From NCBI GenBank assembly GCA_012744395.1, contig JAAYCB010000095.1:1-39829 (forward strand): a DNA stretch of 39,829 nt, read 5' to 3'. Positions 1 to 39,829 of this stretch are shown piece after piece. The notes beneath the pieces were generated by a model. It saw only the letters and a list, made by a program, of their open reading frames with translations. It made no database searches and had not been told where the DNA came from. Made by a program: the position numbers and the translations under genes. Within the stretch, counting starts at the first letter, position 1; each line of letters opens with the position of its first letter. Source of the DNA: Pirellulaceae bacterium (GTDB lineage Bacteria > Planctomycetota > Planctomycetia > Pirellulales > Thermoguttaceae).

Positions 1-1025
1 TCGGCCACGCGGAGCGGATGGACCTGGTCGAGGTCGACGGCGGGCACGGTTTTCCCGCCCCGATGCGCGAGGCCGCCGCCCGCTGGATGCGGCGCTGGCT
101 GCTGGGAATCGACGACGCGATCACCGAGCCGGAATTCCCCGTGGCCGCCGACGAGGCGCTCTGGTGCACGCCGCGCGGCGAGGTGATGCTGCTCGACGGC
201 GCCCGCAGTGTCTACGACCTGAACGCCGAGCTCGAAGAGAAGCTGGCCGCCGAGCGAAAGAGCTTCTGGGAAACCTCCGAAAAGGCCAAGGCGCTGGACG
301 AAGTGCGGCGGATCACCGGAATCCGCCGTCTGAGCGACTTGCCCGAGACGAGGTGGGAGAAGCGGGGCGAAGTCCGGCGAGCTGGCTACCGGATCGAAAA
401 GATCGTCTTGCACCCCGACCGGGCCATTCCAATCCCCGCGTTGCTTCTGGTTCCCGACGGGCCGGCCAGCGGCGCCGCGCTCTACCTCGACGCCGCGGGC
501 AAACAGAAGGAGGCTGCTCCGGGCGGGGCGCTCGAGCAATTGGCCCGCGGGGGCCAGATCGTTCTTGCCCCCGACCTCTGCGGCCTCGGCGAAACGGCCC
601 CGGCCGGCAAGCATTCCTACGCCTCCTTCCTCCCGCCCGAATGGCGCGAGGCGACAATTGCCTACCTCCTCGGAGAGTCGCTGCTGGCGATCCGCTGCGA
701 GGAGATTCTGCTCTGCGCCCGGTTCTTGGCGGGCTACGGAGAGCCGGCGGCGCCGCGGCCGATCCAGTTGACGAGCATTGGCCGCGTCGGGCCTCCGACG
801 CTCCACGCCGCCGCGCTCGAAGCGGACCTGTTCGCCACGGTCACCCTGAGAAACAGCCTGGTTTCCTGGTCGAACGTGGTCCATACGCCGCTGACGAAGA
901 ACCAGAACGTCAACCTCGTGCACGGCGCGTTGCGAAAATACGACCTGCCCGACCTCGTGAAAACCCTGCCGGAGGAGAAGATCACTCTGATCGAACCGCT
1001 CGATGCGGCGGAGAAGCAACTCTGA
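1..1025 (+). CDS. Tandem alpha/beta-hydrolase (acetyl-xylan-esterase-like), C-terminal part
   Basis: The reading frame is open from base 3, so the gene starts outside the window. The first residues (GHAERMDLVEVDGGHGF) look like the end of one alpha/beta-hydrolase domain, with the catalytic histidine in GGHGF. A linker of roughly 90 residues follows, then a second hydrolase-like domain with a YLDAAGK strand and the oxyanion-side sequence APDLCGLGET. In this second domain the nucleophile-elbow region reads LTSIGRVGPPTLHAA, without a clear G-x-S-x-G, so it may be catalytically degenerate. Two-domain hydrolases of about 700 residues, annotated as acetyl xylan esterases or dienelactone-hydrolase-like proteins, are common in planctomycetes and usually exported. 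Substrate is unknown. The family call is fairly secure; the esterase function is inferred from the first, truncated domain. Confidence 0.6.
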   Translation, partial: GHAERMDLVEVDGGHGFPAPMREAAARWMRRWLLGIDDAITEPEFPVAADEALWCTPRGEVMLLDGARSVYDLNAELEEKLAAERKSFWETSEKAKALDEVRRITGIRRLSDLPETRWEKRGEVRRAGYRIEKIVLHPDRAIPIPALLLVPDGPASGAALYLDAAGKQKEAAPGGALEQLARGGQIVLAPDLCGLGETAPAGKHSYASFLPPEWREATIAYLLGESLLAIRCEEILLCARFLAGYGEPAAPRPIQLTSIGRVGPPTLHAAALEADLFATVTLRNSLVSWSNVVHTPLTKNQNVNLVHGALRKYDLPDLVKTLPEEKITLIEPLDAAEKQL

Positions 1026-1175
1026 AACGGGCTGCGCGGCACTCCAACCCAGGGGGGGTTGCGCTAGCTGCATCCTCTCGGATAGAATCGGCGAAGACAC
1101 AGGTGGCCCAGCGCGCTTGTGCGCCCGCGAAGTGTGTTGACGCCGGATGGTGACGTCTGTTCCGGAGACGGATTT

Positions 1176-3011
1176 GTGGAACTACATCCAAACAGGATCT
1201 ATCAGGGCGACTGCGTCCAGCGGATGGAGCAGCTTGGGGAAGGGAAGATCGACCTGGCATTTGCCGACCCTCCGTTCAACATCGGTTACGATTACGACGT
1301 CTACGAGGACCGTGTCGAGCACCGGGAATACATCGAGTGGTCGTCGGCGTGGATCGGCTGCGTTTACCGCGTTCTCAAGCCGCAGGGCGCTTTCTGGCTG
1401 GCGATCGGCGATGAATATGCCGCCGAGTTGAAGCTGGCCAGCCAGAAGATCGGCTTTCACTGCCGGAGCTGGGTGGTCTGGTACTACACATTCGGCGTCA
1501 ACTGCGCCAGGAAGTTCACCCGTTCCCACGCCCACCTGTTTCATTTCGTCAAAGACCCGGTCAACTTCACCTTCCGCGACGAAGACCTGGACAACCGCGT
1601 GCCGTCCGCCCGCGAACTCGTTTACAATGACAAGCGGGCGAACCCCCGCGGCCGCCTGCCCGACGACACCTGGATTATTCGCCCCGCCGATGCCGTGGGT
1701 GAAATCATCGGCGACGACGCGACGTGGTCGCCGGCCCTCCTCGACCCTCCGAGCGACAAGGATCGGACGTACACGCTCCGGCCGCAGGACCTGGCCGATT
1801 GCTTCAGCGTGTCGGAGAATACCTGGTATTTTCCCCGCGTGGCCGGCACCTTCAAGGAGCGGGCCGGATTCCACGGTTGCCAAATGCCCGAGCAGCTTCT
1901 CGGGCGGATCATCCGCACGTGCTCCCATCCGGGCGACCTTGTCCTCGATCCATTCTCGGGCAGCGCCACGACCTTGGCCGTGGCCAAGAAGCTCGGCCGC
2001 CGCTACCTCGGGTTCGAACTGTCGCGGGAGTACGTCAAGTGCGGGCGGGCGCGGCTTGCTTCGATCCGCGTTGGCGATCGTCTCGACGGTTCCCCCGAGC
2101 CGCTCAAAAGCGCGCCAACAACCGGCAGCAAAGGCCGCAAACAGACCGCCGCCGGGGCCGGTCGGCGGAACTCTCCGCCCCCTCTCTTCGCCCAGAACGA
2201 GCAGGCCAGGGAACAGCGATACGACGAAATCCAACTCGAACTGACGCTCCGCGGCGTGGTGGAAGCCTTCCAGAAGACGCACGAGGGGTTTTCCGCCGAC
2301 CGTGTCGTCGCCGATCCGGTTCTGAATCAGCAGTTCGTGTCGACCTGCCAGCAGCTCGGGCTTGCGGGCGATCCGCGGACGTGGAACACACTCCTCTTCC
2401 GGCTGAGAAAGGCGGGCAAGCTCGCCGATATCGACACCGCCCGCTGGACGACCGTCGCCTGGGAAGACTGCGACGACTACCTGTTCGCCAGCGAGATCGC
2501 GCTTCAGCAGATGCTCGACGAACAGTTGGCCCGGAGCCTCGATGAAATCCTCTGCGATCCGGCGCTGGCGGGCAAGTTCGACGCCGCGGCGGCGGCCCTG
2601 GCCCCCGGATACGCGCCGCTCGACTATCGCTGGGCGGCGCTGCGGCTGAGGAAGGTCGCCAAGCAAGCGCGGAGCCGGGCGGCCGTGCTCATCCCCCCAA
2701 GACTCGGGCGGATGATGCCGCTTGAAGAGTTCCAGCCGAAGACACAGCCGGACTGTTCCGGTCTGTATCTGCTCAGCGAAAACCGGTCACGGAAACTCTA
2801 CGCCGGCGAGACGATGAGTCTGCGCCGCCGGCTCACGCTCCAGTTCGGCAGAAAGCAGCGGGCCGCCTGGTCGCGCATTTCCGAGACCCTGCTGATCCAG
2901 GTCCTGCCGATGGACTCATCGGCGGCCGGCAAGCTCGCATGGCAGAGTTGCCTGGTGCGGAAGTTCAAGGAGCGCCCGCGGCTGAACTATTTCGAGCTTC
3001 GCTCGGCCTGA
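1176..3011 (+). CDS. Beta-class DNA methyltransferase fused to a GIY-YIG-like C-terminal domain
   Basis: Predicted site-specific amino-methyltransferase (N6-adenine or N4-cytosine) using S-adenosylmethionine. The catalytic motif DPPF is at residues 31-34 and the SAM-binding motif DPFSGSAT near residue 258. That order, catalytic before SAM-binding, is the beta class that includes CcrM and HinfI methylases. A basic linker and a helical, winged-helix-like segment (about 340-500) follow. The C-terminus resembles a GIY-YIG domain: GLY at 529-531, YAG at 542-544, an arginine-rich helix (SLRRRL), and a final helix in which the residue aligned with the catalytic glutamate is Gln590. The frame is open from 1119, but the GTG at 1176 is preceded by GGAG at 1164-1167 with ideal spacing and gives a typical methylase N-terminus, so it was preferred. 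No separate restriction endonuclease gene is adjacent; it may be an orphan methylase. Confidence 0.85.
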   Translation: MELHPNRIYQGDCVQRMEQLGEGKIDLAFADPPFNIGYDYDVYEDRVEHREYIEWSSAWIGCVYRVLKPQGAFWLAIGDEYAAELKLASQKIGFHCRSWVVWYYTFGVNCARKFTRSHAHLFHFVKDPVNFTFRDEDLDNRVPSARELVYNDKRANPRGRLPDDTWIIRPADAVGEIIGDDATWSPALLDPPSDKDRTYTLRPQDLADCFSVSENTWYFPRVAGTFKERAGFHGCQMPEQLLGRIIRTCSHPGDLVLDPFSGSATTLAVAKKLGRRYLGFELSREYVKCGRARLASIRVGDRLDGSPEPLKSAPTTGSKGRKQTAAGAGRRNSPPPLFAQNEQAREQRYDEIQLELTLRGVVEAFQKTHEGFSADRVVADPVLNQQFVSTCQQLGLAGDPRTWNTLLFRLRKAGKLADIDTARWTTVAWEDCDDYLFASEIALQQMLDEQLARSLDEILCDPALAGKFDAAAAALAPGYAPLDYRWAALRLRKVAKQARSRAAVLIPPRLGRMMPLEEFQPKTQPDCSGLYLLSENRSRKLYAGETMSLRRRLTLQFGRKQRAAWSRISETLLIQVLPMDSSAAGKLAWQSCLVRKFKERPRLNYFELRSA

Positions 3012-3155
3012 AACGGAGCCCGGCCAACGCGGGCAATTGCCCCCAGACTGCGGAATCACCGAACCGCAGAGCATGCGGAACCAGACGTTCATGCCGCGAA
3101 GCGGCGCCGGAAATGGTCAAGACGATGCCACGCTGCCAGGTGGCGGGAGGGTTTC

Positions 3156-5309
3156 ATGAATTATCCATCCGCGGTTATCTTACTTGTGGCGGCCATGCTG
3201 GGCGGCACGGCCAGCGCCGGCACTCCCCTGGCCTATCCGGAGACTCGCAAAGTGGACCAGCGCGACAACTACCACGGTACGCCGGTCGCCGACCCATACC
3301 GCTGGCTGGAGGACGACGTTCGCGAGTCGCAGGATGTCGCCGCCTGGGTGGCGGCGCAGAACAAGGTGACGTTCGCCTTCCTGGAAAGAATCCCCGAACG
3401 CGAACGCATCCGCAAACGGCTGGCGACCTTGTGGGACTTCGAGAAATTCAGTTCGCCCTTCAAGGAGGGGGGGAGATATTACTACTACCACAATTCAGGG
3501 TTGCAGAATCAATACGTGCTCTGCACGATGAATTCGCTTGACGCCGAGCCGCAAGTCCTCATCGACCCGAACACCTGGTCGAAGGACGGCACGGTGGCCC
3601 TCGACGGCACGTCGTTCAGCGACGACGGCAAATACGTCGCCTACGGCATCCAGGACGGCGGCAGCGACTGGCGGACCTGGCGGGTGATGGAGATCGAGAC
3701 CGGCCGCGTGCTCGACGAAGAACTGAAGTGGCTCAAGTTCTCCGGCACCACGTGGACGAAGGATGGGAAGGGCTTCTTCTACAGCCGCTACGACGCGCCG
3801 GCCGAAGGCGGCGAGTTCCAGAACCTGAACCTGAACCAGAAAGTCTATTATCACCGCCTTGGCACGTCGCAGGCCGACGACGTGCTCGTCTACCGCCGGC
3901 CGGACAACCCAGACTGGGGCTTCGATGCCGAGGTGACCGAGGATGGGCGTTACCTGGTGATCACGATCTGGAAGGGAACCGACGACAAGTTCCGCATCGT
4001 CTACAGGGACCTCGCCGAGCCTTACGGGATGCCGGTCGACCTGATTGAAACATTCGACAACGAGTACACGCTGGTGGGCAACGACGGGCCGGTCTTCTTC
4101 TTCAAGACCGATCTCAGCGCGCCCAAGCGGCGGCTGATCGCCATCGACACCCGCGCTCCGCAGCGGGAACATTGGAGAGAGCTGGTCCCGCAGTCCGACG
4201 ACGTGCTCACCTCGGCCAGCTTCGTGGGCAACCTGTTCATCGTGCAGTATCTGAAGGACGCCCGCAGCCAGGTCAAGCTGTTCTCGCCCGGCGGCCAACT
4301 GGTCGGCGAGATCGAACTGCCCGGGATCGGCACGGCGAGCGGCTTTGGCGGGAAGCGGACGGACACCGAGACCTTCTATTCGTTTTCCAGCTTTGCGGTT
4401 CCGCCGAGCATCTACCGCTACGACTTGATCGCTCGCAAGAACACGCTCATCCGCCGCTCGCAGGTCGACTTCGATCCGGACGAGTACGCAACCGAGCAGG
4501 TCTTTTACGAGAGCAAGGACGGCACGCGGGTGCCGATGTTCATCACGCACAAGAAAGGCGTCGCGCGGAACGGGGACAACCCGACGCTGCTCTACGGCTA
4601 CGGCGGATTCAACATTCCAATGACGCCCCAGTTCTCGATCAGCCGCCTGGCCTGGATGGAACTGGGGGGCGCTTATGCGCAAGCCTGCCTCCGCGGCGGA
4701 GGCGAATACGGCGAGGCCTGGCACGAGGCGGGCACCCGGCTGAACAAGCAGAACGTCTTCGATGACTTCATCGCCGCCGCCGAGTGGCTGATCGACCAGC
4801 GCTACACGAGGCGCGAGAAGCTGGCGATCCTGGGCGGGAGCAACGGCGGGCTGCTGGTCGGCGCCTCGATGACCCAGCGGCCCGACCAGTTCGCCGCCTG
4901 CCTGCCCGCCGTCGGCGTGATGGACATGCTGCGGTTCCACAAGTTCACCGCAGGCAGGTTCTGGGTCGACGACTATGGCTCGGCGGACGATCCCGAGGAG
5001 TTCAAGGCCCTCTACGCTTATTCGCCGTACCACAACATCAAGGATGGCGTGGCGTATCCGGCGACGCTGGTGACGACGGCCGACACGGACGACCGCGTCG
5101 TGCCGGGACACAGCTTCAAGTTCGCCGCCCGGCTCCAAGCCGCCCAGTCGGGCGAGGCGCCGCTGCTCGTGCGGATCGAGACCCGCGCCGGCCACGGTTC
5201 GGGCAAGCCGACCGCGATGGCCATCGAGGAAATCGCCGACCAATGGGCGTTTCTGGTCAAGGTCCTGGAGATTCCGCTCAACGGAACGCCTGGTGCAGAC
5301 TCGCGGTGA
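3156..5309 (+). CDS. Secreted prolyl oligopeptidase (peptidase S9A)
   Basis: Serine peptidase of the prolyl oligopeptidase family, which cleaves short peptides after proline. The N-terminus has a Sec-type signal peptide (hydrophobic stretch about residues 5-20, likely cleaved after ASA), pointing to the periplasm. The mature start YPETRKVDQRDNYHGTPVADPYRWLEDD is diagnostic of the family. A beta-propeller occupies roughly residues 90-440 and the alpha/beta-hydrolase domain the rest. The triad is visible: Ser562 in GGSNGG, Asp in DTDDRVVP (643-649) and His680 in GHGSGK. The length of 717 is normal for the family. ATG 3156 is preceded by a GGGAGGG Shine-Dalgarno sequence. It is convergent with the sirtuin gene, with a strong hairpin between them. 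Confidence 0.93.
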   Translation: MNYPSAVILLVAAMLGGTASAGTPLAYPETRKVDQRDNYHGTPVADPYRWLEDDVRESQDVAAWVAAQNKVTFAFLERIPERERIRKRLATLWDFEKFSSPFKEGGRYYYYHNSGLQNQYVLCTMNSLDAEPQVLIDPNTWSKDGTVALDGTSFSDDGKYVAYGIQDGGSDWRTWRVMEIETGRVLDEELKWLKFSGTTWTKDGKGFFYSRYDAPAEGGEFQNLNLNQKVYYHRLGTSQADDVLVYRRPDNPDWGFDAEVTEDGRYLVITIWKGTDDKFRIVYRDLAEPYGMPVDLIETFDNEYTLVGNDGPVFFFKTDLSAPKRRLIAIDTRAPQREHWRELVPQSDDVLTSASFVGNLFIVQYLKDARSQVKLFSPGGQLVGEIELPGIGTASGFGGKRTDTETFYSFSSFAVPPSIYRYDLIARKNTLIRRSQVDFDPDEYATEQVFYESKDGTRVPMFITHKKGVARNGDNPTLLYGYGGFNIPMTPQFSISRLAWMELGGAYAQACLRGGGEYGEAWHEAGTRLNKQNVFDDFIAAAEWLIDQRYTRREKLAILGGSNGGLLVGASMTQRPDQFAACLPAVGVMDMLRFHKFTAGRFWVDDYGSADDPEEFKALYAYSPYHNIKDGVAYPATLVTTADTDDRVVPGHSFKFAARLQAAQSGEAPLLVRIETRAGHGSGKPTAMAIEEIADQWAFLVKVLEIPLNGTPGADSR

Positions 5310-5310
5310 A

Positions 5311-5348
5311 GCCGGCTGGAAGCCGGCAACGCACGAAGCGTTGCCGGC
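5311..5348. terminator. Hairpin between convergent genes
   Basis: GCCGGCAACGC (5322-5332) and GCGTTGCCGGC (5338-5348) form a perfect 11-bp stem with a 5-nt loop. An overlapping GCCGGC pair (5311-5316 and 5322-5327) can form an alternative small stem. It lies just after the prolyl oligopeptidase stop and before the sirtuin stop. There is no U-tract on either strand, so it may be a 3'-end stabiliser, a non-canonical bidirectional terminator or a dispersed repeat. Confidence 0.5.
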
Positions 5349-5358
5349 GACGCCGGAG

Positions 5359-6105
5359 TCACTCGCCCAGCAGCTCGTCCGCAAGCTTCTTCATCATCGC
5401 CGTCGCGGGGCCTTCCAGCAGCGTGTAGTCGCCGGTCGGCTGCGTCCTCAGGTCGATGATGTATTTGTTCCTGACCGGAGCGAAAATTGGGATCAGGTGC
5501 GAGGCGGGGGTGACCTGGGCCGATGTGCCGACGCAGATGAACACACCGTCGTTCTGGCACAATTCTTCAACCAGCGCCGACAGCCCGTCGAAGTCGAAAC
5601 TCACCGCTTCCCCAAACCAGACTACGTCGGGCCGCAACTGTCCGCCGCATTTCGGGCACAGTTCGCCGAGCTTGGCCGGCGCGTCCTGATCGGTCTTGAA
5701 GTCGCACGAAAACCTGCCATCCGCAAAGATCTCCCTGTGAAACTCGCACTTCCGCCTTGTCAGCAGCCCGTGCAGGTGCACAACACTCCTGCATCCGCTG
5801 CGCTCCAACAGGTCGTCGATGTTCTGCGTGATGTTCAGGACGTTGAACTTCGCCTGGAGGCGGGCGATGCTTCGATGGGCCTCGTTGGGCTGTGCCGCGC
5901 CGACCGCGTGGAACCGCGAAGCGTAAAAATCCAAGACAAGAGCCGGGTCCCGCTCCCAGCCGTAGGGACTGGCGACGTCCTCGATCCTGTGGTTTTCCCA
6001 GAGGCCGTCGGAGTCGCGGAACGTGGGGATGCCGCTCTCGGCGGACAGCCCCGCGCCGCTGAACACGACAATCGTTCTCTTCTCCGTCTGGCTTGGTAGA
6101 GGCAA
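5359..6105 (-). CDS. Sir2-family NAD-dependent protein deacylase
   Basis: Sirtuin that removes acyl groups from lysine using NAD+. Seen: the NAD-binding GAGLSAESGIPTFRD near the N-terminus, TQNIDDL, the catalytic histidine in HLHG, and the SAQVTPAS region of the Rossmann fold. The segment DFYASRF carries the Y-x-x-R pair that in SIRT5 and E. coli CobB binds acidic acyl groups, suggesting desuccinylase or demalonylase activity as well as deacetylase. Of the zinc site, the CPKC pair is clear; the first pair is not a plain CxxC (isolated Cys in KCEF and FSCDF), so zinc binding may be atypical. The frame starts with TTG, preceded by GAGGTG at suitable spacing. Length 248 is typical. It is divergent from the small thioredoxin-like gene. 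Confidence 0.9.
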   Translation of the reverse strand: MPLPSQTEKRTIVVFSGAGLSAESGIPTFRDSDGLWENHRIEDVASPYGWERDPALVLDFYASRFHAVGAAQPNEAHRSIARLQAKFNVLNITQNIDDLLERSGCRSVVHLHGLLTRRKCEFHREIFADGRFSCDFKTDQDAPAKLGELCPKCGGQLRPDVVWFGEAVSFDFDGLSALVEELCQNDGVFICVGTSAQVTPASHLIPIFAPVRNKYIIDLRTQPTGDYTLLEGPATAMMKKLADELLGE

Positions 6106-6292
6106 GTCGACACCTCATGCACCCGACAACTGATCGGAACCCGTGATTCAAACCACCCGCCATCTTACCAAGACGGGACGGCCTGTCCAACGGCTGCCTG
6201 GGTGCCCGTCTCCAAGAGCGGTTGACCCTGCCGCGCGGGCTGCAACACTTCCACGCGAGGCCTGCCCGATATTTTCACGAGGCCCAGCCGCA

Positions 6293-6577
6293 ATGATCGT
6301 CTTTTTCCGTGCCGACGACTGCCGAGAATGCGACGCGATCGAGGAGGCTCTTGTAGAGTTGGTGCTGGCTCACAGGGTCGTTCGGTTTGCCGGCGATCAG
6401 CCGTATGAAGGCCTTCCCGAAGGGCTGTCGCCACCCGTCCTGGCGGACGGCGGCGAATGGTTCGCGGGCGGCCGGGCGATACGCCGGCGTCTGGACGAGC
6501 TCGGCGAATTCAAGGCGGAATGGGATAAGTTTCAATCCGACGCGTGCTATTGCGACGACCAGGGAAATGTGATTTGA
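6293..6577 (+). CDS. Small thioredoxin/glutaredoxin-fold protein with a CxxC motif
   Basis: A 94-residue protein starting MIVFFRADDCRECDAIEEAL, where a beta strand is followed by a CREC redox-type motif at the start of a helix, as in thioredoxin and glutaredoxin folds. SPPVLADGGEWFAGG carries the proline-before-strand feature seen opposite the active site in this fold. The C-terminus is charged and ends with an unusual CYCDDQGNVI. The frame is open upstream to 6143, but that stretch is low-quality arginine/proline sequence, and ATG 6293 has GAGG 10 nt upstream, so the short form was chosen. The partner is unknown; a thiol-disulphide or metal-delivery role is inference. Confidence 0.65.
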   Translation: MIVFFRADDCRECDAIEEALVELVLAHRVVRFAGDQPYEGLPEGLSPPVLADGGEWFAGGRAIRRRLDELGEFKAEWDKFQSDACYCDDQGNVI

Positions 6578-6661
6578 GCGCACAGGCCCACGGCTCGGGC
6601 GGCGTTGTTCGCGGCAACCAGACTTTCTGCCGGGGTGTTTCGCCGCCCGCTCCCTGGAGAG

Positions 6662-7081
6662 TCAGCGCGATGCGGCCGTGCCTGTGTTTCTCCGGCCGAC
6701 GGCGGGCTTCCGCCGCCCCTGGCGCTGGAGGTATTCTCGCAACGCGGTGGCGTTGTTGTGTTCGCGGTCGTTGGCCGCGAACAGCAGCGTCACCGTGCGG
6801 CTGCCGCACAACTCGGCCAACTCCCGCCAGGCATCGGGCTGCGCATCGAGTTCGGCGAAATAGCGCCTGCGGAATTCCTCCCAACGGTTGGGGTCGTGCT
6901 GGAACCAGCGGCGCAAATCCGTGCTCGGCGCGAGGCGCTTCAGCCACCGGTCGATCTTGAGGTCCTCTTTCTTCAGACCCCGCGGCCACATCCGGTCAAC
7001 AAGAATGCGGCAGCCGCCGCGGCCTCTCTCCGGATCATACACGCGAGCGACGAGGATTCTTGCCGCGGCTTTTCTGGTCAT
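6662..7081 (-). CDS. DUF488 family protein (YeaO-like)
   Basis: The N-terminal part contains the DUF488 hallmark RILVDRMWPRG (residues 25-35), followed by WLKRLAPSTDLRRWFQHDPNRWEEFRRRYFAEL and the core strand VTLLFAANDREHNNA. These all match the small YeaO-type proteins of unknown biochemical role. At 139 residues it is about 20 longer than usual, because of a basic tail after the last helix (GRRKPAVGRRNTG). ATG 7081 has AGGAG 11 nt upstream on the minus strand; the open frame further upstream is arginine-rich and unconvincing. It lies 115 bp downstream of the carbonic anhydrase-like gene on the same strand and may be cotranscribed with it. Confidence 0.8.
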   Translation of the reverse strand: MTRKAAARILVARVYDPERGRGGCRILVDRMWPRGLKKEDLKIDRWLKRLAPSTDLRRWFQHDPNRWEEFRRRYFAELDAQPDAWRELAELCGSRTVTLLFAANDREHNNATALREYLQRQGRRKPAVGRRNTGTAASR

Positions 7082-7196
7082 GGCGACTGACTCCTCTGGC
7101 GCGGTCTCCGCCCGCGCGCCGCCGGCGCGACGAAGGGCAATTCGCGCCTTGCCACGTGCCCGCCGCCGCCTGCTGCGGACGCATGCTTTCTTCCAT

Positions 7197-7790
7197 CTAT
7201 CCCTTGACGCCCATGGCTTTTGCGCTGTTGACCCGTTCGCTGAGGCGAAAGTGCGGGCGACGGAGCGCCATCCGCTCGACTTCCCAGACATAGCCGTGGA
7301 TCGAGACATCGTCCGGAATCAGGGGGCACTCCCGCAACAGCTGCACCTGCCTGGCGCACGTTTCATCCACATCGTCGAACATGCGGATCCACTTGGAGAA
7401 CGCATCCGGCGGAAGCGTCAATTCGCGCACCGCCGGGTCGAGGGCAACCTGCTCCGGATCGATCCCCTTCTCGCGCAGCGCGGCGGTGAGGAATTCCCCG
7501 CTCGCGGTCATCATGCCGCACTCGGTGTGGTTGATCACGATGATCTCCTTGGTGCCGAAAAACTGCGTCGTGAGCATCGCCGACCGGATGGCGTCGTCGG
7601 TCACCAGGCCGCCCGCATTGCGAAACACGTGGGCGTCGCCATCCCGGATGCCCAGCGCCTGGTTGACCGGGATCCGTTCGTCCATACAGGCCAGCACGAA
7701 GAGGCGGCGATTGTTGGGGATGCCTCGTTGGCGGCGCAGCGCCCAAGCCTCGCGTTCGGCCAGTTCCAGCTCAATCTGTTGATGCAGCAT
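7197..7790 (-). CDS. Beta-class carbonic anhydrase-like protein
   Basis: Predicted zinc enzyme interconverting CO2 and bicarbonate. The beta-class ligands are in place: Cys35 with the Asp37/Arg39 dyad in ACMDERI, and His88 and Cys91 in HTECGM. The sequence GDAHVFRNAGGLVTDDAIRS matches the short Rv1284-type subclass. At 197 residues it is somewhat longer than that subclass, with an extra helical N-terminus. ATG 7790 was chosen because upstream sequence in the open frame (to TTG 7889) is low complexity; no good Shine-Dalgarno is visible for either. A promoter with a consensus -35 lies upstream, overlapped by a palindrome next to the divergent Rrf2 gene, which suggests control by that regulator. 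Confidence 0.85.
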   Translation of the reverse strand: MLHQQIELELAEREAWALRRQRGIPNNRRLFVLACMDERIPVNQALGIRDGDAHVFRNAGGLVTDDAIRSAMLTTQFFGTKEIIVINHTECGMMTASGEFLTAALREKGIDPEQVALDPAVRELTLPPDAFSKWIRMFDDVDETCARQVQLLRECPLIPDDVSIHGYVWEVERMALRRPHFRLSERVNSAKAMGVKG

Positions 7791-7882
7791 TTCCGGGACC
7801 CCGTTCTTCAAGGAAAGATGGAGCGGCTGCGTGCCGCGGATGCATCCGCCGCGGCCTCCCGGGCCGCGCGGCGTCCGCCCGC

Positions 7883-7912
7883 TCGACAAACATGTACCTA
7901 CAGGTGTACAAT
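7883..7912 (+). promoter_or_regulatory. Sigma-70-type promoter for the Rrf2 gene
   Basis: TCGACA (7883-7888) and TACAAT (7907-7912) are separated by 18 bp; each matches 5 of 6 consensus bases. The palindrome lies between and over them, as expected for an autorepressed gene. Confidence 0.4.
7893..7910. promoter_or_regulatory. Palindromic operator candidate between carbonic anhydrase and Rrf2 genes
   Basis: TGTAC-N8-GTACA is a dyad with 5-bp arms (7893-7897 and 7906-7910), containing a second nested dyad ACCT-N2-AGGT (7896-7905 region). It sits over the predicted start site of the carbonic anhydrase promoter and inside the spacer and -10 of the Rrf2 promoter. Its position and symmetry fit an Rrf2-family operator giving autoregulation and control of the divergent gene. 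Binding is inferred. Confidence 0.5.
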
Positions 7913-7913
7913 A

Positions 7914-7941
7914 ATCGTAGCGCAGACGACCTGGATGTCAA
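7914..7941 (-). promoter_or_regulatory. Sigma-70-type promoter for the carbonic anhydrase-like gene
   Basis: On the minus strand TTGACA (7941-7936) is followed after 16 bp by TACGAT (7919-7914). The -35 is perfect and the -10 matches 4 of 6. The predicted transcription start near 7907 falls within the palindrome at 7893-7910. Confidence 0.45.
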
Positions 7942-7967
7942 GTTGTAGAATCTCCGGGAGGCCGACG

Positions 7968-8387
7968 ATGCTTCACAAAACGACCGAATACGCTCTGCGG
8001 GCGGGACTCTACCTGGCCGGCCATTTCGGCCGGTCGCCAACCCGCCGGGAGATCGCCAAGGCAACGCATATTCCCTCGCGTTATGTGTACAAGGTCCTCC
8101 AGTCGCTCGTACGTGCGGGGCTGGTTCGTTCCGAAGTCGGCCGGGGGGGCGGATACTCTCTGGCGAGGGAGCCGGACGGACTGACCCTCTGGGATATCGT
8201 GGCGGCCACCGCTTCGGTGGAGCGGATTTGCGCGTGTCCCCTGGGCCTGGAGTCCCATACCAGTCTTTGCCCGCTGCATCGGCAGCTCGACGCGGCGTAC
8301 GCCGCCCTGGAGGATGCGTTGCGGCAACGGACGCTGGGCGACGTGCTGCGGGACGCCAGCCCGATCGTACCCTTCTCACCATGTTGA
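7968..8387 (+). CDS. Rrf2-family transcriptional regulator, probable Fe-S sensor
   Basis: A 139-residue winged-helix regulator with the typical Rrf2 opening MLHKTTEYALRAGLYLA, the recognition region IPSRYVYKVLQSLVRAGLVRSEVGRGGGYSLAR, and the wing-to-dimerisation sequence LTLWDIVAA. Cysteines at 88, 90 and 101 lie where IscR, NsrR and RirA bind an iron-sulphur cluster, although the spacing (C-x-C-x10-C) is not that of IscR; Cys139 is the last residue. It may therefore sense iron, nitric oxide or redox state. ATG 7968 has GGGAGG upstream. The gene is divergent from the carbonic anhydrase-like gene across a palindrome, and ends 20 bp before the glycoside hydrolase, so those two may be cotranscribed. 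Confidence 0.9.
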   Translation: MLHKTTEYALRAGLYLAGHFGRSPTRREIAKATHIPSRYVYKVLQSLVRAGLVRSEVGRGGGYSLAREPDGLTLWDIVAATASVERICACPLGLESHTSLCPLHRQLDAAYAALEDALRQRTLGDVLRDASPIVPFSPC

Positions 8388-8407
8388 CAGGAACAGGAGC
8401 AGCCAGC

Positions 8408-11251
8408 GTGAAACCTCGACTGATCTGCGCGGCACTGGCGAGTCTCGCCGGGTGGCTTGCCCCGGCCCCTGCGCCCGCGGCGGAGTCCCGCCTGGTCGCT
8501 TTTCCCGAGAACGGTTCGACCCTGGCGATCATCCGGGACGGCGAGCCGTACCTGGAAATCGCCCTGATGGGCTGGGAGCCGAATTGGAAGTACCTGGGAC
8601 TCCGCGGCAAGGTCGTGGAAGAAGAATCCTCGGCGCTTCTGGCCAATTCGGCCAAGACCGCCAGCGGCGCGGAGGTCTCTCTCGACCTGCGGGCAAGGCA
8701 GACCGGTCCGCGGCAATTGACCCTCGGCGTCGAGGTCAGCGCGTCGAAAGACGCGCAGCTGCTCTACGTCGTCGCCGCGGTGACCGTGGCCGAAGGGGCA
8801 TTCCAGGGCGGCAAGGCCCTCGCCGATCTCGCTGGGGGAGAGATCCGGCAGGTCGAATTTCCGCTCGATCGGAAGGGACTGGGCAGTGGGGTCCGCCAGG
8901 TCCGCGTTCTTGACGCGGCGGGCCGTGTCGCGCGGCTGGCCTTGACGCCGCCCAGAGACATTCCCAGCGACGGAGCGGCACGGGTGGTGCTGGCCGAGGG
9001 CCGGCTTGCCGCCGGCCAGCCGGCGAAGACGTCGATCGTGATCGATCTGGCCGAGGAGGTGGAATTTCTGGCCGGGCCCAGCCAGATACCGTTCGAACCC
9101 GGGTTCGAGGATTGGTACGTGTTCGCGCCCGACGCGGACCACGACCGGTCCTCCGAGATCGGCATGCAGGGCTGGCTGGCAGCGCCGGCCGGCCAGCACG
9201 GCCGCATCCAGCGCGACGGCAAGCGGCTTGTCTATAACGGCCGGCCGATCAAGCTCTGGGGGCTCAACCTGTGTTTTGCGGCGTGCGCTCCGGAAAAAGA
9301 ACTGGCCGAGCGGCGGGCCGCATTCTACGCCAAGTATGGAATCAACGCCGTGCGGCTTCACAAGTATGCCGACGGAACCGGCTGGGCCGGCATTCAATCC
9401 CGCGACAGTTTCGTCAAGTTCGATCCGGACGCGCTCGACCGCATGGACTACCTGGTCGCCGCGCTGAAGAAGCGGGGAATTTACGTCAAGCTATCGGCCC
9501 ATTTCGGAGCCCAGAAGCTCGGCCCCGCGGACAAGAGACATGTGCCCTACCTGGAGGAGTTCGGCGAGTTTGACGGCAACGAGAGCCGGATCACCACGCC
9601 CCACAGCGCGGTCCACTACGCGCCCGAGTTGCAGCACGTGCAGATCCTGCAAATGGTCAACCTGCTCCAGCACAGGAATCCATATACCGGGCTGACTTAC
9701 GCCGAGGATCCGGCGATCGCCTTCGTCGAGATCATCAACGAGCAGAGCATTCTGTTCTACAGCGCGCCGGTTCCCTTGAGGGCGAGCCCGACGCTCAGGC
9801 GGCATGTGGCCCGGCGATTCTGCCAGTGGCTCCGCGAGAAGTACGGAACCCAGGAGAGGCTCTCCGAGGCCTGGGGCGGAAAACAGGCGTTCGATGGATT
9901 CACCAACGAGGGATTTCCCGCCGTGGGCGAGCGGCTCGACGAGGACAACATCCTGCCGATCGGCAATCCCTGGTTCTGGGACCCGGTCCAGCTTTCCGGA
10001 TCGCAGGCGTACCGGAAGCAGCGCCTGCTGGACACGATGTGGTTCCTCTACGGTCTGCAAAACGAGTTCTATGGCCGTTACGTGGCGGCGGTCCGCGAGG
10101 CCGGCTACCAGGGCGAGATCGTCTCGTCCAACTGGCAGGCGGGCCGGGCCTTCAGCCATTTCTGCAATCTCCACTCCGACGCCCTGGTGGGCACGGTCGA
10201 CCGGCACAACTATTTTGGCGGCGGCAGCGGCAGCCGGATCGACAACGCCACGATGCTCGCGGCGCCGGGATCGGGAATGCTCAGCGCCGGGATGCAGCAG
10301 GTGGCCGACCGGCCGTTCATGCTCTCCGAGTGGATTCACGTTGCCCCCAATGAATGGGGCGTGGAAGGGCCGGCGATCGTCGCCGCCTACGGGATGGGCC
10401 TGCAAGGCTGGGACGTGTCGTTCATGTTCCAGAACCGCGACGCCGGCCGGTTCAGCGACCGGATCGGCCGCGACCGCTGGGACGTGACGGCGCCGAACGT
10501 GCTCGGTGTCTTCCCCGCCGTCGCCCGGCAGGTCTTGCGGGGCGACGTCAGCGAGGCGGAGCTGCTCGCCCCGAGCTTCGTCCACGTCCCTTCGTTGGCC
10601 GAGGGGCGACTCGGGCTGGAGGACAAGGTGACCCAGCAATACGACACGAAGACGTTCGAGAGCGACAAGGTACCGGCCGCCTCGCTGGCCGTCGCCCGCT
10701 GTGCCGTCGAGTTCACCGACCGGTACCGCGACACACCCCGATTCGATCCGCAGCGTTTCCTCGAGCAGGGCGATTACACGTCGACCACCGGCCAGCTCCG
10801 CTGGAAGCCGGGCGGGTCGAAGCTCGACGGCTGTTTCACCATGGATACCGCGGCCACCAAGGCGGTTGTCGGTTTTGCCCGCGGGCAGACCTGCCGGCTG
10901 GGCAATGTAAGCATCGCCCCGGAGTGCCGATACGCGGCGATCTACGTCACGGCCGCCGAGCCCGATCGCGACCTGTCCGATTCCGGTCGGATCCTGATCG
11001 TGGCACTTGCCCGGGCGCGGAACTCCGGCATGAAGGTCTTCGCCGAGAACCGGATCGTCGCCAAGGGCGAGCCCCCGATCGTGATGGAACCGGTGCGGGC
11101 CACAATCGAGATTCGCAGGCCGGGCGATCCGCAGGTGCACGTTCTCGACCACAGCGGTCGGAAGACCGGCAAGACGCTTGCGGCGGCCGGCGGAGTGATC
11201 CGGGTCGATGGCGTCCGCGACAAGACGTGTTACTACCTGGTCTCCTACTGA
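8408..11251 (+). CDS. Large secreted glycoside hydrolase, clan GH-A-like
   Basis: A 947-residue protein with a signal peptide (KPRLICAALASLAGWLAPAPAPA) and a beta-rich N-terminal region to about residue 260. It then has a TIM-barrel glycosidase domain starting RDGKRLVYNGRPIKLWGLNLCF. Candidate catalytic residues for a retaining clan GH-A enzyme are Glu445 in EIINEQS (acid/base, after strand 4) and Glu641 in MLSEWIH (nucleophile, after strand 7). The C-terminal 200 residues look like beta-sandwich sequence. The family (GH5-like, GH42-like or other) and substrate cannot be set by eye; a plant or algal polysaccharide is likely. GTG 8408 has AGGAG 9 nt upstream and gives a clean signal peptide. 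An in-frame ATG at 8381 overlaps the Rrf2 stop and lacks a ribosome site. Confidence 0.75.
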   Translation: MKPRLICAALASLAGWLAPAPAPAAESRLVAFPENGSTLAIIRDGEPYLEIALMGWEPNWKYLGLRGKVVEEESSALLANSAKTASGAEVSLDLRARQTGPRQLTLGVEVSASKDAQLLYVVAAVTVAEGAFQGGKALADLAGGEIRQVEFPLDRKGLGSGVRQVRVLDAAGRVARLALTPPRDIPSDGAARVVLAEGRLAAGQPAKTSIVIDLAEEVEFLAGPSQIPFEPGFEDWYVFAPDADHDRSSEIGMQGWLAAPAGQHGRIQRDGKRLVYNGRPIKLWGLNLCFAACAPEKELAERRAAFYAKYGINAVRLHKYADGTGWAGIQSRDSFVKFDPDALDRMDYLVAALKKRGIYVKLSAHFGAQKLGPADKRHVPYLEEFGEFDGNESRITTPHSAVHYAPELQHVQILQMVNLLQHRNPYTGLTYAEDPAIAFVEIINEQSILFYSAPVPLRASPTLRRHVARRFCQWLREKYGTQERLSEAWGGKQAFDGFTNEGFPAVGERLDEDNILPIGNPWFWDPVQLSGSQAYRKQRLLDTMWFLYGLQNEFYGRYVAAVREAGYQGEIVSSNWQAGRAFSHFCNLHSDALVGTVDRHNYFGGGSGSRIDNATMLAAPGSGMLSAGMQQVADRPFMLSEWIHVAPNEWGVEGPAIVAAYGMGLQGWDVSFMFQNRDAGRFSDRIGRDRWDVTAPNVLGVFPAVARQVLRGDVSEAELLAPSFVHVPSLAEGRLGLEDKVTQQYDTKTFESDKVPAASLAVARCAVEFTDRYRDTPRFDPQRFLEQGDYTSTTGQLRWKPGGSKLDGCFTMDTAATKAVVGFARGQTCRLGNVSIAPECRYAAIYVTAAEPDRDLSDSGRILIVALARARNSGMKVFAENRIVAKGEPPIVMEPVRATIEIRRPGDPQVHVLDHSGRKTGKTLAAAGGVIRVDGVRDKTCYYLVSY

Positions 11252-11293
11252 GCGAGAATCCGTGTTCGATCCCGGCCGTGAACGAATTCGGGT

Positions 11294-11377
11294 GCGATCA
11301 GCAGACAGCGATCAGCCGTCGCGCGCCGATCCTTGGGGACAGGCGCTGCTGGCGGCTGAGGCTTGACTGCTGATCGC
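11294..11377. repeat. Inverted repeat downstream of convergent genes
   Basis: GCGATCAGCAG (11294-11304) and CTGCTGATCGC (11367-11377) are a perfect 11-bp inverted pair. Between them is GCGATCAGCCGTC (11308-11320), a core that recurs at 13101-13113. It occupies the gap between the glycoside hydrolase and porin 3' ends and looks like a dispersed intergenic repeat capable of forming a long hairpin. Confidence 0.6.
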
Positions 11378-11396
11378 TGACGGTCTCAGATGCTGG

Positions 11397-12662
11397 TCAG
11401 AACCGCCAAATTGCGTCCATGCCCACGAGGAACTGGCTGTCATCGGCCCCGTCGTCAAACGGCAGGCCGATGCCGTCGAACCAATCCCAGCGGACCTCGG
11501 GACGGAACATCAGGTTCCGGCAGGGCGACCAGTTCACACCCAGGCTCAGGGAGTACATGTCGCCAATATAGGGACCCTTGTTGGGGTTGCTGGGCCGGCT
11601 GAGTCCGAGCCGCGCGCCGTCGTCGTCGCGGAACCACTCGAAGCGGCCGCCGAGACGCACGGATGGCGAGACTTCGTAGTACAGATACTGGTCGATGCCG
11701 TACCACTTAGCCGACTGGCCTGTTGCGGCGAAGAAACCGTCCTGGATTCCGTACCAGTGATGGAAGACGTATTGCACCCGGGTCGTCAGATTCGCGCCGA
11801 CGATGAAGCTGTAGCGGGTGCGGTTCGTCGAATCGGCTGCCGTGTCGTTGAGTTCGTCGCCGGTGATGATGGCAAACGAGGTCCAGATCGGATCGAGATC
11901 GTTGCCCAGGGACACGCGGCCCAGGAACGAGGCCTGGTCCGAAACGCGATCGAACGCATCCCAACCGTTGACCAGCCCCACATCGAACGAGAGTCGGTCG
12001 TTGGCCTTCCAGGTCGCCAGGCCGCCCCAGTGCACGAACGGGCCGCCGAGCATGTAGGACAAGCTCTTCGAGTAGAAGAAGTCGTTGACGGCCGGCACGC
12101 CCTCGTAACCGATGATCGTGTAGAAATGTCCCACCTTGACGGAGAGCCGGTCATTGCCGATTTCTCCGTAGGCCTGGGGGACGGCCAGGCCGTAATGGTC
12201 GTCGTTCCACCTCGAGCCGCCGTCCGCATACTGCTCCAATCCCTTGGATTGGGCAAGGAAGAAATGGGTTCCGTAGAGCAGGTCCACCCTGCCCCCGACG
12301 CTCATGAAGGGACTGTCTTCCAGCGGCCGTTCCAGGATCAGATAGGCCTGGCCGAGTTCTCCTTCGTGGCGGTCCGATTGGTTGTAGGGGCCGTGGTAAC
12401 CGCTCGGCGATTTGTCCGCATTGAGCAAGAAACCGCCCTCGAGCCAGCCATCGATGCGGAAACCGCAGTTGCCGCAGCCGCAATCCCGGCGGTGCGTGCA
12501 GATCCCGGAATTCTCAAAACACCCAGTGTCGACGGCGCAAGCCAATCGCACCGGTTCGCCCCTCGAACCCTGGTCGGAGGCGAAATACACGCCCTCCTGG
12601 GCCGCGGAGACACCCGCAATGCCGATCATCGCCAGCGCTGACAACAGACTCCTCGCAGCCAT
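11397..12662 (-). CDS. Outer-membrane beta-barrel porin (OmpL/BBP2-like)
   Basis: A 421-residue exported barrel protein. Residues 1-21 form a signal peptide (MAARSLLSALAMIGIAGVSA). A short cysteine-rich stretch follows (CAVDTGCFENSGICTHRRDC and GCGNCGF), then alternating amphipathic strands rich in W, Y and G through to a C-terminal phenylalanine (DAIWRF), the usual outer-membrane insertion signal. Segments such as GWLEGGFLLNADKS, VGHFYTIIGYEGVPA and FHHWYGIQDGFF match the putative beta-barrel porin-2 family abundant in planctomycetes. The cysteine cluster before the barrel may be disulphide bonded or bind metal. ATG 12662 was chosen for its signal peptide and GGGGGA ribosome site; the open frame extends to 12743 without support. 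Confidence 0.85.
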   Translation of the reverse strand: MAARSLLSALAMIGIAGVSAAQEGVYFASDQGSRGEPVRLACAVDTGCFENSGICTHRRDCGCGNCGFRIDGWLEGGFLLNADKSPSGYHGPYNQSDRHEGELGQAYLILERPLEDSPFMSVGGRVDLLYGTHFFLAQSKGLEQYADGGSRWNDDHYGLAVPQAYGEIGNDRLSVKVGHFYTIIGYEGVPAVNDFFYSKSLSYMLGGPFVHWGGLATWKANDRLSFDVGLVNGWDAFDRVSDQASFLGRVSLGNDLDPIWTSFAIITGDELNDTAADSTNRTRYSFIVGANLTTRVQYVFHHWYGIQDGFFAATGQSAKWYGIDQYLYYEVSPSVRLGGRFEWFRDDDGARLGLSRPSNPNKGPYIGDMYSLSLGVNWSPCRNLMFRPEVRWDWFDGIGLPFDDGADDSQFLVGMDAIWRF

Positions 12663-12765
12663 CACAATCCCCCCTTGGTCGGTGGTTCCCAATGCGGCGG
12701 CCGAAGGCCCTCCAACGAAAAGAAGCATCCGGCACAACGGCAATTATTCCCAACGTCTGGCGCGT

Positions 12766-12782
12766 TGCGAACGCACTGCCAA
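12766..12782 (-). promoter_or_regulatory. Weak sigma-54-like site upstream of the porin
   Basis: The minus strand reads TTGGCAGTGCGTTCGCA, with the GG-N10-GC spacing of -24/-12 promoters but two departures from the TTGGCAC-N5-TTGCA core. It lies about 104 bp before the porin start. It may be fortuitous. Confidence 0.2.
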
Positions 12783-13100
12783 ACACATCGGAAAACGCCG
12801 GGCGATCCCTGGATCAAATCCGAACCAGCATGGACCGAGGAACGGCAAGATGGTTGCGGGATACCGGTGAGGCAAACGGGAGGAACGCCGCTGAGTTGCA
12901 CGATGGGGAGGTTGTCGCAGGCGGCGCACCGCTGGTTGAGGCTTGCCCGCCGTCGCGGTGCGGCCGGCCTCTCAACTGTTCCGCCTGAATACTCTCCCCC
13001 CGCCCGCGCGTCAGCGGAATTCGATCGACGCGCCGCACGCCAGCAGACACACAACGCCAACGGAGGGTGAGCGTGCGCCCGGGAGTCTCCCGGCAAAAAA

Positions 13101-13159
13101 GCGATCAGCCGTCAGCCATCCGCACAGGAGTGTTGCCCCCGCAAAATGTCGCTGACGGC
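13101..13159. repeat. Intergenic inverted repeat, second copy of the GCGATCAGCCGTC family
   Basis: GCCGTCAGC (13108-13116) pairs with GCTGACGGC (13151-13159). The left part, GCGATCAGCCGTC at 13101-13113, is identical to 11308-11320. The element lies just past the 3' end of the oxidoreductase gene, as the first copy lies past the porin's. Confidence 0.6.
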
Positions 13160-13180
13160 CGACGGCTGACCGTTGACCGG

Positions 13181-14542
13181 TTAGACTTCCGTCCACTGCC
13201 CGGCAATCGGCACGGGAAACTGGCCCTTCTCGTCGGCTTTGACCGGCGCGGGGCTCTCGGGCGTGAGCTTGTCCAGGTAGTCGCAATACTGGAAGTCCGA
13301 CTTCATCATCTGCTCCCAGGTGACCTCCTGGTTGGTGTGGCAGGCGGCCCGGCCCATGAGCGTGGTCAGGTCGGAGTAGACGGCCCGCTTGGCTTCATTG
13401 TGGGGACGGTCCTCGCGGATGTTGGCGATGAAGTGGTTCCACTCGTATTGCCAGGGGCTGAAGGCGTCGTCAACCGGTTTCCAGGCGATGTTGCCATCCT
13501 CGATCCGCTGGTCCTTGTACATCCGGACGGTCGCCGCGTGGATGTTGCCCGAGAATTGGGCCGCGCACTTGGTGCCGTGGATATACGTGGCGAAGTCGCT
13601 GCGGGCGTTGTTCATCCGGCGGAAGCCGCAGAAGGCTTTCGTCCCGTCGGCGAACGTGTATTCGATCGAGTAGACGTCGAGGTTCTGCCCGCAGTCCGTG
13701 CTGTTGGGCACCCGGCCGCCCATCCCGAGGGCCGAGACGGGCCAGGCGTCCTTAATCCAGCAGCATTCGTCGATCTGGTGGATCAGGTAATCGACATAGT
13801 GGCCCGAACCGACCCAGAAGAGGTGGATTCGGCCGAACTGGAGTTGCCTCATGAGGTTGTTCGACTTGTCGCCCTGGGGGCCGAGCCAGCCGCCGCCGCC
13901 GAGGCGGTTTGCACGGATCAGGGGGATGTCGCCCATCTCGCCGTCGCGGATTTTATCGATCAAGGCCTGGCGCGCCGGCGAGTGGCGGCACTGGACGCCG
14001 GCGAGGATCTTGACGTTCTTCTTTTCCGCCTCCTCGCCGGCGCGGAGCAGCCGCTTCAATCCGCCCGGATCGGGAGCGAACGGCTTCTCCATGAAGACGT
14101 TGATGCCTTTTTGCACGGCGTATTCGACGTGGACGGGGCGGATGTACGCCCGCGTGGTGCACATCGCCACGTCGCCGGGCCGCAAGAGGTCGATCGCCTT
14201 GCGATACGCGTCGAATCCAAGAAACTTGCGGTCGTCGGTAACGTCGATCTTGTCGCCGAACCGCTCCTTGAGTGCCTTCTGCGAGGCGTTCATCCGACCC
14301 TCTTCCAGGTCGGCCATCGCGTAGAGCTTGACCGGCCCCGCGTCGCGGACCGAGAGTGCGTCGCCGACCGCGCCGGACCCTCGCCCGCCGCACCCGATCA
14401 GCGCCAAGCGGATTGTGTTGTCTTCGGCGGCATGGACGGTGCGGGCGATTCCGCCCAGCGCGGCCGTGCCCGCGGCCAGTGCGCCGCTTGTTTTCAGGAA
14501 CTGTCGGCGAGTGGTGGTCGGCTTGTCGATTGATCGACTCAT
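13181..14542 (-). CDS. Tat-exported Gfo/Idh/MocA-family oxidoreductase
   Basis: A 453-residue NAD(P)-dependent sugar or polyol dehydrogenase-like protein. The N-terminus carries a twin-arginine signal (TTRRQFLKTSGALAAGTAALGG), so the folded, cofactor-loaded enzyme is probably exported. The Rossmann motif is GCGGRGSGAVGDAL (about residues 50-63) and the family signature EKPFAPDP lies near 150. The C-terminal domain includes the substrate-side sequences HYVDYLIHQIDECCW and GTKCAAQFSGNIHAA. Planctomycetes carry many such paralogues, and substrate cannot be assigned here. ATG 14542 has GAGGG upstream. Neighbouring genes (porin, secreted glycosidase) suggest a role in carbohydrate handling, which is inference. 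Confidence 0.92.
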   Translation of the reverse strand: MSRSIDKPTTTRRQFLKTSGALAAGTAALGGIARTVHAAEDNTIRLALIGCGGRGSGAVGDALSVRDAGPVKLYAMADLEEGRMNASQKALKERFGDKIDVTDDRKFLGFDAYRKAIDLLRPGDVAMCTTRAYIRPVHVEYAVQKGINVFMEKPFAPDPGGLKRLLRAGEEAEKKNVKILAGVQCRHSPARQALIDKIRDGEMGDIPLIRANRLGGGGWLGPQGDKSNNLMRQLQFGRIHLFWVGSGHYVDYLIHQIDECCWIKDAWPVSALGMGGRVPNSTDCGQNLDVYSIEYTFADGTKAFCGFRRMNNARSDFATYIHGTKCAAQFSGNIHAATVRMYKDQRIEDGNIAWKPVDDAFSPWQYEWNHFIANIREDRPHNEAKRAVYSDLTTLMGRAACHTNQEVTWEQMMKSDFQYCDYLDKLTPESPAPVKADEKGQFPVPIAGQWTEV

Positions 14543-14998
14543 GGTGGCTTCCCTCGTTCAGTGGATAAAAGGTTTGCGCATGCGGCGCCAGTCCGTGCCT
14601 CTCCCCCGGGCCGCTCATCGCCCGTTGTACCAGACCCTACCCCCCACCTGCAACCTTTTCCCGGCGCCCCGCCTCCATTCCTTCCCCGGCCCCCCAACTC
14701 CCGCTTGGAGACCCCACCGGTCCGAAAACCGCCGTCGCCGTCCATTCCAGGCCCTGTCTGGCGGCGTGCAGGAATCCGCAGAGCGTTCCCAAGCCGGAGC
14801 TTGGGAACGAGGGGCGAAGGCGCGACGCCGGAGCTTGGGAGCGAGGAAAGCTGTTGCGGATGTGTCAACCGGATGACAATCGCCCGCTCTGAACCGGCCT
14901 GCCGACCGCCGCGCTGGCCTCCGCTATGACGGGGGCATAGAATTCCAGTTGAAAGGCGGCTTAGCGCGACATGTCCCTCAGACAGGCGGGTTCTTGGC
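14543..14998. other. Intergenic region between divergent genes
   Basis: 456 bp between the oxidoreductase start (minus) and the VWA gene start (plus), so it should hold both promoters. No coding sequence is supported. The main recognisable structure is the palindrome at 14785-14808 and its partial copy; no promoter stands out. Confidence 0.5.
14785..14846. repeat. Palindrome GTTCCCAAGC-CGGA-GCTTGGGAAC plus partial copy
   Basis: A perfect 10-bp stem with a 4-nt loop at 14785-14808. The right half recurs at 14827-14846, matching 19 of 20 bases with 14793-14812. This GTTCCCAAGC/GCTTGGGAAC palindrome is of a kind widely dispersed between planctomycete genes. Here it sits between divergent genes, so it is not a simple terminator. 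Confidence 0.7.
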
Positions 14999-16702
14999 GT
15001 GGCAAACAGGCGGCAGACGATCGGCGGCGTGATCCACACCTACCAGAAATACGACCCGAAAACGATCCCGTCGCCGCTCGCCGAGCCGCCCGACGTGGTC
15101 TCCGGGGCCCTCGAACACATGCTGGCCTACGGAAGCACGCGTCAACTGACCGAGGAAGAACTCGCCCGGGCGGTGAAGATCGACCCGAGCCAGATTGCGG
15201 GCCTCGGCCCGAGTCTCGACTCGCTGATCGCGATGCTCCGCGAACGCCGCCGCCGCATTCTCGGGAAGTACGAGACGGACACCGTCCAGGAAGAAGCCGC
15301 GCGGGCATATCACCAGTTTGGCGAGCATTCCCATCCCCCCGAGCCGCTCAAGACCCGGTTCGAACAGGCGTTCCAGTCCGAGCAGCTCTACGAACTGGAA
15401 CGCCTCTGGTATCGAACCGGCGACGAGCGGAGCCGGTTCGCACGGCGGCTCCTCCAGCTGATCCAGCGTCTGGGTGAGAAGTATCAGATCGACGAGCTTG
15501 CGGCCCGGTTTCCGTTCACGGGCAGGACGAGTTTGACGATTCCCCAGGCGATGAACATCAAGGAAGAACTGGAAACGATCGACCGCCTGCTCAAACAACT
15601 CGAGGAAGCGCAGCGCAACGCGCGGATCGGCCTGATCGATCTGGAGGAGCTGGCCGAATTCGCCGAGCCGGAGGACGTTCAAGGCCTGCGCGAAATGGCC
15701 AGGTGGATCGAAGACTATATCCGCGAGTTGGCCGACCGGCAGGGCTTGGAGAAGGCGGCTGCCGGCTACCGCCTGACCCCCAAGGCCTACCGGTTGTTTC
15801 AGAGCCGGTTGCTGGAACGCATCTTCAGCCAGTTGCAGGTTTCGCGGACCGGCCGGCACCAGGGCCCCGTTGTCGGCGAGGGGGCCGTCGAGATGCAGCA
15901 AACCAAGCCATACGAGTTCGGGGATTCGGTCGCCAATATGGATGTCGTCGGTTCGCTCCAGAACGCGATGATCCGCCACGGCCCCGCGCTGCCGGTCCGG
16001 CTGCACCCCGGCGACATCCTCATCCACCGCACGCGAAACACGCCCAAATGCGCCACGGTCGTGCTCTTGGACATGAGCGGCTCGATGCGCTACGACGGCC
16101 TGTATGTCGACGTCAAGCGGATGGGCCTGGCGCTGGAGGGGTTGATTCGCCGCGAGTATCCGGGCGATTACCTGCAATTCGTCGAGATGGCTTCGTTCGC
16201 CAAACCGCGCTACGCCAGCGAGATTGCCGCGCTGATGCCCAGGCCGGTGACGATCCACGACCCGGTGGTTCAGCTTCGAGCCGACATGAGCAACGAGAAG
16301 ATCACGGAGCTGGACATCCCGCCCCACTTCACGAACATCCAGCATGGCCTGCAACTTGCCCGCCGCTTCCTCGCCGCCCAGGACACGCCCAACCGGCAGG
16401 TGATCCTGATCACCGATGGTCTGCCGACGGCCCATTTCGAAGAGCAGAACCTCTACCTGCTCTACCCGCCCCATCGCCGCACCGAGGATGCCACGATGCG
16501 CGAAGGCCAGTACTGCCGCCGCGAGGGGATCACGATCAACATCTTCCTGCTGCCCACGTGGTCGCAGTCGAGCGACGACGTGCGGTTCGCCTACCGCCTG
16601 GCCGAGTCGACGTCGGGCCGCGTGTTCTTCACGGCCGGCAAGGATCTTGACCGCTACGTGGTCTGGGACTACCTTAAGCATCGTCGCGAGGTAATCGGCT
16701 GA
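14999..16702 (+). CDS. von Willebrand factor A domain protein
   Basis: A 567-residue cytosolic protein with no signal or membrane segment. The first 320 residues are largely helical and charged (for example LLKQLEEAQRNARIGLIDLEELAEFAEP). The C-terminal VWA domain has the metal-ion-dependent adhesion site DMSGS (358-362), with a later ITDGLPTAHF at the second metal-binding strand. Helical-plus-VWA proteins of the CoxE or chelatase-subunit type usually act with a MoxR or Mg-chelatase AAA+ ATPase as metal-insertion or remodelling machines, but no such ATPase is adjacent here. The start is GTG 14999. The stop is followed 19 bp later by the phosphoesterase start, so the two are probably cotranscribed. 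Confidence 0.8.
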   Translation: MANRRQTIGGVIHTYQKYDPKTIPSPLAEPPDVVSGALEHMLAYGSTRQLTEEELARAVKIDPSQIAGLGPSLDSLIAMLRERRRRILGKYETDTVQEEAARAYHQFGEHSHPPEPLKTRFEQAFQSEQLYELERLWYRTGDERSRFARRLLQLIQRLGEKYQIDELAARFPFTGRTSLTIPQAMNIKEELETIDRLLKQLEEAQRNARIGLIDLEELAEFAEPEDVQGLREMARWIEDYIRELADRQGLEKAAAGYRLTPKAYRLFQSRLLERIFSQLQVSRTGRHQGPVVGEGAVEMQQTKPYEFGDSVANMDVVGSLQNAMIRHGPALPVRLHPGDILIHRTRNTPKCATVVLLDMSGSMRYDGLYVDVKRMGLALEGLIRREYPGDYLQFVEMASFAKPRYASEIAALMPRPVTIHDPVVQLRADMSNEKITELDIPPHFTNIQHGLQLARRFLAAQDTPNRQVILITDGLPTAHFEEQNLYLLYPPHRRTEDATMREGQYCRREGITINIFLLPTWSQSSDDVRFAYRLAESTSGRVFFTAGKDLDRYVVWDYLKHRREVIG

Positions 16703-16721
16703 AATGAACAGGAGCGGTCAA

Positions 16722-17603
16722 ATGGCAACCTGCCGGCGGCGATTCCTGAAGCGGGCCGCAATGGGCGTTGTCGCCATCGGCGCCCCTTTCCGACTTGCCG
16801 CTGCCCAGGATCGGCGGAAGGCCGGCGATTCCTTTGCCTTCGGACTGGTGGCCGATGTCCACTATGCCGGCACCGCGCCCAGGGGCAGCCGCTACTACCG
16901 CGACTCGGCGGCCAAGCTTGCCGCAGCGGTCGACGTCTTCCGGCGAGAGCAGGTCGCCTTCGTCGTCGAGCTGGGCGACCTGGTCGACGCCGGACCGTCA
17001 AAAACCGACGAACTCGGCTACCTGGAGACGGTTTGCGGGATCCTCGGCCGTTATCCGGGTCCGACGCACTTCGTGCTCGGCAATCACTGTGTCGAGAAGC
17101 TCACGAAAACCGAGTTTCTCACAGCCTGCGGCCGCGATCCGCGGAAGACCTATTACTCCTTCGACCACGGATCACACCACTTCGTCGTCTTGGATGCCGA
17201 CTACCTCGAAGACGGCACGCCGTACGGGGCGGGCAACTTCTCGTGGACGGATAGTTGGATTCCCGCGGAGGAGCTCCGCTGGCTCGAAGCCGACCTGGCC
17301 GGGGCCGCGGACCGTCAGACCGTCGTCTTCATCCATCAGAACCTGCACAACGACGGCAATCCCCACGCCGTCAAAAACGCGCCGCAGGTCCGCAAGGTGC
17401 TCGAAGAAGCCGGCAGTGTGATTGCGGTCTTCCAAGGCCACATGCATACCGGCGGCGGCGCCCGGATCCGCGGAGTTGCCTATCGGACGCTTCGCGCGAT
17501 GGTTGAAGGGCCCGGCATCGAGAACAATGCTTTTGCCGTCGTCCGAGTGACCAAGTCCCGCATCGACGTTCAGGCGTTCGGCAAGATGCCGGACGGCTTC
17601 TAA
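16722..17603 (+). CDS. Tat-exported calcineurin-like metallophosphoesterase
   Basis: A 293-residue phosphoesterase. The N-terminus has a twin-arginine signal (CRRRFLKRAAMG followed by a hydrophobic stretch ending RLAAAQ). The dinuclear metal site motifs appear in order: VADVHY, GDLVDAG, GNHC, a histidine in VFIHQNLHND, and GHMHTGG. This is the class annotated as exported alkaline phosphatase or phosphodiesterase; the substrate is unknown. An in-frame ATG at 16704 immediately follows the VWA stop, but ATG 16722 has GGAG with 7-nt spacing and puts the twin arginines near the N-terminus, so it was preferred. It is convergent with the membrane protein gene. Confidence 0.88.
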   Translation: MATCRRRFLKRAAMGVVAIGAPFRLAAAQDRRKAGDSFAFGLVADVHYAGTAPRGSRYYRDSAAKLAAAVDVFRREQVAFVVELGDLVDAGPSKTDELGYLETVCGILGRYPGPTHFVLGNHCVEKLTKTEFLTACGRDPRKTYYSFDHGSHHFVVLDADYLEDGTPYGAGNFSWTDSWIPAEELRWLEADLAGAADRQTVVFIHQNLHNDGNPHAVKNAPQVRKVLEEAGSVIAVFQGHMHTGGGARIRGVAYRTLRAMVEGPGIENNAFAVVRVTKSRIDVQAFGKMPDGF

Positions 17604-17681
17604 AGTCCTTTCGGCCCGGATTGGGCGATCTGCCGCACTCTCCCCGGTCGCGGGGCCAAATGCGAGGCAAGCCGAAAGCGG

Positions 17682-18986
17682 CTAATCGCCGTTCTCCGGC
17701 GGCTGATCGCCGACGACCGGCGCGCCGGCCTCGTCGGTCGAGATTTCGGGCAGGCCAAAGGTCTCGTTCCCCTCCTCGTCGAGGCGGACTTCGTCCAGCT
17801 CGGTGTCGTCGACGTTGCGTCGGAGAAGGAGATAGATTGCGGCGGCCGAAACCCAGAAGTAACTGTAGAGGTAGCCGACGGCCACGAGCCGCGCCGCGTC
17901 GCACCAGAAGCGGATCAACAGGTCGCCGAGCCAGCCGAGGTGGGCCACCGGGTCGCCGCTGGAAAAGTGGTAGACGAGGTGTGGGATCGGCTCGCCGACA
18001 AGGCGGAACTCGCCGCCCGACCCCAGGCACGTCGCCCAGAGGGTAATCGCCACCACCGCCTGGGCGACGCCGGAGACGAAGAGCCAGCCGAGCCCGCCCA
18101 CGGCCGCGGCCACGGCGATGTAGAACAGGTAGTGCAGGGGGCGCTGGAAGACATAGGCGTAGGCCCGGCTGAGCGCGTCGAAGCTGTCCGTGTCTTCGGT
18201 GCCGATGGTGGCAAACATCAATGGCCAGCCGAAGAGCAGGCCGACCAGCAGCAGCGCCGCGAGGAGTCCCGCCAGCAAAAGCATCGGCCAGAGCACGCCG
18301 GCCGCGAGGACGCCGAAATTCAGCCGCATGATCAGGCCCAGCAGGGCCATGCCGACGACCGCCATGAGGAGTCCGATGAGCGGCATCAGGGGCGCCCAGA
18401 AATAGGCCCTCCAGCGGCGCCGGGCGTGGGCCAGGATCGCCGCCCAGTCGGAGCGCTGGCCGGCGGCCAGTTGCAGGGCGGCGTCGCGCGTCACGGCCGC
18501 GCCCGCAAACGCCCAGACAAACAGCCCCCAGAGCCCGCAGAGCAGGGAATAGGCCAGCGTGCTCGCCCGCGGATCGTCGGCGTTCATCGTGTAGATTTGC
18601 CGGAACGGGCGGCTGAGGTGTTCCCAAGAGCCGAGCACGGGATTGGGGTCCCGCGCGGCAAGGGACGTTTCGGATCGCGGCAACAAAGCTCGTCCCGAGC
18701 GAAGGTGGCCCCGGAAGGGCGCAGACTCGGCGGCGGGTTCGGCGACGGACGCGAGGCTGTTCCAGCAGCACCCGTTGTAATCGGCGATCTGCGCGGCGAC
18801 CTTGGCGTTGGCGGAGAAGATCGTGGCGATCAGCGACCAGCCGACCACGGTCAAGACGGCGGCCGCCGCGCACACCACCAGCGGCCGCAAGCGAACGGAA
18901 ATTCGAAAACAGCGGAACAGGAGCAACCAGGGCAGCAGTTCGGACCAGGCGATACTGCGCAGCGTTTGGCGATCATCCTCGATCAT
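17682..18986 (-). CDS. Polytopic membrane protein, unknown function
   Basis: A 434-residue integral membrane protein not assigned to a named family. Hydrophobic segments are visible near residues 36-58, 145-165, 198-222, 225-255, 290-320 and 365-390. A large soluble loop lies between the first and second, and a strongly acidic C-terminal tail (DDTELDEVRLDEEGNETFGLPE) ends the protein. The sequence LQLAAGQRSDWAAILAHARRRWRAYFWAPLMPL resembles a cytoplasmic helix leading into a membrane helix, as seen in conserved planctomycete membrane proteins. ATG 18986 has GGAG 7 nt upstream. It lies downstream of yacG on the same strand, 255 bp away, so cotranscription with the chaperone block is uncertain. 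Confidence 0.7.
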   Translation of the reverse strand: MIEDDRQTLRSIAWSELLPWLLLFRCFRISVRLRPLVVCAAAAVLTVVGWSLIATIFSANAKVAAQIADYNGCCWNSLASVAEPAAESAPFRGHLRSGRALLPRSETSLAARDPNPVLGSWEHLSRPFRQIYTMNADDPRASTLAYSLLCGLWGLFVWAFAGAAVTRDAALQLAAGQRSDWAAILAHARRRWRAYFWAPLMPLIGLLMAVVGMALLGLIMRLNFGVLAAGVLWPMLLLAGLLAALLLVGLLFGWPLMFATIGTEDTDSFDALSRAYAYVFQRPLHYLFYIAVAAAVGGLGWLFVSGVAQAVVAITLWATCLGSGGEFRLVGEPIPHLVYHFSSGDPVAHLGWLGDLLIRFWCDAARLVAVGYLYSYFWVSAAAIYLLLRRNVDDTELDEVRLDEEGNETFGLPEISTDEAGAPVVGDQPPENGD

Positions 18987-19241
18987 GGCTCGTCTCCTCT
19001 GGGATTGTCAGGGCGGATTCACACGGCGGGGCGCGCGAGAAACCGTCCCATTCTGGCGGTGCCCAGGCTTGTGGTGCACGGGAGAAGCGCTTGTTCGCCC
19101 CGAGGTCCGGGGGTCCGTCCACCTGAACCGGCCACCCGGCGACTGGAACCCGCACTCAGGACGGATTCCGGCATTATACGGAGTCAGTGCGGCCCTGCAA
19201 TCAGGAGCGAATCGGCAGAGCTGGGACGCACCGCGCGGGCT

Positions 19242-19433
19242 TCAGTCGTCGCGGTCCGCGTCGCCGCCGCCGTCGCCGCCGAGGCGCGGCTCCGACTCGT
19301 AGGGCAGGCCATATTGTTCGTTGAGCCAGCGGAGGCGATCGATGGAGCGGCAGCGCTCGCTACAGAACGGCATGGCCGTGCTGTTTTCCGGATCGAACTG
19401 CCGGCCGCAGATGGAGCAACGCATGGGGGCCAT
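19242..19433 (-). CDS. yacG: YacG-like zinc-finger protein (DNA gyrase inhibitor family)
   Basis: A 63-residue protein with the YacG zinc site: CSICG near the N-terminus and FCSERCRSIDRLRWL after a short loop (C-x2-C...C-x3-C). E. coli YacG binds GyrB and inhibits DNA gyrase; conservation of the zinc module suggests a similar role, though this is by family only. The C-terminus is acidic and glycine-rich (GGDGGGDADRDD). The frame is open to 19610, but the upstream part is the shadow of the neighbouring zinc-ribbon gene; ATG 19433 has AGGTG upstream. It follows the FmdB-like gene after 19 bp, so the two are likely cotranscribed. Confidence 0.85.
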   Translation of the reverse strand: MAPMRCSICGRQFDPENSTAMPFCSERCRSIDRLRWLNEQYGLPYESEPRLGGDGGGDADRDD

Positions 19434-19452
19434 CAGGGCACCTGACGGGCGG

Positions 19453-19731
19453 TCAGGACTCGCTCTTGGCAGTCTTCTTTTCGGTGGATTTCGGCTTGCT
19501 GTCGCTGCCGTTTTTTCTTTCAGCCTCGGCGCCCTTTCGATAGGACTCGCTGCGATAGTCCGTCTGGTAAAATCCGGAGCCTTTGAAGACGATGGCCGCG
19601 CCCGGCCCAAACAGGCGGCGGAGTTTCAGCTTTCCGCACTCGGGGCATTTCTGCATGGCGGCCTCGGTGATCGTCTGGAACGCTTCAAACTGGTGCCCGC
19701 ACGCGTCGCAGACGTAATCGTAGGTAGGCAT
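19453..19731 (-). CDS. FmdB-family zinc-ribbon protein
   Basis: A 92-residue protein opening MPTYDYVCDACGHQFEAFQ with a second knuckle QKCPECG, the standard FmdB-type C-x2-C...C-x2-C zinc ribbon. It continues into the conserved FKGSGFYQTDYR segment and a lysine/serine-rich tail. The family is a putative regulator of amide and formamide utilisation in some bacteria, but is widespread and functionally undefined. ATG 19731 has GAGGA 8 nt upstream; the extra 13 codons in the open frame are not needed. It is located between grpE and yacG, all on the minus strand. Confidence 0.88.
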   Translation of the reverse strand: MPTYDYVCDACGHQFEAFQTITEAAMQKCPECGKLKLRRLFGPGAAIVFKGSGFYQTDYRSESYRKGAEAERKNGSDSKPKSTEKKTAKSES

Positions 19732-19925
19732 TTCGGGAATCCTCGTCGTGAATGAAAGGGAATGGTCCAATCAGGTGTCATGTCCGACGCGCTGCGCCGG
19801 CGGGGGCGCGTGTCGGCGCACTGTGTCGGGGCAAGTTGGCTTGCGCCCGGTTGTCTTCTCCTTGAGTCTGTTGCGAAGACGGGAACCGTCCCGTTGCGGG
19901 AATCGCGACGAGGGGGCATCCGCCT

Positions 19926-20582
19926 TCACTCCTGGCGGTCGGGCTTCGCCTCGCCGCCGCCCTCGGCGGTCGGGCTCCTCTCTTCCGGCCCCGCGGATAC
20001 GACGACCTGGCTGGGCCTTACCACCCGGTCTTCCAGGAGGAACCCGATCTGGGTCACGTGGAGGACGGTGCCGACCGGATGGTCGGCGGACGGCATCTGC
20101 GAGATCGCCTCATGCAGATTGGGATCGAAAGACTGGTGGAGGGCGTCGATCTGGACACAGTTGTATCGCTCGAGCACGGATTCGAGCTGCTGGCGGATCA
20201 TCTGGAACCCTTCGAGCAGGGCGTCGGTCTTGTCCGATCGTTCGGCGGCTTCGACGACGCGGCCCATGTTGTCCCAGACGGGCAGGAGCTCGCGGATCAA
20301 TTCGACGTTGGCGTAGCGGCGTTCCTCTTCAATCTGCCGGTTTGCCCGCTTGCGATAATTCTCCAATTCGGCCGCGCTCCTCAAGGCGCGGTCCTTGGCG
20401 TCGTCGAGTTCGGAGCGGAGTTGATCGAGGTCGGCCGCCAGGGCGCTGGCCGCGGAATCCATGTCGGTGGTCTCTTTCTCCGTCCGGATCGCTTCGCCCG
20501 CCGAAGCGCCGGCTGGGGACGGTTCCGCGCCGGCCTTGTTGCCGGGTTGGTGGTTGGGGGGCTGGGGATGATTTTTCGACAC
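19926..20582 (-). CDS. grpE: GrpE nucleotide-exchange factor
   Basis: A 218-residue co-chaperone that releases ADP from DnaK. A disordered N-terminus (about residues 1-45, P/A/G rich) precedes a long coiled coil (LDQLRSELDDAKDRALRSAAELENYRKRANRQIEEERRYA). The head follows, with LLPVWDNMGRVVEAAE and the beta-wing motif DPNLHEAISQMPSADHPVGTVLHVTQIGFLLEDRVVRPSQVVVS. Length is normal. The start is GTG 20582 with GGAGG 7 nt upstream. It lies 44 bp downstream of dnaJ in the same direction. A dnaK gene is not in the window, which is unusual next to grpE and dnaJ. Confidence 0.96.
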   Translation of the reverse strand: MSKNHPQPPNHQPGNKAGAEPSPAGASAGEAIRTEKETTDMDSAASALAADLDQLRSELDDAKDRALRSAAELENYRKRANRQIEEERRYANVELIRELLPVWDNMGRVVEAAERSDKTDALLEGFQMIRQQLESVLERYNCVQIDALHQSFDPNLHEAISQMPSADHPVGTVLHVTQIGFLLEDRVVRPSQVVVSAGPEERSPTAEGGGEAKPDRQE

Positions 20583-20626
20583 GGCTGTACCTCCAGGCGA
20601 ATTCGGGGGTCAGGCTTCCACAGGCT

Positions 20627-21775
20627 TCAGCGAAGGTAATCGCCCAAACCAGACTGGAAATACTCTTTGAGTTTTGTGAAGAACGACTTGCGTTCGGGGC
20701 TGACGTTGTTGTTTTCCAATTCGGCGAGCTCCCGCAGCAGGTTCTCGTGTTCGGGGCTGAGTTGCTTGGGCACTTCAATATAGACCTGCACGAGCAGATC
20801 GCCCTTGCCGCGGTATTGCGGGTGCGGCATGCCCTGGCCGCGAATCCGGAAGACCTCGCCGCTGGGCGTGCCGGCGGGGATTGCCAGCTCGTGCCGCCCT
20901 TCGAGGGTCGGCACGTCGATCGTTGCGCCGAGGACGGCCTGGGCGTAGCTGATCGGGACCTGGCAGACGAGGTTCGCTCCGTCGCGGTGGAACAGGGGAT
21001 GCTCCGCGACTTGGATGAAGCAGTAGCAGTCGCCGCGCGGGCCGCCGTTGGGGCTTGCCTCGCCTTCGTTGTGGAGTCGCAGGCGGGTGTTCGTGTCGAC
21101 GCCGGCGGGTATTTTGACGTCCCGTTCGACCGTCTTCGCGGTCAGTCCGGAGCCGCGGCACTCAGCGCAAGGCTGGCGGATGATGCTCCCGCGCCCGCGG
21201 CAGGAGGGGCAGGGGGTTTGCAGGGAGAAGATGCCGGTTGACTGGATGACCTGCCCGCGTCCACCGCAATAGCTGCATTTTTCCGGGTTGCTGCCCGGCG
21301 CCGCGCCGGACCCATTGCAGGACTGGCAGGTCTCGCGGCGCCGGAACTGGATCGTTTTGTTGACGCCCCTGGCGGCCTCGTGCAGGTCGAGCGTCACGTG
21401 GCACTTGACGTCGGCACCCCGGCTCGCGCGGCGGCCGCGCGAGCGGCCGCCGAACATTCCGCCGAATAAGCTGTCGCCGAAGATATCGCCGAAGGCTTCG
21501 AAGATGTCGCCGACGTCGCGGAAGTGGGGATCCCCGCCGCCCATCCCGTCGATCCCGGCATGGCCGTAGCGGTCGTAGCGGGCCCGCTTCTCCGCGTCGC
21601 CGAGAACCTCGAAGGCCTCGGCGGCCTCCTTGAACCGCTCGACCGCATCCTCGTCGCCGGGGTTGCGGTCGGGGTGGTATTTCATGGCCAGCTTGCGATA
21701 GGCGCCCGCGATCTCTCGTTCGGTAGCTGACCTTTCGATGCCGAGCACATCGTAATAATCGCGTTTTTGCGCCAT
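20627..21775 (-). CDS. dnaJ: DnaJ co-chaperone
   Basis: A 382-residue type I J-protein that stimulates DnaK ATPase activity and holds unfolded clients. The J-domain is at residues 1-70 with HPD in MKYHPDRNPG. A G/F-rich linker containing MGGGDPHFRDVGDIFEAFGDIFGD follows. Four zinc knuckles are next: CQSCNGSG, CSYCGGRG, CPSCRGRG and CAECRGSG. The client-binding beta domains then run to the C-terminus. All domains look intact. ATG 21775 has no evident Shine-Dalgarno. It is separated from the upstream groEL by a 395-bp gap holding a strong hairpin, so it may have its own promoter, though none was recognised. Confidence 0.97.
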   Translation of the reverse strand: MAQKRDYYDVLGIERSATEREIAGAYRKLAMKYHPDRNPGDEDAVERFKEAAEAFEVLGDAEKRARYDRYGHAGIDGMGGGDPHFRDVGDIFEAFGDIFGDSLFGGMFGGRSRGRRASRGADVKCHVTLDLHEAARGVNKTIQFRRRETCQSCNGSGAAPGSNPEKCSYCGGRGQVIQSTGIFSLQTPCPSCRGRGSIIRQPCAECRGSGLTAKTVERDVKIPAGVDTNTRLRLHNEGEASPNGGPRGDCYCFIQVAEHPLFHRDGANLVCQVPISYAQAVLGATIDVPTLEGRHELAIPAGTPSGEVFRIRGQGMPHPQYRGKGDLLVQVYIEVPKQLSPEHENLLRELAELENNNVSPERKSFFTKLKEYFQSGLGDYLR

Positions 21776-22170
21776 GTTTCGAACTGCAGTCGCCTCTCGG
21801 CGGTCGGGATCGCCGCGGGCGGTTTGTCCTCATCGGACGATTTGCGTCGTGCCGCGGCATGGTTGACGTCTGGCCGGCCAATCGGCGGCGCGCTTTCCAC
21901 GCGCGGCGTCCAATCGCCCACCGGCGGATCGTGTCGATATTCGTGAAAGCAATGCCAGAAACGGGCCATCTCGCCGCCGAGATGGCCCGTTGGGTTTTGC
22001 TCCGGGCGGCGGCCGCCGGCAGCGGCCGCCGGCATAGGTCGGCCAAGGACCGGGGAATCAACAGCCGCCGGCGGGCGGTTCTGAGCCGGCCCGGTGGGAG
22101 ACGCTCCTGCCGGGCTTGGCAATCGATTCCTCACCGGTCCTCGATCGGCCAGTGCCGCAGCGATGAACAA
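21776..22170. other. Intergenic region between groEL and dnaJ
   Basis: 395 bp with no supported coding sequence. It contains the 13-bp-stem hairpin at 21961-21990 and several GC-rich imperfect inverted repeats (GGCGGCGGCCGCCGGC region near 22007-22035). No CIRCE or sigma-32-like element was recognised. Confidence 0.5.
21961..21990 (-). terminator. Strong hairpin between groEL and dnaJ
   Basis: ACGGGCCATCTCG (21961-21973) and CGAGATGGCCCGT (21978-21990) form a perfect 13-bp stem with a 4-nt loop. On the minus strand it is followed by TTCTGGCATT, only a weak U-tract, so it could be a leaky terminator or a processing and stability element within the chaperone operon. Confidence 0.5.
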
Positions 22171-23790
22171 TCAGCGAACGGCGCCCTCGACGGCCTGCTT
22201 CTTCTTGTCGTCCTTGTCCAAGTCGGTGACGAGCGTCTCCGTTGTCAGCATCAATCCGGCAATGCTCGCGGCATTTTCCAGGGCGGTCCTGACGACCTTG
22301 AGCGGGTCGATGATCCCCGCCTTGAACATGTCGCAGTACTCGCCGGCGACGGCGTCGTAGCCGGTATTGGTCGGTTTTTCCAGGACCTCGGAGGCAATCA
22401 CGGCGCCGTCGAGCCCGCAGTTTGCGGCAATCTGCTCGAGCGGCTTGGAGACCACTTTGGCGATGATGTCGATGCCGATCTTCTCGTCGCCGCGCGCGGT
22501 GCCGCGGGCCTTCTCGATGGCCTCCTTGCAGCGGAGCAGGGCCACGCCGCCGCCGGGCAGGATGCCCTCCTCCACCGCCGCTCGCGTGGCGTGCAGGGCG
22601 TCTTCCACGCGGGCCTTGGTCTGCTTCATCTCGGCCTCGGTGCTGGCGCCGACGGAGACCACGGCAACGCCGCCCGAAAGCTTGGCCAGCCGCTCCTGGT
22701 ACTTCTCGCGATCGTAGTCGCTATCCGTGGTCTCGATCTGCGCGCGGAGCTGGTCGATGCGGTTCTTGATGTCGGCCTTCTTGCCGCCGCCCTCGACGAT
22801 CGTCGTCGAATCCTTGTCGATCGTGATCCGCTTGGCCTGGCCGAGCTGCTCGAGGGTCAGGTTCTCCAGCTTGATGCCGAGGTCCTCGCTGATCATCGTG
22901 CCGCCGGTGAGGATCGCGATGTCGCCAAGCATTGCCTTGCGGCGGTCGCCGAACCCCGGTGCCTTGACGGCGGCCACGTTGAGCACGCCGCGGAGCTTGT
23001 TCACGACGAGCATCGTCAGGGCTTCGCCCTCGATGTCCTCGGCGATGATCAGCAGGGCGCGGCCCGTCTGGCCAACCTTCTCAAGGATCGGGATCAGGTC
23101 GCGGATGTTGTTGATCTTCTTCTCGTGGATGAGGATCAGCGCGTCTTCGAGCTGGCAGTCCATCTCCGGCGTGCGGTTGATGAAATACGGGGAGAGGTAG
23201 CCCTTGTCGAACTGCATGCCCTCGACGATCTCGTAGGTCGTCTCGGCGGTCTTGCCCTCCTCGACGGTGATCACGCCGTCCTTGCCGACCTTCTCCATCG
23301 CCGCGGCGAGCAGTTGCCCGATCGCCCTGTCATTGTTGGCGCTGATCGCGCCGACGTTGGCGACCTCTTCCTGCTTGGTGACGATCTTCCGCATCGAGAT
23401 CAGGTGCTCGATGGCCGCGTCGACGCCGCGCTCGATGCCGCGGCGAATCGCCGCCGGATTGGTGCCGGCAATCACGTTCCGCAGGCCTTCCCTGAAGATC
23501 GCCCGGGCCAGGACGGTGGCCGTGGTGGTCCCGTCGCCGGCCACGTCCGAGGTCTTCGAGGCGACCTCGTTGACGAGCTTGGCGCCCATGTTCTCGAAGC
23601 GATCTTCAAGCTCGATCTCCTTGCTGACGGTGACGCCGTCCTTGGTGACCGTGGGGCCGCCGAACGACTTGTCGAGAATCACGTTTCGCCCCGTCGGGCC
23701 CATGGTGATCGCGACCGCATCGGCCAGCTTGTCAACGCCCTGAAGAATTCTTCTTCGGGCTTGATCATCAAAAAGAAGTTGCTTTGCCAC
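22171..23790 (-). CDS. groEL: GroEL chaperonin, copy without GGM tail
   Basis: A 539-residue 60-kDa chaperonin subunit. Seen: [26 protein letters not shown], the ATP-site motif [12 protein letters not shown], the apical-domain region [14 protein letters not shown], and [12 protein letters not shown] in the equatorial domain. It ends [13 protein letters not shown], lacking the flexible Gly-Gly-Met tail of canonical GroEL. The start is GTG 23790 with AGGAA upstream. It lies 65 bp downstream of groES. Compared with the other GroEL in this block (558 residues, full GGM tail) it is clearly a divergent paralogue, and may serve different clients or form different rings. Direction and spacing suggest cotranscription with groES. 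Confidence 0.96.
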
Positions 23791-23855
23791 GATGGCGGTT
23801 CCTTATGCGTTTGACTGTTTCGGGAAACGTAGCCGACTGCCGCTCAGAGGCGCGA

Positions 23856-24158
23856 CTACTTCACAACCTTGGCCAACACGTCGCTCTCGCGAAGGATCTT
23901 GACCTCGCGGCCGTCGATCTCGATGTCGCTGCCGGAATACTTGCCGTAGATCACCTCGTCGCCAACGGCGACCGACAACTCCCCGCGCTCGCCGCTGTCG
24001 AGCAGCTTGCCCGGCCCAACGGCCAAGACCACCCCGCGTTGGGGCTTTTCCTTGGCCGTATCGGGAAGCACGATGCCTCCGGCGGTCGTCTCTTCAGCGG
24101 CGACGGGCTCGACAACGATGCGATCGTCCAGCGGGTTGAGATTGATGTCTTTTGCCAT
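23856..24158 (-). CDS. groES: GroES co-chaperonin
   Basis: A 100-residue GroES that caps the GroEL chamber. The conserved start [45 protein letters not shown] includes the mobile loop (about residues 18-34) that binds GroEL. The C-terminal [26 protein letters not shown] is also typical. ATG 24158 was chosen over ATG 24173 because it has GAGGA with good spacing. The gene sits between the two groEL genes, 91 bp after the stop of the GGM-tailed copy and 65 bp before the other, an order that differs from the usual groES-groEL. Confidence 0.96.
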
Positions 24159-24249
24159 GGTTTCAGTCCTCATATGGTTTGTTGAGTATTGTTGTGTTCG
24201 TTTCGATTCGACCAGACGGGGAACGGCGGCCGGAAGACCACCCGGGAGA

Positions 24250-25926
24250 CTACATTCCCATGCCTCCCATGCCTCCCATGCCGCCCATGCCCCCCATGCC
24301 GCCCATGCCGTCCATGCCTCCGCCTGGGGGTGGGCCGTCCGGCTCTTCCTTCGGGATGTTGGTGACCAGGCATGAAGTGGTCAGCAGCAAGGTCGCCACG
24401 CTGGCGGCATTCTGGAGGGCGGTGCGGACCACCTTGGCGGGGTCGATGATTCCGGCTTCCAGCATGTCCCCGTAGGCGTCCTTGTCGGCGTCGTAGCCTT
24501 CATTCTTCTTCATGCGGCGGACGCGGCTGACGACGACCGACCCTTCCACCCCCGCGTTCTGGGCGATCGCCCGCATCGGAGCCTCCAAGACCTTCTTGAC
24601 GATCTGGGCCCCCATCGCTTCATCGCCGTTCAGTTCGAGCTTCTCGATCGCCTTCTCGCTCCGCAGCAGCGCCACGCCGCCGCCGGGAACGATGCCCTCC
24701 TGGAGCGCGGCCGCCGTGGCCGCTCGGGCATCCTCCAGCAGGGCCTTCCGCTCCTTCATCTCCGTCTCCGTCGCGGCCCCGCACTGAATTTGGGCGACTC
24801 CGCCGGCAAGCTTCGCCAACCGCTCCTGGAGTTTCTCGCGGTCGTAGTCGCTGGTCGTCGTCTCGATCTCGGCGCGGATCTGGCTTGCCCGCCCCTCGAT
24901 CGCCTCCTTGGTCCCGCCACCGCCGACAATCGTCGTCTCGTCGGCGGTGACCACCACCTTCTTGGCCGTGCCGAGGTCGCTGATCTTGACCGCTTCCAGC
25001 GAGACGCCAAGGTCCTTGAGGATCGCCTGGCCGCCGGTGAGGATGGCGATGTCGCCCATCATCGCCTTTCGCCGATCGCCGTAGCCCGGCGCCTTGACCG
25101 CGCAGACGTTCAAGATGCCGCGCATCTTGTTGACCACGAGCGTGGCCAAGGCTTCGCCCTCGACGTCTTCCGCAATCACCAGCAGCGGCTTGTTCGCCTT
25201 GCTGACGGCCTCCAACAAGGGCACGAGGTTCTTCGCGCTGGAGATCTTCTCCTCGTGAACCAGGACGAGGCACTTCTCCAACTCGACCTTCTGGTTGTCG
25301 AGGTTGGTGACAAAATGAGGCGAAAGATAGCCGCGGTCGAACTGCATGCCATCGACCACCTCCACGGTGGTCTCCGCCTGGCGGCCCTCTTCGACAGTGA
25401 TCACGCCGTCTTTGCCGACCTTGAGGAACGCGTCGGCCAGGACCTGCCCGATCGTCGGATCATTGTTCCCGGCGATCGTGGCGATCTGGGTGATCTCCTT
25501 CTTGTTGTTCTCGTCCACCGGCTTGGACAGCTTCTGGATCGAATCGACGACTGCCTCGGTCGCTTTGCGGATGCCTCGCGAGAGGGACATCGGATCGGCA
25601 CCGGCGGCGACCATTCTCAGACCTTCAACATAGATCGCCTCGGCCAGCACGGTCGCGGTCGTCGTCCCGTCTCCGGCAACGTCGTTCGTCTTGCTGGCGG
25701 CTTCTTTGACCAGTTGGGCGCCGAGGTTCTCGTCTGGGTCGACCAGTTCGATGTCTTCCGCCACGGTCACCCCGTCTTTGGTGATCTTCGGGGCTCCCCA
25801 CCCCTTGTCGAGCACTGCGTTCCGGCCGCGGGGACCGAGTGTGCTCGTGACCGCGCGGGCCAACTTGCTGACGCCGGCAGCCAAAGGCTGCCGAGCTTCA
25901 TCTTCGAAAACCATCTTTTTTGCCAC
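24250..25926 (-). CDS. groEL: GroEL chaperonin, copy with GGM-repeat tail
   Basis: A 558-residue chaperonin subunit. Motifs include [54 protein letters not shown] and [12 protein letters not shown]. The tail is a run of GGM units ending MGGMGM, the canonical flexible tail inside the ring. The start is GTG 25926, preceded by AGGAGG with 8-nt spacing. It is the first gene of the chaperone block, with a long upstream region that holds a near-consensus sigma-54 promoter at 26071-26087. Relative to the second copy it has an internal change of VGAI to IATI and many surface substitutions, so the duplication is old rather than recent. Confidence 0.97.
24259..24321 (-). repeat. Tandem 9-bp repeats encoding the GroEL GGM tail
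   Basis: Seven consecutive 9-bp units of the plus-strand form CATGCCNCC (one unit is CATGCCGTC). They encode the Gly-Gly-Met tail of the larger GroEL, with one Asp replacing Gly. Such tracts vary in copy number by slippage without changing the frame. Confidence 0.85.
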
Positions 25927-26308
25927 AGCGGATTCCTCCTGTTGCTGGCGAAAATACCTTCGAGACCCGATGGATGGAGAACCTGTTCCGACCTCGGGCG
26001 ATAGCTGTCTTCAAACACGCCCGCCAAATCCAATTCTGGCAGCCTAGGCCAAGATTGAATCTCTCTCTTCTGCAAGGACTGTGCCAACGGAACGATGTTG
26101 ATCCTAAGTAGTGCATTGACAGAAAGTTGCGTGATCATCTGCGAGCCGAGCGATGTGGCGAACCGACCGGGGGTCACGCCCGTGGATGCCAATTTGGCAG
26201 GCTTGGGAGCCCGGCCGGGAAAGAGAGCGGGGCACCGGATGCGCTTGCCAGGTGGCTCGGACGGTTCGCCGATCAGCACAGGCCGCTGACGGGTCCGGAC
26301 GTACTTGG
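25927..26308. other. Intergenic region upstream of the chaperone block
   Basis: 382 bp between the M42 peptidase stop and the groEL start, both on the minus strand. It holds the sigma-54 promoter candidate and the groEL ribosome site. No CIRCE dyad (TTAGCACTC-N9-GAGTGCTAA) was found by eye. Confidence 0.5.
26071..26087 (-). promoter_or_regulatory. Near-consensus sigma-54 (-24/-12) promoter upstream of groEL
   Basis: The minus strand reads TTGGCACAGTCCTTGCA. Against YTGGCACG-N4-TTGCW it differs only at the G after GGCAC, and the GG-N10-GC spacing is exact. Transcription would start near 26060, leaving a leader of about 134 nt before groEL. No enhancer-binding-protein site was identified. Confidence 0.55.
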
Positions 26309-27367
26309 TCAGGGGCGGAAATCGTCGTTGGGGGTGATCGACTCGGCCAGTCGCGCCAGCAGGTCGGCTGCGCGGTCCATGTCATCGAGCGAGATCATCT
26401 CCACGGGGCTGTGCATGTAGCGGTTGGGAATGCTGACCAGTGCCGTGGCCACGCCGCCGCGCGTGACCTGGATCGCGTTGGCGTCGGTACCCGTCGGCCG
26501 CCCGTCGGCCGCCAACTGGTGCGCGATCTCCGCCGACTTGGCGACGTCGATCAGCCGCGTCACCAGGCGGGGGTTCATATTCGGGCCGCGGTAGATGACC
26601 GGTCCCTTACCAAGGCACACGTCACCCTCCTGCTTCTTTTCGATCGTCGGACAGTCCGTCGCGTGGGTCACATCGACGGCGATTCCGACCTGGGGATCGA
26701 TCCCGAACGCGCTTGTCCGAGCCCCGCGCAACCCAACCTCCTCTTGGACGGTGGAGACAGCGTGCAGGCTGCACTGAAGCCGTGCTTTGTCCACTCTACG
26801 GAGGGCTTCCATGACCACCCAAAGGCCGCATTTGTCGTCCATGGCCGGGCAGATTGCCCGTTGATTTCGCAGCTCGCGGTACTCCAACTCGACCGTCACG
26901 GCGTCGCCGATGCGGACCATCGTCTCTGCCTCTGCCTTGTCCTTTGCCCCAATGTCGAGCCAGAGGTCCTTGAGCTTGGGGACCTGTTTGCGTTCTTCCT
27001 CCGTGAGCAGGTGGATCGGCTTTCGCGCGATCACGGCGGGAATCGGGCCGTTGTCTGTCCAGACGCACATGCGTTGCCCGAGGAGAATCTGCGGGTCCCA
27101 GCCGCCGAGCGAGAGCACGTACAGGAATCCCTCCGCATCGATATACTGGACGATCAGGCCGATCTGGTCGCAGTGGCCGGCAAGCATTACCCTCACCGGG
27201 GCGCCCGGGTTCTGCACGGCGATCAGGTTGCCGTGCAGATCGGTGGCGACTTCGTCAGCAAAGGTCTCAACACGGGCTTGGACACGCCTCTGCAAATCGG
27301 CTTCAAAACCGGAAGGGCTCGGCGTTTCGAGAATCTGCTTGAAGAACTCAAGAGCTGCGGGTTCCAT
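26309..27367 (-). CDS. M42-family metallo-aminopeptidase
   Basis: A 352-residue zinc or cobalt aminopeptidase of the M42 family (glutamyl aminopeptidase, TET-like, sometimes annotated endoglucanase M). Metal and catalytic residues are in the expected order: His and Asp in AGHCDQIG (about 64-67), Asp in AMDDKCG, the Glu pair in TVQEEVGLRGA, Asp in AVDVTHA, and His in NRYMHSPVEM. No signal peptide is present, so it is cytosolic, where such enzymes assemble into large particles that trim peptides released by proteases. ATG 27367 lacks a clear Shine-Dalgarno. It is divergent from homoserine dehydrogenase and lies upstream of the chaperone genes on the same strand. Confidence 0.94.
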   Translation of the reverse strand: MEPAALEFFKQILETPSPSGFEADLQRRVQARVETFADEVATDLHGNLIAVQNPGAPVRVMLAGHCDQIGLIVQYIDAEGFLYVLSLGGWDPQILLGQRMCVWTDNGPIPAVIARKPIHLLTEEERKQVPKLKDLWLDIGAKDKAEAETMVRIGDAVTVELEYRELRNQRAICPAMDDKCGLWVVMEALRRVDKARLQCSLHAVSTVQEEVGLRGARTSAFGIDPQVGIAVDVTHATDCPTIEKKQEGDVCLGKGPVIYRGPNMNPRLVTRLIDVAKSAEIAHQLAADGRPTGTDANAIQVTRGGVATALVSIPNRYMHSPVEMISLDDMDRAADLLARLAESITPNDDFRP

Positions 27368-27667
27368 GGTCTAACTTTCGGGTGGCAAAGAACAAGCTTC
27401 AGAAATCGTCGACGTTGTAATGGCAATCATCTGGGCGAGCGGCGCGCCGATGATCGGTCAATCACCGAGGCCGGGGGAATCCTCCCTTCAGTATCGCCGC
27501 CGGCAGGGCCTGTACAAGCCCAACGGAAGACGCGGACTTGGCCGGAGCGACGCGGCCGGCGGGGGCTGACTGTGTCGCGATTTGACCGGTCCGGGTTGAC
27601 GAGACGGCCTAAACCTCCGTACGATAACGAGTTCTCGCGACGTTGGTGCGGTGGCGTCAGGCAAATC
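27368..27667. other. Divergent intergenic region between the M42 peptidase and hom
   Basis: 300 bp that should hold both promoters. A sigma-70-like site reading toward hom is at 27596-27625. Nothing convincing was seen for the peptidase direction. Confidence 0.45.
27596..27625 (+). promoter_or_regulatory. Sigma-70-type promoter for hom
   Basis: TTGACG (27596-27601) and TACGAT (27620-27625) are separated by 18 bp. They match 5 of 6 and 4 of 6 consensus bases and place the start site about 36 nt before the hom ATG. Confidence 0.35.
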
Positions 27668-29002
27668 ATGGCGGTTGAGCGTATGGAAACAGCGAAGGTT
27701 ATGGAAACAGCGAAGGTTGCGGTGGTCGGCTTCGGAACGATTGGATCTGGAGCCGTGAAACTCCTGTTGGAGCAGTCCGAGCGGCTTGCTCGGGCGGTCG
27801 GCCGGAAAGTCGAACTGGTTCAGATCGTGGACCCGGACGTGACGAGGCCGCGCGGGGTTGACGTACCCGATGGGCTGCTGACCGATGATCTCTGCAAGGT
27901 GTTGGACAATCGCGAGATCACGGCGGTGATCCAGCTGATCGGGGGGATCGAACCCGCCCGGACCGTGATGCTCAAGCTGCTGGAAAGCGGCAAGAACGTG
28001 ATCACGGCGAACAAGGCGCTGCTCGCCGAGCACGGTCCGGAGCTGTTTGCCAAGGCCCGAAAAGTCGGCAGATCGATTGCCTTCGAAGCCGCCGTTGCCG
28101 GCGGGATTCCGATCATTGCGGCGATCGGCCAGTCGCTGGCAGCCAACCGGATCGAGTCGATCCACGCGATCCTCAACGGAACGAGCAATTTCATCCTCAC
28201 GCGGATGGAGGAGCAGGGGACCGACTATGCGTCGGTCGTGGCCGAGGCGCAGCGGCTCGGCTACGCGGAAGCCAACCCCGCGATGGACGTCGATGGCACG
28301 GACGCGGCCCAGAAGCTGACGATTCTCGCGCATCTGGCGTTCGGCGCGCGGCCGAACTGGCGGGCAATCCGCCGGGTGGGAATCGACACGGTCGAGCTGG
28401 CCGATATCCGGTTCGCCAACGAACTGGGCTACACGATCAAGCTTCTGGCGGTGGCCGAGTTGACGAACCAGGGGCTGGAACTGCATGTCTCGCCGACGCT
28501 TGTCCGCCGCCACGCGCCGCTGGCCGGAGTCCGCGAGGCATTCAACGCGATCCACGTGGTTGGCGACGCGGTCGGCCGGGTCTTCTTCCACGGCCTTGGC
28601 GCCGGCCAGATGCCGACGGCCTCCGCCGTGATCGCCGACCTGATCGACACGCTCGTCGGCCGCACGGCGATCACCTTCAAGACGCTGGCGCTTTGGGCGG
28701 AGGACCGGAACGCTCCGGTTCCGGTCCGCGACGCGGCCGAGGTCCGCGGCCGGTTCTACCTGCGTTTGAAGGTCGAAGACCGCCCCGGCGTCCTCGCGGA
28801 GATTTCGGGAATCCTCGGCAGGCACGATATCTCCATCGCCTCGGTGATCCAGCACGAGAAGGACAAACCGGCCGAGGGCGTGGTCCCGCTGGTAATCATG
28901 ACGCACGCGGCGCCGGAAGGCGCGCTCGACGCCGCCCTCGGCGCGATGGGCAGGCTGCCTTGCGTTCGGCCGGGCACCGTCCGCCTGCGCGTCCGCGATT
29001 GA
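27668..29002 (+). CDS. hom: Homoserine dehydrogenase
   Basis: A 444-residue NAD(P)-dependent enzyme reducing aspartate semialdehyde to homoserine for threonine, isoleucine and methionine. The Rossmann motif is VGFGTIGSGAV near the N-terminus, with TANKALLAEHG and the catalytic-domain stretches FEAAVAGGIPII and LNGTSNFILTRM. A C-terminal ACT domain begins RFYLRLKVEDRPGVLAEISGIL, implying feedback inhibition, usually by threonine. The N-terminus contains a perfect 18-bp direct repeat, so ATGs at 27668, 27683 and 27701 are all possible starts; 27701 gives the most typical N-terminus. The frame is open back to 26153, but that stretch is antisense shadow. It is followed by the phosphatase-superfamily gene and aspartate kinase, forming an aspartate-pathway cluster. 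Confidence 0.95.
   Translation: MAVERMETAKVMETAKVAVVGFGTIGSGAVKLLLEQSERLARAVGRKVELVQIVDPDVTRPRGVDVPDGLLTDDLCKVLDNREITAVIQLIGGIEPARTVMLKLLESGKNVITANKALLAEHGPELFAKARKVGRSIAFEAAVAGGIPIIAAIGQSLAANRIESIHAILNGTSNFILTRMEEQGTDYASVVAEAQRLGYAEANPAMDVDGTDAAQKLTILAHLAFGARPNWRAIRRVGIDTVELADIRFANELGYTIKLLAVAELTNQGLELHVSPTLVRRHAPLAGVREAFNAIHVVGDAVGRVFFHGLGAGQMPTASAVIADLIDTLVGRTAITFKTLALWAEDRNAPVPVRDAAEVRGRFYLRLKVEDRPGVLAEISGILGRHDISIASVIQHEKDKPAEGVVPLVIMTHAAPEGALDAALGAMGRLPCVRPGTVRLRVRD
27683..27718 (+). repeat. Perfect 18-bp tandem duplication at the hom N-terminus
   Basis: ATGGAAACAGCGAAGGTT occurs twice in a row (27683-27700, 27701-27718), encoding METAKV-METAKV. The repeat preserves the frame and duplicates the start codon. 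Confidence 0.95.
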
Positions 29003-29051
29003 CCTGGCAGAACGCCTATCCGCAGTCTCCCGGCATGACGAGTTATCGGCG

Positions 29052-30254
29052 ATGAAATACGCGATTGTCATTCCTGACGGATGTGCCGACGAGCCGCAAG
29101 AGAGTCTCGGCGGCAAGACGCATCTTCAGTCCGCGCGCCTCCCGGCCATGGACGCCGTGGCGGCCGCCGGCGTCGTCGGCCGCTCGAGCAACGTTCCGCC
29201 CTCGCTTGCTCCGGGCTCCGACGTGGCGAACCTCAGCCTGCTCGGCTACAATCCGCTGGAGCACTTCACCGGGCGGGCGCCCCTGGAGGCCGCGGCCCAG
29301 GGGATCGCCATGGGGCCGAATGATTGGGCGGTCCGCTGCAATCTGGTGACGGTCGAAGACCAGGTGATGAAAGATTTCACGGCCGGCCACATCTCAACCG
29401 ACGAGGCGACCCTGCTGATCCGGGCCGCCCACGAGCAGCTTGGCGGCGGCGGCGTCGAGTTCCTCCCCGGCATCAGTTACCGAAACTTGATGCTCGTGCG
29501 AACCGACGATCCGGACGGCCCCTTCTCCGCCGACACCCGGACGACTCCCCCCCATGACCTGACCGGCAGGTCGGTTCTCGACGACTACCCCCGCGGGCCG
29601 GGCAGCGACCTGCTCAACCGGTTGATGAACGACAGTCTGGAGGCCTTTGCCGACCACCCGGTCAACCGCGCCCGGAGAGCGGCCGGCAAGCCGCCAGCGA
29701 CGAACGTCTGGCTCTGGGGGCTCGGGCGAGCCCCCCGGTTGACGCCGTTCGCAAGCCGGTATGGCACGACCGGGGCGATGATCACCGCCGTCGATCTGCT
29801 CCGCGGGTTGGCCTCGCTTCTGGGGTGGAAGCGGATCGAGGTGCCCGGCGCAACCGGCTACACCGACACGGACTACGCGGCCAAGGGGCGCTGCGCCGCG
29901 GCAGCGCTGGCCGAAGCGGACCTGGTCTGCGTCCACGTCGAGGCGACCGACGAGGCGTCGCATGAAGGCGACACGGAGGCCAAGATCAAGGCCCTCGAGC
30001 AGATCGATCGCCACATCGTGGCTCCGCTCCACGACGCGCTCAAGTCCCACGGCGCGTACCGCATCCTCATCTCTCCGGATCATCCCACGCCGGTGCGGAT
30101 GAAGACCCACGCGCACGGGTATGTGCCCTGGACAATCGCCGGCGAGGGCATCGAGCCGGACAGCGCCGCGGCCTACGACGAGCCGTCCGCGGCAGCCAGC
30201 CCGCTGGTCTTCGAAGACGGTTGGAGACTGATGGGCTACTTCCTCGGAAAGTAG
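29052..30254 (+). CDS. ApgM-like alkaline-phosphatase-superfamily enzyme, probable homoserine kinase
   Basis: A 400-residue protein of the cofactor-independent phosphoglycerate mutase (archaeal type) superfamily. Metal-binding segments are visible: IPDGCADEP at the N-terminus, the Ser-containing GSDVANLSLLGYNP, HVEATDEASHEGD, and SPDHPTPVRMKTHAHGYVPW near the C-terminus. Members of this branch encoded with threonine genes have been annotated as a proposed non-GHMP homoserine kinase. Here it lies directly between homoserine dehydrogenase and aspartate kinase, all in one direction, with no ThrB-type kinase nearby. Homoserine kinase is therefore the better call than glycolytic mutase, though the assignment rests on context. 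ATG 29052 has a weak ribosome site. Confidence 0.8.
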   Translation: MKYAIVIPDGCADEPQESLGGKTHLQSARLPAMDAVAAAGVVGRSSNVPPSLAPGSDVANLSLLGYNPLEHFTGRAPLEAAAQGIAMGPNDWAVRCNLVTVEDQVMKDFTAGHISTDEATLLIRAAHEQLGGGGVEFLPGISYRNLMLVRTDDPDGPFSADTRTTPPHDLTGRSVLDDYPRGPGSDLLNRLMNDSLEAFADHPVNRARRAAGKPPATNVWLWGLGRAPRLTPFASRYGTTGAMITAVDLLRGLASLLGWKRIEVPGATGYTDTDYAAKGRCAAAALAEADLVCVHVEATDEASHEGDTEAKIKALEQIDRHIVAPLHDALKSHGAYRILISPDHPTPVRMKTHAHGYVPWTIAGEGIEPDSAAAYDEPSAAASPLVFEDGWRLMGYFLGK

Positions 30255-30324
30255 ACGCAATTCGCCAATTGCCAAGGTTCAATGACCAATAACCTGTAAC
30301 CTGTCCCGCCCCCGGGAACGAACC

Positions 30325-32097
30325 ATGTCGATTATTGTGCAGAAATTTGGCGGCACGAGCGTTGCCGACAGCCAGAAGATACTCTCCGCGGCCCGCCGGG
30401 CGATCCGCGCCAAGAACGACGGCCACCAGGTGGTGATGGTTGTCAGCGCGATGGGCCAGAACACCGATCTGCTGGTCGCGTTGGCCAGCCAGATCAGCGA
30501 TCATCCGCCGGCGCGGGAGATGGACATGTTGCTCTCCACCGGCGAGCAAGTCACCGTGGCGCTGATGGCGATGGCGATCGACTCGCTCGGCCACGAGGCG
30601 GTCAGCATGACGGGCGGGCAGGTCGGGATTCGCACCGACAGCACGCACACCAAGGCGCGAATCCACTCGATCGCCACGGAGCGGTTGCATGCGGCCCTCG
30701 ATTCCGGGAAGCTCGTGATCGCGGCCGGTTTCCAGGGCGTGGATGAATCGTCGAACATCACGACGCTCGGCCGCGGCGGGAGCGACACGACGGCCGTGGC
30801 TCTTGCCGCCGCCCTCGGCGCAGATGCCTGCGAGATCTACACGGACGTGGACGGTGTCTACACGACCGATCCGCGGCTTGTTCCGGAAGCCCGCCGCGCG
30901 AGCCGGATCAGCTACGACGAGATGCTGGAGCTTGCCAGCCTGGGGGCGGGAGTGATGCACAACCGGGCGATCGAGTTCGCCAAGCGGTTCGGGGTGCCGG
31001 TTCACGTCCGCAGCAGCTTCAGCGACCAGCCCGGCACGTTGATCACTTCGCAGCCCGAGTCCAAGGTCTGGACGGTGGCCGGCGCGGCGCTGGTCAAGGA
31101 TGAGGCCTGGGTCACGGTGCAGGGGGTTCCGGATCGGCCGGGGGCGGCCTCGACGATCTTCTCGAAGATTGCCGGCCGCAGGGTCGCGATGGACATGATC
31201 GTCCAGAACGTGGCCGACGAGGGCCACGCCGACATCTCCTTCAGCGTCGTCCGCGAAGACCTGGCGAAGACGCTCAAGGCGGTCGAGGAAGCGTGCAAGG
31301 AACTCGGGGCGGGCACGTACACCTGCGACGACAGCGTGTCGAAGGTTTCGGTGGTCGGGCTGGGCATGGCGACGCAGACCGGCGTGGCGGAGAAGATGTT
31401 CCGCGGCCTGGCCGAGAAGGGCATCAACATCCTGATGATCACGACCAGCGAGATCAAGATCTCGGTCCTCGTCGCCCGCGATTACGCCCTCGAGGCACTG
31501 CGGACGGTTCACGGGGTGTTCGAACTGTCGTCCGAGCCGCCCGCGATGGAACCGATCGCGGACCTCGGCGCGCTGGCCAGCGCCGAGCGGGACCGCGCTT
31601 TGGCGCGCCTCGAAGGCATGGAGGACCTGATCATCGACGAGATCGCGCTCGACGTCTCGCAGGCGCGGATCACATTGCCCAAGGTGCCGGACACGCCGGG
31701 CATGGCGGCCCAGGTCTTCGACGAGGTGGCCGAGAACGGCATCGTGGTCGACATGATTGTCCAGAGCATCGGCCGCGGCGGCCAGGCCAACCTGAGTTTC
31801 ACCGTGGCCAAGGAGGACTTGGCGCGAACCATGGACATCGCCCGCTCGCTGGCCGAGGGATTCCAGGGCGAGCCGCCCACCTCGAGCCCCGAGGTCGCCA
31901 AGCTGGCGGTCAGCGGGATCGGGATGAGGAGCCACACCTCGGTCGCCCAGCGGATGTTCCAGTCGCTCGCCGCGGCCGGCATCAACGTCGACATGATCAG
32001 CACGAGCGAGGTGCGGATGAACGTCGTCGTCGACGGCCGCCACGGCCACAAGGCGCTGGAAGTCCTCCAGGGCGAATTTCGCGAGGCGATGGCCTGA
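30325..32097 (+). CDS. lysC: Aspartate kinase with two ACT-domain pairs
   Basis: A 590-residue kinase making aspartyl phosphate, the entry to lysine, threonine and methionine synthesis. The catalytic domain (1-250) opens IIVQKFGGTSVAD and contains TLGRGGSDTTAVALA and EIYTDVDGVYTTDPR. The regulatory part is doubled. ACT-like units start near residues 263 (VTVQGVPDRPGAAS), 340 (KVSVVGLGMATQTGVAEKMF), 449 (ITLPKVPDTPGMAAQVF) and 526 (KLAVSGIGMRSHTSVAQRMF). Usual bacterial enzymes of about 400-470 residues have one pair; a four-ACT form is known from cyanobacteria. It probably responds to lysine and/or threonine. The start ATG 30325 follows GGGAA. The leader holds a small AT-richer stretch with a doubled AACCTGT. 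Confidence 0.96.
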   Translation: MSIIVQKFGGTSVADSQKILSAARRAIRAKNDGHQVVMVVSAMGQNTDLLVALASQISDHPPAREMDMLLSTGEQVTVALMAMAIDSLGHEAVSMTGGQVGIRTDSTHTKARIHSIATERLHAALDSGKLVIAAGFQGVDESSNITTLGRGGSDTTAVALAAALGADACEIYTDVDGVYTTDPRLVPEARRASRISYDEMLELASLGAGVMHNRAIEFAKRFGVPVHVRSSFSDQPGTLITSQPESKVWTVAGAALVKDEAWVTVQGVPDRPGAASTIFSKIAGRRVAMDMIVQNVADEGHADISFSVVREDLAKTLKAVEEACKELGAGTYTCDDSVSKVSVVGLGMATQTGVAEKMFRGLAEKGINILMITTSEIKISVLVARDYALEALRTVHGVFELSSEPPAMEPIADLGALASAERDRALARLEGMEDLIIDEIALDVSQARITLPKVPDTPGMAAQVFDEVAENGIVVDMIVQSIGRGGQANLSFTVAKEDLARTMDIARSLAEGFQGEPPTSSPEVAKLAVSGIGMRSHTSVAQRMFQSLAAAGINVDMISTSEVRMNVVVDGRHGHKALEVLQGEFREAMA

Positions 32098-32194
32098 CGC
32101 CGGCCGCTCCCGGCGGACCCGCGCCGCTGGAGATTGTTCAGACCAGGCTGTGCAAGCAGGGGATTTTCACCCGAGACGCGCGGAACCCCGCCGC

Positions 32195-32602
32195 CTACGC
32201 CTCGCCGATCACTTCGTCGAGCACGGCTTCGTCGACGTAGATCGGCAGGCGCGGATCGCACGTCACCGCGATCGTGATCGCGTCGGAGGGGCGCGAATCG
32301 ATCTCGAGCAGCCCGCCCCCGGTGCGGACGCGGAGCTTGGCGTAGTAGGTGTGATCCTTCAGGTCGTTGATCACCACGTCCTGAAGCTCGCCGCCGAAGG
32401 TCTCGATGATCCGGCAGATCAGGTCATGCGTGAGCGGCCGGGGCGATTCGAAGCCCTTCACGCGGCGGTTGATCATCGTCGCCTCGAAAATGCCGATGAG
32501 GATCGGAAACGTGCGCTGGCCGTTGACCTCTTTCAGATAGATCACCTGCTGCTCGTTGATTTCGCTGATAATGATCCGGGAGAGTTCCATCGGGACAGGC
32601 AT
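32195..32602 (-). CDS. DUF151 bifunctional nuclease-family protein
   Basis: A 135-residue protein of the BFN/DUF151 family. It begins MPVPMELSRIIISEINEQQVIYLKEVNGQRTFPILIGIFEATMI and has the conserved core RPLTHDLICRIIETFGGELQDVVINDLKDHTYYAKL and DSRPSDAITIAV. Family members have been reported to have DNase and RNase activity in plants and archaea; the bacterial role is unclear. ATG 32602 was chosen because it has GAGGA 8 nt upstream; the frame is open to 32644. It is convergent with lysC and has its 5' end about 215 bp from the divergent small membrane protein gene. Confidence 0.92.
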   Translation of the reverse strand: MPVPMELSRIIISEINEQQVIYLKEVNGQRTFPILIGIFEATMINRRVKGFESPRPLTHDLICRIIETFGGELQDVVINDLKDHTYYAKLRVRTGGGLLEIDSRPSDAITIAVTCDPRLPIYVDEAVLDEVIGEA

Positions 32603-32816
32603 GGCCGTATCCTCGCGCACGCGTACCAGGCGACGTCGATCCAATCAACCGCCATTATAACCGCCGCCGGCTCTCCCGGGCTAGTGGACCGGCTCCGGCC
32701 GCAACCTGCGGGGGGGCTTGCCGCGCGGGGCGCCGGCCAGGTGGCTTCCCGGCCACAACGCCTGTAGCATGGGGTGTTGGTCCAGTTGGAGTCCGAACCC
32801 GTGAAAGGATCGTACC

Positions 32817-33221
32817 GTGGAACCTGGCGTCGTCATGATCTTGGCTGGGATCGGCGCTTTGATCATCGGCGCCATCTCCTTGACGCGATGGTTTGAAAAG
32901 CAGCGCCGCGACGCCTGGCGGCAAGCCGCGGAAGAGCTCGGGATCCTGTTCGCCGGCGAGCGGAACGACGTGGTCTCCCGGTGCGAGGACCCCGCATTCT
33001 CCAAGGCGTTCGTCCTCCAGGGAGAAGACGAGGCAGCGATCCGCGGCTTGTTCGACGATCGCGTCCACGCCTGGTTCGTGCGGCAAAAGGGAAGCAGTTT
33101 CTGCTTCGAGGCTTGGGGCAATCGGCTCGTATTCCATCGCGGCCGGCACGAGAAGCCCCGCGAGGCCCGGCGGCTCCTACAGGAGGCGCTGGAGATCATG
33201 AAACGGCTCGCCGCCAAATAG
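32817..33221 (+). CDS. Small membrane-anchored protein, unknown function
   Basis: A 134-residue protein with one N-terminal membrane helix (VVMILAGIGALIIGAISLTRW) and a charged soluble part. The soluble part starts EKQRRDAWRQAAEELGILF and ends with the helix EARRLLQEALEIMKRLAAK. No named family is recognised. The N-terminal helix plus AEELGI segment, and the later FVLQGEDEAAIRGLF and WGNRLVFHRGR, are reminiscent of longer planctomycete membrane-anchored proteins in which a central domain separates these parts. An internal deletion is possible but unproven. GTG 32817 has AAAGGA 8 nt upstream. Its 3' end lies about 50 bp before the left terminal repeat of the MITE-like element. Confidence 0.65.
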   Translation: MEPGVVMILAGIGALIIGAISLTRWFEKQRRDAWRQAAEELGILFAGERNDVVSRCEDPAFSKAFVLQGEDEAAIRGLFDDRVHAWFVRQKGSSFCFEAWGNRLVFHRGRHEKPREARRLLQEALEIMKRLAAK

Positions 33222-33272
33222 GCGCAAGGGACGGGGCCGCAGGGGGAAAAGTCTCCGCGGCCGGGCAGTCTC

Positions 33273-33572
33273 AGTGGTCCATTTCAGAAATGACGTCAGG
33301 GTTCCTTCAATGACGTAGGTTGGGCGTTCCCGCCCGACAAAGAACGACGGGCAGGAATGCCCATCCTGCCAATGAGCTTGCACGATCCTCAATCTCGCCG
33401 CACCGCCGGGTTTCCGGGGCTTGAATCCGCATCTCCCGATCACGGTCCACTACCGCCATCTTCCGCCGAGTTCGTATCGCTCTCGAGCGATATGCTGCAG
33501 CGATTGCGCGACATCAAAGGAACCGCTCTCGACGGGCGCAAGGAACCTTGACATCACTTCTGAAATGGACCA

Positions 33573-33574
<2 letters not shown>
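33273..33574. mobile_element. MITE-like element with 35-bp terminal inverted repeats
   Basis: The left end (33273-33307) and right end (33540-33574) are inverted repeats matching at 32 of 35 positions; both begin AGTGGTCCATTTCAGAA when read inward. The 302-bp element contains no transposase. Its interior has a large hairpin (33318-33366). No clear target-site duplication is seen: the flanking bases are TCTC on the left and AAGG on the right. It fits a miniature inverted-repeat transposable element or a decayed insertion sequence. The right end overlaps the valS stop codon. Confidence 0.7.
33318..33366. repeat. Hairpin inside the MITE-like element
   Basis: Two 21-nt arms (33318-33338 and 33346-33366) pair at 17 of 21 positions around a 7-nt loop. 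Each arm is itself near-palindromic (GGGCGTTCCCGCCC and GGGCAGGAATGCCC), giving a cruciform-like structure. Confidence 0.6.
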
Positions 33575-36638
<3,064 letters not shown>

Positions 36639-36703
36639 GGTTGTGTTTCGATTCTGGATTGAAGGGGCGCTCTTCTCCGCCCTGCTCGTGAAAGCCCGCC
36701 GGA

Positions 36704-38302
36704 TCACGCCCCCCGCGCCGCGCAGAAGCCGTTGATCTCCCGCTTTTCATCCTTGCAGAGCTTGTATTCGTAGCTGTCGACCAGGGCGATCCAACTGGCT
36801 TCGATCACGTTTTCGCTGACCCCCACGGTTCCCCAAACGTCGCGTTCGTCGCGGTTTTCGATCACCACCCGCACGCCGGCGGCCGTGGCGGCCTCGGAAT
36901 TGACCACGCGGACCTTGTAGTCGACCAGGTGCATTTCGGCCAGATTGGGAAACGTCCCGTTGAGCGCCTTGCGGATCGCCGCGTCGAGAGCGTTGATCGG
37001 GCCGTCGCCCTCGGCCACCTCGTGGCGGACCTCGTCGCCGATGCGGAGCTTGATCGTCGCTTCCGTCGTCGTCTGGCCGTCGCCCGCGTTCTCCACGTTG
37101 ACGTGGTAGTTGAGCAGCTCGAAATGCGGCTCGAAGACGCCGGCGCACTGCCGCACGAGCAGATCGAAGGACCCCTCGGCGGCTTCAAACTGGTAGCCGG
37201 CATGTTCCTTGGAGACGACTTTCGCAAGAATCTTGTCCATCAGCGTCTTGTCGTGCTCGATCTTGTACTTGGTCGTCATGGCCACGATGTTGGACCGCCC
37301 CGAAAGCTCGCTGACCAGGATCCGCCGCTCGTTGCCGACGACCTCCGGGGCGATGTGCTCGTAGCTCGCCGTGTTCCGCGCGATGGCGCTGACGTGCATT
37401 CCTCCCTTGTGCGCAAACGCGCTTTTGCCCACGAATGGCTGATGGGCTGGAAAGTTCATGTTGACCATCTCGTAGACGTAGCGCGACAGCTCGGTCAGGT
37501 GCCGCACACCGCCGGGCAGCAGCAGGTCGTAACCGTGCTTCTTGATCGCCAGGTTGGCGATGATGCTGATCAGGTCGGTATTGCCGCAGCGCTCTCCGAA
37601 ACCATTGATCGTGCCTTGCACCTGGGTGGCGCCGGCGTCGACCGCCGCGAGGGAATTGGCCACCGCCAACTCGCAGTCATTGTGGCAATGGATTCCGACC
37701 TTCACCGGCAGGGCGGCGACGACCGCACGGGTGATCGCTGCGATTTCCTCCGGCATCGAGCCGCCGTTCGTGTCGCAGAGCACGACGGTCGAGGCGCCGG
37801 CGTCGGCGGCGGCCCGCACCGCCTGAAGCGAGTAGTCGGGATCGGCCTTGTATCCGTCGAAGAAGTGTTCCGCGTCGAAAATCACTTCGCGGCCGGCGTG
37901 TTTCAGGAGCCGGATCGAATCGCCGATCATCGCCAGGTTCTCTTCGAGGCTGGTCCGCAGAATCTCGGTGGCCTGGAAGGCCGAGGATTTCCCGACGATC
38001 GTGATTACCTTGGCCCCCGACGCAAGCAGCGCCCCGAGGCCGGCGTCGTCTTCCGCGCGCGTGCCCCGGCGGCGGGTCATGCCGAACGCGCAGACCTTGA
38101 TGTGCTTCAATTCCAGCTGGGCGACCCGCTGGAAGTACTCGAAATCCTTCTCGTTCGAGCCGGGATAGCCCCCCTCGACGAAATCGAAGCCAAGACTGTC
38201 GAGGCGCTCGGTCAGGAGCAGTTTGTCCTGGACGGAGAAACTGATTCCCTCCGACTGGGCGCCGTCGCGCAGCGTGGTGTCGTAAGTCTCTAGACGACGC
38301 AT
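36704..38302 (-). CDS. cimA: (R)-citramalate synthase
   Basis: Condenses pyruvate and acetyl-CoA to citramalate, the threonine-independent entry to isoleucine. The sequence belongs to the isopropylmalate/homocitrate/citramalate synthase family. It has YDTTLRDGAQSEGISFS at the N-terminus, the metal-site HCHNDCELAVANSLAAV, and GTINGFGERCGNTDL, which fits the CimA branch. The C-terminal regulatory domain (about 400-530) has NVENAGDGQTTTEATIKL and LVDYKVRV and probably binds isoleucine. ATG 38302 opens the conserved part; ATG 38329 is also in frame (532 or 541 residues), and neither has a Shine-Dalgarno. Directly upstream is a leader with a Val/Ile-rich open frame and an intrinsic terminator, consistent with attenuation. 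valS follows. Confidence 0.93.
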   Translation of the reverse strand: MRRLETYDTTLRDGAQSEGISFSVQDKLLLTERLDSLGFDFVEGGYPGSNEKDFEYFQRVAQLELKHIKVCAFGMTRRRGTRAEDDAGLGALLASGAKVITIVGKSSAFQATEILRTSLEENLAMIGDSIRLLKHAGREVIFDAEHFFDGYKADPDYSLQAVRAAADAGASTVVLCDTNGGSMPEEIAAITRAVVAALPVKVGIHCHNDCELAVANSLAAVDAGATQVQGTINGFGERCGNTDLISIIANLAIKKHGYDLLLPGGVRHLTELSRYVYEMVNMNFPAHQPFVGKSAFAHKGGMHVSAIARNTASYEHIAPEVVGNERRILVSELSGRSNIVAMTTKYKIEHDKTLMDKILAKVVSKEHAGYQFEAAEGSFDLLVRQCAGVFEPHFELLNYHVNVENAGDGQTTTEATIKLRIGDEVRHEVAEGDGPINALDAAIRKALNGTFPNLAEMHLVDYKVRVVNSEAATAAGVRVVIENRDERDVWGTVGVSENVIEASWIALVDSYEYKLCKDEKREINGFCAARGA

Positions 38303-38342
38303 GGGCAGGCAGACTGGGCTGGAGGTCATGGCGCAAAAGGAG

Positions 38343-38382
38343 AAAAAAAACAGCCCTGGAAGGCTCTTGGGCCTCAGGGCTG
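38343..38382 (-). terminator. Intrinsic terminator in the cimA leader (attenuator)
   Basis: On the minus strand CAGCCCTG-AGGC-loop-GCCT-TC-CAGGGCTG forms a 12-bp stem with a 2-nt bulge, followed at once by eight T residues (38350-38343). It ends about 14 nt before the upstream candidate start of cimA (38329), downstream of the leader open frame. A strong terminator pointing into a gene it directly precedes is the hallmark of attenuation. Confidence 0.85.
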
Positions 38383-38413
38383 CGTTGGATCGGTGGCGGT
38401 CCGGTCGAAGCCC

Positions 38414-38512
38414 CTACACCCCTCGGTTGGCAATAATCGCAATAACCATGCCGGCGCCGTCGTGGGCCCTGCCGAAATGGTCTCGTGTTGCCGTTGGGAG
38501 GTAGAGGTGCAT
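38414..38512 (-). CDS. Putative cimA leader peptide rich in Val and Ile at its end
   Basis: A 32-codon open frame (ATG 38512 to TAG 38414) whose last 11 codons, from an internal ATG at 38449, read MVIAIIANRGV. Five of those 11 residues are Val or Ile. All three Ile codons are ATT and the first Val is GTT, codons that are uncommon in the neighbouring GC-rich genes, where ATC and GTC/GTG dominate. The stop codon lies 31 nt before the terminator stem. Translation may start at either ATG; neither has a clear Shine-Dalgarno, which is frequent here. Stalling at scarce Ile- or Val-tRNA would affect folding of the downstream RNA. It is too short for homology; the call rests on composition, position and the adjacent terminator. 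Confidence 0.6.
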   Translation of the reverse strand: MHLYLPTATRDHFGRAHDGAGMVIAIIANRGV

Positions 38513-38848
38513 CGCTCGAACACGGTCCGGAAGTGTCAGATCATCAAACCGTTAAGGATAGGGCGGTTCCCCGGGAGTGTCAAGCGGAGCCTGGCAGTCA
38601 ACCCAGGAGAAAACCAGGAGAGCTGCAAGGCCCCGCGGCTGGTCCGTTTCTCGGCCCCGTAGAGCCCATTGCATCGGAAGCAAACGAGGCAAAAAACACA
38701 AATTCGTTCCAGCTGTTCTCGCGCATCCAGCAATCTTCGGCCGACTGCCACCCGACTGTGGGGGGCGGGGCGACTGTAGGGAATTGAGTTAAGAAACGGA
38801 AACAAACAAAGGAAGCAGGTTTGGACAAGCTGACTGTGCGGTTGGCGG
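38513..38848. other. Intergenic region between the helicase and the cimA leader
   Basis: 336 bp after the helicase stop. It contains the predicted cimA promoter at 38555-38583 and otherwise no recognised gene; open frames here are short and unsupported. No U-tailed terminator for the helicase was identified. Confidence 0.45.
38555..38583 (-). promoter_or_regulatory. Sigma-70-type promoter for the cimA leader
   Basis: On the minus strand TTGACA (38583-38578, perfect) and TATCCT (38560-38555, 4 of 6) are separated by exactly 17 bp. The start would be near 38548, about 36 nt before the leader ATG at 38512 and about 205 nt before the end of the terminator. Confidence 0.6.
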
Positions 38849-39829
38849 CTACTGGCGGGGCGGGCTGCGACGTTTTTTCGAACGCTTTCCGGCGGTCGGA
38901 TGGGCGGAGATCGCCGCGCGGGGATCGGCCAATTTGTCGAGCTGCGACGCCAGGCGGACCGTGTTCGCGTAGCTGGGATTGTCGGCCTGGCCGGTGACTT
39001 CGTAGAGAAAGCGGCTGGGGATCGTCGGACGGTCCTTCCCCCACTTTTTGCGGCTCAGCGGGAGAGTCAGCGTAAGCCGGCGTTTGGCGCGCGTAATGCC
39101 GACATAGCAGAGCCGCCGCTCCTCATCGACCGTCTCGGCCTCGGGGGCCAACGAGCGCCGGTGCGGCAGCAGTCCCTCTTCCATGCCGATCATGTAGACC
39201 TCGGGGAACTCCAGCCCCTTGGCCGCATGGAGCGTCATCAGGGCAACCGCGTCGCGCTCGAGTTGTTTCTCCTTGTCGGGGCTCTGCTCATTACCGAACA
39301 AGGACACTTCGTCGAGAAAGCCGGTCAGAGCCGGCTCCCCCGCGCGCTGGTCATACGTTGCCGCGGCGTTGACCAGTTCCTCGACGGACTTCCAGCGAGT
39401 CTCCTGTTCTTCGACGCTCGCGTAGAGCCGCGCGAGCTCGTCGCGATAGCCGATCTGGTCGATCAGCCCCCGAACCACGGCCGCCATCGGTTTGTGCAGG
39501 CCGCCGTGGCGGTACTCTTCGACAAGCGCCCGCAATTCGGCAACGCCCTTTTTCGCCGTCGCGGGCAGGCTGGCCACGATCGCCGGGTCGGCCAGCGTCT
39601 GCCAGACCGAGCGGCCCTGGCCGACGGCCGTCTCGATCAACCGGGTGACGGTCGCCTGTCCGATCCCTCGGGGCGGCAGGTTGATCACCCGCAGCAGGGA
39701 GACTTCATCCCGCGGGTTCTGGAACACTTTCAGATAGGCGAGGATGTCGCGAACCTCCTTGCGATCGTAGAACGACTGGCTGCCGATGAGCACGTAGGGC
39801 ACGTTCAGCCTCCGCAGTTCGAGCTCGAA
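38849..39829 (-). CDS. UvrD/PcrA-type DNA helicase, C-terminal part
   Basis: The gene enters from beyond the right edge; the frame is open to the last base. The visible 326 residues cover superfamily 1A helicase domain 2. They include YVLIGSQSFYDRKEVRDILAYLKV, the NLPPRGIG segment, motif V VALMTLHAAKGLEF and motif VI EERRLCYVGITRAKRRL. The C-terminus is lysine/arginine-rich (GKRSKKRRSPPRQ), as in many UvrD/PcrA proteins, where the tail binds RNA polymerase or partner proteins. The enzyme translocates 3' to 5' on single-stranded DNA in repair and replication. UvrD, PcrA and Rep cannot be told apart from this part alone. Confidence 0.93.
   Translation of the reverse strand, partial: FELELRRLNVPYVLIGSQSFYDRKEVRDILAYLKVFQNPRDEVSLLRVINLPPRGIGQATVTRLIETAVGQGRSVWQTLADPAIVASLPATAKKGVAELRALVEEYRHGGLHKPMAAVVRGLIDQIGYRDELARLYASVEEQETRWKSVEELVNAAATYDQRAGEPALTGFLDEVSLFGNEQSPDKEKQLERDAVALMTLHAAKGLEFPEVYMIGMEEGLLPHRRSLAPEAETVDEERRLCYVGITRAKRRLTLTLPLSRKKWGKDRPTIPSRFLYEVTGQADNPSYANTVRLASQLDKLADPRAAISAHPTAGKRSKKRRSPPRQ

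Follow-up and report, generated by a model that had tools for sequence, protein, structure and literature searches.

Which function could a nuclease-like domain have in a DNA methyltransferase when this domain lacks its catalytic glutamate, and from where did it come? The question is raised by a gene near the start of the window, which is the whole stretch of 39,829 nucleotides from a Pirellulaceae bacterium that was analyzed here. A first-pass annotation of this DNA had read the product as a methyltransferase with a built-in dead GIY-YIG nuclease and had offered two options: the domain may be used for DNA recognition, or the protein may be a decayed single-chain restriction-modification (R-M) enzyme.

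The methyltransferase domain

The reading frame and its methyltransferase features are as follows.

1176 to 3011, plus strand: gene for a predicted methyltransferase with fused helical repeats and a GIY-YIG-like domain; 611 amino acids, GTG start, one open frame, stop codon at 3009 to 3011
1248 to 2039, plus strand: beta-class N6/N4 methyltransferase domain, residues 25 to 288 (Pfam N6_N4_Mtase, PF01555; E 7.8e-49)
1266 to 1277, plus strand: catalytic motif IV, DPPF, residues 31 to 34, read from the sequence and of the type seen in m6A beta-class enzymes
1947 to 1973, plus strand: AdoMet-binding motif I, DPFSGSATT, residues 258 to 266, read from the sequence

Homologues begin to align at about residue 6. 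Motif IV at residues 31 to 34 lies ahead of motif I, which begins at residue 258, and this order is that of the beta class. CcrM and M.RsrI, which have the same motif order, were among the best relatives of solved structure. The best NCBIfam matches of the domain were PRK11524 (E 2e-45) and CcrM (E 1.4e-32), with scores that fell well short of the curated thresholds: 155 bits against 292 for PRK11524 and 113 bits against 830 for CcrM (NF050803). It resembles the YhdJ/CcrM group in the methyltransferase domain and differs from it by a C terminus composed of a helical-GIY-YIG module. Nearly all of the best 80 relatives came from records named Planctomycetota. As judged from sequence and structure model, the product is predicted to be a methyltransferase of the beta class (m6A type) whose C terminus has a GIY-YIG fold.

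The C-terminal module and its missing glutamate

2244 to 2429, plus strand: helical repeat 1, residues 357 to 418, with R411-K412 (hhalign against repeat 2; helices in the model)
2475 to 2675, plus strand: helical repeat 2, residues 434 to 500, with R485-W486 and R492-K493 (hhalign, alignment, model)
2718 to 2993, plus strand: predicted GIY-YIG-fold domain without catalytic Glu, residues 515 to 606 (model; structural matches to UvrC, EndoII and Eco29kI)
2766 to 2768, plus strand: Tyr531 of the GIY motif G529-L-Y531 (among 113 fused homologues, 105 have Y and 7 have F)
2799 to 2807, plus strand: Y542-A-G544, the YIG motif (column of Tyr182 of the stand-alone proteins described below; among 113 fused homologues, 97 have Y and 14 have F)
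2829 to 2831, plus strand: Arg552, conserved arginine of the catalytic type (shared by 104 of the 113 fused homologues)
2943 to 2945, plus strand: Gln590 at the position of the metal-binding Glu (among 113 fused homologues, 83 have Q and none has E)

The two helical repeats aligned with each other in hhalign with a probability of 96 (P 4.3e-9, 28% identity). Conservation and context indicate that this duplicated part is probably the DNA-recognition part of the protein. The structure searches, which were dominated by the GIY-YIG part, returned no convincing match of the repeats to a known fold.

The Pfam GIY-YIG match of the window protein was below the threshold (E 0.068, residues 528 to 554), and the fold assignment comes from a model of residues 320 to 611, built from 94 relatives, with a mean pLDDT of 95.1 and a pTM of 0.90. 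Foldseek placed UvrC GIY-YIG domains at the top, with weak E values (best 0.55) and a probability of 0.94. A second aligner superimposed residues 515 to 606 on the UvrC GIY-YIG domain with a Z score of 6.5 (2.8 Å, 87 residues), followed by T4 EndoII (Z 5.5) and R.Eco29kI (Z 4.9), while unrelated rows remained at Z 3.9 or below. By these alignments the domain has the fold of the GIY-YIG superfamily, as the first-pass annotation had proposed. A chance resemblance was rejected in view of the structure model and because homologous proteins match the Pfam family significantly. The likeness to the GIY-YIG domains of UvrC and I-TevI is one of fold; the window protein differs from both by the glutamine in place of the metal-binding glutamate and by other partner domains.

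The spacing that had been reported for the motif, GLY, ten residues and YAG, was found as described, from G529-L-Y531 to Y542-A-G. The residues Tyr, Tyr, Arg and Asn of an active enzyme are present as Y531, Y542, R552 and N604, and the alignment likewise upheld the earlier claim that the metal-binding glutamate is replaced by Gln590. The annotation had also asked whether homologues have E or Q at this position. Among 113 fused homologues the column contained Q 83 times, K 10 times, R 9 times, A 5 times, a few other residues and never E. A first alignment with 78 fused homologues had given Q in 64, K in 6, R in 5, A in 2 and C in 1, with E in 16 of 16 stand-alone proteins, and in the larger set each of the 19 stand-alone paralogues that have a residue in this column had E. 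The asparagine was kept in 110 of the 113 fused homologues and the histidine, mostly gone, in 20.

No conserved alternative glutamate was seen in the alignment of the fused homologues. Two candidates in the window protein were rejected: E599 is situated in a two-residue insert absent from the homologues, and E545, adjoining YAG, also occurs where homologues have kept the Glu site intact. The insert, Glu-Arg at residues 599 to 600 (positions 2970 to 2975), precedes a conserved PxLN motif. Neither an unrelated fold nor another glutamate in the proper place, either of which would be at odds with the first-pass reading, was thus found. Private decay or a sequencing error at residue 590 was also dismissed since glutamine is the usual residue of the fused homologues; on this alignment, loss of the glutamate is an old trait of these proteins and not a decay private to the window. 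The second option of the annotation, a decayed single-chain R-M enzyme, finds no support in this form, since the glutamate was absent from every fused homologue found.

An intact paralogue downstream of the methylase in relatives

In some relatives, a gene of about 250 codons directly 3' of the methylase gene encodes a paralogue of residues 357 to 611 of the fused protein. It comprises the C-terminal module in full, with both helical repeats and the GIY-YIG domain, and R411-K412, R485-W486 and R492-K493 are near-invariant in fused and stand-alone proteins alike. All 17 aligned stand-alone proteins contained Y172, Y182, R192, H196, E237 and N249, which is a full Y-Y-R-H-E-N site and matches the catalytic set of Eco29kI, Y49-Y76-R104-H108-E142-N154 (PMC3161791). 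The structure model of the stand-alone protein matched I-TevI (Z 9.6), EndoII (Z 8.7) and UvrC (Z 7.7) more clearly than did the fused copy, and four of five stand-alone proteins exceeded the Pfam GIY-YIG cut-off, with the fifth just below. The nuclease of the relatives is predicted to be catalytically intact, so that a stand-alone version apparently works beside the dead one. In a PADLOC scan, the matches of the nuclease were weak and partial.

A nuclease gene was found directly downstream of the fused methylase gene in 19 of 103 decidable loci, which are those with at least 1,000 readable bases downstream or with a nuclease seen; the 19 include L114, L118 and L155, whose nucleases duplicate those of L035, L070 and L037. 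The stop codon of the methylase gene overlaps or abuts the start codon of the nuclease gene, with an overlap in most loci (ATGA or TAATG). Counted as distinct proteins, 19 of 20 stand-alone nucleases followed a fused methylase. The exception, L161 (L168:4467-5420), is a divergent stand-alone module with an intact glutamate away from a methylase gene, and the methylase of this genome is encoded elsewhere on the same 3.8-Mb contig. The statement of the annotation that no nuclease partner is adjacent is therefore correct for the window but not for the family, in which 19 relatives have an intact paralogous gene directly downstream.

For 13 pairs of fused and stand-alone proteins, the distances of the helical parts were correlated with 0.73, compared to 0.52 with the methyltransferase domain; this is suggestive only, and shared descent alone may explain the correlation.

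The closest known arrangement is that of the type IIP system Eco29kI, in which the stop and start codons of the GIY-YIG nuclease gene and the methylase gene overlap (PMC3039593). R.Eco29kI and M.Eco29kI share with the relatives the overlapping genes and, in the stand-alone proteins, the same catalytic residues. Moreover, the crystallized inactive variant of Eco29kI is E142Q (entry 3mx4), the substitution present in most fused copies. The gene order differs, however: the nuclease gene precedes the methylase gene in Eco29kI, while here the methylase comes first and holds the dead nuclease copy and the helical repeats. No description of a dead nuclease copy inside M.Eco29kI was found in the literature searched. 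Slx1-like GIY-YIG proteins of Lactobacillales are, according to the available part of PMC1564403, fused to a class-I methyltransferase and resemble the window protein in having methyltransferase and GIY-YIG domain in one chain; as given there, they differ from it since they join a COG4123 methyltransferase to an Slx1-type nuclease instead of containing a DNA beta-class enzyme. This part of the source contains no description of a dead nuclease in these fusions.

Distribution of methylase, module and nuclease

No nuclease partner adjoins the methylase gene in the window. A search of the whole genome, which is 98% complete, with an intact nuclease returned the fused copy and one chance-level match only, and a hidden nuclease in the same genome was rejected on this result. 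The type II linkage of methylase and nuclease genes is consequently absent from the window and its genome and present in the 19 related loci. A mobile origin was also discarded: plasmid and phage records contained no match, and no relative was confirmed in viral contigs. Other genes in the window encode a Sir2-family deacylase (PF02146; 5359 to 6105, minus strand), two genes downstream of the methylase gene, a DUF488 protein (6662 to 7309, minus strand) with a best match to the "inactive DUF488-N3" subclade, a carbonic-anhydrase-like protein (PF00484; 7197 to 7889, minus strand), and, adjoining the latter, an Rrf2-type regulator (PF02082; 3' part of 6888 to 8387, plus strand).

In a census of the order, the methyltransferase was present (E 1e-50 or better) in 133 of 147 genomes, the module in 45 and the module fused to the methylase in 43. 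The intact stand-alone nuclease occurred in six genomes, all of them among the 43. A sparser sample of the phylum at a stricter threshold contained the module in 16 of 392 genomes. Two of the 45 module genomes carry only another type of fusion, in which the same helical and GIY-YIG module is joined to a ribbon-helix-helix domain of the HicB type (PF05534, match above the cut-off). Such fusions were seen in L119, L120, L122, L145 and L146, and the catalytic glutamate was absent in four of these five planctomycete proteins. Thus the module is also seen, with its nuclease function missing, next to a different DNA-binding domain.

The nuclease was found only with the methylase, and the methylase often without the nuclease, as a restriction pair predicts. 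Two other explanations need to be considered with respect to these numbers. The dead domain may be a regulatory or dimerization partner, which restrains the intact nuclease or makes a nicking enzyme with it, and copies without a nuclease would be leftovers. In its favor, the fused and stand-alone proteins are paralogues from overlapping genes, and R.Eco29kI is a homodimer on DNA (PMC4081073). This explanation is nevertheless judged unlikely, because no nuclease was seen downstream in 84 of the 103 decidable fused loci, no intact stand-alone copy was detected in 37 of the 43 genomes with a fused methylase, and purifying selection acts on the dead domain even in loci without a nuclease seen, as described below. 

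Alternatively, the stand-alone nuclease may be a nicking enzyme of the repair type that acts at or near methylated sites, as Vsr does beside Dcm, with the fused copy helping to place the methylase. Vsr is an optional companion of Dcm. The nuclease is optional in the same way, and the near-universal presence of the methyltransferase in the order is what a housekeeping methylase would show. The active site of the nuclease, however, has every residue of the GIY-YIG set on which restriction enzymes rely, and its occurrence in the census only together with a fused methylase is an asymmetry expected if the nuclease is harmful alone. A repair function is accordingly regarded as improbable.

Phylogeny and selection

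Evaluation of the trees needs to consider that these were quick trees and that the mark of the tool for SH-aLRT support is 95. The tree of the module was built after removal of the Glu and His columns. One of its branches, with an SH-aLRT support of 94, set all fused copies apart, and another, with a support of 90, did so for the intact stand-alone nucleases. Loss of the glutamate between stand-alone and fused proteins required one change on this tree. The presence of the nuclease, on the other hand, changed at least 14 times among the 76 fused rows. The methyltransferase-domain tree showed short forms scattered among fused ones, with nine changes, of which at least three were forced by well-supported branches. 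If the fused copies have one origin, these quick trees would point to the short forms as products of module loss.

Thirty close pairs of fused methylases, none of them from loci with a nuclease seen downstream, yielded dN/dS ratios of 0.02 to 0.22 for the dead GIY-YIG part where computable, 0.01 to 0.11 for the methyltransferase and 0.02 to 0.11 for the helical part. Purifying selection in loci without a nuclease seen means that the dead domain is kept without the nuclease, which argues against a functionless vestige under relaxed selection. A vestige could account for the loss of the glutamate and, mostly, of the histidine, and also for the loss of the whole module in some relatives, with the interspersed short and fused forms and the forced changes mentioned above. 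It is nonetheless very unlikely in view of the low dN/dS ratios, the glutamine in 83 of 113 copies, the near-invariant Y, G, R and N residues and the well-packed structure model.

The use of the dead GIY-YIG domain for DNA recognition, the first option of the annotation, is the better supported of the two, in view of the mostly kept glutamine, the conservation of the fold and of Y, Y, R and N, and the purifying selection. Most short relatives, with about 300 amino acids, do not have the module and methylate, if at all, without it, which indicates that the module is not essential for all enzymes of the family.

A proposed origin as the modification half of an R-M pair

The gene of the window probably encodes the modification enzyme of a type II-like R-M pair of planctomycetes, with the dead paralogue of the GIY-YIG nuclease of this pair as its C terminus and with the nuclease lost in this genome; this explanation is held with moderate confidence. 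It suggests that one DNA-recognition module is common to the cutting and the protecting halves and that this genome has lost part of the system. The helical repeats would read the target site, and the GIY-YIG part, a pocket with Tyr and Arg but without the metal ligand, would hold the DNA backbone while the N-terminal domain methylates an adenine at the bound site. The stand-alone nuclease of the relatives would cut the unmethylated site via the same recognition module. The nuclease gene would have been lost repeatedly, also from the genome of the window, where the methylase would persist as a solitary enzyme that still needs the dead domain for DNA binding. Against this explanation stand the short relatives that do not have the module, the support of 90 to 94, just below 95, for the split between fused and stand-alone proteins in the trees, and L161, a divergent nuclease away from a methylase.

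GIY-YIG restriction enzymes, beta-class methylases and solitary methylases are already known. The literature searched, with most of the subscription literature outside its scope, reports no methylase that contains a dead version of its own nuclease, and a search of likewise incomplete coverage gave no paper that treats the relatives in planctomycetes or a DNA methylase with a dead GIY-YIG domain. The literature searched contained no methylation motif or function for the methyltransferase family present in 133 of the 147 genomes; a Kuenenia methylome paper lists motifs, none of them linked to this family.

Type II nucleases and their methylases usually recognize the same site with unrelated folds. 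For the planctomycete family a different arrangement is put forward as a tentative proposal, with slightly less than even confidence: methylase and nuclease would read the same site with one homologous module, the methylase copy would have lost its glutamate once at its origin, and the specificities would co-evolve. The steps from an R-M pair via a methylase with a dead module, as in the window, to a bare solitary methylase would still be visible across the Planctomycetota. If this is true, a shared homologous module, disarmed in the methylase copy by a conserved change from glutamate to glutamine, would let both specificities change together, and the phylum would offer a series in which the path from an R-M pair to a solitary methylase can be followed.
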